62,576 nt of DNA from an uncultured Ruminiclostridium sp. (GTDB lineage: Bacteria; Bacillota; Clostridia; Oscillospirales; Ruminococcaceae), in assembly GCA_947627695.1 (NCBI GenBank), contig CANQXF010000014.1, positions 1 to 62,576 on the forward strand, read 5' to 3'. Position 1 is the stretch's first letter. Each line of letters opens with the position of its first letter. The translations under genes were made by a program, and so were the position numbers. A model generated the notes under the pieces. It ran no database searches. It had not been told where the DNA came from and saw nothing but the letters and a program-made list of their open reading frames with translations. Below, piece by piece: positions 1 to 62,576 of the stretch.

Positions 1-1337
1 TTAAGATCCACGTTTCCCTTTATTCCGTTCACCTTTCCCTCGTGACTGTACTGCCACATATAATATTCAAAATCAACGTCAGGCGGCTGGTCGTTTTCCG
101 TCTGCGCTACCCAGATAGCATAGTGATCTTTCAGCTTAGTATCTATATAATTCTCCAGCTTCAGCCTGAAAGAATACAGCATAGGATAATATCCTTCATT
201 TGCGACCACCTGAAGAAATGCGTCGGATATTTCGGAAATGCTGTCCTCTCCGCTTATCGGCTCTTCCACGTCCATTATGACAGGATATCTTATCTCATAG
301 CCCTCCAGCAGGGAAACGAAGAACTCAGCCTCCTCCACCGCCTGCTCCACTGATTGCGCATAGCTGTAAAAGTAGACTCCCACATTAACTCCGTTTTTTA
401 TAGCACCCTCCATATTCTGCCTGAAAAAAGAATCCTCTTTCGGACCTGTTCCATCTATATCCCCTCTGCCCACTCGGATTATGGCAAAATCAATGCCACT
501 CTTCTTGACTTCCGCCCAGTCGATATCGCCCTGTACCCACGATACGTCGATCCCCCTGAGCATGACCTCGTCTTCCTTCGCGAAAAGCTCGGCGGCATAC
601 AGCGGGATCTCTCCGTGTTGGGAATCATCGTTTACCGTGGCGTTATCGTCCTCGTAAACCGTTCCCGCGTCGGTATAGGAGCTTCCTTCCCTTAAATTCA
701 GCTTTCCCGCAACGGTGATGACTCCCAGCCTTTCCACCAGAATAGTGCCGCTGCTGTCAACAGCGCCGTCCTTTTCCACGCTGAAATTTCCCGCGACAGT
801 TATATTTCCGCTTTTTTCAACGTACATATTCCCGCTTTGCACCGTGGAGCTGCCCTTTCCGAAATTGACGTCTCCCGCAGCCGTGATATTGCACCCGCTG
901 TTAAAATTGTTTTCGGAAAAAAGATTTACCGCCGCCGAAGGCTTTATATCCAGCAGCCCGCTTACATTGACGAAAGAATTTAAGTCCGAATCAACTCTGC
1001 CGTAAACGGAAAGCGTCCCCGTTTCGCCTACGTTTATTTCTCCCAGTGAGCTTATCGAGCTTTCATTTCTCATATTCACGCCGCCGTTTATAGTAAAGAC
1101 AGCCCCCTCGGCGATTTCCAGCTTAGCTCCGTTTTTCAGCGTCAAAACAGTATCGGCGGGAACAACGGCGTTTTTGCTCAGTCTCACGTTCCCGCTTATT
1201 ATATAGCTCCTGTGATCCCTCAGCTCAAATATTCCGTCCCATTCCATCTCGGGAGGAGCAGCGAAAACGGCAAAGCCGAAACAGCCCGCAATGCTCAGCA
1301 CAGCAATAAGCGTGATGAAAAATCTTACCGCTTTCAT
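1..1337 (-). CDS. GH25 muramidase (lysozyme) with N-terminal repeat domain, 3' end cut by window
   Basis: Reads through 445 codons from an ATG preceded by GGAGGAGA and leaves the window at base 1. Residues 1-26 are a signal peptide; IAGC at 16-19 also fits a lipobox, so it may be a lipoprotein. Residues about 40-240 are a run of short beta repeats rich in V, G, N and S (GxLxVxxxG-type), probably a surface spacer. Residues 260-445 are a glycoside hydrolase 25 domain: GIDVS at 262-266 and MDVEE at 355-359 hold the acidic residues that cut the MurNAc-GlcNAc bond, and the MWQYS segment near 428-432 and closing GNVDL are typical of the family end, so only a few residues should be missing. Probable role: cell wall turnover or lysis of other cells. 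Confidence 0.9.
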   Translation of the reverse strand, partial: MKAVRFFITLIAVLSIAGCFGFAVFAAPPEMEWDGIFELRDHRSYIISGNVRLSKNAVVPADTVLTLKNGAKLEIAEGAVFTINGGVNMRNESSISSLGEINVGETGTLSVYGRVDSDLNSFVNVSGLLDIKPSAAVNLFSENNFNSGCNITAAGDVNFGKGSSTVQSGNMYVEKSGNITVAGNFSVEKDGAVDSSGTILVERLGVITVAGKLNLREGSSYTDAGTVYEDDNATVNDDSQHGEIPLYAAELFAKEDEVMLRGIDVSWVQGDIDWAEVKKSGIDFAIIRVGRGDIDGTGPKEDSFFRQNMEGAIKNGVNVGVYFYSYAQSVEQAVEEAEFFVSLLEGYEIRYPVIMDVEEPISGEDSISEISDAFLQVVANEGYYPMLYSFRLKLENYIDTKLKDHYAIWVAQTENDQPPDVDFEYYMWQYSHEGKVNGIKGNVDL

Positions 1338-1449
1338 ATCTCTCCTCCTTCAAAAAATCTTATCTTTTCTTATTTTCTCACATTTTCCGACATTTGTAAA
1401 GGGGAGAGAAGAAATTTACATAAAAAGCGTATAAAATTTTCTATGTATA

Positions 1450-2766
1450 TTATTCTCCGTTTCCGCTTTTGCCTTTTTCGTCCGAATATTTGTATTTTGA
1501 AAGCACGCCGCCGAACCCCAGACATATGATTATTCCCAAAATTCCCAGAATAAACATTGCCAGAGCGCAACCCGCCCCGTTTCCTACCCCAAACAGCGCG
1601 GACAGCGTATTATTTTCCGTTTTCATTATCGGCTCGCATACGCTTTCCACCAGCGCTCCGCCGAACAGCATTCCCACAGGAATGGTAAAAAACTGAAAGG
1701 TATTTCGGCAGGAATAAACTCTCCCTTGAATTTCCGCAGGAACGGTGCTTCGCAGTATAACGTCCAGATTAGCGCTCATAACAGGCACCAAAATCCACCC
1801 GATCACCTGAGCCAAACACCACCACACAGGCGTTCTTGCAAAAGCTAAAACAAAATTTTCCGTTCCCAACGAAAACAGCATTGTGAGATATATCACCCGA
1901 ACACGGTTTTTCGGAGCAGGCAGGAAGGTGACCATAATGCTCCCCGCCAGCGTAGCGACGCCTGCGCAGGCGGTAACTGTTCCCAGCACATTTTCCCCGC
2001 CGTTTTCCATAGAAAGCACATACGGTGGCAAAACAGCGTCAAAAGCCGACGCCGCAAAATTAACTCCCGCCATGAACAGTATGAGAGTCAGTATCATCTT
2101 ATTCTGCCGCAGATACACCAGTCCCGCCTTCATCTCGTTCAGCAGTGACTTTCCACCCTCATCGGCAAGATCCTTTACCGCCTTTACCGCAGGTATCTTC
2201 ACAAACATCATCAGCGACAAAAACGCCGCTGCAAAGGTACCCAGATCTGCTAAAATAACTCCGTCCATTCCCGCTATTGCAAACAACGCTGCGGCAAACA
2301 CGGGACTGAGTATTGTGACAAGGGAATTTGACAGCGACCTTAAACCGCTTGTCCTTTGATACTGTTCTTTTGGAATTATCAGCGTCATCGCCACGTCGCT
2401 TGCAGGTTGCTGGACAGTATTCATCAATCCTCCTACTGCGTTTAGGATATACAGATGAACAGGTAGCAGCAAATCTGCTTTCAGCAGTATCAGCACTATC
2501 ACTGAACAACACGCCGCCAGCGTGTCGCAAACAAGCATAGTTTTCTTTTTGTCCCACCTGTCGCTGAGCGCGCCCGCAAAAATGCTCATAACAACATAAG
2601 GCGCATAGGAGCATACCGACAAAAGCGCCGTTTGCAGCGCAGAACCCGTCTTTTCATAAAGCCACAGTGTCAGCGCAAAGGCAGTCATTGCACTGCCAAG
2701 CTGAGAGAGCGACTGAGTAGACCAGAGAATAAAAAAGGTTTTCAAGCCTTTGAATGTGTTTTTCAT
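1450..2766 (-). CDS. MFS drug exporter (Mef-like family)
   Basis: A 438-residue protein with about 12 hydrophobic segments. The loop 2-3 signature GALSDRWDKKKTM at 65-77 is the major facilitator motif A. Overall it resembles the macrolide-efflux (Mef/MFS_3) branch, which exports drugs with proton import; the substrate is not known here. The ATG is preceded by AAAGGAG at 2777-2783. It is the second gene after the ABC-F ATPase, separated by a leader peptide ORF and interleaved inverted repeats that can pair with this ribosome binding site, so its translation is probably inducible. An ABC-F next to an MFS exporter echoes the mef-msr pairing of macrolide resistance, but this ABC-F is not of the Msr type by eye. 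Confidence 0.85.
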   Translation of the reverse strand: MKNTFKGLKTFFILWSTQSLSQLGSAMTAFALTLWLYEKTGSALQTALLSVCSYAPYVVMSIFAGALSDRWDKKKTMLVCDTLAACCSVIVLILLKADLLLPVHLYILNAVGGLMNTVQQPASDVAMTLIIPKEQYQRTSGLRSLSNSLVTILSPVFAAALFAIAGMDGVILADLGTFAAAFLSLMMFVKIPAVKAVKDLADEGGKSLLNEMKAGLVYLRQNKMILTLILFMAGVNFAASAFDAVLPPYVLSMENGGENVLGTVTACAGVATLAGSIMVTFLPAPKNRVRVIYLTMLFSLGTENFVLAFARTPVWWCLAQVIGWILVPVMSANLDVILRSTVPAEIQGRVYSCRNTFQFFTIPVGMLFGGALVESVCEPIMKTENNTLSALFGVGNGAGCALAMFILGILGIIICLGFGGVLSKYKYSDEKGKSGNGE

Positions 2767-2770
2767 AATA

Positions 2771-2867
2771 ACTTTGCTCCTTTGATTTTATTTTCACAAA
2801 TAAGCAAAGTCTGAGGAGCCGTTATGTGCTAAGCTCCATACAGTTATCCTCAGACTCTGTATGGAGC
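2771..2867 (-). promoter_or_regulatory. Interleaved inverted repeats, candidate translational attenuator of the MFS gene
   Basis: Read on the minus strand the order is: arm 1 at 2867-2857, arm 2 at 2856-2847, arm 3 at 2843-2833, arm 4 at 2817-2808, then the MFS ribosome binding site at 2783-2777. Arms 1 and 3 are perfect 11-bp complements (GCTCCATACAG and CTGTATGGAGC). Arms 2 and 4 are perfect 10-bp complements. The two pairs interleave, so both hairpins cannot form normally. The segment 2814-2819, partly in arm 4, is complementary over 6 bp (GCTCCT/AGGAGC) to the MFS ribosome binding site. Pairing 1-3 would leave arm 4 free to mask the SD; a ribosome held on arm 1 would let 2-4 pair and free it. 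Confidence 0.6.
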
Positions 2868-2885
2868 AAAATCAATGATAAGCAT
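2850..2885 (-). CDS. Candidate 11-residue leader peptide of an attenuator
   Basis: ATG at 2885 opens a short frame, MLIIDFAPYRV then TGA, beginning 24 nt after the ABC-F stop codon. It has a good ribosome binding site (AAGGA at about 2893-2897, 7 nt before the ATG). The frame runs across two of the four arms of the interleaved repeats downstream, which is how stalling leader peptides of erm, msr and cat genes work. Seen: the ORF, its SD and the repeats. Inferred: that it is translated and senses a drug. Which codon would stall the ribosome is unknown; Pro-Tyr-Arg near the end is a plausible place. Confidence 0.55.
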   Translation of the reverse strand: MLIIDFAPYRV

Positions 2886-2908
2886 TATATTTTCCTTCTT
2901 GTTTTAAA

Positions 2909-4522
2909 TCAAAGCGTGAACTTACCCGGGTGCTGTACCTTTCTCCACTGGATATATTCCTCGTAAGTCCCCTGCATATCGTAGCTGCCGTTTTCGGTTA
3001 TCTCGATTATCCTGTTCGCCACCGTCTGCACTATCTCGTGGTCGTGAGAGCAGAACAGCACGTTCCCCTTGAAATCCGACAAACCGTTGTTCACCGCCGT
3101 AATGCTTTCCAAATCGAGGTGGTTAGTGGGCTGATCAAGCATAAGCACATTTGACTTGAACAGCATCATTCTGCTGAACATACATCTCACCTTTTCGCCG
3201 CCAGACAGCACGTTTACGGGCTTGAACACGTCGTCCCCGCTGAACAGCATTCTCCCTAAAAATCCTCTCAGATATGTTTCGGTGGTATCTTCGCTGTACT
3301 GCCTTATCCAGTCAAGGATAGACAGCTCACAGTTATTGAAAAAGTGGTCGGAATCAACAGGGAAGTAGCTTAAAGAAGTTGTGCTGCCCCACTTAAATGT
3401 TCCGCTGTCAGGCTCCATTTCTCCCGCCAGTATCTTGAACAGTGTAGTCACCGCCGCAGGATTTTCCGCAAGGAACGCCACCTTGTCCGTTCTTCCAAGC
3501 GTAAACGACAGATCATTCAGCACCTTAACGCCGTCCACAGTCTTGGTCAGTCCCTCTACCTGCAAAACGTCCTTTCCCACCTCACGTTCAGCCTCAAAGC
3601 TGATAAAGGGATAACGCCTGCTTGAGGCGGGCATTTCCTCAACGGTCAGCTTATCCAACAGCTTTCTTCTTGAAGTAGCCTGCCTTGACTTCGATTTATT
3701 TGCAGAGAAGCGTTGGATAAAGCTCTGCAATTCCTTTATTTTTTCTTCTGTCTTTTTGTTCTGCTGTTTTATCATTCTTTGTATGAGCTGGCTGGATTCG
3801 TACCAGAACTCATAGTTGCCCACATACATTTTTATTTTGTTGTAGTCGATATCCACAATATGCGTGCATACGTTGTTGAGGAAGTGTCTGTCATGGGAAA
3901 CGACAATGACCGTTCCGAAATATTCCGCCAGAAAATCCTCAAGCCACGCCACAGCGTCAATATCCAGGTGGTTCGTCGGCTCGTCCATAAGGATTATATC
4001 GGGATTTCCGAACAAGCACTGCGCCAAAAGTACCTTTACCTTGTCGTTGCCGCTTAAGCTGCTCATCTGACTGAACATTATATCTTCGGGAAGTCCCAGC
4101 CCCTGCACTAACTTTGCGGCGTCGCTCTCCGCCTCCCAGCCGTTCAGCTCCGCAAATTCTCCCTCCAACTCAGATGCCTTTTCTCCGTCCTCATCGGAAA
4201 AGTCCTCCTTTGCATAAAGCGCCTCTTTTTCCTTCATAATGTCGTACAGCCGTTTGTTGCCCATTATAACGGTATCCTGCACCGTGTATTCGTCAAAAGC
4301 AAAGTGGTCCTGCTTAAGTACCGACATACGCAGATTTTTCGGTATCGTGACTTCCCCCGAGGTAGGCTCCAGCTCGCCGTTGAGTATTTTCAAAAAGGTG
4401 GATTTTCCTGCACCGTTCGCTCCGATAACGCCGTAGCAGTTTCCCGCTGTAAAAAGCAGGTCAACGTCCTTGAAAAGCGTCGCTCCGCCAAATTGCAGAC
4501 TTACGTTTGAAACAGTTATCAT
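2909..4522 (-). CDS. ABC-F family ATPase, YbiT-like, with degenerate second nucleotide site
   Basis: A soluble protein of 537 residues with two ABC domains and no membrane segments, as in the ABC-F ribosome-associated translation factors. Site 1 is intact: Walker A GANGAGKST near 34-42, signature LSGND near 155 and Walker B LMDEPTNHLD near 177-186. A basic linker covers about 250-300. Site 2 is altered: its Walker A position reads AENPAAVTT (near 351) with no GKS/T, and its Walker B ends in DQP instead of DEP (near 462), although LSGGEK near 438 is kept. The long insert at 95-130 and the final EEYIQW resemble YbiT. First gene of an operon with the MFS exporter. Possible roles are ribosome protection or translation tuning. 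Confidence 0.88.
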   Translation of the reverse strand: MITVSNVSLQFGGATLFKDVDLLFTAGNCYGVIGANGAGKSTFLKILNGELEPTSGEVTIPKNLRMSVLKQDHFAFDEYTVQDTVIMGNKRLYDIMKEKEALYAKEDFSDEDGEKASELEGEFAELNGWEAESDAAKLVQGLGLPEDIMFSQMSSLSGNDKVKVLLAQCLFGNPDIILMDEPTNHLDIDAVAWLEDFLAEYFGTVIVVSHDRHFLNNVCTHIVDIDYNKIKMYVGNYEFWYESSQLIQRMIKQQNKKTEEKIKELQSFIQRFSANKSKSRQATSRRKLLDKLTVEEMPASSRRYPFISFEAEREVGKDVLQVEGLTKTVDGVKVLNDLSFTLGRTDKVAFLAENPAAVTTLFKILAGEMEPDSGTFKWGSTTSLSYFPVDSDHFFNNCELSILDWIRQYSEDTTETYLRGFLGRMLFSGDDVFKPVNVLSGGEKVRCMFSRMMLFKSNVLMLDQPTNHLDLESITAVNNGLSDFKGNVLFCSHDHEIVQTVANRIIEITENGSYDMQGTYEEYIQWRKVQHPGKFTL

Positions 4523-4589
4523 ATCTTATCCTTTCCTTATCCTTTCCTTGTCCTTTATTTCTTTATTTTTTATAAACTCATACTTTTCT

Positions 4590-4619
4590 ATAATATCACA
4601 AAATCACCTTTAAAGTCAA
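4590..4619 (-). promoter_or_regulatory. Promoter of the ABC-F/MFS operon
   Basis: Minus-strand TTGACT at 4614-4619 and TATTAT at 4590-4595 with an 18-nt spacer. The expected start near 4583 leaves about a 60-nt leader containing two tandem GGAAAGGATAA copies just before the ATG. Confidence 0.65.
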
Positions 4620-4728
4620 TCCCCAAAAGAAAAAACATCTTTTTCCGCCCGTTAAGGAACAGCCTGTTTTTTTCGTATTAAAATCAACAATCAATAAAAC
4701 TTTTTTTGTGAAAGTTTTGTTAAAACTG

Positions 4729-4757
4729 TTGATAATATACATAAATTATGGTATAAT
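4729..4757 (+). promoter_or_regulatory. Promoter of the adaptor/permease operon
   Basis: TTGATA at 4729-4734 and TATAAT at 4752-4757 with a 17-nt spacer, about 45 nt before the adaptor gene. The rest of the 280-nt divergent gap is AT-rich with no other structure I can name. Confidence 0.7.
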
Positions 4758-4802
4758 CTCACATAGATGTATACATTTATATTTTTGTGAGGGAACTCAA
4801 AA

Positions 4803-5786
4803 ATGAAAAAGAATACTTTCAGATTTATCAGCTCCTTATTTCTGGCAGGAACAATGCTTTTCACAGCGTCAGGCTGTTACTTTTTCCCTGATGAAGAGCC
4901 TATTCTTGAGCCGCCCACCCTTGACGTATCGGACGTTGTATACAATACATATACCGCTGTCAGAAAGGATATAGTGGACCAAAGCATACAAAGCGGCTAT
5001 GTTATCTCAAGCAAGGAAACGGAATGTTACTTCACCCAGTACACAGGTCAGCTTAAAAACATATATGTAAATCCCGGCGATTTTGTGGAAGAAGGGGACT
5101 TGCTTGCAGAGTTTAACAACGGAGCGATAGAGTACACCCTTGAGATACAGAAGAAAAAGGTGGAGCTTGCCCAGCTTAATTACAACAACTCAGGTTCGGC
5201 GGCGGACAGGCTTCAGCTTGAAATAGAGCAGAACACCCTCGACCAGTATCAGGCGGAATACGACGGCGGGCATATATACGCTCCCGTGGCTGGTCAGGTC
5301 TCCTTTGTCAAAACGCTCAATCCAGGCGATGAAGTGAACCCTTACGACGTCATCATAAGGATAGTCGACCCCGACCAACTTTGCGTCAGCATAGACACCA
5401 CCAGCATAACTGATTATTACGTTGACGAAAAGGTATCTGTTGCCGTAAACGGCGAGACCTACGACGGCGTTATCCTGCGCACTCCCCGTGAAGAGATAGA
5501 GGAGGGGGACGAAAGCGCAAGCAACGTTTTTGTCGGTTTTGTAAACGATTCCCCCGGCTTCGGCTGTCTTGGAACGATAGCCAGCGTCACCAAGGTAAAA
5601 TCTGTCTCCGAAAATGCGGTAGTCATTCCAAAGCATATCGTAAAGTACACTGACGACCGCACATACGTTCAGGTCCTCCGTGACGGCGTAAAGGTTGAGG
5701 TAGATATTGTCACAGGCATAGAAAACGCCACCGAGATAGAAGTAGTTTCAGGACTTGAAGAAGGGGAAAAGGTAATAGTAAAGTGA
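4803..5786 (+). CDS. Membrane-fusion (HlyD/MacA-like) lipoprotein
   Basis: 327 residues. The N-terminus is a lipoprotein signal with lipobox ASGC (Cys about 25), so it is anchored outside the membrane. It has the adaptor layout: a first half-lipoyl segment near 70-110 (YVNPGDFVEEGDLLAEF), a short helical hairpin near 110-150, a second half-lipoyl segment (YAPVAGQVSFVKTLNPGDEV) near 155-180, then a beta-barrel and a C-terminal membrane-proximal part ending EVVSGLEEGEKVIVK. Such proteins partner MacB/FtsX-type transporters; in Gram-positives they form the extracellular part. The permease follows at once, but no ATPase lies beside them. SD GAGGGA precedes the ATG. Confidence 0.85.
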   Translation: MKKNTFRFISSLFLAGTMLFTASGCYFFPDEEPILEPPTLDVSDVVYNTYTAVRKDIVDQSIQSGYVISSKETECYFTQYTGQLKNIYVNPGDFVEEGDLLAEFNNGAIEYTLEIQKKKVELAQLNYNNSGSAADRLQLEIEQNTLDQYQAEYDGGHIYAPVAGQVSFVKTLNPGDEVNPYDVIIRIVDPDQLCVSIDTTSITDYYVDEKVSVAVNGETYDGVILRTPREEIEEGDESASNVFVGFVNDSPGFGCLGTIASVTKVKSVSENAVVIPKHIVKYTDDRTYVQVLRDGVKVEVDIVTGIENATEIEVVSGLEEGEKVIVK

Positions 5787-5841
5787 CCACTTGCTGCGTA
5801 TAAAAAGTATACTGTCAAAAAAGGAAGGATTGATTTCAGTC

Positions 5842-8640
5842 TTGTTCACGATACTTTTCAGGAAAATGCGAAATACCAAATGGATGGTATTATGCCTCTT
5901 TTTGGGATTTCTGATGGCGGCGGGAATGATGAGTACCGTCCCTATATATATGGACGCCTCTCTCCAGCGTGTCCTTATCAAGGAAATGGAGGAGTACCAG
6001 CTAAATACCGGTTATTATCCCGGCAGATACATAGTTACCCGCACCCTTGCTATGGGCGTTGCTCCCGAGGATCAGCAGAGATTTCTCTCCGACTTTCCCT
6101 CGATAGTTGCAGGACAGGTATCAGATGTGGGAATACCCGTTGAAAATCACAAGACGGTCGTATCCGACAATCTTCTTTACCTTCATTACGGAAATGGGAG
6201 CAATGCTCCCGCATCCCGTATCCGCATTATGGGAATGAGTGGTATTGAGGACCACATCACTATGGTCCAGGGCGAGATGTACAGTGACGGCATAGCCGAC
6301 GACGGAAGCTATGAGGTGATACTCAACGAGGAAGCTGCCAGAACTCTCGGCATAGTCTGCGGCGAAACTTATCAGATAGAGCCTATGGACACAACGCAAA
6401 GCAGCTTTTCCATCAAAGTGACAGGCTTTTTTATCCAGTCCGATATGCAGGACAGCTATTGGTCCGAGGATCTGCTTAATTATGTGGGCAGCGTTTTCGT
6501 ACCCTTTGAATTATACTCCGATATGGTGGGAAAACAGCTTTGCGACGTTGTTGACATAAGCGTGAATTACAATCTTGATTATCATTCCGTAAATATGAAT
6601 GCCATCAGCTCCATTTCCGAGGAACTTAACAACGACTTTGATTTTTATTCCTCAGAGCTTGACGCAGAGCTTGAAATGGGCTCCGCAAGCATAATCGCCA
6701 GCTACGTCGAGCGTGCGCAAAGCCTGACCGCTATTCTTTGGGCGATACAGATACCCACAATGGTAATGCTTGCATTCTACCTGTTCATGGTATCTCAGCT
6801 TAACGTAGAGCAGGAGCGCAACGAGATAGCCGTCCTGAAATCCAGAGGCTCCAGTCCGGGGCAGATATTCAGGCTTTACGCAATGGAAGCGGGCATACTT
6901 GGACTTGTAACGTTCCTTGTCGCCCCGCTGATTGGTCTGTTGCTGTGCCGTTTCCTCGGCGTCAGCAACGGCTTTATGGAATTTGTAAACAGAACGGGGA
7001 TTGCCGCCAAGCTGTCAACCACCGCTTTCCTGTATTCACTTTTAGCAGTAGCAGTATTTTTCATCACAACAATGCTCCCAATAATCCCCGCTTCACGGGT
7101 CACAATAGTCCAGTATAAGCAAAGCAAGACAAAGGTAAAAAAAGCGTCTGTCTGGGAGCTTTGCGGAATAGATTTTCTTCTGATAGGAATAGCGGTAGTA
7201 TTCTACTATTTATACAAATATATGGTAGATGAAGCGATAAATAACGGAACCTTTAAGGCGACAGGGCAGATAGACCCGCTTATCTTCATCTTCTCCACCT
7301 GTATGATCTTAGGATTGGGACTTTTGTTTGTTCGTATCTACCCTTACATTCTCAAGCTAATCTATCTGATAGGAAAGCTGTTCTGGACTCCCGCGCAGTA
7401 TATGGCGCTTACCACAGTTTCCTGCGCAGGGGGAAGCAGAGAGCGTTTCCTTATGCTGTTCCTGATACTCACCTTTGCCTGCGGACTTTTCTCCGCAAAC
7501 ACCGCCCGTGCTATCAATAACAACAAAGAGGATATGATATACTATCAGAATGGCGCTGATATAACCCTTATGGAATATTGGGAGGAAGAGGACTACTCTA
7601 CCGAGTTATCGACCTCCTCCACGGTATATCGTGAACGTGACATCTCCCGTTATGAGGAGTTGGGCGGCGTAGAATCCGTTACAAAGGTCTTTACCAAGGA
7701 CAAAGATGACGTCAAAATCAACTCTCTGAGCAAACACAGCGCACTTGCTGCCCATTTTCCGCCTACTCAGCTTATGGCGATAGAGCCTGAGAAATTTGCA
7801 AAAACAGCCTGGTTCCGCGACGACCTTCTCCCGATCCATTGGTACAATTACTGCAACGCGCTGACAAATTACAAATCGGGAGCGATAATCTCCTCAGAGC
7901 TTGCGGCGAATACTGACACGGAAATAGGCGATCAGCTAAGCATATCCTGGAGTGGCAACGACCCTCTCGAAGTCACCGTCCTGGCGATCGTGGACTGGTG
8001 GCCCGGAATGAATCCTGGAATGTACTGTGTGTTGAACTACAGCTACGTTTACGACAACACAAATCTAGAGCCTTACGAGATATGGCTGAAGCTGGCTGAC
8101 GGTGCCTCCACCGAGGAGCTTTACAATGAGATGGATGAAAAGCGTCTGCCTATCGAAACTCTTCAGGACAGCGCCCAGCAGCTTATAAATCAGAAAAATC
8201 AGCCCGACCTTCAGGGAATGAACGGCGGACTTACCTTAGGTTTTATCATAACGATGATAATGGCGATGATAGGCTTCCTTATCTACTGGATACTTTCCAT
8301 AAAGAGCAGGACTCTGCAATTCGGTATTCTCAGAGCTATGGGTATGACCATGCGGGAAATAATCACGATGCTCGGCTATGAACAGATCTTGGTATCAGGC
8401 GCCTCAATAGCGATGGCTTTCGTTATCGGCGGCATTACCAGCGACATCTTTGTTCCCGTGTTCCAGAATATGTACGACGTGGTAAATCAGATACCTCCAT
8501 TCATCGTTTCCGCTTCCGCAAGCGATTACATCAAGATATACGTTCTCATCGTCCTTATGCTTGGCGGCGGATTTGCGATACTTGGCGGCATAATCAGGAA
8601 GATAAACATCAACAAGGCTCTGAAGCTGGGAGAGGATTGA
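5842..8640 (+). CDS. Large FtsX-like ABC transporter permease
   Basis: About 930 residues. A first membrane helix is followed by a long extracytoplasmic part, then a helix-rich block about a third of the way in (FtsX domain), more helices near the middle, a second extracytoplasmic region and a C-terminal FtsX block (GFIITMIMAMIGFLIYWILS, later an FGILRAMGMTMREI motif). This is the two-FtsX, roughly ten-helix permease type used with MacA-like adaptors. The start is uncertain: the frame is open from TTG at 5791, but the only good SD (AAGGAAGGA, 5821-5829) favours TTG 5842; ATG 5866 is the next choice. The cognate ATPase must be encoded elsewhere. Stop and the next start are one base apart. Confidence 0.82.
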   Translation: MFTILFRKMRNTKWMVLCLFLGFLMAAGMMSTVPIYMDASLQRVLIKEMEEYQLNTGYYPGRYIVTRTLAMGVAPEDQQRFLSDFPSIVAGQVSDVGIPVENHKTVVSDNLLYLHYGNGSNAPASRIRIMGMSGIEDHITMVQGEMYSDGIADDGSYEVILNEEAARTLGIVCGETYQIEPMDTTQSSFSIKVTGFFIQSDMQDSYWSEDLLNYVGSVFVPFELYSDMVGKQLCDVVDISVNYNLDYHSVNMNAISSISEELNNDFDFYSSELDAELEMGSASIIASYVERAQSLTAILWAIQIPTMVMLAFYLFMVSQLNVEQERNEIAVLKSRGSSPGQIFRLYAMEAGILGLVTFLVAPLIGLLLCRFLGVSNGFMEFVNRTGIAAKLSTTAFLYSLLAVAVFFITTMLPIIPASRVTIVQYKQSKTKVKKASVWELCGIDFLLIGIAVVFYYLYKYMVDEAINNGTFKATGQIDPLIFIFSTCMILGLGLLFVRIYPYILKLIYLIGKLFWTPAQYMALTTVSCAGGSRERFLMLFLILTFACGLFSANTARAINNNKEDMIYYQNGADITLMEYWEEEDYSTELSTSSTVYRERDISRYEELGGVESVTKVFTKDKDDVKINSLSKHSALAAHFPPTQLMAIEPEKFAKTAWFRDDLLPIHWYNYCNALTNYKSGAIISSELAANTDTEIGDQLSISWSGNDPLEVTVLAIVDWWPGMNPGMYCVLNYSYVYDNTNLEPYEIWLKLADGASTEELYNEMDEKRLPIETLQDSAQQLINQKNQPDLQGMNGGLTLGFIITMIMAMIGFLIYWILSIKSRTLQFGILRAMGMTMREIITMLGYEQILVSGASIAMAFVIGGITSDIFVPVFQNMYDVVNQIPPFIVSASASDYIKIYVLIVLMLGGGFAILGGIIRKININKALKLGED

Positions 8641-8641
8641 T

Positions 8642-9391
8642 ATGCCTACTCCTCAGATGCAAAAGATACTCGGCTATATGCGAAAAGCCGTGGAGACCTA
8701 CGACCTCATTCAGAAAGGCGACCGCATAGCCGCCGCCGTTTCAGGCGGGAAGGACAGCCTTGTTATGCTTGCGGCATTGGCTCAGCTCCGACGCTTTGAG
8801 GGAATGGACTTTCAGCTTTTCGCCGTGACAGTCGACCCTCGCTTTGGCGGCAGGGAAGGGGATTATTCCGCCGTAAAAGCCTTGTGCGACGAGCTTGAAG
8901 TCTCCTACCGAATTGAACCTACTGATATTGCTCAGATTGTCTTTGACGTAAGAAAAGAACCTAACCCCTGCTCTCTCTGTGCCAGAATGCGCCGTGGAGC
9001 GCTTCATCAGCTTTGTCAGGAGCTTGGCTGCAACAAGCTGGCGCTGGGACATAACAATGACGACGTCGTTGAGACCTTTGTGATGAACCTTTTTCAGGAG
9101 GGAAGGCTTGGCTGCTTCGCTCCGAAAAACTATCTCACAAGGCGTGAGATAACCGTCATCAGACCCCTATGCCTTGCCCCTGAGATTAAAGTTATCTCCG
9201 CCGCAAAGCACAGTGAGCTTCCCATAGTCGTTTCCCCCTGCCCTGCCGACAAGCACACCAAACGCCAGCAGATCAAGGAATGGCTTGATTCTATGGAGCG
9301 CGGCGACCACGGCTTTAAAGAGCGTCTTTTCGGGGCGATGTGCCGTGCCGAGCTTGACGGCTGGGGAAATTTTACCGAAAAAAATAATTGA
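8642..9391 (+). CDS. TtcA-family PP-loop ATPase (tRNA 2-thiolation type)
   Basis: 249 residues. The P-loop SGGKDS at 34-39 marks the N-type ATP pyrophosphatase fold. C110 and C113 (CSLC) together with C200 (SPCPAD) match the three cysteines that hold the Fe-S cluster in TtcA, and the GHNNDD motif near 137-142 is also typical. TtcA-type enzymes activate a tRNA base with ATP and insert sulfur (2-thiocytidine at position 32 in E. coli). The exact base modified is not known for this Firmicute branch, so no symbol is given. The ATG begins one base after the permease stop, indicating translational coupling despite an unrelated role. Confidence 0.85.
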   Translation: MPTPQMQKILGYMRKAVETYDLIQKGDRIAAAVSGGKDSLVMLAALAQLRRFEGMDFQLFAVTVDPRFGGREGDYSAVKALCDELEVSYRIEPTDIAQIVFDVRKEPNPCSLCARMRRGALHQLCQELGCNKLALGHNNDDVVETFVMNLFQEGRLGCFAPKNYLTRREITVIRPLCLAPEIKVISAAKHSELPIVVSPCPADKHTKRQQIKEWLDSMERGDHGFKERLFGAMCRAELDGWGNFTEKNN

Positions 9392-9409
9392 AACAGAGTG
9401 TAAATTATA

Positions 9410-9438
9410 TTGCAAAAGGCTTTGAAATATGATAAAAT
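9410..9438 (+). promoter_or_regulatory. Promoter before the S/F-rich protein gene
   Basis: TTGCAA at 9410-9415 and TAAAAT at 9433-9438 with a 17-nt spacer, following the TtcA-like gene. Confidence 0.6.
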
Positions 9439-9511
9439 ATTTGTGTAAGTTTTTGACTGCGCCTAAACAGTGAAATTCGCCCGCGTCTTACTATTGCAAA
9501 AAGGAAAGTCG

Positions 9512-10165
9512 GTGATCTCCATGTACTGCCTTTGGCTGAACGGAACAAAGGTCTATGACCTTGAACAGCTTAAAGCGGCCTTTGACCCAAAGGCTTTGGA
9601 GTTATACCTTCTTGGCGGGGGACTTGTCCGCTGGCTTTCCGACTGCGGCGAGACCGAGCTTGCACAAAAGGCGGCGCAGATAGACTCAACATATGACATA
9701 CACCGTCAGCTTGCGGAAATTTTCGGTATGCCCTATGCTTCTGAGGAGCCTGAGCCAATCACCACAGACGTTCCTCAGTCAGAGCCTGCACAGAATTTAT
9801 CCTCTTTCAACTCAAGCTTTGACATATCCACATTCGGCTCCTTTAATTCTTCCTATAATTTATCCTCCTTTGAGCTTACCTCTTTTGGCGGGATCTACAC
9901 ATCTTTCCTTACAGGCAGTTTTTCCCACGAATATGAGTACGAATACGAAAGCGGCTATTTTTCCGCCAACAGCTTTAACGTCGGCAGCTTTTCAAGCAAC
10001 AGTTTTTCTCACAGCAGCTTTTTCAGCGGCAGCTTTGTTTTCGGCGAATTTAAAGGGCTTTCCTCACAGCATATGTCCCATGATCTAACACCACAGCAAA
10101 AGGTAAGGATAAATCTTTCCTCCTGCCCTCTCAACCGTTACGGCTACGGTATACATATCGTGTAA
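9512..10165 (+). CDS. Unknown protein with a low-complexity Ser/Phe-rich C-terminal half
   Basis: I do not recognise this gene. The start is GTG 9512 (6 nt after AAGGA) or ATG 9521. The first 75 residues look globular: MYCLWLNGTKVYDLEQLKAAF, then a helical stretch with LVRWLSDCGETELAQKAAQID. From about residue 90 the protein becomes low complexity, alternating S, F, N, G and Y (SFNSS, SSFEL, GSFS, a short EYEYEYES run) until about 190, then an ordinary tail. No signal peptide or membrane helix, so probably cytoplasmic. Phe/Tyr-rich spaced stickers in a Ser/Gly background are the kind of sequence that can self-associate. The next gene starts 12 nt downstream, so the two are probably co-transcribed. 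Confidence 0.75.
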   Translation: MISMYCLWLNGTKVYDLEQLKAAFDPKALELYLLGGGLVRWLSDCGETELAQKAAQIDSTYDIHRQLAEIFGMPYASEEPEPITTDVPQSEPAQNLSSFNSSFDISTFGSFNSSYNLSSFELTSFGGIYTSFLTGSFSHEYEYEYESGYFSANSFNVGSFSSNSFSHSSFFSGSFVFGEFKGLSSQHMSHDLTPQQKVRINLSSCPLNRYGYGIHIV

Positions 10166-10177
10166 AAAGGGGAAGAA

Positions 10178-11014
10178 ATGCAAGCGTTTCACATAATTTC
10201 AACAGCGCCTTATTTTGCAGAACACAAAAACGGCGCTTATTTTATGGATAAATTCGAGCTTTACAGCGCTGCTCTTTCAGCGCTGAACTGGCGCAGCTTC
10301 GGCGGCGAGATAACTCTTGATGTCGACAAAGTGGGGGAAAAATACATAAATTCTCTGGGAATATCCTCCTTGTGGAACAAGATCCTGCCCATTGTCCCCG
10401 ACGATCTGGAGGGTATTGACCCCAAAATGTTCTGGGCGGCAGGAAAGCTACTGGCATTGAGAGAAATGCCGGCTCCCACCGTAATGATAGATACAGATTT
10501 CATTATCTGGAAAAAACCTGAACTTCCTCCCGATAAGATAGTTGCCGTTCACAGAGAGGATTTGAACCCCTCTGTATATCCTCCGTTTGAATATTTTAAG
10601 TTAAATCGTTCATTTTTTAGAAACGATATGAACGAAAAAGCTCTGCCATTAAACACAGCATTTCTCTACATTCCCGACGAGAGCTTCAAGCAGTATTATG
10701 TGAACCGAGCCATCGCTTTTATGAAATCTGCTCAGCCCTGCGACGACCGCCTGCGTTATATGGTCTTTGCGGAACAGCGCTTGCTTTCGATTTGCGCCGA
10801 GGAGCTGAATATAGGCGTTCAGACCCTCATGGACAAGGACGAGCTGTTCTTCCCGCAGAACGATTACACCCACCTCTGGGGCGCAAAACAGGTAATGCGG
10901 GAAAACAGCGGCGCACTGAACGACTTTTGTCAGCGCGCAAGAGAAAGGATAACCCGTGATTTTCCTGATTTTTCTTATATAATACCATTAATAGAAGCCT
11001 CATTTTTGCAGTAA
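10178..11014 (+). CDS. Unknown protein, possible glycosyltransferase-like fold
   Basis: 278 residues with no signal or membrane segment. It starts MQAFHIISTAPYF after a strong SD (AGGGGAAG). A hydrophobic strand ending in an acidic motif, APTVMIDTDFIIWK near 105-118, resembles the DxD metal/nucleotide-sugar site of GT-A glycosyltransferases, followed by a segment with ALPLNTAFLYIPD that fits acceptor-side strands in such enzymes. It also resembles the uncharacterised DUF6734-type proteins, but I cannot confirm that without a search. The function is unassigned. A hairpin terminator follows, so it ends the short operon begun by the S/F-rich gene. Confidence 0.75.
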   Translation: MQAFHIISTAPYFAEHKNGAYFMDKFELYSAALSALNWRSFGGEITLDVDKVGEKYINSLGISSLWNKILPIVPDDLEGIDPKMFWAAGKLLALREMPAPTVMIDTDFIIWKKPELPPDKIVAVHREDLNPSVYPPFEYFKLNRSFFRNDMNEKALPLNTAFLYIPDESFKQYYVNRAIAFMKSAQPCDDRLRYMVFAEQRLLSICAEELNIGVQTLMDKDELFFPQNDYTHLWGAKQVMRENSGALNDFCQRARERITRDFPDFSYIIPLIEASFLQ

Positions 11015-11056
11015 TTTTCTTTTTCACATGATTTTTAAAATCCTGTATATCCTTTC

Positions 11057-11092
11057 ATACAGCGGAAATATAAGCCGCTGTATTTTCTTTTT
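11057..11092 (+). terminator. Rho-independent terminator
   Basis: ATACAGCGG at 11057-11065 pairs perfectly with CCGCTGTAT at 11075-11083, followed by a T-rich tail. Confidence 0.85.
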
Positions 11093-11105
11093 AACTATTC
11101 GGGGG

Positions 11106-11134
11106 TTGCAAAAAGCCAATTTATCTGTTATAAT
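11106..11134 (+). promoter_or_regulatory. Promoter of the M23 peptidase gene
   Basis: TTGCAA at 11106-11111 and TATAAT at 11129-11134 with a 17-nt spacer. Confidence 0.75.
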
Positions 11135-11180
11135 ATAAAAAATGTTACCGTTTTGTAATAATTTTTAGGGATTTAGCGTA

Positions 11181-12911
11181 ATGAAAAATACTGAACATAA
11201 TTCCTTCCTCAGCACTGCAGTTACTGCAGTCTCGCTGTTCGGAAGGTACATAACAAGAACCATTTACATAGTCCTATGCTTTATCGGCAAAGGAATAAGC
11301 ACCATAACAAAAGGGATCTGGGGTCTTTCCCGCAGGTTTCGCCGCTGGGGCGTCAAGCAGCTGAAAAGATTCGGCGAATTTCTTGTCAGAATTGTCATAA
11401 AAGCAAGGGCAAAGCTCCTTCTTCCTTTTAAAGAAGCGGCGAGAGCAAGAGCTAAAAACGGCGGGCGCCTTTCGTTTAAAGACGGTTTTTCGATCGTAGG
11501 AAAGGTGCTTTTCGGCAAAAACGGCGTAGTTGTCACTCTTTTTAATATTGCGATACCTATTTTCAGCGTTTTCTTCCTGCTCAGCGTTATCACCTACTCC
11601 AGCTCACTTAATTATGCCGTAAAATTGACCGTCAACGGACAGTTTTTAGGTTATATCGAAAGCGAACAGGTCTTTCTTGACGCGCAGGAGGTCCTTCAGG
11701 ACAGAATAAGTGTTTTCGGCAGTGACGTCAATGTAAAGGCGGAGCCTTCTTATTCGATAGAGCAGATAGGTTACAGCGACACTCTCAATAAGTATCAGAT
11801 AGTTGACCTTATCCTGCGCAATTCAGGCGTCAGCCTTGATTACGGATACGGATTTTACATAAACGACAGGTTTTACGGCGCCTTGCTCGATTCCACAAAG
11901 GTAAAGGAAACTCTTGACGCTCTTCTTGACGAGTATAAAACCAACGATGAAAGCGAAAAGGTTGCCTTTGTGGACGACATTCGCTTTGACGAACCCGGCC
12001 TTTATCTTTCCGAAAGTATAATCGACGAGGACTGGCTTATCGACCTGATAACAGGCAAGCGCCAGGAAGCTATGTATTACGAGGTAGAGTTCGGCGACAG
12101 TTCTCTTTATATCGCAAATCTTCTCGGCATGTCCGTAAGCGAGCTTGAGCTTATGAACCCGGGATTTTCCACCGAGGACCTTCACGTGGGGGATAAAATA
12201 AAATACAGCGAGGAAGTCCCCTACCTTTCCGTCAGCATCACAAGGACAGAGGTATATAACGTCCAGTCGAACTATTCCACCGAAACTTATAATGACAACA
12301 CGATATACGAAGGCTCCTCACGAAAGATGAGGGAAGGGGAATACGGCGAGAACCGTGTTACCGCAGACGTAACTTATGTAAATGGCAAAGAAACGAACCG
12401 CACTGTAAAACAGGTTACCGTTGTAAAAGAGCCTGTCAGCGAGCTTATCGCCATAGGCACCAGACCCACTCCCGCAGGCACCTTCAAGGACGAGACCGCC
12501 GCATTTGGAAAGCTCCTCTGGCCCGCCAACGGCGGCTACATCAGTCAGTGGACACAGTGGGACGGCGGTTACAGCAGTCACGTGGGAATAGATATAGCGG
12601 GCATAAACTACGGCGATCCTGTTTATGCGGGAGCCAGCGGAATAGTTACTTTCGCAGGCTCGTATTACGGACTTGGAAATTACATTGAAATATACCACCC
12701 CGATCTGGGCATAACCAGCGGCTACGCTCACAACAGCGCTATCTACGTTACCGTAGGTCAGCAGGTATCACAGGGCGAATGTATAGCGGGCGCAGGTCAG
12801 ACGGGAAGAGCATACGGCGTTCATATTCACCTTGCCGTAAAGGTAAACGGCGTAAACGTAAATCCCAGAAACTACCTCGACTATTCAGGTCACCCGATAA
12901 ATATTTTCTGA
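11181..12911 (+). CDS. Membrane-anchored M23 endopeptidase with LysM and G5 domains
   Basis: 576 residues. A basic N-terminal region of about 110 residues with hydrophobic stretches precedes a membrane helix at about 113-135. The extracellular part holds a long helical/beta spacer, a LysM-like motif near 290-350 (YYEVEFGDSSLYIANLLGMS then LMNPG), a G5 domain near 350-430 and a C-terminal M23 (LytM) domain. The zinc-site pattern is complete: HVGID, YAHNS and HIHLA. LysM and G5 bind peptidoglycan, and M23 enzymes cut its cross-bridge peptides, so this is a cell wall hydrolase for growth or division. It has its own promoter and terminator. Confidence 0.9.
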   Translation: MKNTEHNSFLSTAVTAVSLFGRYITRTIYIVLCFIGKGISTITKGIWGLSRRFRRWGVKQLKRFGEFLVRIVIKARAKLLLPFKEAARARAKNGGRLSFKDGFSIVGKVLFGKNGVVVTLFNIAIPIFSVFFLLSVITYSSSLNYAVKLTVNGQFLGYIESEQVFLDAQEVLQDRISVFGSDVNVKAEPSYSIEQIGYSDTLNKYQIVDLILRNSGVSLDYGYGFYINDRFYGALLDSTKVKETLDALLDEYKTNDESEKVAFVDDIRFDEPGLYLSESIIDEDWLIDLITGKRQEAMYYEVEFGDSSLYIANLLGMSVSELELMNPGFSTEDLHVGDKIKYSEEVPYLSVSITRTEVYNVQSNYSTETYNDNTIYEGSSRKMREGEYGENRVTADVTYVNGKETNRTVKQVTVVKEPVSELIAIGTRPTPAGTFKDETAAFGKLLWPANGGYISQWTQWDGGYSSHVGIDIAGINYGDPVYAGASGIVTFAGSYYGLGNYIEIYHPDLGITSGYAHNSAIYVTVGQQVSQGECIAGAGQTGRAYGVHIHLAVKVNGVNVNPRNYLDYSGHPINIF

Positions 12912-12918
12912 TAAATTT

Positions 12919-12949
12919 AAAGCAGACTCATACGTCTGCTTTATTTTTT
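12919..12949 (+). terminator. Rho-independent terminator
   Basis: AAAGCAGAC at 12919-12927 pairs with GTCTGCTTT at 12934-12942, followed by ATTTTTT. Confidence 0.9.
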
Positions 12950-12975
12950 AAAAGCACAAAAGTATACAAGAAAAG

Positions 12976-13029
12976 TATACAATTATTGTATAAAATTCTA
13001 TTGTAAAAAGCGGACAAAAGTGGTATAAT
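12976..13029 (+). promoter_or_regulatory. Promoter and palindromic operator of the copper ATPase gene
   Basis: TTGTAA at 13001-13006 and TATAAT at 13024-13029 are 17 nt apart. Just upstream, 12976-12992 is a perfect palindrome, TATACAAT-T-ATTGTATA, and the half element AAAGTATACAA also occurs once more on its 5' side (about 12959-12969). The inner TACA/TGTA resembles CopY-type sites (TACAnnTGTA), but the spacing differs and the position upstream of -35 fits an activator as well. No copper regulator gene is adjacent. Confidence 0.6.
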
Positions 13030-13098
13030 TTAGAAAAGCGATAAAATGCCTTTTTCTGCAAAAGCTAATTAAAACATTTCCGAAAGGATAGCATAAAA

Positions 13099-15660
13099 AT
13101 GGAAACCCCCTCAAATCTGATAAAGGAACGCTATAACGTTGGCGGAATGACCTGCTCCGCCTGCTCCGCCCACGTCGAAAAAGCAGTGAGCAAGGTAAAC
13201 GGTGTCGTCAAAGCAGAAGTAAATCTCCTCACTAACTCTATGACCGTTCAGTACGACCCGTCGGTCTGCGGTAAAAACGACATAATCCGCGCAGTAGAGG
13301 AGGGCGGCTACACCGCCTCTCTCCCAACTCCAAAAAGATCCGAGGAAAAACGTGAAAGTCCCGCCGAGCTGCGTCAGCGTGAGTTCAAGTCAATGCGCAA
13401 CCGCCTTATACTGTCCATAATATTTTTAGTCCCTCTTTTTTACATCTCAATGGGACATATGCTGGGACTTCCTCTGCCCTCCTTTTTGCACGGTGTGGAA
13501 AATTCCCTTATTTTCGCCTTTACGCAGCTTCTCCTCGCCCTGCCTATCGTGCTGATAAACAAGCATTATTTTGTCAACGGCTTCCGCAATCTGATAAAAG
13601 GCTCGCCAAATATGGACACGCTGATAGCCTTAGGCTCAGGCGCTGCCCTTGTTTACGGCATCTTTGCGATATACCGCATAGGCTGGGGCTTGGGACACGG
13701 CGATACCGCCCTTGCCGAAAAGTATATGATGAGCCTTTATTTTGAAAGCTCAGGCACTATCCTCACCCTTATTTCGGTGGGAAAAATGCTGGAGGCGCGG
13801 GCAAAGGGAAAAACCTCCTCTGCAATAGAAAAGCTACTTGACCTTGCCCCAAAAACGGCGGTAGTGGAGCGTGACGGCGTTGAACTTACCGTTTCACCCG
13901 ACGAGATAGCAAAGGACGACATCGTGATAGTCAGAGCAGGCGAAAGCGCAGCCGTAGACGGAATTATCGTTGAAGGCAGCGGCACTCTCGACCAGTCAGC
14001 AGTCACAGGCGAAAGCATAGGCGTAGAAAAAACAGTTGGCGACAGTGTTATCGCCGCCTCGATAAATAAAAGCGGCTACTTTAAAATGCGAGCCCAGCGT
14101 GTAGGCGACGACACGACGCTGGCTCAGATAATCCGCCTTGTAGAGGACGCCACAGGCTCAAAAGCTCCCATAGCAAAGCTGGCGGATAAAATAAGCGGAA
14201 TTTTTGTCCCCGTTGTGATAACGATAGCAGTAATAGCGGGAATTGCGTGGCTTATAGCTGGCGAGACCGCCGAGACCGCCCTTTCCACCGCTATCTCCGT
14301 ACTTGTCATCTCTTGCCCCTGCGCCTTGGGACTTGCAACTCCCGTTGCGATAATGGCAGGAACAGGCAAAGGCGCAGAAAACGGTATTTTGATAAAATCT
14401 GCCGCCGCCCTTGAAACTGCTCATAAAGTTAAAGTGGTTGTAATGGACAAAACAGGCACAATAACCACAGGCAAGCCCTCCGTCACCGCCTTGAAGCCTG
14501 CTGACGGCATAACGGAAGCTCATCTGCTCACCGTTGCCGCAAGCCTTGAGAAAAAATCCGAACACCCCTTAGCCGAGGCAGTCCTTGCCTGCGCCGAGGA
14601 AAACAAGATAACTCTTTCCCCCGCCGAGGACTTCAAGGCAGTTTTCGGCAAAGGCGTGTCCGCAGTGATAAACGGTAATACCTGCCTTGCAGGCAACGCC
14701 GCTTTACTTGCCGACAATAACATTTCTCTCCGTGAATGGCAGTCCGCCGCTGATAGTCTTGCCGACGAGGGCGCAACGCCCCTGTTCATCACCGAAAACG
14801 GCAACGTTATCGGCATTATCGGCGTAGCCGACACAGTAAAGCCTACCGCTGCCGAAACCATTTCTGAGCTTAAATCAATGAACATTCAGGTGGTAATGCT
14901 CAGCGGCGACAACAAGCGCACCGCTGAAGCTGTAGGGAAGCGTTTGGGCATTGACCGAGTGATCTCCGAAGTCCTCCCCCAGGACAAAGAACGTGTTATC
15001 CGTCAGCTTCAGGAGGAAGGAAACCTTGTGGCAATGGTAGGCGACGGGATAAACGACGCTCCCGCCCTTGCCCGCGCCGATGTGGGAATGGCGATAGGCG
15101 CAGGCACAGACATAGCCATAGACAGCGCCGACATCGTTCTTATGAAAAACAGCCTGCTTGACGTTTCAGGCGCAATTTCCCTCAGCAAAGCCGTAATGCT
15201 CAATATAAAGGAAAATCTTTTCTGGGCGTTTTTCTACAACGCTTTGGGAATACCCCTTGCGGCAGGCGCATTCGTGCCGCTTTTAGGCTGGCACCTTGAC
15301 CCTATGTTCGGCGCGCTCGCCATGAGCCTGTCCAGCTTTTGCGTAGTGATGAACGCCCTGCGCTTAAAGCTGTTCAAATTCAAGCACAAAACCGCAGAGC
15401 AGTCATCTGCTCCTGCGGAAAATAATAAAATCACAGTGAAAGGAAATAATGAAATGACAAAAACAATAATAGTTGAAGGAATGAGCTGCGGACATTGCGT
15501 TGCTCATGTGGAAAAAGCCCTTAACGCCATCGACGGCGTTACCGCCAAGGTAGACCTTGAAACCAAGACCGCCGCCGTTCAGCTTTCAAAGGAGGTTTCC
15601 GACGAAGCTCTCCGCAAAGCAGTGGAGGACGCAGGTTACGAAGTATCTTCAATAAGCTGA
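13099..15660 (+). CDS. copA: Copper-exporting P1B-type ATPase with N- and C-terminal HMA domains
   Basis: 853 residues. Domain order: HMA metal-binding domain (GMTCSAC, Cys 19 and 22), membrane helices, actuator domain with the VTGES loop, the membrane metal site CPC near 406-408, phosphorylation motif DKTGTIT near 450, an HP motif (SEHPLAEA), hinge GDGINDAPAL, and last helices with FFYNALG and MSLSSF, the pattern of Cu(I)-specific P1B-1 pumps. Residues about 785-853 form a second HMA domain (GMSCGHC) joined by a polar linker. SD GAAAGGAT precedes the start. It exports Cu(I) (possibly Ag(I)) from the cytoplasm using ATP. The C-terminal HMA has its own SD and ATG, treated separately. Confidence 0.95.
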   Translation: METPSNLIKERYNVGGMTCSACSAHVEKAVSKVNGVVKAEVNLLTNSMTVQYDPSVCGKNDIIRAVEEGGYTASLPTPKRSEEKRESPAELRQREFKSMRNRLILSIIFLVPLFYISMGHMLGLPLPSFLHGVENSLIFAFTQLLLALPIVLINKHYFVNGFRNLIKGSPNMDTLIALGSGAALVYGIFAIYRIGWGLGHGDTALAEKYMMSLYFESSGTILTLISVGKMLEARAKGKTSSAIEKLLDLAPKTAVVERDGVELTVSPDEIAKDDIVIVRAGESAAVDGIIVEGSGTLDQSAVTGESIGVEKTVGDSVIAASINKSGYFKMRAQRVGDDTTLAQIIRLVEDATGSKAPIAKLADKISGIFVPVVITIAVIAGIAWLIAGETAETALSTAISVLVISCPCALGLATPVAIMAGTGKGAENGILIKSAAALETAHKVKVVVMDKTGTITTGKPSVTALKPADGITEAHLLTVAASLEKKSEHPLAEAVLACAEENKITLSPAEDFKAVFGKGVSAVINGNTCLAGNAALLADNNISLREWQSAADSLADEGATPLFITENGNVIGIIGVADTVKPTAAETISELKSMNIQVVMLSGDNKRTAEAVGKRLGIDRVISEVLPQDKERVIRQLQEEGNLVAMVGDGINDAPALARADVGMAIGAGTDIAIDSADIVLMKNSLLDVSGAISLSKAVMLNIKENLFWAFFYNALGIPLAAGAFVPLLGWHLDPMFGALAMSLSSFCVVMNALRLKLFKFKHKTAEQSSAPAENNKITVKGNNEMTKTIIVEGMSCGHCVAHVEKALNAIDGVTAKVDLETKTAAVQLSKEVSDEALRKAVEDAGYEVSSIS
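15439..15660 (+). other. Internal start that could yield a free CopZ-like copper chaperone
   Basis: Inside copA and in the same frame, AAAGGA at 15439-15444 lies 9 nt before ATG 15454. Initiation there would give a 68-residue protein consisting of exactly the HMA domain (GMSCGHC near residue 9), the size of a stand-alone CopZ. The linker just before it is polar and unlike structured protein. The layout suggests an ancestral copZ gene fused in frame to copA with its ribosome binding site kept. Confidence 0.45.
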
Positions 15661-15671
15661 AAAAAGAAAAC

Positions 15672-15704
15672 AAAAAAGGCTCGATTTTAAATCGAGCCTT
15701 TTTT
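15672..15704. terminator. Bidirectional terminator between convergent genes
   Basis: GGCTCGATT at 15678-15686 pairs with AATCGAGCC at 15690-15698. It is flanked by A6 and T6 and so works in both directions, for copA and for the minus-strand gene at 15714. Confidence 0.93.
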
Positions 15705-15713
15705 ATTATAGTA

Positions 15714-16172
15714 TCAATCCAGAATTTTCCATAAAACCACAGCAATAAAAGCAACCGCAAGCAGCAAAAACTGGAAAACCCTTTCCTTTTTCCCAGAAAC
15801 GACTTCGGCGGGAATACCGTGCAGCCTTGCCCAGATACAGAAGAGCTGTATATTATAACAGGATAAATTCAGCCTGAAGCTTCCGCACAGCTTTTTCCCG
15901 TAGCGGTCGTACAACGCCATAGACCCCTCAGTGTTTACAGTCACCTTGTCAATATCGTTATAGTAATATTCTTTTTTCCCGATTTTGATAGTATCGCCGT
16001 CAATAAATATGCTTTTCCCCACCTTAAAGGGCGCAAGAAGGCTGTTTTTCAAAATTGCGTCTATCGCTTCGGAGCTTCCTTCTCCCTTAAGCAGGTCGAT
16101 CATATCCTGTATCTTTTTGTATCTTACGGCAGAGGCGTTGACAATGTCCATATTTTCCTCCGAAATTTTCAT
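15714..16172 (-). CDS. Unknown tail-anchored membrane protein
   Basis: 152 residues. Residues 1-50 are helical and charged. Residues 50-115 alternate short strands (IFIDGDTIKIGKKEYYYNDIDKVTVN) in a way that recalls small PH-like or DUF-type beta domains. Residues 130-148 form one C-terminal membrane helix (VFQFLLLAVAFIAVVLWKIL). No signal peptide, so the soluble part is probably cytoplasmic. SD TCGGAGG precedes the ATG. It is a single-gene unit, convergent with copA and divergent from the hydrolase promoter. The function is unassigned. Confidence 0.75.
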   Translation of the reverse strand: MKISEENMDIVNASAVRYKKIQDMIDLLKGEGSSEAIDAILKNSLLAPFKVGKSIFIDGDTIKIGKKEYYYNDIDKVTVNTEGSMALYDRYGKKLCGSFRLNLSCYNIQLFCIWARLHGIPAEVVSGKKERVFQFLLLAVAFIAVVLWKILD

Positions 16173-16242
16173 TCTAACTGTATTTTATCATATTTAACTC
16201 CAATGTCAACCAAAATTTTTTTAAAAAATTTTAAATACTGTA

Positions 16243-16279
16243 TTGACAAACAATATTATATGCTGTATAATATTGTTTG
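16243..16279 (+). promoter_or_regulatory. Consensus promoter covered by a 33-bp palindrome
   Basis: TTGACA at 16243-16248 and TATAAT at 16266-16271 are 17 nt apart. Perfect inverted 14-bp arms lie at 16247-16260 and 16266-16279 around TGCTG, overlapping the end of the -35, the spacer and all of the -10. This is the geometry of a repressor operator. PadR, encoded two genes downstream, is the nearest candidate regulator, which is inference. Confidence 0.75.
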
Positions 16280-16322
16280 AAAAATAAAAATACTTGTTGA
16301 AACAAACAGAGGAACTCACAAA

Positions 16323-16382
16323 ATGCTTGGTCACATCGGTATACATCTTGAACATAAAAAAGAATTAAAAAATGAAAGGTAA
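16323..16382 (+). CDS. Short upstream ORF (19 residues), possible leader or gene remnant
   Basis: ATG 16323 follows AGAGGAA with good spacing and reads MLGHIGIHLEHKKELKNER, then TAA, ending 10 nt before the hydrolase start. It may couple translation to the hydrolase or be a remnant of a lost gene. I do not recognise the peptide. Confidence 0.35.
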   Translation: MLGHIGIHLEHKKELKNER

Positions 16383-16392
16383 CGCACGACAA

Positions 16393-17361
16393 ATGGACCT
16401 GACAAGAAAGCAATACATATCCTCCTGCGAAATATCCGTATTGGAAACCGCTGTATTGGGCGGTTATCCGCAGAAATTTGCCATAGAGGGCAAGCGTTCG
16501 GACTTACCCGTTATCCTTTGCCTTCACGGCGGACCCGGTATGCCCATACCTTTTTCCATAGGCTGTCGCGGGCTTTTCCCGAACCTTACGGATAACGCTG
16601 TAATGGTTTATTGGGATCAGTTAGGCTGCGGCATAAACAACCATATCATTGATAACAGTTTTGCCATTGACAGCTTTGTACAGATGACAACAGACCTTGT
16701 CCGATACCTTAAAACACGCTTTCCAGATAATAAGCTGTATCTTTTCGGTACCTCGTGGGGCAGTATACTTGCTCTGCGCTGTGCACTGCTTACCCCTGAG
16801 CTTATCAACGGCGTTGTGACAAACGGTCAGGTGCTTACCCCTCCAATGCTGTCAGATAACGCCTTTAATGCGATTGAAGCCTCGTCTGCACCTACGAAAA
16901 AGAAAATTCTCGCCCGAGAGTTCCGACAGCGGAAAACCGCCCTTTCAGCCAAAGAAACAGCAATTTTATCGGGAATTATAAGAAAGTACACCGATGGCTA
17001 CAACAACCGCAATTCAAAGCCCGCCCCAATAGGAAGCATAATAAAGGGTCTGCTCACAAGTCCTGATTATCGTTTCAAGGATTTCACATCGACAGTAAAT
17101 AACGGTTATTCTAAAAATGAAAGTCTGATAAAAGAAATGACTTCAATAGACCTGAGAGACGCTCTTACCAAAGTATCCATACCCTATCATATTTTTCAGG
17201 GCGAAACAGACATAGTAACAGACACGAAAGAAGTGACGGCATTTTTAAATACCTGCTCAAATCCAAATATAACCTATACAGTAATTCCCGACAACGGTCA
17301 TCTGCCTTCAGAAACGGCAATGAACGAAATAATGTATTATATATTCAAAACAGCAAAATAA
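16393..17361 (+). CDS. Alpha/beta hydrolase, proline iminopeptidase-like
   Basis: About 322 residues from ATG 16393; ATG 16372 in the same frame is less likely because AAAGG at 16376-16380 serves the later start. The pattern is that of the prolyl aminopeptidase group: oxyanion segment HGGPGMP, YWDQLGCG, nucleophile elbow GTSWGS and C-terminal GHLPSE with the catalytic His. Such enzymes free N-terminal proline or hydrolyse small amides/esters; this one has diverged, so the substrate is open. The promoter carries a long palindrome, and padR starts 24 nt after the stop, so the hydrolase and the padR group may be one regulated operon. Confidence 0.82.
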   Translation: MDLTRKQYISSCEISVLETAVLGGYPQKFAIEGKRSDLPVILCLHGGPGMPIPFSIGCRGLFPNLTDNAVMVYWDQLGCGINNHIIDNSFAIDSFVQMTTDLVRYLKTRFPDNKLYLFGTSWGSILALRCALLTPELINGVVTNGQVLTPPMLSDNAFNAIEASSAPTKKKILAREFRQRKTALSAKETAILSGIIRKYTDGYNNRNSKPAPIGSIIKGLLTSPDYRFKDFTSTVNNGYSKNESLIKEMTSIDLRDALTKVSIPYHIFQGETDIVTDTKEVTAFLNTCSNPNITYTVIPDNGHLPSETAMNEIMYYIFKTAK

Positions 17362-17385
17362 CTGACCCCGCACGGAGGTGATACA

Positions 17386-17724
17386 ATGACATTTCCAATA
17401 TCCGCCGCACTTCTTGACGCGCTTGTCTTAGCGGTAGTCGCCCGTGAGGATACCTACGGCTACCGTATAACGCAGGACATACGCTCCGCCGTGGAGGTGT
17501 CGGAATCCACTCTCTATCCTGTTTTGCGGCGACTGCAAAAGGAAGATAACCTTGAGACCTACGACCGCGAATTTCAGGGAAGAAACCGCCGATATTACCG
17601 CATAACGCCAAAAGGCAGAGCAATGCTTGAGCTTTACCGTGAGGAATGGAAGCTGCACAGGCGGAAGATCCAAGACATACTTTTATCCCAAGGAGAGGAG
17701 AAAAACACAGATGAACAAATATGA
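17386..17724 (+). CDS. PadR-family transcriptional regulator
   Basis: 112 residues. The winged-helix N-terminus is typical: LLDALVLAVVAREDTYGYRITQDI, then the wing SESTLYPVLRRLQKEDNLETY and RRYYRITPKGRAML, with a helical dimerisation tail. The strong SD CGGAGGTG precedes it. PadR proteins of this size repress their own operon and respond to small molecules or envelope stress. The gene overlaps the DUF1700 gene by 14 nt, an arrangement repeated widely in Firmicutes (padR-DUF1700-DUF4097). Confidence 0.92.
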   Translation: MTFPISAALLDALVLAVVAREDTYGYRITQDIRSAVEVSESTLYPVLRRLQKEDNLETYDREFQGRNRRYYRITPKGRAMLELYREEWKLHRRKIQDILLSQGEEKNTDEQI

Positions 17725-18343
17725 ATTTCTTTCACAGCTCAGAAACGAGCTGTCCTCCGTATCTCAGGAGGAGCGTGATGCGGCGATGAGTTATTATGAG
17801 GAATTTTTCAGCGACGCAGGGGAGGAGAATGAACAGGCGGTCATCGCAAGCCTCGGCTCGCCTCACGATCTGGCGCAGTCCATAATAAGTGAAAACAGCA
17901 AGGACGCTCAGCCGCAGACTGAATTTGAAAATGAAAGCAACAACAGCGGCTTTACCCCTCCGCCCACACAGGCTCAGCGAACGGGAATGACGGGCGGGCA
18001 GACAGCGCTGATAATTATTCTTGCCATTCTTTCGCTTCCCATATGGATAGGCTTGCTGTCCGCTGTTTTCGGTATTGTCGCAGGGCTTTTCGGTGCTTTC
18101 ATAGGAATAACCGCCGCCCTTGCCGCATGCGTTGTGATATTCCTTTCGGTAGCCGTCACCTTCTTTGTACACGGCGCATTTGAGGCGGGAATTTTCAGTC
18201 TGGGATTTTCCATTTTCTGCGCGGGACTTTTCCCACTGGCGATAGTTCCTTTATGCAAATTGCTTGTAAAGCTGGTAAAGGTCTGCTGTCAGGGAATAGC
18301 GTCACTTTTCAGAAAACTCACAGGAAAAAAGGGGGTAGCGTAA
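17711..18343 (+). CDS. DUF1700 membrane protein (PadR partner)
   Basis: 210 residues from ATG 17711, chosen because AGGAGAGG stands just before it. The N-terminal 70 residues (MNKYEFLSQLRNELSSVSQEERDAAMSYYEEFF, then a GSPHDLAQSI motif) are the DUF1700/HAAS-type helical domain. A polar linker follows, then four hydrophobic segments in the C-terminal half and a basic tail. In related operons this domain is cytoplasmic and works with PadR as an anti-regulator, although the mechanism is not settled. It overlaps padR and is 1 nt from the DUF4097 gene. Confidence 0.88.
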   Translation: MNKYEFLSQLRNELSSVSQEERDAAMSYYEEFFSDAGEENEQAVIASLGSPHDLAQSIISENSKDAQPQTEFENESNNSGFTPPPTQAQRTGMTGGQTALIIILAILSLPIWIGLLSAVFGIVAGLFGAFIGITAALAACVVIFLSVAVTFFVHGAFEAGIFSLGFSIFCAGLFPLAIVPLCKLLVKLVKVCCQGIASLFRKLTGKKGVA

Positions 18344-18344
18344 A

Positions 18345-19310
18345 ATGTGCAAGGGAGCAGTAAAATATATAGTAGGCGGCTGTATGGTGGCCGCAGGAAT
18401 AATACTTATGCTTATAGGAACGTTCGCAGGCGGATTTTCCGTTTTCGAAGCCTTCCGTGACGGCATATTTATTGATGGAAACGGAATACATTTCAGCTCC
18501 GACGAGGACAGGGAAGACAAATCACAGGAATTGCCTACTGAGAACATAAAAAATCTCAAGGTGGAATTTGACTGGGGTGAAATGACAGTGCGTTCCGACA
18601 AAACCGATAAAATCCTTATAAACGCCGAGAACATCGACCCGCGGCACTATTCCTGCGAACAGGGAAACGACGGCACGCTGAAAATAACCTATAAACGCGG
18701 CTTTGCGCTATTCAGCTTTTCTTCCGACGCCAAAATAGAGATAGTAGTCCCCGAAAGCCTTTCCTTTGACAGAGCCGATATTTCAAAAGGCGCAGGAAAA
18801 ATGAATATATCGGGCATTTCAGTCAATGACCTGATAATTGAGAACGGCGCGGGCGATACAACGGTCGAAAAAATAACAGCGCAAAACATCAAAATATCCA
18901 AAGGCGCTGGAAATATAGCTTTTTCCAACTCTACCGCTGATACCCTGAGCCTTGAAAACGGCGCAGGAGAAACGACTTTGACCGGCGTTGACCTTAAGGG
19001 AGGATTTACCCTTGACGGCGGCGCAGGAGCTGTAAAAGCCGCCGACGTGACCTGCGGCGGTATGGACGTTGACCTTGGCGTAGGTGAATTTACCTTTACA
19101 GGTACGCTTAACGGCAATGCCGACATAGACTGTGGCGTGGGAGAGGTAAAAATGACCCTTTACGGCGACGAAAAGGATTACGATTTCCAGGTGGACGGCG
19201 GCGTGGGAAAAATAACCACCCCCGGACGTCATCAGGACGCTGAATATGTATTCAAAATCGACGCAGGAGTAGGCGCGGTAGACATAACTGTTATTGAGAA
19301 AACCGATTAA
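18345..19310 (+). CDS. DUF4097-type beta-helix surface protein
   Basis: 321 residues. One N-terminal membrane helix (about 8-30) is followed by an extracytoplasmic domain. From residue 130 on there are repeats of about 18-20 residues with the motifs KGAG, ENGAG, DGGAG and DxGVG, a right-handed beta-solenoid pattern typical of DUF4097 (putative adhesin). Third gene of the padR operon, possibly its envelope-sensing or effector part. Confidence 0.87.
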   Translation: MCKGAVKYIVGGCMVAAGIILMLIGTFAGGFSVFEAFRDGIFIDGNGIHFSSDEDREDKSQELPTENIKNLKVEFDWGEMTVRSDKTDKILINAENIDPRHYSCEQGNDGTLKITYKRGFALFSFSSDAKIEIVVPESLSFDRADISKGAGKMNISGISVNDLIIENGAGDTTVEKITAQNIKISKGAGNIAFSNSTADTLSLENGAGETTLTGVDLKGGFTLDGGAGAVKAADVTCGGMDVDLGVGEFTFTGTLNGNADIDCGVGEVKMTLYGDEKDYDFQVDGGVGKITTPGRHQDAEYVFKIDAGVGAVDITVIEKTD

Positions 19311-19323
19311 AGGAGATGATCAT

Positions 19324-19524
19324 ATGCCAAAAAAACTTTACAAGATCGAGCAGGGAAGAATACTCTGCGGAGTATGCGGCGGCATAGGCGAATACCTGAA
19401 CCTTGACCCCAACATAATCCGCCTGATAACGATACTGATAGGGATTTTCACGGCGTTTTTCCCTCTGCTTATCGCTTATGTCATTATGGCTTGTATTCTT
19501 CCCGACAAATCAATGACATTCTGA
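19324..19524 (+). CDS. PspC-domain protein
   Basis: 66 residues from ATG 19324, preceded by AAAGGAGATG. Nearly the whole protein is a PspC domain: LYKIEQGRILCGVCGGIGEYLNLDPNIIRL, then one long hydrophobic stretch that makes one or two membrane passes. PspC proteins act in envelope stress responses. Last gene of the padR operon; a terminator follows. Confidence 0.9.
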   Translation: MPKKLYKIEQGRILCGVCGGIGEYLNLDPNIIRLITILIGIFTAFFPLLIAYVIMACILPDKSMTF

Positions 19525-19560
19525 TTTTCTTCTCATTGAACCAAAACTTTGACCAAAAGA

Positions 19561-19600
19561 CTGCTGTTTTATGCTTTTTGCACAAACAGCAGCCTTTTAT
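19561..19600 (+). terminator. Terminator of the padR operon
   Basis: CTGCTGTTT at 19561-19569 pairs with AAACAGCAG at 19584-19592, followed by CCTTTTATT. Confidence 0.85.
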
Positions 19601-19713
19601 TGTTTAAAATACTTCATTTTTATTATATATATTTACAATAATATTCAACAACAAAATTCAAAAAATATATAATATATTCAAATTCGGATTTTTGAAAAAT
19701 TAAGAGCAACAAT

Positions 19714-19742
19714 TTGCATTGTGCATTTTCGCTGAATATAAT
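19714..19742 (+). promoter_or_regulatory. Promoter of the ECF S-component gene
   Basis: TTGCAT at 19714-19719 and TATAAT at 19737-19742 with a 17-nt spacer; only about 25 nt of leader remain before the gene, too short for a vitamin riboswitch. The upstream stretch 19600-19710 is very AT-rich. Confidence 0.65.
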
Positions 19743-19774
19743 AAAACCATACCAACCGAAAGGAAGCATCAGAT

Positions 19775-20584
19775 ATGGAACGCACAACAAACACAAAAAT
19801 ACTTAAGATAGTGACAGTGGGACTTATGGCTGCGCTTGTCTATGTAGGAAACTACCTTTCCATCCCCGTTCCCAATGGACTTTTAGTCAGCCGCATACAT
19901 TTAGGAAATTCAATGTGCCTTTTAGCGGGACTTTTGTTCTGCGGAAGTACAGGCGGTATTGCCAGCGGCATAGGCGGTGCGCTTTACGACCTGTTCAATC
20001 CCGCCTACACTCTTTCAGCTCCCTTCACGTTTATTTCAAAATTTGCAATGGGATTTGTGGCAGGCAAGCTGAACCGCCGCAACGCAGAGGGAAAGATCCC
20101 CGTTTCCACCGTGATAATCGCCGCTGTTCTTGGACAGATAGCATACATTATCCTTTATCTTATAAAGTCATTCTTCACCGTCCTTATTCTGGGAGGAACC
20201 GTGGAGGCTGCGTGGATAGCCACAGGAAACAACGCGATAACTTCTTCAGTAAACGCCGTTATTTCCGTCATAATAGCAGTACCCCTCTACATCGCTCTCA
20301 GAGCCGCCCTTTCCAAAACTCCCATACGCCCCCTCATAAACGAGCAAAGTCAGGGAAAAGGCTGGCTCAATCCCGTAACGGTAGGACTTATCGCATTTGC
20401 TTTCATAACAGTTACCGTCTACACCCTCAACCTTTCTGCACAAACTAAGCTGGAAACACAGCAGGCCGAAGAAAAAGCCGCCCTTGAACAGCGCATAGAG
20501 GATTATGAAAACAAGCTGGACTATCTGTACGAACAGCTTGAAATAACTCCTCCCGAAACTTCGACGGCGGAAGAAACGGAATAA
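19775..20584 (+). CDS. ECF transporter substrate-binding (S) component
   Basis: 269 residues. The N-terminal 180 residues hold about six membrane helices, starting ILKIVTVGLMAALVYVGNYL with the VGLMAAL segment that docks to the ECF T subunit. The second segment GLLVSRIHLGNSMCLLAGLLFCGSTGGIASGIGGALYDL is characteristic of vitamin-type S components. A further helix and a charged coiled-coil tail of about 40 residues (QAEEKAALEQRIEDYENKLDYL) follow, which is unusual for S subunits. The substrate cannot be told from sequence. The shared ECF module must be elsewhere. Confidence 0.85.
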   Translation: MERTTNTKILKIVTVGLMAALVYVGNYLSIPVPNGLLVSRIHLGNSMCLLAGLLFCGSTGGIASGIGGALYDLFNPAYTLSAPFTFISKFAMGFVAGKLNRRNAEGKIPVSTVIIAAVLGQIAYIILYLIKSFFTVLILGGTVEAAWIATGNNAITSSVNAVISVIIAVPLYIALRAALSKTPIRPLINEQSQGKGWLNPVTVGLIAFAFITVTVYTLNLSAQTKLETQQAEEKAALEQRIEDYENKLDYLYEQLEITPPETSTAEETE

Positions 20585-20605
20585 TATAATAATTATTAGA
20601 GAAAT

Positions 20606-20647
20606 TTGCCTGACAGGATTAAATTATTGTCAGGCAATTTTATTTTT
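20606..20647 (+). terminator. Terminator after the ECF S component
   Basis: TTGCCTGACA at 20606-20615 pairs with TGTCAGGCAA at 20628-20637, followed by a T-rich tail. Confidence 0.9.
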
Positions 20648-20669
20648 CTGATTATAATTTTCCGCCCCT

Positions 20670-20698
20670 TTGCAAAAATCCTCCTTTTATGTTATACT
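20670..20698 (+). promoter_or_regulatory. Promoter of trmB
   Basis: TTGCAA at 20670-20675 and TATACT at 20693-20698 with a 17-nt spacer. Confidence 0.7.
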
Positions 20699-20730
20699 AT
20701 CTACATACCACTGAAAGGAAAAATCCCGTT

Positions 20731-21405
20731 ATGCGAATGAGAAAAAAGCGCCACCTTGACGAGCGCCTTGAAAAGTGTTCAGAAGTCTGCCTCGGCTGGC
20801 TCCCGGATTATACCGCCCAGCAGCGCGGCGACCCGCCTGCTCCTATGTTCGACGTTCAGAAGGTCTTCGGCAACAGCAATCCCGTACATCTTGAAATAGG
20901 CTGCGGCAAGGGCAGATTTATCCAACAGCTTGCCGAGGAAAATCCCGATATAAATTTTCTTGCTCTGGAGCAGACGCCCAACGTCCTTGTCACCGCTATG
21001 GAGCGCACCTGCGCCAGCGGCGTGAAAAATCTGAAATATTATGCGGGAAAAGCCGAATATCTGGAAAAGGTACTCCGCCCGTCAAGCGTTGAGCTTATCT
21101 ATCTTAATTTCAGCTGCCCGTATCCCAAGGAAAGCTACGCCAAGCACCGCCTTACCCACCCGTTTTTTCTGGAAATTTATTCCCACATACTTTCCGAAAA
21201 CGGCTATATAAAGCAGAAAACCGATAATCAGCGCCTTTTTGAATTTTCTGTTGAAAATTTTTCCCAAAACGGCTGGAGCCTGCGAAATGTTTCTCTCGAT
21301 TTACATAACAGCAATATCACGGGGAATATTATAACCGAATATGAGGAACGTTTCACAAAAATGGGACTTCCCATATATTATCTTGAAGCGTTTTTCAAAA
21401 AATAA
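20731..21405 (+). CDS. trmB: tRNA (guanine-N7)-methyltransferase TrmB
   Basis: 224 residues from ATG 20731 (AAAGGA in front; earlier in-frame codons lie in the promoter). It uses SAM to methylate G46 of tRNA. The Rossmann methyltransferase motif LEIGCGKGRF, the ALEQ strand and the C-terminal TDNQRLFEFS and TEYEERF motifs match TrmB. The usual active-site motif NFPDPWPK-KRH appears here as NFSCPYPKESYAKHR, a clear deviation with D and W lost. The enzyme may still be active, since K, H and R are kept. Single-gene unit. Confidence 0.88.
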   Translation: MRMRKKRHLDERLEKCSEVCLGWLPDYTAQQRGDPPAPMFDVQKVFGNSNPVHLEIGCGKGRFIQQLAEENPDINFLALEQTPNVLVTAMERTCASGVKNLKYYAGKAEYLEKVLRPSSVELIYLNFSCPYPKESYAKHRLTHPFFLEIYSHILSENGYIKQKTDNQRLFEFSVENFSQNGWSLRNVSLDLHNSNITGNIITEYEERFTKMGLPIYYLEAFFKK

Positions 21406-21416
21406 ATAACATTCTA

Positions 21417-21445
21417 TTTACTTTTTTGGGAATTTATGGTAAAAT
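21417..21445 (+). promoter_or_regulatory. Promoter of the coiled-coil envelope protein gene
   Basis: TTTACT at 21417-21422 and TAAAAT at 21440-21445 with a 17-nt spacer. The leader includes GGAGC/GCTCC (21478-21482 with 21490-21494) interleaved with CTCG/CGAG, a possible small pseudoknot before the SD. Confidence 0.6.
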
Positions 21446-21509
21446 TATTTATAGAATATATCGTGCAAATAAAAAATGGAGCCTCGTAAGCTCCGAGAAA
21501 GGGTAACGT

Positions 21510-22094
21510 ATGAAACCATTTACAGCTATTCTGGCACTTGCAGGTGTGGCGGGAGTAGGCTACTATGTCTACAAGAAGATCAACGACAAGAAGGAAGACG
21601 ACGGAACTACCGCTTACACCGAGTATAAGGAAAGCTACGGCGACAAGGTACGCAGAGCCTCTATGTACGCCGTAGGCACTATCAAGACCACCGCCGACAA
21701 GATCTCCGAAGGCATCAAACAGGTAAAGAGCGAGGATATGGTCAAAAAGGGCGAAGAGACCGTTGAGCAGATGAAGGAGACCACAGGCGAGATAAAGGAA
21801 CACGTTAAAGAGACCACAGGCGGAATAAAAGAACACGTCAAGGAGACCGCCGCAGGACTTAAGGAAGACATAAAGGGACTTAAAAACCTTGTCACCTCAA
21901 TAAACACCACTCCCGCCGACGCTCCCGCAGAGGAAGCAGAGGGAACTGACGAAGAAGAGGACTCCATTCCCGAGATAAGCGGAGAGGTCTCCGACGCCGA
22001 TTCCGACCTGGTAGCAAGGCTGGAGGAGGTACTGGTGGACGAAGACGACGAAAACGAGCTTTTCGCCTCCTCCGATCCCGAAGAACAGCTTTGA
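21510..22094 (+). CDS. YtxH-like membrane-anchored coiled-coil protein
   Basis: 194 residues. One N-terminal hydrophobic helix (FTAILALAGVAGVGYYVYKK, residues 3-22) is followed by a charged amphipathic region at 60-120 with repeats of the type VKETTGGIKEHVKETT, then an acidic, proline-containing tail of 70 residues (DEEED, DEDDEN). YtxH and apolipoprotein-like repeat proteins have this build; they bind the membrane surface and are often stress-linked, but the function is not established. SD GAAAGGG. Single-gene unit with promoter and terminator. Confidence 0.78.
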   Translation: MKPFTAILALAGVAGVGYYVYKKINDKKEDDGTTAYTEYKESYGDKVRRASMYAVGTIKTTADKISEGIKQVKSEDMVKKGEETVEQMKETTGEIKEHVKETTGGIKEHVKETAAGLKEDIKGLKNLVTSINTTPADAPAEEAEGTDEEEDSIPEISGEVSDADSDLVARLEEVLVDEDDENELFASSDPEEQL

Positions 22095-22111
22095 TATCAT
22101 CTTTCAATAAA

Positions 22112-22144
22112 AAACTTCCCGTTGTTATTCACAACGGGAAGTTT
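22112..22144. terminator. Bidirectional terminator
   Basis: AAACTTCCCGTTGT at 22112-22125 and ACAACGGGAAGTTT at 22131-22144 form a perfect 14-bp stem between convergent genes. Confidence 0.93.
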
Positions 22145-22154
22145 AATTTTTATT

Positions 22155-24854
22155 TCACACATTTGAAAACAGCGGGTTAGCGCTCAATATCTCCTGCTTC
22201 ACATCATCAGCGATCTGAGGGATAGGCATAAGCGCAGGTCTGCCCGTATAAAATCCTTGGATATAATCCACGCCGAAATCTATCACCGTTCTCAGCTCGT
22301 CTGACGTTTCCACGCCCTCCGCCAGCACCTTGATGTTGTTCAGCCTTGCAAAATCTATCGTGCTGCGCACGAACATCTGCTTGTTTATGTCCTTGTGTAT
22401 ATTGGAAACGAGGAAACGGTCTATCTTGATTATCTGCGGCTCATATCTCAGCAGGTTTACGATATTTGAATGCCCCGTTCCGTAATCGTCAATTGCTATC
22501 TGCGTGTTTGACTTTACTCCCAGAGCCTTTATTGCGTTCAGCTCGTCGTCAGAAATGCTGTCCTGCTCGGTTATTTCAAACACGAAGTAGTCGATTATAT
22601 CGGAATATTTTTTGCTGATAAATTCAGCGTCCTCATCGTTCAGAAAATATCCGGGTATAGAATTTATAAATATCATATGTCCGCCAAAGGTGTCGAACTC
22701 CTGAGAAAATCTTCTCATAACGTTGAGTATAGTGGCTCTTTCAATATCATACAGCCTGTTATAAGCCCTTGCGGTATCAAGTATCTGCAGCGGGTTCATT
22801 CCAATGCTGCCCTCAGTCCTCATAAGCGCCTCATAAGCGTATATCTCGCCGTTCTTTGCGTTTACGATAGGCTGGAAATGATACAAAAACAGGTTTCTTT
22901 CTATCAGAATATTATATGCGTCATAGAAATCCTGCTTGGGCGCTTCTCCCTTGATAACTGCTCCCGTGCCATTCTTGATAAGGTTTGCGTAAAGCTCGAT
23001 ACCAGCTATCTTGGTATAAGTGGCGAGCGTTCCGTTCCAACCCGGCTGTACCACGGTGCAGCCGCAGTTTATCTCAACATAATACGCCTTTCCTCTACTG
23101 TTGTTGTAATGCTCGATATTTGTGAAGAAAGCGCTTGTTGCGTTGTTTATCACCTTTCCTATATCCTTGCCGTCGTTGAAATAATTCACGATGACAAATT
23201 CGTTTTCCGAAATATGGGCAATATAGCAGTCCACAGGATTAGCCAGCTTAAAGGTCTCCGCCACAAAGCACAATACCTCCTCAACGTCCTTTATGCCGTA
23301 GTTTTCGTAGATATATTTGTACTTCGGCATTGCGTAAAGGGAAACACAGAGGGATTTTTTATGATTGTTCTCATCGGCGGAAAATTCCTCAAACCACTTT
23401 GTGACGCCGTTAAGATTAGGCAGCTTTGTTATAGGATTTATCAGCGACGCGTTTTCAATGCTCAGCATCATAAACTTCTGCCTTATATAGTTGAGCAGGG
23501 AATTATACGCTATGTTCACCGCCTTGGAAATTCGGTTCATCGTGTGGGCACGGTTGAGGATATCGTTCGTTTTCATAGCGTAATATCCGCATACCTCGTC
23601 CGCCGCGTTGATAGCCGTCAGGATATACGCCGTATCGTCCTCCGCCCACTCCTCGGGACAGGGGATTATCTGCGATACGTCCATCTTGGTCATCATCTCT
23701 ATGCTGTTGTCGTCAAATCTCGGAACTATGTAATAGGTATTGTTTGCGGAGCTTACGCCTCCGCTGACAGGCTTTCCCTCCGAGGCATTGTAAATGAAAT
23801 CGGCTCTCATGCACATATACGAATCCGTCATAATGAATTCGGACAGGTTCTGCGTCAGCTTGTTTATCTCCACGTCCTCTATCAGCCTGTCTATCCAGCC
23901 GTAAACATGCGCTTCGTGCCCCTCCATATCCTGCATCATATTGAATATGTAGGTTATATCTCTGTGGCGACTGTCGTATTTTTCCGCACAGCCGCAGGAA
24001 TGTTCGATCTTCGCTTTGTATTGCTGATAGAAAACGCCCTCTCTCATACCGCTTTCAAACGCTTTGTCAAAAACGTCAAGACAAAGCCCGCAAAGGGCGT
24101 CCACGTCCTCGGTACAGGTGGTCAGCTTCGGCTGAAAATATTCTCCGTCGGGAACTCCGTCAAAGCCTGTAACAGCCACGTCTTCGGGAACACGGTATCC
24201 CATTTCCTCCAGCTTTTCGCAGGCGGCGATAGCCATAAAGTCATTTGCACATATGAAAGCGCGGGGAGCTTTGCCTCTTTTTTGCAGAAGCTCATCTATC
24301 GCCTTTCTGGTAGGCTCGCTCCAGTATTCGCCGTAAATAACGTTGTCATAAGAAAATTCCAGTCCGTTTTCCTCCAGCACTTCCTTGTACAGCGCTATCC
24401 TGGAATCCGAAACCTCGTCGTCCTCCCTTTTTCCCGCCACAAATACCGTATCGGTGAATTTATGGTCAGCGACTATATGCCTTATAACGCTTTTATATGC
24501 CTCCTCATACTGCTTGAGTATGCTCAGGCAGCCTTTGTCCGCCGAGTCCATGATGAGAACGGGAACATTTTGCGCCATTGCCCTGTCCCTGATAGCTTTG
24601 TATACGTGCTTTCCGTAAAAATTGTCGGAAAGGATAATAAGCGCGTCTATGACGTCATAATTGATAATATCGTAAATAGACTTTGAACCTTCGTCACAAG
24701 CGTCGTTCTTGAAAAAATCAACTGTGCTGTTGAATATCATCAGCTTATATCCGCGTTTGAAGGCAACAGCACGCAGCTTATCCATAAAATTAGCCCTTGT
24801 TTTGTCATTTATACGGGTAAGACACACGCCTATGACTTTTTTTCCGTTTATCAT
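22155..24854 (-). CDS. Sugar-binding-like sensor with degenerate GGDEF and intact EAL (c-di-GMP phosphodiesterase)
   Basis: 899 residues from ATG 24854 (AGAGGT in front; the frame also has a TTG two codons earlier). Residues 1-290 are a LacI-type periplasmic-binding fold (KKVIGVCLT, RAFICANDFMAIAACEKLEEMGYRVPEDVAVTGFDG) without a DNA-binding head or signal peptide, so it is a cytoplasmic ligand sensor. A linker with a conserved SCGC follows. Around 470-620 lies a GGDEF-like fold whose signature is SENEF, so no cyclase is expected. The last 240 residues are an EAL domain with all key motifs: YEALMR, INSIP, FEITEQ, DDYGTGHSN, KIDRFL, AEGVET and QGFYTGRP. It should hydrolyse c-di-GMP, probably under control of a small sugar-like ligand. 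Alone in its unit. Confidence 0.9.
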   Translation of the reverse strand: MINGKKVIGVCLTRINDKTRANFMDKLRAVAFKRGYKLMIFNSTVDFFKNDACDEGSKSIYDIINYDVIDALIILSDNFYGKHVYKAIRDRAMAQNVPVLIMDSADKGCLSILKQYEEAYKSVIRHIVADHKFTDTVFVAGKREDDEVSDSRIALYKEVLEENGLEFSYDNVIYGEYWSEPTRKAIDELLQKRGKAPRAFICANDFMAIAACEKLEEMGYRVPEDVAVTGFDGVPDGEYFQPKLTTCTEDVDALCGLCLDVFDKAFESGMREGVFYQQYKAKIEHSCGCAEKYDSRHRDITYIFNMMQDMEGHEAHVYGWIDRLIEDVEINKLTQNLSEFIMTDSYMCMRADFIYNASEGKPVSGGVSSANNTYYIVPRFDDNSIEMMTKMDVSQIIPCPEEWAEDDTAYILTAINAADEVCGYYAMKTNDILNRAHTMNRISKAVNIAYNSLLNYIRQKFMMLSIENASLINPITKLPNLNGVTKWFEEFSADENNHKKSLCVSLYAMPKYKYIYENYGIKDVEEVLCFVAETFKLANPVDCYIAHISENEFVIVNYFNDGKDIGKVINNATSAFFTNIEHYNNSRGKAYYVEINCGCTVVQPGWNGTLATYTKIAGIELYANLIKNGTGAVIKGEAPKQDFYDAYNILIERNLFLYHFQPIVNAKNGEIYAYEALMRTEGSIGMNPLQILDTARAYNRLYDIERATILNVMRRFSQEFDTFGGHMIFINSIPGYFLNDEDAEFISKKYSDIIDYFVFEITEQDSISDDELNAIKALGVKSNTQIAIDDYGTGHSNIVNLLRYEPQIIKIDRFLVSNIHKDINKQMFVRSTIDFARLNNIKVLAEGVETSDELRTVIDFGVDYIQGFYTGRPALMPIPQIADDVKQEILSANPLFSNV

Positions 24855-25027
24855 TATCAATACCTCTTTTAGTAGGGGACTGCCGCCCCTGTTTTATCAA
24901 GACGCAAAGTTGTCTGTATTTCATCAGCCGAGCAGAGCTGCGGAAAATCTGCTGATATGCGCCGCAGCGCTCTTAGCATTGATATAACTATTTAATTTAT
25001 CATATCATATTATTCAAAAATTGTCAA
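24855..25027 (-). promoter_or_regulatory. Promoter and structured 5' leader of the sensor-EAL gene
   Basis: On the minus strand TTGACA (25022-25027) and TATGAT (24999-25004) are 17 nt apart. The resulting leader of about 138 nt is GC-rich compared with its surroundings and can form several stems: ATCAGC with GCTGAT, AGCAGA with TCTGCT (an alternative to the first), and a short AGGGG-CGGCAGT-CCCCT hairpin just before the SD. I cannot match it to a known riboswitch class. Confidence 0.55.
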
Positions 25028-25122
25028 TTGTATTTTCAGATGTTGAAAACCTTTATATAAATTATACAAATTTTTTCGTAAAATTGTCCTAAATAAGACC
25101 TGTATTCCTTTTTTAATAAGCA

Positions 25123-25156
25123 AAATAAAGCGTCTGACTAATCAAACGCTTTATTT
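25123..25156. terminator. Terminator downstream of the flavodoxin-DUF362 gene
   Basis: AAATAAAGCGT at 25123-25133 pairs with ACGCTTTATTT at 25146-25156. It serves the minus-strand gene. The remaining bases 25028-25122 are AT-rich and show nothing else. Confidence 0.85.
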
Positions 25157-25171
25157 TTATGCTTTGTACTT

Positions 25172-27052
25172 TTATTTTTCAAGGCAGATAAGCTCTATTC
25201 CCTCATCTTTTCCCAGATTTCTGCTGTATTGCTTGCTCTGCGAATTATTCCAATGCTTATGCACTCCGAGATTTTCCACTTTGTTCCCGTTCCCATCTGT
25301 GTAGATTATTCCTGACGGCGGCTCACCCACAAGTCCCGCCTCGTGAAGATAATTTTCTACATTTGGATTATTGCGGACAGCGCCGTTATTTTCAACGACC
25401 GTGGGTTCGTTCATCAGAAAATCTATTCCTACCGAATCAATAGCCACAGGGTCTTGAGAAACGAATATGCTGGAGGTATAGTCTCCGTTAAACGGCGTCT
25501 GCTGCCACTTCGAATTTTCAGCCGTTATCGAAGCGCCCTCGCTTACAGCGCATATCAAAGCGTCAAGCATATACAATACCGTTTTTCCGCCAAGCTGATA
25601 ATTTGCCGCCAGGTCCACAAGAGGACTATAAATCCTCATTTCGTTTTTTGTCAGCCATTGGTGCAGATTTGCTCCCTCAGGCGGACGCATAGCGTTTCCG
25701 TTTATAAAGGAGCCGAAATGATTTTTCCCGCAAAGCGTCACCCCGTAGCTATGTCCCTTTAGGTTTGCCAGATTGATGATATATTCCGCATTTGTAACGC
25801 AGGTCGGCAGATAATTCACATTTCCGCTGAACTGACAGGACCAGTTTATTGGAGCGTCTTTGTCTGCAATTCCGTTGTTCCTCCCCACAAAGCTGACTCC
25901 CTCAAGCTCTCCTTCACTGCACATCTTTACCATATAATCGGGAAACAGTCTGGAAACGTCATACACTGTAATATCTGCAGGAGGAACGCCCGCCTCCTCG
26001 ACCAGCGAACGCAGAAGCACCTTTAATAGCACAGGATTTGTATAGCTCATTTGTGTTTTGCCCGACGTGTCATCGTCAAATACCGCAGAGCCGTTTATAT
26101 TTGCTTTTATGGCGATTTTTTGCCCCGCAGAATATCCGCCGCTTTTTCCGTGAGAGGCATTGTGTGCGGCAAACAGTTCGTTCCACCCGTCCTTTGCATT
26201 TTTCTTTCCACCTAATGAAGCAATGCTGTCGTTCACCATTTCAAGTATACAGTTTTCGTCAAAATTATCCGTGTTCCACCAGTAACCGTCTCCACTCCAC
26301 TCTACCGAATCAGGATCGTGCGCCCACACAACACGCCCCGGCATTGCCCCTATTCCTTTTCCGTAAGGCTCATGCTGTGGAAAAACGCCGTCATAAGACA
26401 TTGAACTCACTTCCTTTTTCGCAGACAGATCAAGAACGCTCACCCACTGCTGTATTTCCGATACCTCTGTATTCTCCGCAAAGCGTTTTCCGTCAAGCCA
26501 TTTCGTTTCGCCTGATACAAGAGCGTGAAGATTTTCCGCACTTGTGCCTATTCCGCTGGAATTTGACGTGCAGAAGGGAATTATGGTTTTTCCCGCAAAA
26601 TCATAGCTCTCAAGAAATGTGTATATGATTTTAGGTGCCTGCCCGTGCCATATCGGGTAGCCTATAAAAACAATATCATAGTTTTCAATATCTACGTTAC
26701 CGTTTATTGCGGGACGGGCGTCAGGGTCGTTTTGCTCTCTGTCGGCACGGCAGTCGTTATAGTATTCCAGATCTTCTTTTGTATAGGGAACTTGCGGAAC
26801 TATCTCATACAGATCTCCGGCCGCTGCGTCTTTGATATATTCCGCAGCCTGCTTTGTATTTCCCGTACAGGAAAAATAAGCTACAAGAATATCTGTGCTT
26901 TCAGGCGCAGATGTGTTTTCCTCACTGCCCGAGCTTTCCTTTTCAATAGATGTTGAGCTTTCCGAATAATTTTCCCCACCGTTTCCTGTACCGCAGGATA
27001 CCGATGTAAAGCAAATGCACAGGGACAGCAGCACAGCCGTCAATCGTTTCAT
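25172..27052 (-). CDS. Secreted lipoprotein: flavodoxin domain fused to a DUF362-like domain
   Basis: 626 residues. The signal peptide ends in lipobox SVSC (Cys 20), then an acidic Ser/Glu linker to about 53. Residues 54-210 are a flavodoxin: the strand ILVAYFSCTGNTK with the FMN phosphate loop (about 56-67), the IVFIGYPIWHG loop, and TIIPFCTSNSSGIG. Residues about 215-626 look like a DUF362 protein (GQKIAIKANINGS, NAEYIINLANLKGHSYGVTLCGKNHFGSFING, SQDPVAIDSVGIDFL), a family linked to Fe-S or metal-dependent redox proteins. No ferredoxin CxxCxxC motif is seen. Both domains should sit outside the membrane. It follows the hydrolase gene in the operon divergent from lysR. Probable role: extracytoplasmic electron transfer; the substrate is unknown. 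Confidence 0.85.
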   Translation of the reverse strand: MKRLTAVLLSLCICFTSVSCGTGNGGENYSESSTSIEKESSGSEENTSAPESTDILVAYFSCTGNTKQAAEYIKDAAAGDLYEIVPQVPYTKEDLEYYNDCRADREQNDPDARPAINGNVDIENYDIVFIGYPIWHGQAPKIIYTFLESYDFAGKTIIPFCTSNSSGIGTSAENLHALVSGETKWLDGKRFAENTEVSEIQQWVSVLDLSAKKEVSSMSYDGVFPQHEPYGKGIGAMPGRVVWAHDPDSVEWSGDGYWWNTDNFDENCILEMVNDSIASLGGKKNAKDGWNELFAAHNASHGKSGGYSAGQKIAIKANINGSAVFDDDTSGKTQMSYTNPVLLKVLLRSLVEEAGVPPADITVYDVSRLFPDYMVKMCSEGELEGVSFVGRNNGIADKDAPINWSCQFSGNVNYLPTCVTNAEYIINLANLKGHSYGVTLCGKNHFGSFINGNAMRPPEGANLHQWLTKNEMRIYSPLVDLAANYQLGGKTVLYMLDALICAVSEGASITAENSKWQQTPFNGDYTSSIFVSQDPVAIDSVGIDFLMNEPTVVENNGAVRNNPNVENYLHEAGLVGEPPSGIIYTDGNGNKVENLGVHKHWNNSQSKQYSRNLGKDEGIELICLEK

Positions 27053-27088
27053 TTCACACCTCAGACTTATTGTTATTCTGTTCCGCCG

Positions 27089-28090
27089 TCACTTCAAATA
27101 TTCTGAAAAGAAGCTCTCCAACTTGTCAAAGGGAACAGCGTTTTTTCCTCCGCCGTCGTACAGATCGGTATGAACAGCGTCGGGAATAATCAAAAGCTCT
27201 TTGTTACCCGCATATTTGCTGTCTCTTGTCATTTCAGCAAAAGCGTCCTTGGAAAAATAGCAAGAGTGTGCCTTTTCTCCATGTATAACAAGAACTGCGC
27301 TGCGAATTTCATTGCTGTATTTCAGTATAGGCTGATTCATAAAGGACTGGCAGCCGATTACATTCCACCCGCCGTTGGAGTTAAGCGAGCGCTTGTGATA
27401 ACCGCGTTTTGTTTTATAGTAGTCGTAATAATCCTTTACAAAGAATGGTGCATCATCGGGCAGAGGGTCAACTACCCCTCCTCCAAGCTGATATTCTCCT
27501 GATTTTAGATCTTCAAGCCTTTGCCTGCACATTGCTGCTTTTTTCTCATATCGTGCCTCTTCGCTGTTCTCGCCGTCAAAGTAGCCGTTTGCATTTACCC
27601 TTGACATATCGTACATTGTGGAAGCCACCGTCGCCTTTATCCTTGTGTCCAGCGTCGCCGTATTCAACGCCATACCGCCCCAGCCGCAGATACCTATAAT
27701 TCCTATCCTGTCAGGGTCAACTCTTTCGTTAAGCGACAGAAAATCCACCGCCGCCATAAAGTCCTCTGTATTTATATCGGGAGACGCCATATATCTCACG
27801 TTTCCTCCGCTTTCCCCAGTGAATGACGGGTCAAAGGCAATAGTCAGAAACCCTCTTTCCGCCATTGTCTGAGCGTACAGTCCTGAGCATTGCTCCTTTA
27901 CCGCACCGAAAGGACCGCATACCGCAATTGCGGGCAGCCGCCCCTCCTTTCCCTTTGGCGCATACATATCCGCCGCCAGCGTTATCCCGTATCGGTTCAC
28001 AAATGTCACCTTGCAGTGTTCGGTCTTGTCGCTTTTCGGAAAGGTCTTGTCCCATTCCTCAGTCAGCTTAAGTTCTTCTTTTTTGATCAT
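27089..28090 (-). CDS. Alpha/beta hydrolase with Cys nucleophile (dienelactone hydrolase-like)
   Basis: 333 residues, cytoplasmic. After a beta-strand region (VTFVNRYGITLAADMYAPKGK) the core shows ICGWGG at the nucleophile elbow, where the usual Ser is Cys, as in the dienelactone hydrolase and YcjY-like groups. The closing motif IPDAVHTDLYD contributes the His. A nested region of helices (170-240) forms a lid. The family hydrolyses small esters or lactones; this substrate is unknown. Second gene of the operon divergent from lysR, between the small helical protein and the flavodoxin lipoprotein, a gene company often seen with LysR regulators in Clostridia. Confidence 0.85.
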   Translation of the reverse strand: MIKKEELKLTEEWDKTFPKSDKTEHCKVTFVNRYGITLAADMYAPKGKEGRLPAIAVCGPFGAVKEQCSGLYAQTMAERGFLTIAFDPSFTGESGGNVRYMASPDINTEDFMAAVDFLSLNERVDPDRIGIIGICGWGGMALNTATLDTRIKATVASTMYDMSRVNANGYFDGENSEEARYEKKAAMCRQRLEDLKSGEYQLGGGVVDPLPDDAPFFVKDYYDYYKTKRGYHKRSLNSNGGWNVIGCQSFMNQPILKYSNEIRSAVLVIHGEKAHSCYFSKDAFAEMTRDSKYAGNKELLIIPDAVHTDLYDGGGKNAVPFDKLESFFSEYLK

Positions 28091-28113
28091 GATAATGCCT
28101 TCCTTTCAGTAAT

Positions 28114-28329
28114 TTATTTGTATCTTTCGGTTTGACGTATAAGATAGTCGATCCGGTCTACCCGCTTCTGGCTTTCGTGCATTTTTTCCAGCAATTCCGC
28201 ACGGCACCTTTTCAAATGCCTTGTCAGCTCTTCGGGACTGTCCATAAGCCTTTTTGCGCCGTCGATCTCCTCTTTTGAGCAGCCTGCGTCCGCCATTCCA
28301 GCAAGCAGATATTCTTCTTTCCCACTCAT
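28114..28329 (-). CDS. Small helical protein, MerR effector-domain-like
   Basis: 71 residues, all predicted helix: an N-terminal helical pair (EEYLLAGMADAGCSKEEIDGAK) and a longer C-terminal helix (RAELLEKMHESQKRVDRIDYLIRQ) with the heptad pattern of the MerR dimerisation helix, but no DNA-binding domain. Strong SD AAAGGAG. It is the first gene after the promoter shared with lysR. It could modulate the LysR protein or another regulator; this is inference. Confidence 0.75.
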   Translation of the reverse strand: MSGKEEYLLAGMADAGCSKEEIDGAKRLMDSPEELTRHLKRCRAELLEKMHESQKRVDRIDYLIRQTERYK

Positions 28330-28350
28330 AAGTATCTCCTTTCTGTTTAT

Positions 28351-28420
28351 ATTGTAGCATATTGACTTTTTCTCTGCAAATAGTTATAATGAATATCATG
28401 ATATTCTTTTTTAGAATATC
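28351..28420. promoter_or_regulatory. Divergent overlapping promoters with three GAATATC half-sites
   Basis: Plus strand (lysR): TTGACT 28362-28367 and TATAAT 28385-28390, 17-nt spacer. Minus strand (helical protein operon): TTGCAG 28374-28379 and TACAAT 28351-28356, 17-nt spacer. Half-sites GAATATC 28391-28397, GATATTC 28400-28406 and GAATATC 28414-28420 make two adjoining palindromes next to the lysR start site, a likely LysR binding region. Confidence 0.7.
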
Positions 28421-28451
28421 AAATCTATGATAAAGCAAAAGGCACAGCATT

Positions 28452-29339
28452 ATGGAGATACGTTCATTAAAATACTTTCTCGCCGTAGCAAGAGAGGAGA
28501 ATATGACAAAGGCGGCTGACTTTCTGCACGTTACTCAGCCTACCCTTTCAAAAGCCATTCGCACTTTAGAGGACGAGCTTGGAAAAAAGCTGTTTATTCG
28601 GCACAGCTTCAACATAGAGCTTACCCAGGAGGGTCAGCTCCTCCGTGACAGAGCAGAGGACTTGCTTACAATGGCGGATAAGATCGAAAAGGAGTTTCTC
28701 TCTCTGGACAACGTTACAGGCGGAGAATTATTCCTCGGACTTGCGGAATCCTATCAAATAAGATACCTTGCAAGGGAAATACGAAAGCTGAAAAACATCT
28801 GTCCGGGACTTAAATATCACATTACCAGCGGCGACACTGAGCAGGTCACCGAAAAGCTGGACAAGGGGATACTTGACTTTGCCGTATTATGCGATACTCC
28901 CGACAGCCGCAAATACGAATATATCCCATTCCCCGAGCCTGACGTCTGGGGCGTTGTTATGCCTAAGGATTTTTATCTTGCAAAAAAAGAGACCGTCTGC
29001 GTGGACGATCTTATCGGAATACCGTTATTTACCTCCGAGCAGGGCTGGGAAAACGACATAAGCAGGTGGTGCGGCGAGAGGCTGAGCGAGTTTCATCTTG
29101 AAGGCACCTTCCGCCTTGCCTACAACGCCTCAGTATTTGTAAAAGAAGGACTTGGCTGTATGCTGACTTTGAACGGCCTGATAAATACCTCTTCGGAAAA
29201 CGGACTTGTGTTTCGCCCGCTTTATCCGAGACTTGAAACAAAGCTGTTTCTCATCTGGAACAAATATCAGACCTTCACCCCTATCGGAGAAAGATTTCTG
29301 GCGCAGGTTAAAAACGGCTTTGCCCAATATTCTGTATAA
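28452..29339 (+). CDS. LysR-type transcriptional regulator
   Basis: 295 residues. The N-terminal helix-turn-helix is typical: MEIRSLKYFLAVAREENMTKAADFLHVTQPTLSKAIRTLEDELGKKLF, followed by the linker helix and a periplasmic-binding-type effector domain (about 90-290). It is divergent from a three-gene operon (helical protein, hydrolase, flavodoxin lipoprotein) that it most likely controls, as LysR proteins commonly do with the neighbour across a shared operator. The inducer is unknown. Confidence 0.93.
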   Translation: MEIRSLKYFLAVAREENMTKAADFLHVTQPTLSKAIRTLEDELGKKLFIRHSFNIELTQEGQLLRDRAEDLLTMADKIEKEFLSLDNVTGGELFLGLAESYQIRYLAREIRKLKNICPGLKYHITSGDTEQVTEKLDKGILDFAVLCDTPDSRKYEYIPFPEPDVWGVVMPKDFYLAKKETVCVDDLIGIPLFTSEQGWENDISRWCGERLSEFHLEGTFRLAYNASVFVKEGLGCMLTLNGLINTSSENGLVFRPLYPRLETKLFLIWNKYQTFTPIGERFLAQVKNGFAQYSV

Positions 29340-29342
29340 AAA

Positions 29343-29376
29343 ATCCCCGCATTTAAAATGTGGGGATCTGTTTTAT
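29343..29376. terminator. Terminator between convergent genes
   Basis: ATCCCCGCATTT at 29343-29354 pairs (one G-T wobble) with AAATGTGGGGAT at 29356-29367, followed by TGTTTTATTT. Confidence 0.8.
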
Positions 29377-30870
29377 TTACGCTGCGTCATTCTCAAACCC
29401 GTCCTGACCGTACTGTGAAAATTCGTCGAAATAATCAGTATTAGGAAACTCAAAAAGCTGACTTATAAACATCGACAAATCATTCATAAATTGAACGGCG
29501 GCAGGATCTTCACTCCCTCCCACAATGCTTTTCAGCAGTCCTTCAATGTTAGTATATTCGCCCTCTGAAAGCTGAGGAAGGTCTTTATACTGCAAATCGG
29601 ACGGGGAAATAACAATATCTGCGCTGCAAATATTCGGCATGGAGATGACCAGCTTTTTGTTTTCACCCTCCCTGCTCAACTCCGCTTTTACTTCATAGTC
29701 CTTTATTTTTGCAGAAACCGTTCCCTCAAACAAGGAATCCGTAACAGCTATTCCGCTGTATTCGGCGGTAAATTCTTCCTCATTGTGGGAGTAAACTGCA
29801 TTCCCGCTGTGGCGAACGCCATCAGCACTGTCCGTCACCATAAAATATTCGTCTATGATTTTGTCTTCTCCCTCGCCGTAATAAATGACTCTGCCGTTTT
29901 CTGCGGGAATATCAAATATCCTTGTATAGGTTTCATTTCCGTTTTTTCCGTCAATCGCCGTTATATCACGTCCTATAACGGTATTGTTTTTCATATATAC
30001 CGTCATTTCAAAGCTTGTGCCGTGTTCAGCGCCGCTAATTATTTTATCCAGACACTCAAGTTCCCATTCAACGTCCATAGCCTTGATAACGTCTTCTCTG
30101 CTTAAATCTTCTTCCGAAAACATACCGTACAATTCGACTAAAGCGTCCATAAATTCGTCATTGTTTATCAGATCTTCAATAAACGCTTTTTCCAGCGTTG
30201 CAGTCTGGACCTCTGACAGCTTTATCTCGGAAATGTCCGCCTTGTATGTAACGCCGTTCAGTTCAAGATCCTTGTTTTTCTGTACCTCAACTTCGCCGAT
30301 CATCTGAAAATATTCCTCGCAGGTGTCGTCAGCCGCCTTAGCCACCGCAGTTATCAGATTTAAATAAAGCTCTGCGTTCTGTGTATTCCCGCCGCTTGTT
30401 ATCATCAGATATACAGAAGAAATATCAGGAAACAGCAGAGTTATACTTCCGTCCTCCTTGCTCCAAAGCTCTGCACTCAGCTTTTTGCCGCCCACAGCAA
30501 GATTTATGATATTGTAAATATTCTTTCCGTCAACAGCACAGTCGTAGTCAAAGCTGATCTGTGAATTGCCGAGTATCTCCTGCACCTGCTGATTTGCGGC
30601 GGTAAATTGTGCGTTTACATGCTGACCCTGCTGAGCAGCTTCCACGTTTTCAGCTATTTGCGAGAGAGCGCCGAACGTATCCGCAATATATCTTTTTTCA
30701 GCGTCCTTATAGCTCCTTTTTCCTGCCAGTATAAGCAGAACGACAACCACAGCCGCTATTACAACGACTGCAGCTATGGGGATTATTACAGCGGCAGGAT
30801 TTATCTTTTTCTTCGGAGCAGGAAAAAGGGGCTGTTGATATTCCTGATAGAAATTTTGATTTTGTTCCAT
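29377..30870 (-). CDS. Unknown membrane-anchored protein with large extracytoplasmic domain
   Basis: 497 residues. A short cytoplasmic N-terminus rich in Gln, Asn and Pro is followed by one membrane helix (about 25-49, AAVIIPIAAVVVIAAVVVVLLIL). The remaining 450 residues are acidic and of mixed alpha/beta character (IAENVEAAQQGQHVNAQF, ELWSKEDGSITLLFPDISSVYLMI, strand-rich middle), similar in feel to secreted DUF6583-like proteins that sense or buffer the envelope. There is no catalytic motif that I recognise. Single-gene unit with its own promoter. Confidence 0.78.
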   Translation of the reverse strand: MEQNQNFYQEYQQPLFPAPKKKINPAAVIIPIAAVVVIAAVVVVLLILAGKRSYKDAEKRYIADTFGALSQIAENVEAAQQGQHVNAQFTAANQQVQEILGNSQISFDYDCAVDGKNIYNIINLAVGGKKLSAELWSKEDGSITLLFPDISSVYLMITSGGNTQNAELYLNLITAVAKAADDTCEEYFQMIGEVEVQKNKDLELNGVTYKADISEIKLSEVQTATLEKAFIEDLINNDEFMDALVELYGMFSEEDLSREDVIKAMDVEWELECLDKIISGAEHGTSFEMTVYMKNNTVIGRDITAIDGKNGNETYTRIFDIPAENGRVIYYGEGEDKIIDEYFMVTDSADGVRHSGNAVYSHNEEEFTAEYSGIAVTDSLFEGTVSAKIKDYEVKAELSREGENKKLVISMPNICSADIVISPSDLQYKDLPQLSEGEYTNIEGLLKSIVGGSEDPAAVQFMNDLSMFISQLFEFPNTDYFDEFSQYGQDGFENDAA

Positions 30871-30929
30871 ATTTACTCCTTTCGGAAAGCGGAAGATATA
30901 CCGATAAAAATGCCTTTTATATAAAATAA

Positions 30930-30958
30930 ATTATATCATTTTTATATACTTTTTTCAA
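30930..30958 (-). promoter_or_regulatory. Promoter of the gene at 29377-30870
   Basis: Minus strand TTGAAA at 30953-30958 and TATAAT at 30930-30935 with a 17-nt spacer. Confidence 0.7.
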
Positions 30959-30962
30959 TACC

Positions 30963-30991
30963 TTGCAATAAAATTCATTTTGTGATAATAT
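30963..30991 (+). promoter_or_regulatory. Promoter of the iron-sulfur flavoprotein gene
   Basis: TTGCAA at 30963-30968 and TAATAT at 30986-30991 with a 17-nt spacer, back to back with the minus-strand promoter. Confidence 0.6.
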
Positions 30992-31031
30992 AGATATACG
31001 GCAAAACACAGTGAAAGGACGGAAACATAAT

Positions 31032-31649
31032 ATGAAAGTTACAGCCATAAACGGAAGTCCCCGCAAAAACGGCAACACCTATCTCGCTTTAAAGCGTGTG
31101 TGCGACGAGCTGGAAAAGCAGGGAATAGAAACCGAGATACTTCAGGTGGGAAGTGAAAGCTATATGGGCTGCCGTGCCTGCGGAGCCTGCGCAAAGCTGG
31201 GAAAATGCGCCTTCGGCGATAAGGACGGATCAAACGAAATTGCTGAAAAGCTGGCGGCTTCAGACGGAATACTGATAGGCTCCCCCGTTTACTACGGCGA
31301 TATAAACGGCACGCTGAAATGCCTTCTCGACCGTGTATTTTACAGCAGGGGCAGAGATTTCCGCTTCAAACCGGGCGCGGCGGTAGTCGCTCTTCGCAGA
31401 GGCGGCGCTATCCATACATATCACACCATCAACAATTATTTCGGAATAACCGAGATGATACAGGTCCCCTCTATTTACTGGAACGACGTTCACGGTGCAG
31501 CTGTGGGCGAATGTGAACAGGACGAAGAGGCAATGGATATGATGTACGCCGTTGGCAGAAATATGGCGTATCTGCTGAAAATGAAAGAGGCAAGCAACGT
31601 TCAGCCTCCCGAGCCTTTTACAAAGACCAAGACCAATTTCATAAGATAA
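31032..31649 (+). CDS. NADPH-dependent FMN reductase / iron-sulfur flavoprotein
   Basis: 205 residues from ATG 31032; a GTG at 31011 lies in the ribosome binding site and is not used. Flavodoxin-like fold: the N-terminal strand and loop MKVTAINGSPRKNGNT bind FMN phosphate, and the loop GSPVYYGDINGTLKCLLDR follows. CRACGACAKLGKC near 48-60 has the compact cysteine spacing that holds a 4Fe-4S cluster in Isf-type flavoproteins. It transfers electrons between ferredoxin or NAD(P)H and an unknown acceptor. The next gene, a symporter, lies beyond a hairpin. Confidence 0.88.
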   Translation: MKVTAINGSPRKNGNTYLALKRVCDELEKQGIETEILQVGSESYMGCRACGACAKLGKCAFGDKDGSNEIAEKLAASDGILIGSPVYYGDINGTLKCLLDRVFYSRGRDFRFKPGAAVVALRRGGAIHTYHTINNYFGITEMIQVPSIYWNDVHGAAVGECEQDEEAMDMMYAVGRNMAYLLKMKEASNVQPPEPFTKTKTNFIR

Positions 31650-31655
31650 CATTTT

Positions 31656-31691
31656 CCCCTGCCTGTCAGCATATACTTGACAAGCAGGGGG
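31656..31691 (+). terminator. Terminator-like hairpin that also contains the SD of the symporter gene
   Basis: CCCCTGC at 31656-31662 pairs with GCAGGGG at 31684-31690, with an inner TGTCA/TGACA stem. It is followed by GTATTTTT. The downstream arm includes AGGGGG (31686-31691), the only SD for ATG 31699, so the hairpin may both end transcription and hide the start. Confidence 0.7.
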
Positions 31692-31698
31692 TATTTTT

Positions 31699-33039
31699 AT
31701 GATACAATGGCTTAACGACAACATAATATGGGGACCTCCCATGCTTGTTATATATCTGCTGACAGGCGTCATATTCACCGTAAAGCTCCGTTTTTCACAG
31801 CTTACCAACTTAAAAGGAATTTTCAGATCAACTCTTTTTAGCGGAGAAAAGTCCGACGACGGAAAAAATCTTTCTCCCTTGCAGACCCTCACCTCCGCTT
31901 TAGCCACAACTCTCGGCACTGGAAACATAGTCGCAGTGGGTGCGGCTGTTGCGATAGGCGGAGCTGGAGCAGTATTCTGGATGCTTTTGTCCGCTTTTCT
32001 GGGAATGGCGACCTGCTATGCCGAAAACGTTCTGGGAATGAAATACCGCAAGATCCGTCCCGACGGAAGTTATTTCGGCGGCGCATTCCACTACATAACC
32101 GCCGCCTTTGGCACTGATAAAGCAGGCAAGCTGTATGCTGTCCTTTGCGCAGTTGCGGCAATAGGTATGGGCAATATGACCCAGATAAACGCTATGTCCA
32201 ACGCCCTCAACAGCGCCTTTTCCGTTCCAAAACCCATTATCGGCGTAGTTGCCGCCATAATTCTTGCAATTCTGATTTTCGGCGGCGTCCGCCTGTTTGG
32301 CAAGGTAACAGAAAAGCTGATACCCGTAATATCCGCCGTATACGTTCTGGGCTGTGTAGCGGTGATATTTATGAACGTCACCTCTCTCCCCACCGTTTTT
32401 CTCCGCATAATAACAGAAGCCTTTGATTTTCGCGCCGCCGCAGGAGGAATTTTCGGTTCGGTAATGCTGAGAAGTATGAGCTGGGGCTTTCGCCGCGGTA
32501 TTTTCTCAAATGAGGCAGGACTTGGCAGCACGGTAATGCTTAATACCGCCACCTCCTCCAACGACAGTGAAAAGCAGGGAATGTGGGCTATGCTGCAAGT
32601 CTTTTTTGACACGATAGTTATGTGTACCCTGACCGCCCTTGCCTTGCTTGCAACAGGCGCGGACAAAGTTGCCACAGACGGCGTCAGCAACGCCGTTTAC
32701 GCTTTCTCAGCGGTTTTCGGTGATTTTTCCTCCGCTTTTGTAGCGATAGCAATAACCATATTCGCCATAACCACCGCCGCAGGCTGGTCGGTTTACGGCT
32801 CGTCCTCTCTGGAATACCTCACAGGCGGCAAAGGCAAAAAGCTGTATCTTCTCCTTTTCGCCCTTGCAGCTCCCATGGGAGCAACGATGGACCTTGAGAC
32901 CGTCTGGCAGCTTTGCGACCTGCTGAACGGCATAATGGCAGTCCCGAACCTGCCCGCAATACTTATCCTATCCTCGCAGGTCACCCTCCCGCAAATTTTG
33001 CGTCGTGATTTTCCCAAGCGTCAAAGAAAGCCCACATAA
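31699..33039 (+). CDS. Sodium:alanine/glycine symporter (AGCS family)
   Basis: 446 residues with about 11 membrane helices. AGCS landmarks: WGPPMLVIYLLTGVIFTVKLRFSQL at the start, PLQTLTSALATTLGTGNIVAVGAAVAIGGAGAVFWM, YLGMKYRKIRPDGSYFGGAFHY-like loop, RGIFSNEAGLGSTVMLNTATS and a substrate segment near it. It imports alanine or glycine with Na+. The start is ATG 31699 after AGGGGG. A terminator follows. Confidence 0.93.
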   Translation: MIQWLNDNIIWGPPMLVIYLLTGVIFTVKLRFSQLTNLKGIFRSTLFSGEKSDDGKNLSPLQTLTSALATTLGTGNIVAVGAAVAIGGAGAVFWMLLSAFLGMATCYAENVLGMKYRKIRPDGSYFGGAFHYITAAFGTDKAGKLYAVLCAVAAIGMGNMTQINAMSNALNSAFSVPKPIIGVVAAIILAILIFGGVRLFGKVTEKLIPVISAVYVLGCVAVIFMNVTSLPTVFLRIITEAFDFRAAAGGIFGSVMLRSMSWGFRRGIFSNEAGLGSTVMLNTATSSNDSEKQGMWAMLQVFFDTIVMCTLTALALLATGADKVATDGVSNAVYAFSAVFGDFSSAFVAIAITIFAITTAAGWSVYGSSSLEYLTGGKGKKLYLLLFALAAPMGATMDLETVWQLCDLLNGIMAVPNLPAILILSSQVTLPQILRRDFPKRQRKPT

Positions 33040-33046
33040 AACATTC

Positions 33047-33079
33047 AGCCGTTCTGTTAGGAGAACGGCTTTGTTTTTC
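33047..33079 (+). terminator. Terminator after the symporter
   Basis: AGCCGTTCT at 33047-33055 pairs with AGAACGGCT at 33062-33070, then TTGTTTTT. Confidence 0.92.
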
Positions 33080-33101
33080 ACTAAAATTTAACAAATTGCT
33101 A

Positions 33102-33130
33102 TTGACCCGCCGCGAAAAATGTTATATAAT
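33102..33130 (+). promoter_or_regulatory. Promoter of pckG
   Basis: TTGACC at 33102-33107 and TATAAT at 33125-33130 with a 17-nt spacer; the leader holds a small TGCCTGAAAAGGCA hairpin before the AAAGGAG SD. Confidence 0.75.
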
Positions 33131-33203
33131 AATATTGTTATTGATTATCCAACAACTGCCTGAAAAGGCATAAAATTAAACAAAAGAAAAGGAGAAAAAA
33201 CCA

Positions 33204-35012
33204 ATGCCGATGACAAACAATCAGAATGTATTGAAATGGGTAGAGGAAATGCAGGCTCTCACCAAGCCTGACAAAGTAGTCTGGATCGACGGCAGTGAAG
33301 AGCAGCTCAACGCTCTCAGAGACGAAGCCGTAGCCACAGGCGAAATGCAAAGACTCAACCCCGAAAAGCTCCCGGGCTGTCTGTATCACAGAACTAAGCC
33401 CAATGACGTAGCCCGTGTTGAGGACAGGACTTTCATCTGCACAAGCAAGAAAGAAAACGCAGGTCCTACAAACAACTGGTGCGACCCCAAGGAAATGTAC
33501 GCAAAGCTGACTCCTATGTACGACGGAGTTATGAAGGGAAGGACTATGTACGTTATCCCTTATTCTATGGGACCTATCGGTTCTCCTCTTGCAAAGGTGG
33601 GCGTTGAGCTGACCGACTCTATCTACGTTGTACTGAATATGGATATAATGACCAGAATGGGCGCTCAGGCGTTCAAAAACCTTGGCGACGAAAGCAACGA
33701 CTTCGTAAGAGGACTTCACTCCAAAGCAAACGTTGACCCCGAGGGAAGATACATCGTTCAGTTCCCCGAGGACAACACTATCTGGAGCATAAACTCCGCT
33801 TACGGCGGAAACGTTCTGCTTGGCAAAAAGTGCTTTGCCCTTCGTATCGCATCTTATCAGGGCTGGAAGGAAGGCTGGATGGCTGAGCATATGCTTATCC
33901 TCGGTATTGAAAAGCCCGACGGCGACATCAAGTATGTTACTGCCGCATTCCCCTCTGCCTGCGGCAAGACCAACCTTGCAATGCTCATTCCTCCCGAGGG
34001 ATACAGAAACAAAGGCTACAAGGTATGGACAGTAGGCGACGATATTGCATGGCTGAAGCAGGGCGAGGACGGCAAGCTGTACGCTATCAACCCTGAGAAC
34101 GGCTTCTTCGGCGTTGCTCCTGGAACCAATGCAAAGTCCAACTTCAACGCTCTTGAATCCACAAAGAAGAACACCATCTTCACAAACGTTGCAATAAACA
34201 ACGACGACAACACCGTTTGGTGGGAGGGACTTGACAAGAATCCTCCCGTAAACGCCACCGAATGGAAAGGCGCAAAGGTAAACGGCAAGGAATACACCGC
34301 AGTTATCGGCGCAGACGGCAAGCCTCAGAAGCTGGCTCATCCCAACAGCCGCTTTACTGCTCCTGCGGAGAATTGCCCCTGCATTTCCAAAGAATTTAAC
34401 AATCCTCAGGGCGTTCCCATTTCCGCTATGATATTCGGCGGACGCAGAGCAAAGACTGCTCCTCTGGTATATCAGAGCTTTGACTGGAACCACGGCGTGT
34501 TCGTTGGCTCAATAATGGCGTCCGAGACTACCGCCGCCGCCGCAGGCGCAGTAGGCGTAGTACGCCGCGACCCTATGGCAATGCTTCCTTTCTGCGGCTA
34601 CAATATGGCTGATTACTGGCAGCACTGGGTAGATATGGGCGTAAAGCTGGGAGAGAACGCTCCTAAGATATTCAACGTAAACTGGTTCAGAACTGACGAC
34701 GAGGGTCACTTCATCTGGCCGGGATTTGGCGACAATATGCGTGTCCTGGACTGGATAATCCAGCGCGTAGAGGGCAAGGTAGACGCAGTTGAGACCGCTA
34801 TCGGCTACGAGCCCAAGCCCGAGGATATAAACATTGAAGGACTTGAGAGCGACGGTATCACCGTTGACGTTGTAAAAGAACTCCTTTCTGTAGACGTTGA
34901 TTGCTGGAAAGAGGACGTAAAGGGAATCAAGGAATTTTACGCCAAGTTTGGCGACAAGCTCCCCGAAGAGATGAAGAAACAGCTTGCCGGTCTTGAGGAA
35001 AGACTGGGCTGA
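33204..35012 (+). CDS. pckG: Phosphoenolpyruvate carboxykinase (GTP)
   Basis: 602 residues, the length of GTP-dependent PEPCK. The P-loop FPSACGKTNLAML lies near 252-264 and holds the reactive Cys of the family. Also present are the N-terminal region (VVWIDGSEEQLNALRDEA), the metal-binding strand KVWTVGDDIAWL, the GTP-binding FNVNWFRTDD and the PGFGDNMRVL segment. It interconverts oxaloacetate and PEP with GTP/GDP; in rumen-type anaerobes it often runs towards oxaloacetate, feeding succinate. Codon use is strongly biased, as expected for a highly expressed gene. Single-gene unit. Confidence 0.97.
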   Translation: MPMTNNQNVLKWVEEMQALTKPDKVVWIDGSEEQLNALRDEAVATGEMQRLNPEKLPGCLYHRTKPNDVARVEDRTFICTSKKENAGPTNNWCDPKEMYAKLTPMYDGVMKGRTMYVIPYSMGPIGSPLAKVGVELTDSIYVVLNMDIMTRMGAQAFKNLGDESNDFVRGLHSKANVDPEGRYIVQFPEDNTIWSINSAYGGNVLLGKKCFALRIASYQGWKEGWMAEHMLILGIEKPDGDIKYVTAAFPSACGKTNLAMLIPPEGYRNKGYKVWTVGDDIAWLKQGEDGKLYAINPENGFFGVAPGTNAKSNFNALESTKKNTIFTNVAINNDDNTVWWEGLDKNPPVNATEWKGAKVNGKEYTAVIGADGKPQKLAHPNSRFTAPAENCPCISKEFNNPQGVPISAMIFGGRRAKTAPLVYQSFDWNHGVFVGSIMASETTAAAAGAVGVVRRDPMAMLPFCGYNMADYWQHWVDMGVKLGENAPKIFNVNWFRTDDEGHFIWPGFGDNMRVLDWIIQRVEGKVDAVETAIGYEPKPEDINIEGLESDGITVDVVKELLSVDVDCWKEDVKGIKEFYAKFGDKLPEEMKKQLAGLEERLG

Positions 35013-35030
35013 TAATTTTAAAGCAACAAC

Positions 35031-35066
35031 AAAGCAGGCATACAAAAGTATGCCTGCTTTTTATTA
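35031..35066. terminator. Bidirectional terminator after pckG
   Basis: AAAGCAGGCATAC at 35031-35043 and GTATGCCTGCTTT at 35048-35060 form a 13-bp perfect stem with AAAA loop. Confidence 0.95.
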
Positions 35067-35074
35067 TTGAAATA

Positions 35075-36118
35075 TTAAGCTTCTGATTTGTCCTCTTCCT
35101 TTTTTCCGCCGAAATCTGCTCTTTTATTTACATACAGCGACACCGCCATACCTGCGATTATCGCCAGATAGAAGGTGAGAAATCTCCATATTACCGTTGA
35201 AAGGCTTACGTAGCTGCCGAATATCCTGCCGTAAAACAGCACGTAGCTTCCTTCCGCCGCACCAAGCGCTCCCGGCAGGGGAACGAACGCCGAGATCATA
35301 CTAACAAACGCCTGACAGGAGATGATAGTCAGAAAATCCCAGCCGCTAAGCCCAAACGCAAGATATATAACATAAGAGATACCAAAGAAAATAGTCAGCT
35401 GTATCACGGTGAAAAAGCACATTTTCAGCAAAAGCACAGGGCGTTTTTTTATGAACTGGAAATTTTCATAATACATTTCCATTTCATCGTCCATATATTT
35501 TATTTTTGCGTCCACATCCTTGATGATGTGGATTTTACCCAGCAGCCTTACAATGAAGTGCGCTATCTTCGTGGTAGGCTTTCTGAAAAACGCCAGCATA
35601 AGCAGTCCTGCGATGACCGCCGTGTTCACGATAAAACCGATTATTACCAGCGGCAGCATAAGCGGACTTGTTTCGGTGACGTAATTCAGCCTGAAAATAA
35701 GTATCACTATGGAATATACCGTAAGCACCGCCTGATAAATGATGAACTTGCTTAGTAGCGCCGTCAGCGCCGAGCCCAGCTTCATTCCGAACTTCACTAA
35801 ATAATACGCCTGAATAGGCTGTCCGCCCGAGGCAAAAGGAGTAATGCAGTTGAAATACTGCCCTATCATTGACGTTGTAAAGCTGTCTTTGAATTTGCAC
35901 TGTGGGTAAACTTCCTTTGACACCAGATGAAGTATCAGCGACTCTAACAGCCAGTACAGGACCATACACCACACCGCCAACAGCAGGTATTGCAGCTTTG
36001 CGCTGCATAGCGCCTCCCATATCGCCTTCGGATCGTCCACAAAAAACAGGAAAACTATCATCACCACGAAAGCTATCCCGCAGATTATAAGATTCAGCTT
36101 TTTGGGTTTATTGTTCAT
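35075..36118 (-). CDS. UPF0104/YbhN (MprF N-domain-like) integral membrane protein
   Basis: 347 residues, about 8 membrane helices, ending in a basic/acidic tail (KKEEDKSEA). Family motifs seen: SMIGQYFNCITPFASGGQPIQAYYLVKFG near 88-116 and the late FVPLPGALGAAEGSYVLFYG, as in the flippase half of lysyl-phosphatidylglycerol synthases. Such stand-alone proteins are thought to flip glycolipids. The glycosyltransferase gene just upstream (17 nt) supports a glycolipid role. Downstream end of a two-gene operon. Confidence 0.9.
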   Translation of the reverse strand: MNNKPKKLNLIICGIAFVVMIVFLFFVDDPKAIWEALCSAKLQYLLLAVWCMVLYWLLESLILHLVSKEVYPQCKFKDSFTTSMIGQYFNCITPFASGGQPIQAYYLVKFGMKLGSALTALLSKFIIYQAVLTVYSIVILIFRLNYVTETSPLMLPLVIIGFIVNTAVIAGLLMLAFFRKPTTKIAHFIVRLLGKIHIIKDVDAKIKYMDDEMEMYYENFQFIKKRPVLLLKMCFFTVIQLTIFFGISYVIYLAFGLSGWDFLTIISCQAFVSMISAFVPLPGALGAAEGSYVLFYGRIFGSYVSLSTVIWRFLTFYLAIIAGMAVSLYVNKRADFGGKKEEDKSEA

Positions 36119-36134
36119 TGGAAAATCTCCGTAA

Positions 36135-37166
36135 TTATTTATCTTTTAATACAGAGAGGTAAAATTCCTCCCACATCTGAAGAATATGCTCTTTCTTGTA
36201 GAATTCGTTTCCTTTTTTGGAGTCGGCGGAGCATTTTTCATAGAACGCCTTGTCGTTTTTCAGCTTTGAAAGCAGCCTTACAAATCCATCCGCGTCCTTT
36301 TCCGCCTGATAAAAGTCAAACAGTATATTTTCGTATATCGGCAGCTCTCTTAGTACCACCGGCATTTTTACGCACATAGCCTCCAGCACCGTCATAGGGA
36401 ACAGCTCGTCGTATGACGGCAGAAACATAACGTCAGCGGCGTTGTATACTGCGTTCATATCCTCACGCTCCACAATGCCGAGAAACTTCACGTTATGGGG
36501 AGGAGCTTCCGTCACCTTTTTCAGCTCATTGTACCCGTCGGAGATATGACCGAAGCTGAAACCGCCCGCCCATACGAACTGCACGTCAGGCATAAGCTCA
36601 GCGCATTTAAGAAAGTCAAAAGCGCCCTTTCTCACCTGCAATTGCCCTGCGCAAAGCACCACGAACTTGTCCTTTGGAATGCCGAACCTTTCCCTCGACT
36701 TTTCCTTTTCTTCGGCGCTCAGCGGGTGGAACTGCTCTGTTGAAACAAAATTTGGTATGTACGTCACCCTATCCCTCTTAACGCCGTAATTCTCCAGTGC
36801 GTCAATAAAATACGGGTTCACCACCACCAGATGTTCCATTATCTTGTAAAACTTGATTATGTAAGCGTAAAATATCTTTTTTGCCAGCTTTGGCAGCTTT
36901 ATGCTTTTTTCCATAGTTTCGGGCAGCGTATGCACGTAGCACACCGAAGTCCCCTTACGGCACCGCCAGGGTTTCAGCAGGAAATAGCTTGGGTTGAATG
37001 TATGATAATGAGTTATATCTGCCGCCATATGAGCGTTTTCGTAAATTTCAAACTTGTCGCTCAAACCCTCTTTTACCAGCTTCACCTGTTCCATATAGGC
37101 GGAGCCTACGCCCTGCCCCTTTACGCTGGTAGCCTGAGACACCATATTTATGGTTTTCTTTTCCAT
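36135..37166 (-). CDS. GT4-family glycosyltransferase
   Basis: 343 residues, GT-B fold. The N-terminal domain lacks a signal; the C-terminal domain has the donor site motifs VLCAGQLQVRKGAFDFLKCAEL, VKFLGIVEREDMNAVYNAADVMFLPSYDELFPMTVLEAM (the E-x7-E motif) and VVLRELP. YVHTLPETME near the middle of the N-domain fits the acceptor groove of lipid-glycosylating GT4 enzymes. Paired with the YbhN-like flippase it probably makes a membrane glycolipid (e.g. glycosyl-diacylglycerol); this is inference from the pair. Confidence 0.9.
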   Translation of the reverse strand: MEKKTINMVSQATSVKGQGVGSAYMEQVKLVKEGLSDKFEIYENAHMAADITHYHTFNPSYFLLKPWRCRKGTSVCYVHTLPETMEKSIKLPKLAKKIFYAYIIKFYKIMEHLVVVNPYFIDALENYGVKRDRVTYIPNFVSTEQFHPLSAEEKEKSRERFGIPKDKFVVLCAGQLQVRKGAFDFLKCAELMPDVQFVWAGGFSFGHISDGYNELKKVTEAPPHNVKFLGIVEREDMNAVYNAADVMFLPSYDELFPMTVLEAMCVKMPVVLRELPIYENILFDFYQAEKDADGFVRLLSKLKNDKAFYEKCSADSKKGNEFYKKEHILQMWEEFYLSVLKDK

Positions 37167-37227
37167 TCAATATCCTTCCTCCCAAGCCTAAAATATGGCA
37201 GGGAATTTTGATACAGCAGTAAATTAT

Positions 37228-37256
37228 ATTATACCCTTTTCTGAATAATTTGTCAA
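37228..37256 (-). promoter_or_regulatory. Promoter of the GT4/flippase operon
   Basis: Minus strand TTGACA at 37251-37256 and TATAAT at 37228-37233 with a 17-nt spacer. Confidence 0.8.
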
Positions 37257-37326
37257 TCTTGCAAAGGGCGGTTGCCGCCATATACAAAAATTTTTCACCC
37301 GAAAACCGCTTTTTGTAAAATTTTTC

Positions 37327-37355
37327 TTGCATTTTTGCACAACATAGTGTATAAT
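37327..37355 (+). promoter_or_regulatory. Promoter of the structured RNA
   Basis: TTGCAT at 37327-37332 and TATAAT at 37350-37355 with a 17-nt spacer; the start is expected near 37361-37363. Confidence 0.75.
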
Positions 37356-37361
37356 AAAGTG

Positions 37362-37661
37362 TAACGACCGACAGGGCGGAACAGAAAGCCGTTCCACAAG
37401 AAATAATCAGCCTCGGACAGCTGGGTCAAATGCCGACGGCAACGGCAGTTGCCTTATTGATTTAAGCGCAGGCTATGCGCTTTGGTTTCTAATCCTTGAG
37501 GATAGGGTTAAAAATTTTCTTTGAGCGTCAGCTCTCAATATCAATAAGAGTGGTAAAAGTAATTATTTCTTGCTGTATAGACTCTGAAAGCGGTCACCCG
37601 CGTTATTTTGATATTGTATGTATGCTCAAGGGAGTTTTTCCTTGAGCATTTTTGTTTGTTT
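37362..37661 (+). ncRNA. Structured noncoding RNA of about 290 nt, family not settled (raiA motif is one candidate)
   Basis: No gene fits here, but base pairing is dense and nested. An outer GACCG (37366-37370)/CGGTC (37591-37595) pair encloses GGAAC/GTTCC (37378-37382/37391-37395) and an 11-bp stem CAAGAAATAAT/ATTATTTCTTG (37397-37407/37562-37572). Inside that, TTATTGAT/ATCAATAA (37454-37461/37540-37547) encloses hairpins at 37464-37482 (AAGCGCA/TGCGCTT), 37492-37503 and 37523-37534. A further hairpin GGCAAC-GGCA-GTTGCC lies at 37438-37453. It has its own promoter and a strong terminator (37622-37661). It is not tmRNA, SRP or RNase P by their hallmarks. The multibranched layout and size recall the raiA-motif RNAs of Firmicutes, but I could not compare the sequences. 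Confidence 0.8.
37622..37661 (+). terminator. Terminator of the structured RNA
   Basis: ATGCTCAAGG at 37622-37631 pairs with CCTTGAGCAT at 37640-37649, followed by a long T-rich tail. The next gene's SD (GGAGG, 37663-37667) begins right after it. Confidence 0.92.
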
Positions 37662-37672
37662 TGGAGGACGTT

Positions 37673-38536
37673 ATGGCATTTATAGGAATGGTTATCGCAG
37701 GAATAGCAGTGATAATATTTATTGTTATCCTGATAATAATGCTTGTTTTGCTTGTTACCGCCATAACGCTTAAAATCGTGGGGAAAAATAAAAACATCAA
37801 AAAAATGCGCACCGCAGGCAACGTCCTTCTTATAATCGGAATAATTTTTGCAGTCCCCGTCGTATTGATAACAGGTCTTTTGGCTTTCAACTCAATGTAT
37901 GAGCAGATCACTCTCCCCGACGAAAGTCAGAAATATATCCTTATTCAAAATATTACAAAAATGCGCGAGCTTGCTGAAGAAGGCACAGAAGAATCCATTG
38001 AAGAGCTTGACCGCCTTTTGGAGAAAGAGCCTGACCTTGTGTATTATCTTGACGTGAATAAAAAAGGCGTAATTGATTTTGGTCTTGAGCAGGGAAATGC
38101 AAAGCTCGTTGAAACCGCTTTGGCTCACGGCGCAGAGTTTGACGACCCGCGCAGATATGAACATATGGCATATTTTCACAACAGTATGGAATATTTCATC
38201 GGTTCTTTAAGCGATCGGAAAATAACGCAGGACGACGTGAGAATAATAGAGCTTATGTTCGAGAACAACGCTTCCACCGCATACAAGGACACGCTGTATC
38301 TGGTCTATTCCAACCTTTTCGGAGAAGCAGTATGGGCTGTTCTTTATAACGACGGGGAAATAACAGACACGGAGCTTGAATTTATACAGGTCTTTATTGA
38401 CAACGGTCTTGATTCTGATGAAAATTTGCTGCTGTATGACGAAAAGCCCTCTAACGTATATTTTTCGGGAAAATATTATGATAATGTTAAACAGGACGAA
38501 AATTACAGCACCCTTATGAAAATCATCGGAAAATGA
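37673..38536 (+). CDS. Unknown membrane protein with ankyrin-like C-terminal region
   Basis: 287 residues from ATG 37673, 5 nt after GGAGG. Two N-terminal membrane helices (residues about 3-30 and 50-72) with a short basic loop, then a soluble acidic part of 200 residues. It contains IDFGLEQGNAKLVETALAHGAEFDDP, which has the helix-turn-helix spacing of one ankyrin repeat, and a later DIFIDNGLD-like segment, so it may be a short ankyrin array. Function unknown. No separate promoter is seen: it starts directly after the terminator of the structured RNA and may depend on read-through of that terminator. Confidence 0.75.
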   Translation: MAFIGMVIAGIAVIIFIVILIIMLVLLVTAITLKIVGKNKNIKKMRTAGNVLLIIGIIFAVPVVLITGLLAFNSMYEQITLPDESQKYILIQNITKMRELAEEGTEESIEELDRLLEKEPDLVYYLDVNKKGVIDFGLEQGNAKLVETALAHGAEFDDPRRYEHMAYFHNSMEYFIGSLSDRKITQDDVRIIELMFENNASTAYKDTLYLVYSNLFGEAVWAVLYNDGEITDTELEFIQVFIDNGLDSDENLLLYDEKPSNVYFSGKYYDNVKQDENYSTLMKIIGK

Positions 38537-38552
38537 GCGGAAAGGCTAAAAC

Positions 38553-38981
38553 ATGAACCCGTGGTACTTTCTTTTTATTGAATTGTTTATTGCCGCTTTT
38601 ATGATGTTAGGCATTCTTGTATGCATTATATTTTTAGTTATAGCCATAGTGAGAAAGAAACCAAAATCAAAAATAATTGTTTCGCTTTGCATAAACATCG
38701 CAGTGATCGTCGGAATAAATTTATTCCAAGTCTCCCACAGCACATATTACGCCTACAACGATTGGGCGATACTGGGACAGGATATAAACGACATTCGTGA
38801 AAAATATGGAGAATTTGACGAGGGAACGTTGAAGCAAGGACAGCAGGGCGAAGTGAGTTATTATATCTACACCGACAACGGACCCATTATGCCCGACCAT
38901 TTGAAGCATTATTACCGCCTTGAATACGACGAAAACGGAATAGTTTACAACGTGTATGAATCCTGTCAAAAGGGCGGGTAA
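38553..38981 (+). CDS. Unknown small membrane protein
   Basis: 142 residues with two N-terminal membrane helices (about 5-32 and 42-58), followed by an extracytoplasmic part with Tyr-rich strands (VSYYIYTDNGPIMPDHLKHYYRLEYDENGIVYNVYE). SD GGAAAGG. It follows the ankyrin-like gene by 16 nt and probably shares its transcript. I cannot assign a family. Confidence 0.7.
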   Translation: MNPWYFLFIELFIAAFMMLGILVCIIFLVIAIVRKKPKSKIIVSLCINIAVIVGINLFQVSHSTYYAYNDWAILGQDINDIREKYGEFDEGTLKQGQQGEVSYYIYTDNGPIMPDHLKHYYRLEYDENGIVYNVYESCQKGG

Positions 38982-39012
38982 ACATTAAAAACTTTTATCG
39001 GAGAGATACGGT

Positions 39013-39615
39013 ATGACTAAGAAACGTTTGGACAGGGACAAAAAATGGTTTTTTCAAAGTTTTCCGTATTATCAGATGAGAATGGACACGGACGATTTTC
39101 ACGGACTTGTCAGTATTATAGAATTATTGGACGGAGAATACTTCTTTTGGGATATGCTTAAAGCCGGCAGAACTCCCGTATGCGGTAAAGGAATGCTTTG
39201 GCTGCAGCTTATTCCCGATAATCAGCATCGTGCAATAACCGCAAAGTTTCTCCCCAGATCCCGAACCGTTCAAGGTGTAGAGTATTCAAAATCAGTTTCA
39301 TTATGGTATGTGGATGTTATAGACGGCTGGGGATATGATGAGGATAAAGTTGCTTATTTTACTGATTTGTATTTAGACGTATATTTTGATATTGAGGGCG
39401 ATGTGGTTATAGATGACCGTGATGAATTGGACGCCGCCTATAAATCGGGAGAGATATCTGAATCACAGTACCAAATGGCAATTGCGGAAGGAAACGCTAT
39501 TGTTGAGGATTTGTGTTCAGACACAGAAAAAACACAGCTTTGGTGTGAAAAAATTTTACAGCTTGCTATGCATAGAATTGAAAGAAACGATAGTGTATTC
39601 AAGAAGAATGTGTAA
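39013..39615 (+). CDS. DUF402 protein (nucleoside di-/triphosphatase-like)
   Basis: 200 residues, soluble. A beta-barrel N-terminal domain with ARFLPRSRTVQGVEYSKSVSLWYVDV-like strands is followed by acidic strand YLDVYFDIEGDVVIDDRDELDAAYKSGEISESQYQMAIAEGNAI, which is the DUF402 signature (metal-binding Asp/Glu cluster then helix). DUF402 members include nucleoside phosphatases (Ntdp) and the FomD phosphohydrolase. The base composition is more AT-rich than the polyamine genes that follow. Probably the end of the transcript begun at 37673. Confidence 0.8.
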   Translation: MTKKRLDRDKKWFFQSFPYYQMRMDTDDFHGLVSIIELLDGEYFFWDMLKAGRTPVCGKGMLWLQLIPDNQHRAITAKFLPRSRTVQGVEYSKSVSLWYVDVIDGWGYDEDKVAYFTDLYLDVYFDIEGDVVIDDRDELDAAYKSGEISESQYQMAIAEGNAIVEDLCSDTEKTQLWCEKILQLAMHRIERNDSVFKKNV

Positions 39616-39668
39616 ATTTAATTGAGATAAATTCCAATTTATATAATCCCCGAAAGGAAAAATAAAAA

Positions 39669-40439
39669 ATGGAAAACAAACTGCGCCTTTACGGCTTCAA
39701 CAACCTGACCAAATCCCTCAGCTTCAACATCTATGATGTGTGCTACGCCAAGACCGAGCGTGAGCAAAGGGATTACATCGCCTACATCGACGAGCAATAC
39801 AACAGCGAGCGCCTTACCTCCATACTTATGACCTTGACCGAGATGATAGGCGCGCAGGTTCTTAATATCTCCCGTCAGGATTACGAGCCGCAGGGCGCTT
39901 CCGTTACCTGCCTCATTTCCGAAAGCTCCAAAAAGAAAAAGGGTGAAAGCGGCGAAACGGTGATAGCTCACCTTGACAAAAGCCACGTCACCGTTCACAC
40001 CTATCCCGAATACCACCCCGAAAACGCCATAGCCACCTTCCGTGTTGACATAGACGTCGCAACCTGCGGAAAGATAACCCCTCTTTCCACCCTTGATTAT
40101 CTTATCGGCAGCTTTGACAGCGACATCATAACTATGGATTACCGCATAAGGGGCTTTACCCGTGATATTTCGGGGAAAAAGCTGTTCACCGACCACAGCA
40201 TAACCTCGATCCAGGACTATATCGACGACAGCACCTTGAAAAAATACGACGCCGTTGACGTGAACGTGTATCAGTCCAATATTTTCCACACAAAAATGCT
40301 GATAAAGGAAATAGATCTTCAAAACTACCTGTTCAATCAGGACGTTTACGAACTCCCGCCCAAGACAAGACTTGATATAACAAACAATCTCCGCCGTGAA
40401 ATGATAGAAATTTTCAGCGGCAGCAATATCTACACCTAA
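39669..40439 (+). CDS. speD: S-adenosylmethionine decarboxylase proenzyme (bacterial class)
   Basis: 256 residues, the E. coli-type length. The self-cleavage site is [13 protein letters not shown] near 97-109: cleavage before the Ser makes the pyruvoyl cofactor. Also typical are [20 protein letters not shown] and the C-terminal [12 protein letters not shown]. It makes decarboxylated SAM, the aminopropyl donor for SpeE. First gene of the polyamine operon, 10 nt from speA. SD GAAAGGAAA. Confidence 0.95.
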
Positions 40440-40449
40440 AGGAAAAATA

Positions 40450-41895
40450 ATGAAACTTGACCAAAACAGAGCGCCTATCAAAGAGGCGCTGGAGGAACTG
40501 CAAAACAACAGGGTGGTACCCTTTGACGTACCGGGACACAAGCGCGGAAAAGGCAATCCCGAGCTTACCGATTTTCTTGGAAAGCGCTGTATGAGCCTTG
40601 ACGTGAACTCAATGCGCCCGCTGGACAATCTCTGCCACCCCGTTTCTGTGATAAAGGAGGCGGAGGAGCTTGCCGCAGACGCGTTCGGCGCAGGCTACGC
40701 CTTTTTTATGGTTGGAGGGACTACCTCTGCCGTGCAGGCGATGGTACTTTTTGCCGCAAAGCGTGGCGAAAAAATAATCCTCCCCCGTAACGTCCACAGA
40801 AGTGTTATAAACGCAATGGTATTAAGCGGTGCAGTGCCTGTTTATGTAAATCCCGCAGTTGACAAGCGCCTCGGCATTTCCCTCGGCATGAGCGTCAGCG
40901 ACGTTGAAACCGCCATAAAGGAAAACCCCGACGCAAAGGCTATCCTTGTTAACAACCCCACCTATTACGGCATTTGCAGCGATATAAAGAAAATAACTGA
41001 CCTTGCCCATTCCCACAATATGCTTATGCTTGCGGACGAGGCTCACGGAACACATTTTTATTTCGGAGAAGATCTGCCCTTAAGCGCAATGTCGGCGGGC
41101 GCAGATATGGCGGCGGTAAGCATGCACAAAAGCGGCGGCAGCCTTACCCAAAGCAGCTTTCTACTTACAGGTCAGAACATAAATCCCGCAAGCGTCCGAC
41201 AGATAATCAACCTCACCCAGACCACCAGCGGCTCATATCTTTTCATGTCCAGCCTTGACATAAGCCGACAGAATCTTGCCGTAAAAGGCAGGGAAATATT
41301 CCGCCGCGTCTGCTCCCTCGCCGAATACGCAAGGGAGGAGATAAACAGGATAGGAGATTACTACGCTTATTCACGTGAGATAATAAACGGCGACAGCATT
41401 TACGACTTTGACGCCACCAAGCTGTCCATAAACACCATAGACGTCGGCTTGGCAGGAATAGAGGTATACGACATTCTTCGTGACGATTACGACATACAGA
41501 TAGAGTTTGGCGATATGGGCAATATTTTAGCATATATCAGCGTCGGCGACAGAGAACGCGACATTGAGCGCCTTGTGGGAGCGCTGTCTGAGATACGCCG
41601 CCGCTATAAAAAGGACAAAAGCGGTATGCTCATTTCCGAGTATATCAGCCCCGCAGTTGAAATGACCCCGCAAGAGGCTTTCTATGCGGAGAAAGAATCT
41701 GTTCCCCTTGAGGACAGCGAGGGCAGGATATGCAGTGAGTTCGTTATGTGCTATCCACCCGGTATACCCATTCTTTCCCCCGGTGAAAGGATAACGAACG
41801 ACATAATCCGCTATATAAAATACGCCAAGGAAAAGGGCTGCTTCCTGACGGGAGCCGAGGATATGAACACCGACAGACTAAACGTCACACGGTAA
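40450..41895 (+). CDS. speA: PLP-dependent arginine decarboxylase (Orn/Lys/Arg family)
   Basis: 481 residues, the shorter Gram-positive fold of the family. VPFDVPGHKRGKGNPEL at the start is its hallmark. The PLP site has MVGGTTSAVQAM, LVNNPTYYGICSDI, LADEAHGTHFYF and the lysine motif SMHKSGGSLTQSSFLL. It decarboxylates arginine to agmatine; lysine or ornithine as substrate cannot be excluded by sequence, but the neighbouring agmatinase favours arginine. Confidence 0.9.
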   Translation: MKLDQNRAPIKEALEELQNNRVVPFDVPGHKRGKGNPELTDFLGKRCMSLDVNSMRPLDNLCHPVSVIKEAEELAADAFGAGYAFFMVGGTTSAVQAMVLFAAKRGEKIILPRNVHRSVINAMVLSGAVPVYVNPAVDKRLGISLGMSVSDVETAIKENPDAKAILVNNPTYYGICSDIKKITDLAHSHNMLMLADEAHGTHFYFGEDLPLSAMSAGADMAAVSMHKSGGSLTQSSFLLTGQNINPASVRQIINLTQTTSGSYLFMSSLDISRQNLAVKGREIFRRVCSLAEYAREEINRIGDYYAYSREIINGDSIYDFDATKLSINTIDVGLAGIEVYDILRDDYDIQIEFGDMGNILAYISVGDRERDIERLVGALSEIRRRYKKDKSGMLISEYISPAVEMTPQEAFYAEKESVPLEDSEGRICSEFVMCYPPGIPILSPGERITNDIIRYIKYAKEKGCFLTGAEDMNTDRLNVTR

Positions 41896-41913
41896 AAAGG
41901 AGATAATTTCAAA

Positions 41914-42774
41914 ATGGATCTATGGTTCAGCGAGTTTCACGCCAAAGGCGTAAAGCTCTCTATAAAGATAACAAAACAGCTTTGCTCCGTGCAAAGCGAT
42001 TTTCAGCAGATAGACGTGTTTGATTCCGAGGAATTCGGAAAATTTCTCACTCTTGACGGCTATATGATGCTCACCGAGCGCGACGAGTTTATTTATCATG
42101 AAATGATAACCCACGTTCCCATGGCTGTAAATCCAGATATAAAAAAAGTCCTTGTTATAGGCGCAGGGGACGGGGGAGCAGTCCGTGAGCTTGCCCGCTA
42201 TAAGACTATCGAAAAGATAGATTTAGTTGAAATAGACGAAAAGGTGGTGGAGGTCTGCAAGGAATATCTTCCCGATATTGCCTGCTGCTTTGATGACCCA
42301 AGACTTACCGTTTATTATCAGGACGGGCTTAAATTTGTCCGCAGGTGCGAAAATGAGTACGACCTTATAATCGTTGACAGCACCGACCCGTTCGGACCGG
42401 GCGAAGGACTGTTCACAAAGGAATTTTACGGCAATTGCTGTAAAGCCCTTACCAAAGATGGTATAATGGTGAACCAATGTGAAAGCCCGTTTTATCAGGA
42501 GGACAGAGTCGCTATGCAGCGCGCCCACAAGCGCATTGTGGAGAGCTTTCCCATAAGCAAGGTATATCAGGCGCATATCCCCACCTATCCGTCGGGACAT
42601 TGGCTTTTCGGCTTTGCAAGCAAGCTTTTTCACCCCATAAAGGATTACGACGGCAAACGCTGGCAGGAACTGGGCATTTCCACCCGCTACTATAATCCTC
42701 AACTGCATATCGGCGCATTTGCCCTGCCCAATTACGTTCAGGAGCTGCTTGAAAACGTGGAGGGAATAGTCTGA
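41914..42774 (+). CDS. speE: Aminopropyltransferase (spermidine synthase)
   Basis: 286 residues. Core motifs: LTLDGYMMLTERDEFIYHEMITHVPM, VLVIGAGDGGAVRELARY, LVEIDEKVVEVCKEYLP, the catalytic YDLIIVDSTDPFGPGEGLFTKEFY and CESPFYQ. Transfers an aminopropyl group from decarboxylated SAM to putrescine, or to agmatine in the route where SpeB acts afterwards. The ATG of speB overlaps its stop, so the two are coupled. Confidence 0.94.
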   Translation: MDLWFSEFHAKGVKLSIKITKQLCSVQSDFQQIDVFDSEEFGKFLTLDGYMMLTERDEFIYHEMITHVPMAVNPDIKKVLVIGAGDGGAVRELARYKTIEKIDLVEIDEKVVEVCKEYLPDIACCFDDPRLTVYYQDGLKFVRRCENEYDLIIVDSTDPFGPGEGLFTKEFYGNCCKALTKDGIMVNQCESPFYQEDRVAMQRAHKRIVESFPISKVYQAHIPTYPSGHWLFGFASKLFHPIKDYDGKRWQELGISTRYYNPQLHIGAFALPNYVQELLENVEGIV

Positions 42775-43625
42775 TGAAAGAAAAAAACATAGAAACCTTT
42801 ATCGCCTGCGACAGCGATTACGAAGCGGCAAAAGCCGTGATATTCGGCGCTCCATTTGACGGCACCACCAGCTACCGCCCGGGTACACGTTTCGGCAGTA
42901 AAGCTATAAGAAGCGAAAGCTACGGAATAGAAACATACAGTCCCTATCAGGACAAGGACCTTGAGGATATCGCCGTTTTTGACGGCGGCGAGCTTGACTT
43001 CCCCTTTGGCAACACTCAGCGTGTTTTGCAAATGATAGAGGAATACACGGCTGATGTTCTGAGTGACGGCAAACTCCCCGTTATGATCGGCGGGGAACAC
43101 CTTGTAACTTTGGGAGCAGTAAGAGCCGCCGCAAAGAAATATCCCGACCTTAATATAATTCATTTTGACGCGCACGCCGACCTGCGTCAGGAATATCTGG
43201 GCGAAGAGCTGTCCCACGCCTGCGTTTTGCGCCGCTGTCATGACATTTTAGGCGACGGCAGGATATTTCAGTTCGGTATCCGTAGCGGCGACCGCGAGGA
43301 ATTTCGCTTTGCCGCAAATCACACATATATGAACAAATTCAACCTTGATACCCTTGACGAAATATGTGATAAAATAAAAGACAAGCCCGTATATTTTACC
43401 ATAGACCTTGACGTGCTGGATTCCTCCGTTTTTCCCGGAACGGGAACTCCCGAGGCGGGAGGGATGTGTTTCAGCGAGCTTATATGGGGCATAATCAAGG
43501 TGGGAAAAACAAACGTAGTGGCGGCGGATATAAACGAGCTTTCCCCGCCCTACGACCCGTCAGGCGTCAGCACAGCCGCTGCCTGCAAGACCCTGCGTGA
43601 GCTTTTGCTTGCAGTTGTCCGCTGA
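42774..43625 (+). CDS. speB: Agmatinase / ureohydrolase
   Basis: 283 residues. The di-manganese ligands are all visible: MIGGEHLVTLG, FDAHADLR, SHACVLRR and TIDLDVLDSS. The FPGTGTPEAGG loop is also typical. It removes urea from agmatine to give putrescine, or from N1-aminopropylagmatine to give spermidine. Starts on the speE stop (overlap of 1 nt). Confidence 0.94.
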   Translation: MKEKNIETFIACDSDYEAAKAVIFGAPFDGTTSYRPGTRFGSKAIRSESYGIETYSPYQDKDLEDIAVFDGGELDFPFGNTQRVLQMIEEYTADVLSDGKLPVMIGGEHLVTLGAVRAAAKKYPDLNIIHFDAHADLRQEYLGEELSHACVLRRCHDILGDGRIFQFGIRSGDREEFRFAANHTYMNKFNLDTLDEICDKIKDKPVYFTIDLDVLDSSVFPGTGTPEAGGMCFSELIWGIIKVGKTNVVAADINELSPPYDPSGVSTAAACKTLRELLLAVVR

Positions 43626-43640
43626 CCGAAAGGAGCATAA

Positions 43641-44291
43641 ATGAACCGTTTACTTGACAGACTTTCTTACAAATTCCGCCGTATCTGCATACCTAATCTT
43701 ATGCTTTATCTTGTTATAGCGATGGCGGGAGTGTATATAGTTGAGCTTTTTGTCCCGAACGTATCCCTTATCAGCTATATGATATTTGACCGTGAGCTGA
43801 TTTTTGCTGGACAGTGGTGGCGTGTGATAACGTGGATACTTATCCCACCGTCAAGCAGTATAATATTCATAATCTTCAGCTTATATTTTTACTATCTCAT
43901 CGGTCTGGGACTTGAGCATAGCTGGGGCAGCTTCAAATTCAACCTCTACTATCTTGTTGGAATAATCGCCACCATAATCGGCGGCTTTATAACAGGCACT
44001 ACGGACAACACATTTCTGAACTACTCTCTCTTTTTCGCCTTTGCGATTTTGTATCCCGATTTTCAGGTCATGCTTTTCTTCTTTATCCCCATAAAGATAA
44101 AATGGCTTGCTTTGGTGGATCTGCTGTTCTTTATCATTTCGCTCATATTCTCCCCTATGTATATAAGAGTTGCGATAATCGCCTCAATGCTTAACTTTAT
44201 CCTGTTTTTCTACGAGGATTTCGGCAAATTTATCAAAAATCAGATCTACTACTTCAAGCACCGCAATAAGTACAAAAATAACAAATATTGA
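43641..44291 (+). CDS. Rhomboid-like membrane protein, apparently without protease residues
   Basis: 216 residues with about six helices in rhomboid order: first helix, then FAGQWWRVITWILIPPSS (the WR loop), YLIGLGLEHSWGSFKFNLYYLVGIIATIIGG (the helix 2 His/Asn region) and a basic C-terminal tail. The catalytic GxSG of helix 4 is missing; the corresponding stretch reads TFLNYSLFFAFAILYP. It is therefore likely a pseudo-rhomboid, which in general binds and guides membrane proteins. Downstream of speB by 15 nt; the functional link to polyamines is not obvious. Confidence 0.78.
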   Translation: MNRLLDRLSYKFRRICIPNLMLYLVIAMAGVYIVELFVPNVSLISYMIFDRELIFAGQWWRVITWILIPPSSSIIFIIFSLYFYYLIGLGLEHSWGSFKFNLYYLVGIIATIIGGFITGTTDNTFLNYSLFFAFAILYPDFQVMLFFFIPIKIKWLALVDLLFFIISLIFSPMYIRVAIIASMLNFILFFYEDFGKFIKNQIYYFKHRNKYKNNKY

Positions 44292-44307
44292 TTTTGAGAG
44301 AAATAAT

Positions 44308-44655
44308 ATGAATTGTAACATCAAGTCATTATATGTATGTGTAAAAGACATGGAAAGAGCAATATCGTTTTATGAAGAATTTTTTGAAAAGAAAGTTACG
44401 GAGAAAGATGATTTATACAGCGTCTTTGACATAAACGGCTTTAGATACGGTTTGTTTGCATATGAAAAGGTGAATGAAAAGCATGTTTTCGGAAGCAATT
44501 GCCTGCCAAGCATCAGTGTTGATAATATAATTGTTCTTAAACAAAAAATCAAAGACAAGGAACTGTGTTTTCCTCTGACGAAAATCGGTGTCAACTGGGT
44601 GACTGAGTTTATTGACTCCGAAGGAAATCACATTGAATTAACTGCACCTATATAA
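44308..44655 (+). CDS. VOC/glyoxalase-family protein
   Basis: 115 residues with the beta-alpha-beta-beta-beta pattern of VOC proteins: IKSLYVCVKDMERAISFYEEFF at the start and NWVTEFIDSEGNHIELTAP at the end. Single-domain members are metal-dependent isomerases, dioxygenases or drug-binding proteins; this one cannot be assigned. The codons are markedly more AT-rich than in the flanking polyamine genes, suggesting a later arrival. Confidence 0.85.
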   Translation: MNCNIKSLYVCVKDMERAISFYEEFFEKKVTEKDDLYSVFDINGFRYGLFAYEKVNEKHVFGSNCLPSISVDNIIVLKQKIKDKELCFPLTKIGVNWVTEFIDSEGNHIELTAPI

Positions 44656-44694
44656 TAAAAGATAATAATTAAAACACGAAAGGAAAAACAAAAA

Positions 44695-45201
44695 ATGGAA
44701 ATCGGCTGCGGCAATGAAGAAATCAAAATTGAGATTCATAACACCGATTCAGGTATTACCGCTCTTACGGTTATAATATTTGTTTTGACGGTTTTATTCT
44801 CAGCATTTACAATAACATACTTCTCTCCTGTATTGTTATTGATTACGCTGCTGCTCTGCGGACTGTTTATAGCTTTCATATATTTATCTGATTATCGACC
44901 TATGGTGATTTGGTCTGATGGAAATTATTTATATTGGAAATGTGTTTGCAGATTACATAGTTTAAAGCTCAGCGATATTACAGATATTTGCTGCAAACCT
45001 TATTCTGTGCACTCTCGCTATGAAACACAGCAGCGTATCCGTTTGACGCTGTGCACAAAGATAGAAACGGATAATGAGATCGAGTTTAATGACAGTGTAG
45101 ATACAGGTAAACTCCTTGATGAAAAACTCAGCGGTATAAATGCAGATGTTCCGCTTATTCAGCTTTATGATTATCTGAGATCAAATTGCTGCTTAAATTG
45201 A
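44695..45201 (+). CDS. Unknown two-helix membrane protein
   Basis: 168 residues. Two membrane helices at about 22-44 and 46-66 separated by a very short turn, then a strand-rich cytoplasmic domain (DGNYLYWKCVCRLHSLKLSDITDICCKP) resembling bacterial PH-like domains. AT-rich like the VOC gene before it. Its SD leader (acgaaaggaaaaacaaaaatgg) repeats almost exactly in front of the next gene. Function unknown. Confidence 0.7.
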   Translation: MEIGCGNEEIKIEIHNTDSGITALTVIIFVLTVLFSAFTITYFSPVLLLITLLLCGLFIAFIYLSDYRPMVIWSDGNYLYWKCVCRLHSLKLSDITDICCKPYSVHSRYETQQRIRLTLCTKIETDNEIEFNDSVDTGKLLDEKLSGINADVPLIQLYDYLRSNCCLN

Positions 45202-45235
45202 AATTTTTATTTATAAAACGAAAGGAAAAACAAAA

Positions 45236-46444
45236 ATGGGAAAATGTCTTATAATCGGCTGCGGCGGCGTAGCAGGCGTAGCTATCCACAAATGCTGCCA
45301 GAACGACAAAGTGTTCGAGGGAATAATGATAGCCAGCCGCACCAAATCCAAATGCGACAAAATAAAGGCTGAAATAGAGGCGGCAGGCAAAAGCAAAACT
45401 GTTATCGAAACCGCACAGGTGAACGCCGATAACGTGGACGAGCTTATAGCGCTGATAAACAGCTACAAGCCCGACGTTGTGCTGAACCTCGCCCTGCCTT
45501 ATCAGGACCTTACCATAATGGAAGCCTGCCTTGCCACAAAAACAAATTATGTTGATACCGCAAACTACGAGCCGCCCAATACCGCAAAATTCGAGTACAA
45601 ATGGCAGTGGGCTTACCGTGAAAAATTCAAGGAGGCAGGTATAACCGCCCTTTTGGGCAGCGGCTTTGACCCCGGCGTTACGGGCGTATTCTGTGCCTAT
45701 GCTATGAAGCATTATTTTGACGAGATAAACTATATCGACATTCTCGACTGCAACGGCGGCGACCACGGCTATCCCTTTGCCACCAACTTCAATCCTGAAA
45801 TAAATATCCGTGAAGTAAGCGCAAACGGCAGCTACTGGGAAAACGGCGGCTGGGTAGAAACCAAGCCTATGGAGATAAAGCGTGTTTACAACTTTGAGGG
45901 CGTAGGCGAAAAGGATATGTACCTGCTCCACCATGAGGAGCTTGAGAGCCTTGCCCTGAACATCAAGGGAATAAAGCGCATACGTTTCTTTATGACCTTC
46001 GGACAAAGCTATTTAACTCACCTAAAATGTCTTGAGAACGTGGGAATGACTTCGATAGAACCCATAGAATTTGAGGGCAAGCAGATAGTGCCTCTGCAAT
46101 TTTTGAAAGCCGTTCTCCCCGACCCTGCCTCCCTCGGTCCCCGAACCAAGGGCAAAACCAACATCGGCTGCATAATGCAGGGCAAAAAGGACGGCAAGGA
46201 TGTAAAATATTACGTCTACAACATCTGCGACCATCAGGAATGCTACAAAGAGGTGGGAAGTCAGGCTATAAGCTACACCACAGGCGTTCCCGCCATGATA
46301 GGCGCAATGTTACTGATGAATAAAACATGGAGTGGCGCAGGCGTGTTCAACATTGAGGAGTTTGACCCCGATCCGTTTATGGACGCGCTTAACAAGTGGG
46401 GGCTCCCTTGGAAAGAAACCTTTGACCCCACGCTGGTAGACTGA
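45236..46444 (+). CDS. Carboxynorspermidine/carboxyspermidine dehydrogenase
   Basis: 402 residues. N-terminal Rossmann motif GCGGVAGVAIHKC near 9-21, then ALPYQDLTIMEACLATKTNYVDTANYE and LLGSGFDPGVTGVFCAYA, typical of saccharopine dehydrogenase-type carboxy(nor)spermidine synthases. Condenses putrescine (or diaminopropane) with aspartate semialdehyde using NADPH to give carboxyspermidine. Followed 4 nt later by the decarboxylase, forming a full second spermidine route. Confidence 0.92.
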   Translation: MGKCLIIGCGGVAGVAIHKCCQNDKVFEGIMIASRTKSKCDKIKAEIEAAGKSKTVIETAQVNADNVDELIALINSYKPDVVLNLALPYQDLTIMEACLATKTNYVDTANYEPPNTAKFEYKWQWAYREKFKEAGITALLGSGFDPGVTGVFCAYAMKHYFDEINYIDILDCNGGDHGYPFATNFNPEINIREVSANGSYWENGGWVETKPMEIKRVYNFEGVGEKDMYLLHHEELESLALNIKGIKRIRFFMTFGQSYLTHLKCLENVGMTSIEPIEFEGKQIVPLQFLKAVLPDPASLGPRTKGKTNIGCIMQGKKDGKDVKYYVYNICDHQECYKEVGSQAISYTTGVPAMIGAMLLMNKTWSGAGVFNIEEFDPDPFMDALNKWGLPWKETFDPTLVD

Positions 46445-46448
46445 TTTT

Positions 46449-47585
46449 ATGAACGATTTTGAACAGCTTATGAGCGTAAAGACCCCCGCCTACATAATTG
46501 ACGGGGAACAGCTCAGAAAAAATCTTGAACTTCTTCATCAGGTAGAAATCGCCAGCGGCGCGCACATTCTCCTTGCGCAGAAATGCTACTCCGTCTATCA
46601 GACCTACCCGTTGATAGGGAAGTACATCAGCGGATGTACTGCCAGCGGACTTTACGAGGCACGTCTGGGCCACGAGAAAATGGGAAAGGAAAATCACATT
46701 TTTTCCCCTGCCTATTCAGATGAGGAGTTTGACGAAATACTCGACATCTGCGACCACATCAGCTTCAACAGCGTTTCCCAGTGGGAAAAGTTCAGACAGC
46801 GTGCCCAAAGCTCCGCCAAAAAGCCGAGCTGCGGAATAAGAGTAAACCCCGAACATTCCACCCAGTCCCACGGTATCTACGACCCCTGCGCCCCTTTTTC
46901 AAGGCTCGGAGCCACTCGCAGCAGCTTTAAAAACGGATTGCCTGACGGCATAGAGGGACTTCATTTTCACACTCTTTGCGAGCAGAACGCTGACGCTCTT
47001 GCTGAAACGGCGAAAGCCTTTGAGGAAAAATTCGCCGATTTTCTTCCCAAAATAAAGTGGCTGAATATGGGCGGCGGACATCACATAACCCGTTCTGATT
47101 ACGACGTAGATCTGCTTGTAAAAATCGTAAAGCATTTCACGGAAACCTACGGCGTGACCGTTTACCTTGAGCCAGGCGAGGCAGTAGCGCTTAACGCAGG
47201 CTGGCTTGCGTCGACTGTTCTTGACACCGTACACAACGGTATGGATATTGCTATACTTGACGTTTCCGCCGCCTGTCATATGCCCGACGTGCTGGAAATG
47301 CCCTACCGACCCAATATCGTAAACGCAGGCGAACCAAACGAAAAACCCTATACTTATCGCCTAGGTGGGAACACCTGTCTTGCTGGGGACATTATCGGGG
47401 ATTACAGCTTTGACCGCCCGCTGAAAGCAGGCGACCGCCTTTTCTTTGAGGATATGGCGATATATTCTATCGTGAAAAACAACACCTTCAACGGAATGGC
47501 ACTGCCAAGCATATATTTGTACGAGAATGGCGAAGTTAAGCTGCTCCGTCAGTTCGGCTACGGGGATTTTAAAAACAGACTATAA
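46449..47585 (+). CDS. nspC: Carboxynorspermidine decarboxylase
   Basis: 378 residues, PLP enzyme of the alanine racemase-like fold. LLAQKCYSV near 37-45 holds the PLP lysine; SGCTASGLYEARLG, GIRVNPEHSTQSHGIYDPCAPFSRLG, GLHFHTLCEQ, NMGGGHHIT and EPGEA line the active site, and the GGNTCLAGDIIGDY segment carries the catalytic Cys. Removes CO2 from carboxyspermidine to give spermidine. Coupled to the dehydrogenase gene. Confidence 0.95.
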   Translation: MNDFEQLMSVKTPAYIIDGEQLRKNLELLHQVEIASGAHILLAQKCYSVYQTYPLIGKYISGCTASGLYEARLGHEKMGKENHIFSPAYSDEEFDEILDICDHISFNSVSQWEKFRQRAQSSAKKPSCGIRVNPEHSTQSHGIYDPCAPFSRLGATRSSFKNGLPDGIEGLHFHTLCEQNADALAETAKAFEEKFADFLPKIKWLNMGGGHHITRSDYDVDLLVKIVKHFTETYGVTVYLEPGEAVALNAGWLASTVLDTVHNGMDIAILDVSAACHMPDVLEMPYRPNIVNAGEPNEKPYTYRLGGNTCLAGDIIGDYSFDRPLKAGDRLFFEDMAIYSIVKNNTFNGMALPSIYLYENGEVKLLRQFGYGDFKNRL

Positions 47586-47780
47586 AAAAGTGAAATTATT
47601 TTGCAGATTTTGATACAAGTCCGAGGAACCCCAAAAATACGCCTTTGCAGTGTAATTTTTTGCTTGCGGCGTGAAAGTGTACTGGAGCGACAACAATTGA
47701 CGTACTCTCATTTTTTAATACGATTTATGAATAAGTGGATATTTCCGCCCAGCAAATCGGGATCTGAAAGGAAGATATTT
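47586..47780 (+). other. Gap of 195 nt with a repeat-like segment and a weak promoter
   Basis: The first 100 nt (about 47601-47690) keep readable stretches in several frames and differ from the AT-rich style of other gaps here, which suggests part of a dispersed repeat or a decayed ORF. TTGACG (47697-47702) and TACGAT (47719-47724), spacer 16, may start the MazG-like gene. No coding function can be supported. Confidence 0.35.
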
Positions 47781-48107
47781 ATGACTGATTTTAGCATCAA
47801 TGAAATGCTAGATATGCAAAAACAGCTTCAGGATAAATATAAGGATAAATGGGAAAAAATTTCTTATGAAACAGGTAAAAATAAGCTGCTTTGGATGATA
47901 GGCGAAATTGGTGAAGTGATCGATGTTGTCAAAAAGAACGGAGATCTTGAGGCGTGCAAGGATGTTGAATTAAGAAAACACCTTGTTGAAGAAATGGCCG
48001 ATGTTCTGATGTATTACAATGATGTTATGCTATGTTATAATATATCTGCCGACGAATTAAAACAGGCATATACAGAAAAGTTTGAAAAAAATATGACGCA
48101 TTGGTAA
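47781..48107 (+). CDS. MazG-like nucleotide pyrophosphohydrolase
   Basis: 108 residues from ATG 47781 after GAAAGGAAG. All-alpha fold with the MazG metal-binding pattern: LLWMIGEIGEVIDVVKKNG (ExxE) and HLVEEMADVLMYYNDVM (ExxD). Such enzymes hydrolyse unusual or damaged nucleoside triphosphates to monophosphates. It is an isolated gene; a hairpin at 48153-48173 lies between it and the Bce module. Confidence 0.85.
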   Translation: MTDFSINEMLDMQKQLQDKYKDKWEKISYETGKNKLLWMIGEIGEVIDVVKKNGDLEACKDVELRKHLVEEMADVLMYYNDVMLCYNISADELKQAYTEKFEKNMTHW

Positions 48108-48199
48108 ATTCATATTTTTCTGTTTGTATCAAAATCGAAAAGAGCATATAACAGCCGTCCCACAAGGGCGGCTTGTTCACTGAAAAGAAAGGAACGAAT

Positions 48200-48871
48200 A
48201 TGTACAAGCTGATGATAGTTGAGGACGACAAGGGAATTGCCGAGGCGCTTGCCGACCTTGCAAGGAACTGGGAATTTAACGTTCACACAGTAGAAAATTT
48301 TCGTAATGTGATGAGCGAATACTCCGACTTTCAGCCCCACATTATCCTTCTTGACATATCTCTGCCTTTCTTTGACGGCTATCACTGGTGCAGTGAGATA
48401 CGAAAAATATCAAGCGTTCCCATAATATTCATCTCCTCCGCCTCCGACAATATGAATATGATAATGGCAATGAATATGGGAGCAGATGATTTCATAGCAA
48501 AGCCCTTTGACCAGAATGTGCTTATTGCAAAGATCCACGCTCTCCTTCGCCGCACATACGATTTTGCGGACAGCGTTCCGATACTTGAGCATAAAGGCGC
48601 ATTTCTGAACACGGGAAACGGCACTCTTATGTATATGGATAAGCCCATCCCACTTTCCAAAAACGAATACAGAATACTTCTCTGTTTAATGGAAAGCAAG
48701 GGTAAGGTAGTGAGCAGGGAAAAGCTTATGGAACGCCTTTGGAAAACCGATATTTTCATTGACGAGAACACCTTGACTGTAAACGTGAACCGCCTGCGGA
48801 AAAAGTTGGACGCATCGGGGCTTTCCGATTTTATCACCACAAAATTCGGAGTGGGCTACATCGTTGAATAA
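48200..48871 (+). CDS. Response regulator, OmpR/BceR type
   Basis: 223 residues from ATG 48200. Receiver domain with acidic pocket VEDD, phospho-acceptor D52 (ILLDISLP) and Lys in AKPF; the output is a winged helix ending in SKNEYRILLCLMESKGKVVSREKLMERLW and VNRLRKKLDASGLSDFITTKFGVGYIVE. First of four genes in a Bce-type antimicrobial peptide module. Probable target: the promoter before the ABC genes. Confidence 0.92.
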   Translation: MYKLMIVEDDKGIAEALADLARNWEFNVHTVENFRNVMSEYSDFQPHIILLDISLPFFDGYHWCSEIRKISSVPIIFISSASDNMNMIMAMNMGADDFIAKPFDQNVLIAKIHALLRRTYDFADSVPILEHKGAFLNTGNGTLMYMDKPIPLSKNEYRILLCLMESKGKVVSREKLMERLWKTDIFIDENTLTVNVNRLRKKLDASGLSDFITTKFGVGYIVE

Positions 48872-48883
48872 AAAGGAGCAGAT

Positions 48884-49873
48884 ATGAAACTGTTTTTTGC
48901 TTACCTCAGACAGCGTGCCGTTGTTATAATCGCTTTTCTGCTGTTTTTTGCAATATTTGCCGTTTCCTTTATTCTCTATCATCTTCCTTTGCAGGCGGTG
49001 CTGTACCCGGCTCTTTTGTGTGCAGTTCTGGGAATTGTCATTATGATTTTTGATTATCTCAGAGTATGGAAAAATCATAAGATCCTCACCTCCGCCGCAA
49101 ATTTCACAGAGGAAATGATAGCCTCGCTTCCTCCGCACATTACGATCAATGAGAAAGATTATCAGGATATTATAATAAAGCTGGTGGAGGAAATCGCTCA
49201 GCTGCAAAACAGCTTTCTTGTCCGTTACCGTGATACGGTGGATTATTACACATTGTGGGTCCATCAGATAAAAACTCCCATAGCGTCTATGCGCCTTACG
49301 CTGGAAAACGAGGATTCTCCTCTTTCCCGCAAGCTAAATCAACAGCTTTTCAGGATAGAGCAGTATGTGGAAATGGTTTTGGCGTATCTCCGCCTTGATT
49401 CCTCCTCAACAGACTACGTTTTCAAGGAACATGAGATAGACGCCGTCGTAAAGCAGGCAGTGAAAAAATTCGCCTCCGAATTTATAAACGAAAAGATAAC
49501 TCTTGAATACGCCCCGCTTCAAGGAAAAGTTATAACCGATGATAAATGGCTCTCCTTTGTAATCGAACAGATTTTATCCAACTCCTTAAAATATACCAAA
49601 GAGGGAAAGATAAGAATTTATATGAAAGAGCCCTTGCTCCTTTGCATTGAGGACACAGGTATAGGCATAGCGCCACAGGATCTGCCCAGAATATTTGAAA
49701 AGGGCTATACAGGGCTTAACGGCAGAACCGACAAAAAAGCCAGCGGTATTGGACTGTACTTATGCAAAAGGATTTGCGACAATCTGGGTGTAAAAATAAC
49801 GGCATATTCTCAGCTTGACAAGGGAACGGCTATTTGCCTTGACCTTCGCCAGTATGAACTTAAAAAAGATTGA
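48884..49873 (+). CDS. Sensor histidine kinase, BceS type (intramembrane-sensing)
   Basis: 329 residues. Two N-terminal helices (about 10-33 and 37-57) with almost no external loop, as in BceS kinases that sense through their ABC permease partner. Phospho-acceptor H127 in WVHQIKTPIASM; ATPase motifs NSLKYTKEGK, EDTGIGI and GIGLYLCKRICDNLG. It begins 12 nt after the regulator gene. Confidence 0.92.
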   Translation: MKLFFAYLRQRAVVIIAFLLFFAIFAVSFILYHLPLQAVLYPALLCAVLGIVIMIFDYLRVWKNHKILTSAANFTEEMIASLPPHITINEKDYQDIIIKLVEEIAQLQNSFLVRYRDTVDYYTLWVHQIKTPIASMRLTLENEDSPLSRKLNQQLFRIEQYVEMVLAYLRLDSSSTDYVFKEHEIDAVVKQAVKKFASEFINEKITLEYAPLQGKVITDDKWLSFVIEQILSNSLKYTKEGKIRIYMKEPLLLCIEDTGIGIAPQDLPRIFEKGYTGLNGRTDKKASGIGLYLCKRICDNLGVKITAYSQLDKGTAICLDLRQYELKKD

Positions 49874-49875
49874 TT

Positions 49876-49893
49876 TCTTACAAAAATGTAAGA
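49876..49893. promoter_or_regulatory. BceR-type binding site before the ABC genes
   Basis: TCTTACA-AAAA-TGTAAGA is a perfect inverted repeat that fits the known Bce-type motif TnACA-N4-TGTAA. A second AAATGTAAG half-site follows at about 49904-49912. A TAAAAT -10-like element lies near 49945, so the site is placed upstream of the promoter, as for activation. Confidence 0.7.
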
Positions 49894-49979
49894 TTTTATC
49901 GGGAAATGTAAGCCTTTTCTATGGCGAGCGTTTCCCTTTTCTGTTAAAATAAAGACAGAAAATTTTCGGAGGAGAAAAT

Positions 49980-50744
49980 ATGAGCATATTGGAAGTGAAC
50001 GCACTGCGGAAAATATATTCCTCACGTCTTGGCAGCAATAAAACTGTTGCGCTGAAAAACGTGGATTTTACCGTTGAAAGCGGAGAATATACTGCGATAA
50101 TGGGAGAATCAGGCTCAGGCAAAACCACCCTGCTGAATATTCTTGCTGCGCTTGACAAGCCGACAGGCGGCAGTGTTTTCCTTGACGGAATGGACCTGTC
50201 AAAGATAAAGGATTCAGCAGCTGCGGCTTTTCGCAGGGATAATCTCGGCTTTGTATTTCAGGAATTCAACTTGCTTGACACCTTCACCATAGAGGATAAC
50301 ATTTATCTTCCCCTTGTCCTTGCAGGAACAAGCTACAAGCAAATGCACGAACGCCTTGTTCCAATCGCTGAAAAGCTGGGAATAACAGAGCTCCTGAAAA
50401 AATATCCTTACGAGGTATCAGGCGGCCAGAAACAGCGTGCGGCGGTAGCGAGAGCCATAATCACCGACCCCAAGCTGATACTTGCCGACGAGCCCACAGG
50501 CGCTCTTGATTCAAAAGCCACCGACGAGCTGTTAAGACTGTTCAGAGAGATAAACAAAGCGGGACGCACTATCCTTATGGTGACCCATTCGGTAAAAGCC
50601 GCAAGCTCCGCAGACCGTGTTCTTTTCATAAAGGACGGGGAAGTTTATCACCAGCTTTACAGAGAGGAACAAAGCGACGAGCAGCTTTATCAGAAAATAT
50701 CCGAAACCCTCACAATGCTTGCGACAGGCGGTGAAAACAAATGA
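49980..50744 (+). CDS. ABC transporter ATPase, BceA type
   Basis: 254 residues, one ABC domain. Walker A GESGSGKTT near 43-51, Q-loop FVFQEFNLLDTFT, signature VSGGQKQRAAVARA, Walker B LILADEPTGALD, switch His in VTHS. Powers the BceB-type permease, which frees the lipid II cycle from peptide antibiotics such as bacitracin. Overlaps the permease start by 4 nt. Confidence 0.94.
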   Translation: MSILEVNALRKIYSSRLGSNKTVALKNVDFTVESGEYTAIMGESGSGKTTLLNILAALDKPTGGSVFLDGMDLSKIKDSAAAAFRRDNLGFVFQEFNLLDTFTIEDNIYLPLVLAGTSYKQMHERLVPIAEKLGITELLKKYPYEVSGGQKQRAAVARAIITDPKLILADEPTGALDSKATDELLRLFREINKAGRTILMVTHSVKAASSADRVLFIKDGEVYHQLYREEQSDEQLYQKISETLTMLATGGENK

Positions 50745-52801
50745 AAGCGGGATTTTATCCAAGACTTGCCCTCGACGGCATACGCAAAAACAAAAGAATG
50801 TATATCCCCTACCTCCTCACCTGTATCGGAATGATAATGATGTTTTATATCCTTGTATTTTTGCTCCATTCCAACGCCGTTTCTTATCTTGAGGACGACG
50901 AAATCATCAAAAGCGTTCTTGGTCTGGGAAGTTGGGTAGTTGCGATATTTGCCTGCTTTTTCCTGTTTTATACAAACTCTTTTATAATCCGCCGCAGGAA
51001 AAAAGAATTCGGCTTATACAACATTCTTGGAATGGATAAGCGCAACATAGGAAAAATTCTTTTTTGGGAAACACTGATGACCTCCGCTTTCTCCCTTGCT
51101 ATCGGGATTTTTGCGGGGATAATCCTTTCCAAAGCAGCTGAACTGGGACTTGTGAACATAGTCCACGGCGGCATAACCTACGACCTTTATGTTTCTCCCG
51201 ACTCAATATTTGCAACGCTGACGATATTCGGAATACTGTTTTTTCTCATATTGCTCAACGGCTTGCGGCAGATAAAATTTTCGGGAGCAGTATCTCTTCT
51301 TCGCAGTGACAGGACAGGCGAAAAACCGCCAAAGGGAAATATCCTGCTTGGCATAGCGGGAGTCGTTATCCTTGCCGCCGCATATTACATCGCAATGTCC
51401 ATAACACAGCCCATAGCCGCACTTATGATGTTCTTTGCGGCTGTTGTGATGGTAATAATCGCCACCTACCTTATAATGATATCAGGCTCGGTATTGTTCT
51501 GCCGTATACTTCAGAAAAACAAAAAATATTATTACAAACCCAATCATTTCGTATCCGTTTCCTCAATGGTCTACCGTATGAAACGAAACGGTGCGGGACT
51601 TGCCTCTATCTGCATACTTGCCACAATGGTGCTTGTTATGATATCCTCCACTACGGGACTTTATTTCGGCTTGGAGGATATGCTGTTCACCCGTTACCCC
51701 AGAGAAATGAACTTATATTTCACTTTCCCAACCGATAAAAACTATAATGGCTCAGAGCTTTCAGAAATCATTAACGTAGTTGACAGCACGTTAGAAAAGT
51801 ACAATTCCGACAAAAGGGAAGTGATAGACTGCAAATACATTCTGGTTTCAGGGCTTCTGGAAAATGGTATAGTTGAAACAGACGTTACGCAGATAGACGA
51901 ATCACAGCTTGACGTCCTTACAAATCTGTATAATTTCTTCTTCGTATCTCTTGACGACTACAACAAAACGTCAGGAACAAATGAAACGCTGAACGACGGT
52001 GAAACCATCTTGTTTATCAATCAAGGAGGCTCCTATGACGGCGATGAAATTTCCTTCAACAACGGAAATTCTTTCAGAATAACAAAGCGCCTTGACAGCT
52101 TTATTGAAAACTACGATTCTGCCATATCTCCCGTTCCCAGCATATTCCTGATAGTCCCCGACACAGAAAAAGCCGTCAGCGGTCTGGACCAACTTGCTGA
52201 TTTCACAGGCAACTCAATGTTGAGCAGACGCTGGAACTATTCCTTTGATACAGGGCTTGATGACAAAGCGCAGATCGAGCTTTATCACAGCCTTTATGAT
52301 GATGTTCTGGAATACCTTAACGAAAGTAAGATCAATGAGATGGGATATTCATTCGGCTGTGACGGAAGAAAGGCGGGCGAGGCAGGCTTTTATAGTATGT
52401 ACGGCGGACTGTTCTACCTCGGTATAATGCTCAGCATTGTGTTTATTTTCGCCACTATCCTGATAATTTACTACAAACAAATATCCGAGGGCTACGAGGA
52501 CCGTTCCCGATTTGAGATTATGCAGAAGGTGGGAATGACCGAGCGTGAAATAAAAAAGAGCATAAATTCCCAGCTACTTACAGTATTTTTCCTGCCTTTG
52601 GCGCTTGCCGCCCTTCATCTGATATTTGCTTTCCCAATGATATACAGACTGCTTTATTTATTCCAGCTTTCCAACATAGGGCTTTTTGCCTTTACATCTT
52701 TGATAAGCTATTGCATTTTCGCATTGTTTTACACCTTGGTGTATCGAATAACATCCAACGCTTACTTCCACATTGTCAGCGGCTCCGCCGAGCAGGACTG
52801 A
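50741..52801 (+). CDS. ABC transporter permease, BceB type
   Basis: 686 residues with about ten membrane helices: one at the start, then an FtsX block, a large extracellular domain between helices 7 and 8 (about residues 310-540, strand-rich and acidic), and a final three-helix FtsX block. This layout is diagnostic for BceB-type permeases, whose big loop binds the peptide antibiotic. The peptide specificity cannot be told from sequence. The ATG overlaps the TGA of the ATPase gene. Confidence 0.93.
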   Translation: MKAGFYPRLALDGIRKNKRMYIPYLLTCIGMIMMFYILVFLLHSNAVSYLEDDEIIKSVLGLGSWVVAIFACFFLFYTNSFIIRRRKKEFGLYNILGMDKRNIGKILFWETLMTSAFSLAIGIFAGIILSKAAELGLVNIVHGGITYDLYVSPDSIFATLTIFGILFFLILLNGLRQIKFSGAVSLLRSDRTGEKPPKGNILLGIAGVVILAAAYYIAMSITQPIAALMMFFAAVVMVIIATYLIMISGSVLFCRILQKNKKYYYKPNHFVSVSSMVYRMKRNGAGLASICILATMVLVMISSTTGLYFGLEDMLFTRYPREMNLYFTFPTDKNYNGSELSEIINVVDSTLEKYNSDKREVIDCKYILVSGLLENGIVETDVTQIDESQLDVLTNLYNFFFVSLDDYNKTSGTNETLNDGETILFINQGGSYDGDEISFNNGNSFRITKRLDSFIENYDSAISPVPSIFLIVPDTEKAVSGLDQLADFTGNSMLSRRWNYSFDTGLDDKAQIELYHSLYDDVLEYLNESKINEMGYSFGCDGRKAGEAGFYSMYGGLFYLGIMLSIVFIFATILIIYYKQISEGYEDRSRFEIMQKVGMTEREIKKSINSQLLTVFFLPLALAALHLIFAFPMIYRLLYLFQLSNIGLFAFTSLISYCIFALFYTLVYRITSNAYFHIVSGSAEQD

Positions 52802-52839
52802 CTGCGTGTTCATCCGAATATGATTTGATTTTATTTACA

Positions 52840-52870
52840 GCGCCTTTGTAAAAAGGCGCGATTTTTTTTT
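52840..52870 (+). terminator. Terminator of the Bce module
   Basis: GCGCCTTT at 52840-52847 pairs with AAAGGCGC at 52852-52859, then a run of nine T. Confidence 0.93.
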
Positions 52871-52872
52871 GA

Positions 52873-52915
52873 AAAATTCCTCCCAAGGCGTTTGTACCGC
52901 CGAAGGAGGAATTTT
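52873..52915 (-). terminator. Terminator of the small-protein cluster
   Basis: AAAATTCCTCC at 52873-52883 pairs with GGAGGAATTTT at 52905-52915. Read on the minus strand it follows the 43-residue protein gene. Confidence 0.75.
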
Positions 52916-52923
52916 ATCACAAG

Positions 52924-53055
52924 TTAGTTTTCGCTGTTCTGCTTTTTCTTGTTCTGCTGGCTCTGGTTGTTCTGCTTATTCTGCTGGCTCTGATTGCTCT
53001 GCTGATTTTGCTGACTTTGGTTGTTCTGCTTGTTTTGCTGATTTTTGTTGCTCAT
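52924..53055 (-). CDS. 43-residue Gln/Asn-rich peptide
   Basis: ATG 53055 follows GGAGG at a fitting distance. The product contains almost only Q, N, S and K, with a tandem NQSQQNKQNN-type repeat, and ends KKKQNSEN. It has no hydrophobic residue apart from the initiator Met. It is soluble, disordered and basic. In composition it recalls gamma-type spore proteins or other Gln/Asn-rich stress proteins, but I see no homologue. Last gene of the minus-strand small-protein cluster; a short hairpin (GAATAG/CTATTC, about 53081-53099) lies just upstream. Confidence 0.65.
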   Translation of the reverse strand: MSNKNQQNKQNNQSQQNQQSNQSQQNKQNNQSQQNKKKQNSEN

Positions 53056-53127
53056 GATGAACCTCCGAAGAAGAAAATATGAATAGCGTTTATCTATTCG
53101 ATATTATTTTTCCCGAAAATCCCAAAG

Positions 53128-53256
53128 CTATACAAGTAAAATATAAAGCAAAGCCAGTATCAGCTTTTGGTCAGCGTTTTCCTGTATCAGCACCAGCAAA
53201 AGAAGTAGTATCAGCATAGTATCGCTGTCGCTGCGCAAATCAAGCGTACCACTCAT
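53128..53256 (-). CDS. 42-residue hydrophobic peptide, coupled to the coiled-coil gene
   Basis: ATG at 53256 overlaps the TGA of the coiled-coil gene as ATGA. The product opens with a polar stretch, MSGTLDLRSDSDT, then is nearly all Leu and Ile: LILLLLLVLI, a polar QENADQK turn, and LILALLYILLV. It would form one helical hairpin or two short helices in the membrane. No separate SD is needed if translation is coupled. Function unknown. Confidence 0.6.
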   Translation of the reverse strand: MSGTLDLRSDSDTMLILLLLLVLIQENADQKLILALLYILLV

Positions 53257-54005
53257 TGACCTGCTCTTTTCTTTTGGCACTTTGGGCAGTTGCACTGCGC
53301 CTGATTGTGTTCGTTTATGTACTGATTGAAGTTTGGGGGAGTATTGCCGCCTTCCTTTTTTTCTTCTTTGCTTTTTGCAAATTCGGCAGGGTCTATCAGC
53401 TCATCAATGCATTGTTTGTCATCTTCTTCAACACAGCATTCGTCCTTTTTCTCCTCGCATTTCTCCTCATTCTCGTCGCAGTCGTTCTTTTCCTCTATCT
53501 TCTCTTCCTCAGCTTCTTTCTTTTCCTCCTCAGCCTGCTTTTCAGCCATTATGCGTTCAGCCTCAGCTTTTTCTTCTGCAATCTTCTCAGCTTCAGCTTT
53601 CTCCTTTTCAATTCTTTTAGCCTTGGCTTTCTCCTTTGCGATTCTCTCAGCCTCAGCTTTCTCCTTTTCAATTCTTTCAGCCTCGGCTTTCTCCTTTGCA
53701 ATCCTCTCAGCCTCGGCTTTTTCCTTTGCAATCCTCTCAGCCTCGGCTTTTTCCTTTGCAATCCTTTCAGCCTCAGCTTTCTCCTTTGCGATCCTTTCAG
53801 CCTCAGCTTTCTCCTTTGCGATTTTTTCTGCCTCAGCCTTTTCCTTTGCAATTCTTTCAGCCTCAGCTTGTTCTTCTGCGGCTTTTTTTGTCTCTTCGAT
53901 TTGACTTGCGACAGATTTTTTCGCCATTTCCAGAGCTTCCTTTATGTAAGCCTGCTGCTGCTTTTCAAGCTCTGACTGACTGATATTGCTTTTGGTCCAT
54001 TCCAT
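53253..54005 (-). CDS. Repeat-rich single alpha-helix/coiled-coil protein with cysteine tail
   Basis: 250 residues. N-terminal 46 residues (MEWTKSNISQSELEKQQQAY) resemble a conserved helix before the repeats. Residues 47-156 are eleven 10-residue repeats of the form AEAERIAKEK, which give a stable charged helix of about 16 nm. An acidic region with Cys (DCDENEEKCEEKKDECC) follows, and the end has a CNCPKC motif that could bind metal or link chains. No signal or membrane helix. Unknown role; the lineup suggests a spacer that joins two parts of a structure. Confidence 0.75.
   Translation of the reverse strand: MEWTKSNISQSELEKQQQAYIKEALEMAKKSVASQIEETKKAAEEQAEAERIAKEKAEAEKIAKEKAEAERIAKEKAEAERIAKEKAEAERIAKEKAEAERIAKEKAEAERIEKEKAEAERIAKEKAKAKRIEKEKAEAEKIAEEKAEAERIMAEKQAEEEKKEAEEEKIEEKNDCDENEEKCEEKKDECCVEEDDKQCIDELIDPAEFAKSKEEKKEGGNTPPNFNQYINEHNQAQCNCPKCQKKRAGQ
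53538..53867 (-). repeat. Eleven tandem 30-bp repeats within the coiled-coil gene
   Basis: Each unit encodes AEAE(R/K)IAKEK-type decapeptides. Units 3-6 encode identical decapeptides, units 1 and 8 match them too, and the outer units have diverged, as expected of repeat expansion by slippage. Confidence 0.9.
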
Positions 54006-54020
54006 AAAAAATCCTCCTGT

Positions 54021-54341
54021 TTAAAAAAGTCCGTCCAACATACCGCTGCTTTTCAGCAGCGGCAGTATATTCATAATTTTCATCAGTCTTAAAGCGCTGT
54101 CAGCTTTTCGCTGATTTTCGGGACGCAAATGCGGCTTCAGAGCAAGGAGCAGGCGTGTGCTGTCGTCATCCTTGTTCATCTGCGACATAATTTCTCCCAG
54201 CCGCATTACAGCCTGAATATCTATTCCACCGAAAATATCGTTTTCTTCATCGGGAGGTTTATCTTCAGATGTTGCCTCCTTGTTTTCTTCGGCTTCAAGC
54301 AGCTGTTCAAGGAGCTTTGCAAGCATATCCTCCTGTGACAT
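54021..54341 (-). CDS. Unknown helical protein of the small-protein cluster
   Basis: 106 residues. The N-terminal third is acidic (MSQEDMLAKLLEQLLEAEENKEA) and the C-terminal part is a compact helical region, MNKDDDSTRLLLALKPHLRPENQRKADSALRLMKIMNILPLL, then KSSGMLDGLF. The latter block I have only seen as an uncharacterised motif in Clostridia. SD AAAGGAG. It is 19 nt from the gene upstream and 15 nt from the one downstream, so it is co-transcribed. Function unknown. Confidence 0.75.
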   Translation of the reverse strand: MSQEDMLAKLLEQLLEAEENKEATSEDKPPDEENDIFGGIDIQAVMRLGEIMSQMNKDDDSTRLLLALKPHLRPENQRKADSALRLMKIMNILPLLKSSGMLDGLF

Positions 54342-54360
54342 GAGAAAACTCCTTTCTGCG

Positions 54361-54588
54361 CTACTCCTGCAATTTTTTCATTATTTTCTCTGCGTCGGGG
54401 GAATTGAGCATTTTCTCTTTCACAGAGGGGTTTTGCATTATCGTTTTCAGCTTGTCTGCGTCCTCTTTGCGCATACTGCTCAGCATATCGTCCACATTGC
54501 CCTTTTCCAGCGAGCGTTTCAGCACTTCAGACGAAACTCCCAGCTTTTTGCTGGCAAGCTCTATCATTTTCTCCATATTGCTGTTCAT
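54361..54588 (-). CDS. Unknown small helical protein, first gene of the cluster
   Basis: 75 residues: three to four helices (MEKMIELASKKLGVSSEVLKRSLEKGNVDDMLSSMRKEDADKLKTIMQ, then NPSVKEKMLNSPDAEKIMKKLQE), with the spacing of small helical repeat or STI1-like/DP-type folds that bind peptides. SD AAAGGAGG. It opens a five-gene minus-strand cluster. Function unknown. Confidence 0.75.
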   Translation of the reverse strand: MNSNMEKMIELASKKLGVSSEVLKRSLEKGNVDDMLSSMRKEDADKLKTIMQNPSVKEKMLNSPDAEKIMKKLQE

Positions 54589-54603
54589 AATTGACCTCCT
54601 TTT

Positions 54604-54632
54604 AATGTATGAAAAGCATTGATAAAATATTC
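54604..54632 (-). promoter_or_regulatory. Possible sigma-E-like promoter of the small-protein cluster
   Basis: Minus strand GAATATT (54626-54632), 14-nt spacer, CATACATT (54604-54611) is close to the mother-cell sporulation factor sigma-E consensus. The -10 lies very near the SD, leaving a leader of only about 12 nt, which weakens the call. A sigma-A reading on this strand is poorer. Confidence 0.35.
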
Positions 54633-54638
54633 TGACAA

Positions 54639-54667
54639 TTGACTTTTCGGTAATTTTCTGTTATAAT
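54639..54667 (+). promoter_or_regulatory. Promoter of the phosphodiesterase gene
   Basis: TTGACT at 54639-54644 and TATAAT at 54662-54667 with a 17-nt spacer. Confidence 0.8.
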
Positions 54668-54740
54668 TTGATAGAAAAATGTCATATTATGTACATCTTT
54701 AAAAAGTACAGCATATTATTTTTACTAAGGAATGTTTGAT

Positions 54741-55205
54741 ATGAAGATAATCGTAACGGCAGATACCCATAAAAACTTTGATATTTACAACGACGTTGTA
54801 AACCGCAATCCCGCAGATTATTATATTCATCTGGGCGACGGCGTAAACGAATTTGCCGAGGTCGCAAAGGCAAATCCCGACAAAAATTTTGTTTTTGTAA
54901 AAGGCGAACACGACTTTTGCTCTGCTTCCTCTAAGCAGATACTGGAAATAGGGCAATTCAGAATATTATGTGTTCACGGTCACGAGCAGGAGGGAATTGA
55001 CGCATTGGTAGAAGAGGCGAAAAATTCCGACTGCAACATACTTCTTTACGGACACACTCACATTTACAAAACCGAAAAAATAGACGGCATATACGTTATG
55101 AATCCGGGAAGTCTCGGTTCTCCCAGCGTAAATACGGAAAGCTCCTACGGGATTCTTGAAATAAGCGACGACGGTCAGGTGAAGATGAACATTGTAGCTT
55201 ATTGA
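54741..55205 (+). CDS. Metallophosphoesterase, YfcE/MJ0936 type
   Basis: 154 residues from ATG 54741; ATG 54732 touches the SD AAGGA and is too close. Metal ligands: TADTHKN (D-x-H), HLGDGVN, KGEHD (in place of the usual GNHD), CVHGHEQEG and YGHTHI. The family hydrolyses phosphodiesters; cellular substrates are unclear. Replacement of GNHD by GEHD could alter metal binding. Single-gene unit. Confidence 0.87.
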   Translation: MKIIVTADTHKNFDIYNDVVNRNPADYYIHLGDGVNEFAEVAKANPDKNFVFVKGEHDFCSASSKQILEIGQFRILCVHGHEQEGIDALVEEAKNSDCNILLYGHTHIYKTEKIDGIYVMNPGSLGSPSVNTESSYGILEISDDGQVKMNIVAY

Positions 55206-55226
55206 TTATTATATGCATATAAAAAG

Positions 55227-55262
55227 AAAATGTTAAATGTTCTTGCATTTAACATTTTTAAT
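55227..55262 (+). terminator. Terminator after the phosphodiesterase
   Basis: AAAATGTTAAATG at 55227-55239 pairs with CATTTAACATTTT at 55246-55258. Confidence 0.85.
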
Positions 55263-55290
55263 TTTATGAAATATCTTTAAATGAACAATA

Positions 55291-55323
55291 AAAACAGGTA
55301 TGATCTCTCATACCTGTTTTTAA
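55291..55323 (-). terminator. Terminator of groESL
   Basis: AAAACAGGTATGA at 55291-55303 and TCATACCTGTTTT at 55308-55320, perfect 13-bp stem, TCTC loop. Confidence 0.9.
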
Positions 55324-55340
55324 TATATAATGGAGAATTA

Positions 55341-56990
<1,650 letters not shown>

Positions 56991-57015
56991 TCAATTGTTT
57001 ATTGTGATTTGAGGA

Positions 57016-57312
<297 letters not shown>

Positions 57313-57335
57313 TTAAAAATAATAAACTTTAATTT

Positions 57336-57396
57336 TTAGCACTCTAACCCTTTGAGTGCTAAATACTATTTTAGTCACTTCTGTGCAAAAAATCAA
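57336..57396 (-). promoter_or_regulatory. CIRCE operator and promoter of groESL
   Basis: TTAGCACTC at 57336-57344, N9, GAGTGCTAA at 57354-57362 is an exact CIRCE element, the HrcA repressor site. Minus-strand -35 TTGATT (57391-57396) and -10 TAAAAT (57368-57373) are 17 nt apart, so HrcA covers the start site. Confidence 0.95.
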
Positions 57397-57573
57397 GTGC
57401 TTTTTATACAATTTTATTTTTTTAGCAAAATATAACAAATGATACCTAATTATAATAATATTTATTGTATATTTTGACAATTTACGTTTGCAAAAGTAAC
57501 CTGCGGAACATTTAATGCGTTTTATATTATAGAGAGGGAAAAATGCAGAAGCAAAAATACAGGAGGTTATCCC

Positions 57574-58131
57574 ATGAAAAAAAGTATCATTTTTATTCTT
57601 ATTATAATAAGTATGTTCTGTCTTACCTCCTGTATGCGGCAGCAAGACGTTCCTGCATATTCTGACGAAACATTGAATAAGCCTCTTGTACAAAAACCGT
57701 CAGGTATTCAGATCGAGGATACGAGCAGCTCGTCTTTACCTTCCGTTGTTATAACGGCAGGCGAAAGCAGTGCGCAGCAAGGAACTTCGGACAAGCAGAT
57801 AGAGATAAATTGCGTTAAGCTGGATACCGATACGGGTGAATTTGAACTTGTCAACAACAGCCTGAACGATTGGGGCTTTGGTTATACGCCGTATTTTCAA
57901 AAAGAGATAAACGGTCAGTGGTTTGACGTACAGCCTGTCACGGACATCGCCGTTCCTGAGATATACGCTTTGCTGCCTGCCAACGGCGGCCGCAATAAAT
58001 TTGTGCTGCCCATATCCCAGTGGTACGGTCGTCTTTCCGAGGGAAAATACCGCACAGGCGTAAAGCTGACAGGCGAATTGGGAGAGCAAATGCTTTGGTA
58101 TGAATTTGACGTGGATCTTATCCCTGACTGA
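57574..58131 (+). CDS. Lipoprotein with Ig-like domain
   Basis: 185 residues. Signal with lipobox LTSC (Cys about 16), then a Ser-rich linker to about 65. Residues 75-185 form a beta-sandwich: IEINCVKLDTDTGEFELVNNSLNDWGFGYTPYFQKEINGQWFDVQP and YRTGVKLTGELGEQMLWYEFDV, like the bacterial Ig-like domains found in many Clostridia lipoproteins. Probable surface protein; binding partner unknown. It is followed 11 nt later by a second lipoprotein gene. Confidence 0.8.
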   Translation: MKKSIIFILIIISMFCLTSCMRQQDVPAYSDETLNKPLVQKPSGIQIEDTSSSSLPSVVITAGESSAQQGTSDKQIEINCVKLDTDTGEFELVNNSLNDWGFGYTPYFQKEINGQWFDVQPVTDIAVPEIYALLPANGGRNKFVLPISQWYGRLSEGKYRTGVKLTGELGEQMLWYEFDVDLIPD

Positions 58132-58142
58132 CAGCAAATACT

Positions 58143-59495
58143 ATGAAAAGAAAAATACTATCATTTGTTTCACTTTTCCTTGCGGCAAGTGTTTCAGCCT
58201 GCTCAGCCGTAAGCGGCTCTGCGGGTGAAAATATGCCTTTTATAGGCAAGGATGGCCCCTTTGACGGAGATATGGCAGGAGCAGAATATTACGCCTCCGA
58301 AATGGCGGAAGAGCTTGGCGGCGAACCTGTTTTTTATGATGACCTCAGCATAAACAAAATATCCGTTTCGTCGGGAGATTTTGTTGCGGGCGAATGGATA
58401 GACAACGACCACATTACATTTTGGGAAGAGCTTAACAGCCTTGATGAAACAGAATGGAGCAAATTCAGCGAGATTTGGCAAAAAGACGAGACCGCCAGGA
58501 CGTTTGTTTCGGTAACTCTTGACGAAAAGCCTGTTGAAAATACGGTGGTCACCGTCAAATCTTCCGACAGCCGTACTTTGTGGACGTCGGTGACCGATAA
58601 CGAGGGCAAGGCTTATCTCTTTTATACTCCTTCATCTCTTGAAAAAGGATTGACCCTGAACGCTACTTATGAAAAAAGCTCAGGTACTATCGCATTGACA
58701 TACGAAAATTACAAGAATGTTTCCGTTATCCTTTCGCCAAGTGTTTCAGCTCAGGAAAATAAATCTCTTGACCTAATGTTTGTGGCGGATACCACGGGTT
58801 CAATGGGCGACGAGCTTGAATATATGCAAAAAGAGTTAAGAGATATAATAAACCGTGTTGTTTCCGATAATATGAATATTCCCGTCCGACTCAGCGTTAA
58901 TTTTTACCGTGATGACGGAGATGAATATATAGTCCGTGACTTTGATTTCACAGATAATATTTCCCGGGCAATAGCCGACCTGAAAAAGCAAAAAGCTGAC
59001 GGCGGCGGTGATATGCCCGAAAAGGTGAACGCCGCTTTGTACAGCGCCATAAATAATCACGACTGGCACAGCGACGCAACAAAGCTGTTATTTCTGCTCC
59101 TTGACGCTCCTCCTCACAGAGAAGACAGCCATGCTGTTCAGGAGATGAACCAGCTTACTGCACAAGCCGCCGAAAAGGGAATAAGGATAATTCCCATTCT
59201 TGCAGGCGGCGGCAATAAGGAAACAGAATATCTTGTGCGTGATATGGCAATGAAAACGGGCGGAACATACCTGTTCATTACAGACGACAGCAGCGTCAGC
59301 GCAGAAAGCCAAGTTCAGCCGACAATAGGGAATTACAAAGCCGAACAGCTGAACGACCTTATGGTAAGGGTGATAAATCGCTATTTAGCCGACGTTTCCG
59401 TTCCTGCACAATATGTTGATGATAAGGTAGATACAGTTAATATTCCGGAATTGACCGCCGATACTCAAAATAAGCAGGAAACTATTGTCAAATGA
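58143..59495 (+). CDS. Lipoprotein with von Willebrand factor A domain
   Basis: 450 residues. Lipobox SVSAC (Cys about 20). Residues about 115-190 are a beta domain (FVSVTLDEKPVENTVVTVKSSDSRTLWTSVTDNEGKAYLFY, resembling a carboxypeptidase-regulatory-like fold). Residues about 205-400 are a vWA domain with the MIDAS motif DTTGSMGDE and LLDAPPHRE. Such domains bind proteins or matrix through a metal ion. Co-transcribed with the Ig-like lipoprotein; together they may form a surface complex, which is inference. Confidence 0.88.
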   Translation: MKRKILSFVSLFLAASVSACSAVSGSAGENMPFIGKDGPFDGDMAGAEYYASEMAEELGGEPVFYDDLSINKISVSSGDFVAGEWIDNDHITFWEELNSLDETEWSKFSEIWQKDETARTFVSVTLDEKPVENTVVTVKSSDSRTLWTSVTDNEGKAYLFYTPSSLEKGLTLNATYEKSSGTIALTYENYKNVSVILSPSVSAQENKSLDLMFVADTTGSMGDELEYMQKELRDIINRVVSDNMNIPVRLSVNFYRDDGDEYIVRDFDFTDNISRAIADLKKQKADGGGDMPEKVNAALYSAINNHDWHSDATKLLFLLLDAPPHREDSHAVQEMNQLTAQAAEKGIRIIPILAGGGNKETEYLVRDMAMKTGGTYLFITDDSSVSAESQVQPTIGNYKAEQLNDLMVRVINRYLADVSVPAQYVDDKVDTVNIPELTADTQNKQETIVK

Positions 59496-59535
59496 CAAAT
59501 TGCGTTCCACGAATCCCTTCGTTTCAATATTCCTC

Positions 59536-59576
59536 GGAAAAGACTTCCCACAAAAAGGAAGTCCTTTTCCGTTTTA
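59536..59576 (+). terminator. Hairpin downstream of the vWA lipoprotein gene
   Basis: GGAAAAGACTTCC at 59536-59548 pairs with GGAAGTCCTTTTCC at 59557-59570 (one bulge), followed by GTTTTAT. Confidence 0.7.
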
Positions 59577-59645
59577 TGGCAAAATAAGCGGCAATGCTCC
59601 ATATTCTTTTCCGAAAATACCGCGCTTATTTTTGAAATCCACAAT

Positions 59646-59684
59646 AAAAACGCTCCGATGATTTATCATCGGAGCGTTTTTTTA
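59646..59684. terminator. Bidirectional terminator before the hydrogenase genes
   Basis: AAAAACGCTCCGATGA (59646-59661) and its complement around a TTTA loop make a 15-16 bp stem with a T run; it ends the minus-strand hydrogenase transcript. Confidence 0.92.
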
Positions 59685-59697
59685 TATTATCAGTTTC

Positions 59698-61452
59698 TTA
59701 CTTGTGCAGATTGGAAGCCTTGTAAGAAGTATGCAGAACCTCGTGAGCCTTGTGGCTGCCGGGTTCGCCAAGGAAGTTCTCGTATACTTCCTTGATGTCG
59801 GGGCTTTCATGAGATCTTCTGTAAGTTCTAACTTCAGAGTCGATATGGTACAGAGCCTTTGCTCTTTCCGCACGAATATCGGTGAAGTTGCGAACGTCTG
59901 CGGGAACGATGACCTGACCGCCGCCGTTTACACAGCCGCCGGGGCAAGCCATTATCTCGATGAATGTGCATTCAAGCTCGCCACTCTTTACCTTTTCAAG
60001 CAGTTCCTTTGCATTTGCAAGACCGGAAGCTACGGCAACGGTTATATCCTTGCCTGCAACGTTGTAAGTAGCTACCTTAACGCCTTCAACGCCTCTTACT
60101 TCCTTGAATTCCAGAGGAGCTTCAGGATTTTCGCCTGTCAGTCTCCATACAGCGGTACGCAGAGCAGCCTCCATAACGCCGCCTGTTGCGCCGAATATAA
60201 CAGCTGCGCCTGTGCCGTTGCCCATAGGATTGTCAAATTCCTCGTCAGGCAGCTCTCTGAAGCAAAGACCTGCCTTGTTTATCATTTTAACAAGCTCACG
60301 GGTGGTAATGGAAATATCGAGGTCGGGATAACCTGATGCGCTCTGATCCTCACGGCCTATCTCAAACTTCTTGGCAGTGCAGGGCATTACGGAAACGCTT
60401 ACGATATTCTTGGGGTCGATGCCCATCTTCTGAGCCCAGTAAGTCTTGATGACAGCGCCTGTCATTTGCTGAGGAGATTTGCATGAGGAGAGGTTAGGCA
60501 GAAATTCGGGATAATAAGCCTCGCAGTACCTTACCCAGCCGGGTGAGCAGGAGGTTATCATAGGAAGAACTCCGCCGTTCTGAACTCTTTCAATAAGCTC
60601 GTTAGCTTCCTCAACAATTGTGAGGTCAGCGCCGAAGTTTGTATCAAATACAGCGTTAAAGCCCAGTCTATGCAGAGAAGCCGCCAGCTTGCCCTCTACG
60701 TTTGTGCCCATAGGATAGCCGAAAGCCTCGCCGATAGATGCACGAACTGCGGGAGCAGTCTGAACTACTACTACCTTTTCAGGGTCGTTCAGCGCCTGCC
60801 ATACTTTATCGGTATCGTCCTTTTCATTAAGCGCGCCTGTGGGACAAACAGCGATACACTGACCGCAGGATACGCAGGAGGTGTCTGCCAGATCCATATC
60901 GAAAGGACTTCCGATAGTGGACTTGAATCCACGGTAGTTAGGACCTATAACGCCTATGCCTTGAACGTTTGTGCAGGCAGCCACACAGCGGCGGCAGTTG
61001 ATGCATTTGTTGTTGTCTCTGTACATATGAACGGCGCTGTAATCAATGTCGTATACATTCTTAACGCCGTCATAAGCGCTTTCATATTCAACGCCAAGCT
61101 CCTTGCACAATGTCTGGAGCTCGCAGTTTCCGCTTCTGGTGCAGTACAGGCAATCCTTCTTGTGATTGCTCAGCAGCAGCTCCAAAGTCATCTTTCTGCT
61201 TTCCTGAACGGCAGGGGAGTTTGTGAGAATGCTTTTACCTTCGTCAAACTTTGAAATGGGGTACATACAGGAAGCGACAAGGCTTCTTGCGCCAGTCATT
61301 TCAACTACGCATATACGGCATGCGCCTATTTCGTTGATACCCTTGAGCCAGCAAAGAGTGGGGATTCTTATACCGTTCTTGCGTGCGGCCTCAAGTATGG
61401 TGGTACCCTCTTCAACGGAACAATCGATACCGTTAATTTTAATATTGACCAT
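59698..61452 (-). CDS. hydA: NADH-dependent [FeFe]-hydrogenase catalytic subunit (group A, HndD-like)
   Basis: 584 residues. N-terminal 2Fe-2S ferredoxin domain (NGIDCSVEEGTTILEAA, cysteines around 34-62), His-ligand region (NHKKDCLYC-CELQ), two 4Fe-4S motifs (CINCRRCVAAC, CVSCGQCIAVC) and the H-cluster domain with its three hallmarks TSCSPGW, MPCTAKKFE and MACPGGCVNGGGQ. The C-terminal small domain ends in HTSYK. Couples H2 formation or uptake to NADH and ferredoxin, usually by electron bifurcation with a NuoF-like subunit. The latter is encoded 18 nt upstream, and its C-terminal ferredoxin domain would pass electrons to this subunit. Confidence 0.96.
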   Translation of the reverse strand: MVNIKINGIDCSVEEGTTILEAARKNGIRIPTLCWLKGINEIGACRICVVEMTGARSLVASCMYPISKFDEGKSILTNSPAVQESRKMTLELLLSNHKKDCLYCTRSGNCELQTLCKELGVEYESAYDGVKNVYDIDYSAVHMYRDNNKCINCRRCVAACTNVQGIGVIGPNYRGFKSTIGSPFDMDLADTSCVSCGQCIAVCPTGALNEKDDTDKVWQALNDPEKVVVVQTAPAVRASIGEAFGYPMGTNVEGKLAASLHRLGFNAVFDTNFGADLTIVEEANELIERVQNGGVLPMITSCSPGWVRYCEAYYPEFLPNLSSCKSPQQMTGAVIKTYWAQKMGIDPKNIVSVSVMPCTAKKFEIGREDQSASGYPDLDISITTRELVKMINKAGLCFRELPDEEFDNPMGNGTGAAVIFGATGGVMEAALRTAVWRLTGENPEAPLEFKEVRGVEGVKVATYNVAGKDITVAVASGLANAKELLEKVKSGELECTFIEIMACPGGCVNGGGQVIVPADVRNFTDIRAERAKALYHIDSEVRTYRRSHESPDIKEVYENFLGEPGSHKAHEVLHTSYKASNLHK

Positions 61453-61470
61453 AGTAATAATTCCTTTCTG

Positions 61471-62576
61471 TTATTCCTTGATAATGGCACCGAACTTGCA
61501 CTTGCTCATGCAAGCGCCGCACTTGATGCACTTGTTGGTATCAATCGAATGAGGTTCCTTGACGGTGCCGCTGATAGCTCCTGCAGGGCAGGCTCTTGCG
61601 CAGGCTGTGCAGCCCTTGCACTTGTCGGCAACTATCTTGTACTGGAGCAGATCCTTGCAGACGCCTGCAGGACATTTCTTGTCAACAACGTGAGCTATGT
61701 ACTCATCTCTGAAGTAACGCAGAGTGGAAAGAACAGGGTTGGGGGCAGTCTGACCAAGACCGCACAGCGAGTTGTTCTTGATGTAGTAGCACAGCTTTTC
61801 CATTTTGTCGATATCTTCAAGAGTGCCTTTACCGCTGGTTATCTTTTCAAGCATCTCATACAGACGCTTTGTACCAATACGGCAGGGAGTACATTTACCG
61901 CAGGACTCGTCAACGGTGAACTGCAAGAAGAACTTTGCGATATCCACCATACAGTTGTCCTCGTCCATTACGATAAGTCCGCCTGAACCCATCATCGAAC
62001 CGATAGCGATAAGGTTATCGTAGTCTATCTGAACATCCAGATGCTCGGTAGGAATACATCCGCCTGAAGGACCGCCTGTCTGAGCAGCCTTGAACTTCTT
62101 TCCGTTGGGGATACCGCCGCCTATCTCGAATACTATCTCACGCAGAGTAGTACCCATAGGGATCTCTACTAGACCAGTGTTGTTTATCTTGCCGCCCAAT
62201 GCGAATACCTTTGTGCCCTTGGACTTTTCGGTACCCATTGAAGCGAACCAGTCAGCACCCTTCAGGATTATCTGAGGAACGTTTGCATAGGTTTCAACGT
62301 TGTTAAGAACGGTAGGACGCTGGAACAGACCCTTTTCAGCAGGGAAAGGAGGACGGCAGCGAGGCTCGCCTCTTTTGCCTTCAATGGAGGTCATCAGCGC
62401 AGTTTCCTCACCGCATACGAAAGCGCCTGCGCCAAGACGAATGTCAAGGTCAAAGTCAAAGCCTGAATCGAAAATATTCTTGCCAAGCAGTCCGTATTCA
62501 CGAGCCTGTTTGATAGCGATCTGCAAACGCTTTACAGCGATAGGATATTCAGCGCGGACGTAAATGTAGCCCTGAG
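61471..62576 (-). CDS. NuoF-like NADH-binding hydrogenase subunit (HydB/HndC), 5' end outside window
   Basis: The visible 368 codons read on past the right edge without a start ([18 protein letters not shown] is the expected NuoF interior). NADH and FMN site motifs: [19 protein letters not shown] and [15 protein letters not shown]; 4Fe-4S site [11 protein letters not shown]; and a C-terminal double ferredoxin domain ([23 protein letters not shown]). Takes electrons from NADH (and ferredoxin) to HydA. Same operon as hydA. Confidence 0.95.

Follow-up and report, generated by a model that had tools for sequence, protein, structure and literature searches.

A short open reading frame (ORF) and five RNA arms precede the MFS exporter gene of the window (the whole 62,576-nt stretch of DNA that was analyzed). 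The arms, the leader peptide, their conservation, covariation and gene contexts, all read from sequence, together with a computed opening of the exporter ribosome binding site (RBS), indicate that this leader is probably a ribosome-stalling translational attenuator of the exporter, in which stalling by a drug, of a class that we infer from the neighboring genes, would induce translation. The distribution of related leaders suggests a shared, so far unnamed antibiotic sensor across several unrelated resistance genes.

Leader element upstream of the exporter gene

The leader element is real, and all of its features are on the minus strand (Table 1). The ABC-F gene ends at 2909, the Shine-Dalgarno (SD) sequence and ATG (2885) of the leader ORF follow within 24 nt, and the leader ends at 2850, ahead of the exporter start at 2766. 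Both the short leader ORF with a good SD and the perfect, interleaving 11-bp and 10-bp arm pairs of the original prediction are present. Arms 1 and 3 form the 11-bp pair. Arms 2 and 4 share a perfect 10-bp core (2856-2847/2817-2808), which extends to 13 nt at 92%. None of 20,000 dinucleotide shuffles contained two interleaved perfect 10-bp pairs; any perfect pair of 10 or 11 bp occurred in 180 and 52 shuffles, respectively. The minus-strand fold of the leader region had z = -4.72, and 0 of 200 shuffles were equally stable. The last arm had been described as complementary to the MFS RBS over 6 bp. The complementarity was found, and its length had been understated: arm 4 forms 8 contiguous pairs with the exporter RBS (ACUUUGCU:AGCAAAGU) inside a 14-nt match at 86%. 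Arm 1 can also form 8 contiguous pairs with it (UUUGCUCC:GGAGCAAA).

Table 1. Features of the leader element and flanking genes in the window
Feature	Position	Strand	Basis
ABC-F ATPase, closest to YbiT (PRK15064); upstream neighbor outside the conserved unit	2909..4522	-	profile match, genus survey
SD of leader ORF, AGAAGGA	2899-2893	-	sequence reading
Leader ORF, MLIIDFAPYRV*	2885..2850	-	ORF reading of window sequence
Codons 3-4, Ile-Ile, counterpart of conserved C-I; predicted P-site of inducing stall	2874..2879	-	opening-cost model, footprint-dependent
Arm 1, GCTCCATACAG; partner arm 3 or exporter SD	2857..2867	-	complementarity, covariation
Arm 2, CAGAGTCTGAGGA; partner arm 4	2847..2859	-	complementarity, covariation
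Arm 3, CTGTATGGAGC; partner arm 1	2833..2843	-	complementarity, covariation
Arm 4, TCCTCAGACTTTG; partner arm 2 or arm 5	2805..2817	-	complementarity, covariation
Arm 5, CAAAGGAGCAAAGT, includes exporter SD (GGAG 2780-2777)	2771..2784	-	complementarity, covariation
MFS exporter, H+ antiporter/Mef-like family, 438 aa	1450..2766	-	ORF and domain-profile matches

The arms might instead form a terminator and an antiterminator upstream of the MFS gene. Transcription attenuation of this type is used, alone or in combination, by the related uORF systems MsrD, VmlR and CplR, according to published reports that include PMC10314930 and PMC10201436. It is quite improbable for the present leader: in a scan of the window the leader was free of minus-strand terminator-like sites, the sole such site on that strand was inside the MFS gene (2640-2625; shuffles average 1.9), and arm 5 contains the SD and is followed by TATTATG instead of a U run.

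Conservation of the leader at exporter loci

A search for the exporter matched 72 of 197 family genomes at E ≤ 0.001 (own genome included) and 6 loci of genome_contigs. We inspected 35 upstream regions: 29 of the 30 fetched family loci, the window's own among them, and the 6 genome_contigs loci. L024, whose contig starts within the gene, was excluded for that reason. This search for the leader and arms upstream of MFS genes of relatives, by which the prediction was to be checked, revealed leaders with the same arms at 32 of 35 exporter-family loci, the window's own counted. Reading identified 28 of them (L005 is degenerate), and the model identified L023 (= L067), L016 and L027, and L028 weakly (E = 0.003). 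Reading and model search of the 35 loci revealed no leader at L007, L030 and L039. In L023, the leader frame runs on past its usual stop position. Among the named carriers are uncultured Ruminiclostridium bins (L037, L038); records of Monoglobus pectinilyticus (model E = 1.1e-21) and Subdoligranulum variabile (4.6e-20) also have the leader.

BLAST with the window leader DNA matched 5 of 197 family genomes, own included. BLAST with the L008 leader gave no match in plasmids and phages at E ≤ 0.01, and an exact 18-base pattern matched one viral contig. The IMG/VR viral contig L077 (1-1289) carries a leader and an MFS gene near an ORF that appears recombinase-like by eye, a hint that the leader-MFS unit may be mobile. 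L048, L098 and L100 have a minimal two-arm form in which arm 3 itself is the SD of the MFS gene; judging from these sequences, a leader arm could directly hide the MFS SD there.

Covariation of the alternative helices

Alignment A1 contained 24 of the 28 leaders read; L004, L025 and L042 were omitted for long inserts and L005 as degenerate. For arms 1:3 and 4:5, 95.4% of cells were paired, vs. 30.2-41.7% in slid controls. Double changes were seen in 7 of 18 pairs, a number reached by 1 of 500 shuffles; the covariation score was reached by 0 of 500, and further pair types were matched by 130 of 500. For arms 2:4, 89.3% of cells were paired (slid controls, 28.9-47.9%), and 7 of 14 pairs had double changes, a number reached by 47 of 500 shuffles; the score was reached by 0 of 500 and the pair types by 22 of 500. 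Kinship alone can beat shuffles without structure, and the slid controls weigh most in these comparisons. In 37 model-aligned sequences, 96.0% of cells were paired and 11 of 18 pairs were doubly changed (0 of 500 shuffles), in an alignment that leans to structure. These findings demonstrated that mutually exclusive helices, one of which hides the SD, are conserved with compensatory changes. Both helix sets covary, and the lack of conservation or covariation that had been named as a refutation did not occur.

Effect of a modeled ribosome on the exporter RBS

The proposed mechanism depends on the position of the leader ribosome. When no ribosome is stalled, arm 5 would be hidden in either of two folds, one pairing arm 1 with arm 3 and arm 4 with arm 5, the other pairing arm 2 with arm 4 and arm 1 with arm 5. 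A ribosome stalled early, its P site at roughly codon 3 or 4 in the window leader, would cover arm 1 and leave arm 2 free; arm 2 would then capture arm 4, and arm 5 would be released. At later codons the ribosome would cover arm 2 as well, arm 4 would return to arm 5, and the gene would be off.

For the model, we masked 30 nt around each P-site and calculated the energy needed to open an 18-nt stretch (the opening cost) that begins at the SD and reaches to around the start codon. This measure was adopted after GGAG openness alone was equivocal (0.49 and 0.45 at codons -4 and -3 vs. 0.38-0.39 later; poor separation). The sample was 22 of the 24 A1 leaders; L037 and L038 nearly duplicate the window and were set aside. 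Mean opening cost was 8.6 kcal/mol with no ribosome. By P-site codon before the Ala, it was 9.5 kcal/mol at -7 and -6, 6.6 at -5, 4.7 at -4, 4.5 at -3, 8.1 at -2, and 11.0-11.8 from -1 to +4. The lowest-cost position was -3 in 11 leaders and -4 in 7 (together 18 of 22), -5 in 2, and -7 and -2 in 1 each. The gain over no ribosome exceeded 1 kcal/mol in 17 of 22 leaders and was below that in L002, L008, L014, L020 and L029. In the window, the cost was 11.7 kcal/mol with no ribosome, 4.5, 2.7, 2.6 and 5.8 at -5, -4, -3 and -2, respectively, and 11.9 at the Ala; the fold with arm 1 blocked, another check proposed originally, thus frees the RBS most when the modeled ribosome is at an early codon. 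Shuffled leaders (88) gave a flat mean profile of 5.3-5.6 kcal/mol. A dip of >2 kcal/mol on both sides was found in 17 of 22 real vs. 9 of 88 shuffled leaders.

At -3, the probability of helix 2:4 was 0.85 and that of 4:5 was down to 0.21; from -2 on, 4:5 was at 0.90-0.99. Ribosome position on the leader therefore alters computed SD accessibility. When the ribosome edge was set at P+12, P+14, P+16 or P+18, the minimum (mean of 10 leaders) was at -2, -3, -4 and -4; because the best codon shifts with the assumed footprint, the position of the inducing codon is uncertain by about one codon in each direction, and its match to the conserved C-I is approximate. Sequence and computation support the attenuator logic originally proposed, i.e., that a ribosome on arm 1 lets arms 2 and 4 pair and frees the SD.

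Conserved residues of the leader peptide

The typical peptide of exporter leaders is M-x-L-C-I-x-x-A-P-C-K-V. From 101 leader sequences (27 + 74), 53 distinct frame-1 leaders passed a filter at the arm (A/S/D, then P/S/L, then C/Y/R). Counted from the Ala, L was at -5 in 39 of the 53, C at -4 in 34, I at -3 in 35, and Cys at +2 in 45; the Ala was present in 51, a number that the filter favors. Leu codons varied at the third base (CTC 15, CTT 14, TTA 5, TTG 2), as did Cys codons (TGC 24, TGT 10). The Ile codon was nearly fixed (ATT in 31 of 35), and part of the Ile conservation may therefore be at the RNA level. The L-C-I positions are outside all arms, at or within about one codon of the best-opening ribosome position. 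A-P-C-K overlaps arms 1 and 2, and its conservation is therefore not independent evidence.

Such RNA conservation is strong, and at some loci the arm is in another frame, as might be expected of a ligand-binding riboswitch in which the leader ORF is incidental. We consider a riboswitch very improbable, since typical leaders have an SD and a start codon before the arm, and the L-C-I residues, none of them in an arm, are conserved, with synonymous codons in use for L and C. The two Cys codons of typical leaders, at -4 and +2, would suit an amino-acid starvation attenuator that senses charged tRNA, e.g., for Cys. That the window peptide has no Cys, that 16 of 53 leaders have Ala, Ile, Gly or Met at -4, and that the recognized downstream genes are mainly for drug export or modification or of the CD3324 family (see below) makes such sensing extremely improbable.

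The Ala of the A-P-C motif was rejected as proof of peptide selection or of chloramphenicol-type stalling at that residue, for two reasons: its GCT codon offers a G that is able to pair with the C of GGAGC, and a ribosome at Ala/Pro covers arm 2, raising the opening cost. Codon -2 (window 2873-2871) had a near-invariant first base (entropy 0.14 bits in the 53 frame-1 leaders) and in 52 of 53 encoded Ala, Asp, Val, Gly or Glu; it is in no arm and would be the A-site codon of the predicted stall.

Leaders upstream of other genes

Model R1, built from exporter leaders only, matched 6 of 398 phylum genomes and 30 of 197 family genomes (own included). Some matches preceded other genes: MATE (L070, E = 1.6e-8), CatA-like (L072, 4.5e-6), CD3324 then Vat-like (L047, 5.7e-5), radical SAM (L073, 3.1e-4), and CD3324, a hydrolase-like gene and Vat-like (L076, 0.0046). 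These E-values are per genome, and 595 genomes would give ~0.2 chance matches at the value of L073 and 2-3 at that of L076. Model R2, which included those matches, was positive in 30 of 291 class genomes; in the families to which G444 and G415 belong, it was positive in 10 of 151 and 53 of 148 genomes, respectively.

Over five model searches we fetched the loci of 6 of 6, 30 of 31, 30 of 33, 10 of 10 and 30 of 67 matches, 100 distinct in all. MFS family genes followed at 49 of the 100, 47 by tblastn plus L063 and L078, which have short flanks and in which MFS was found by other searches; the gene has an internal stop in L074 and is a fragment in L075. Other downstream genes were CD3324 (31 loci), CD3324 with Vat-like (2), CD3324 with CatA-like (1), CatA-like (8), CatA-like with Vat-like (2), MATE (1), radical SAM (1) and Lsa-family ABC-F (1). 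No downstream gene was recognized at 4 of the 100 (L046, L105, L113, L114). Profile scores were above the cut-off for the Lsa protein of L103 (762.6 vs. 750), for L106 with CatA_like_3 (385.1 vs. 275) and for the small CD3324 protein of L047 (110.5 vs. 65). They were under the cut-off for the Vat-like proteins of L047 and L093 (235 and 245 vs. 300) and for the CatA of L093 (209.8 vs. 270). No recognized gene follows leader peptide MKICSGTAPCKV in L046 (1501-1662); in L116 an identical peptide is followed by the MFS gene.

In the G415 family, 26 of the 30 loci fetched (L118-L143) had a CD3324 small protein downstream of the element. Mixed genes followed CD3324 there, including those for APH-like, nucleotidyltransferase, GNAT, sulfotransferase and methyltransferase proteins; some of these enzymes are of antibiotic-modifying type. 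Among the papers listed, those with the term CD3324 dealt with nematode assays. The arm is translated in a different frame in many CD3324 leaders and in a few others (e.g., QLYAKS), and the peptide is therefore not one family throughout; CD3324 leaders are mostly without L-C-I.

The mean opening-cost profile of 18 other MFS leaders also had its minimum -12 to -9 nt from arm 1 (10.4 to 7.3 kcal/mol). The same-place minimum was found in 6 CatA-like leaders (mean 9.1 to 3.7), the MATE leader (11.2 to 3.0) and the Lsa leader (8.7 to 7.0), and in the radical-SAM leader without a clear return (8.7 to 3.2). Fifteen CD3324 leaders showed a shallow mean dip (11.3 to 9.0), with none in L126, L137, L139 and L143.

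We lean slightly toward the view that many families of one phylum share a single sensor module, composed of an early-stalling leader ORF and five arms, and that this module stands before resistance genes unrelated to one another (MFS, CatA, Vat, Lsa ABC-F, MATE) and before CD3324 genes; CD3324 function would then be part of a response to peptidyl-transferase antibiotics. If this is true, inducible drug-response genes over many bacterial families, including genes without a known role, can be recognized with one covariance model. The inducer class would be predicted for an orphan exporter family, the CD3324 family of unknown function would be tied to antibiotic response, and M-x-L-C-I would be a candidate stall peptide with conserved residues at or within about one codon of the switch-opening position.

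Predicted inducers

CatA acts on phenicols, Vat on streptogramin A, and Lsa on lincosamides, streptogramin A and pleuromutilins; none of the three is known as a macrolide family. Since the element is also located ahead of CatA-like, Vat-like and Lsa-family genes, the stall may be caused by a peptidyl-transferase-center antibiotic of phenicol, lincosamide, streptogramin A or pleuromutilin type, which suggests that the leader family senses peptidyl-transferase drugs. Chloramphenicol prefers Ala, and less so Ser and Thr, as the penultimate residue, according to the accessible text of PMC11832420. With Ile -3 in the P site, the penultimate residue would be Cys (34) or Ala (7) in the 53 leaders. 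This residue is small and mostly off the chloramphenicol list, and the peptide therefore does not fix the exact inducer.

A macrolide could work the same switch, as for Mef(A), given the exporter's resemblance to Mef. The MFS protein does match macrolide_MefA (1.1e-32, 113.6 bits), far under the cut-off of 675; its best profile match is TIGR00900 (173.1 bits vs. cut-off 319.6). A macrolide inducer is nevertheless rather unlikely, in view of the CatA-like, Vat-like and Lsa-family genes behind the element and of the peptide. MLIIDFAPYRV lacks the +x+ arrest motif (Arg/Lys-X-Arg/Lys) of MefAL and ErmDL (PMC10314930, accessible text), and such a triplet was seen by eye in 4 of 53 frame-1 peptides (L003, L085, L090, L118).

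The upstream ABC-F gene

The original prediction placed the novelty in an ABC-F/MFS operon, which the present survey does not bear out. The best profile match of the window ABC-F was PRK15064/YbiT (652.2 bits, below the cut-off of 762), YbiT being a housekeeping protein. The window ABC-F does not qualify as one of the ribosomal-protection kind, scoring under the cut-off of that profile (NF000355, 355.7 bits vs. 380). Partial matches to defense ATPases were obtained with PADLOC (best mad3, 145.8 bits).

The ABC-F was present in 39 of 60 genomes of the genus. The leader-MFS unit was behind it in 3 of 30 fetched genus loci, i.e., the window's own and two others, which are those with ABC-F identity of at least 98%. 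The remaining 27 loci had no leader-MFS unit behind the gene, 6 of their contigs stopping 103-164 nt past it. Of 61 MFS loci tested, 3 of them leaderless, the same ABC-F was upstream in 3 (L001, L037, L038). Judging from these loci, the placement of the unit behind the ABC-F gene is incidental. L157, a genus ABC-F locus, has an arm-1-like motif 134 nt downstream of the gene, and beside the leader-MFS unit of L088 is a divergently oriented, distant ABC-F (28% identity).

Promoter-like sites with 11-12 of 12 matches were found upstream of 4 of 26 leaders scanned (L002, L006, L009, L025). The best site upstream of the window leader had 8 of 12 matches; a 10 of 12 site overlaps the leader start and would not transcribe the leader, and the number of such sites was no higher than in shuffles. 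In the absence of a good promoter-like site before them, the window leader and exporter are likely transcribed from the ABC-F operon.

Comparison with known systems

A search with 4227 Rfam covariance models (window 1-10000 at E ≤ 1; 15 loci at E ≤ 0.1) revealed nothing at a leader. In a literature search that covered few subscription papers, no description of the leader peptide or RNA was found among the matches listed. Chloramphenicol exporter and acetyltransferase genes have attenuators, fexA/cmlA and cat, respectively. The accessible main text of a human-microbiome candidate-RNA survey is without the words antibiotic, resistance, MFS, acetyltransferase and attenuat- (PMC8040213). Drug-stalled leader attenuation is well known as a kind (PMC5418344, PMC10314930, PMC10201436, in their accessible text). 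We judge that the leaders are a broad modular attenuator family for which no published name was found, with a mechanism of a kind already known.

In mefA-msrD, drug-sensing leader peptides precede a Mef-type exporter and an ABC-F gene, the same kinds of gene as in the window. The peptides MefAL (MTASMRLR) and MsrDL (MYLIFM) differ from MLIIDFAPYRV, and both act on transcription (PMC10314930, accessible text); the window ABC-F is YbiT-like and upstream. The cplR uORF attenuator of Clostridioides difficile is induced by retapamulin and lincomycin, has a stem that conceals the SD, and has been shown to use translational attenuation. That uORF is Met-Arg-Ile/Met with a terminator, whereas the window peptide is not MR[I/M], and the accessible text on cplR describes no L-C-I peptide or five-arm design (PMC10201436).

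The window leader resembles the attenuators of ermC and of a chloramphenicol export gene, as described in the accessible text of PMC5418344, in having a short leader ORF, alternative hairpins and a hidden SD that is freed by a drug-stalled ribosome, the stall being predicted in the window. In contrast to the erm-type, fexA/cmlA and cat attenuators, the window family has another peptide and other arms and stands upstream of several unrelated genes, and in the window arm 1 and arm 4 are both able to hide the SD.
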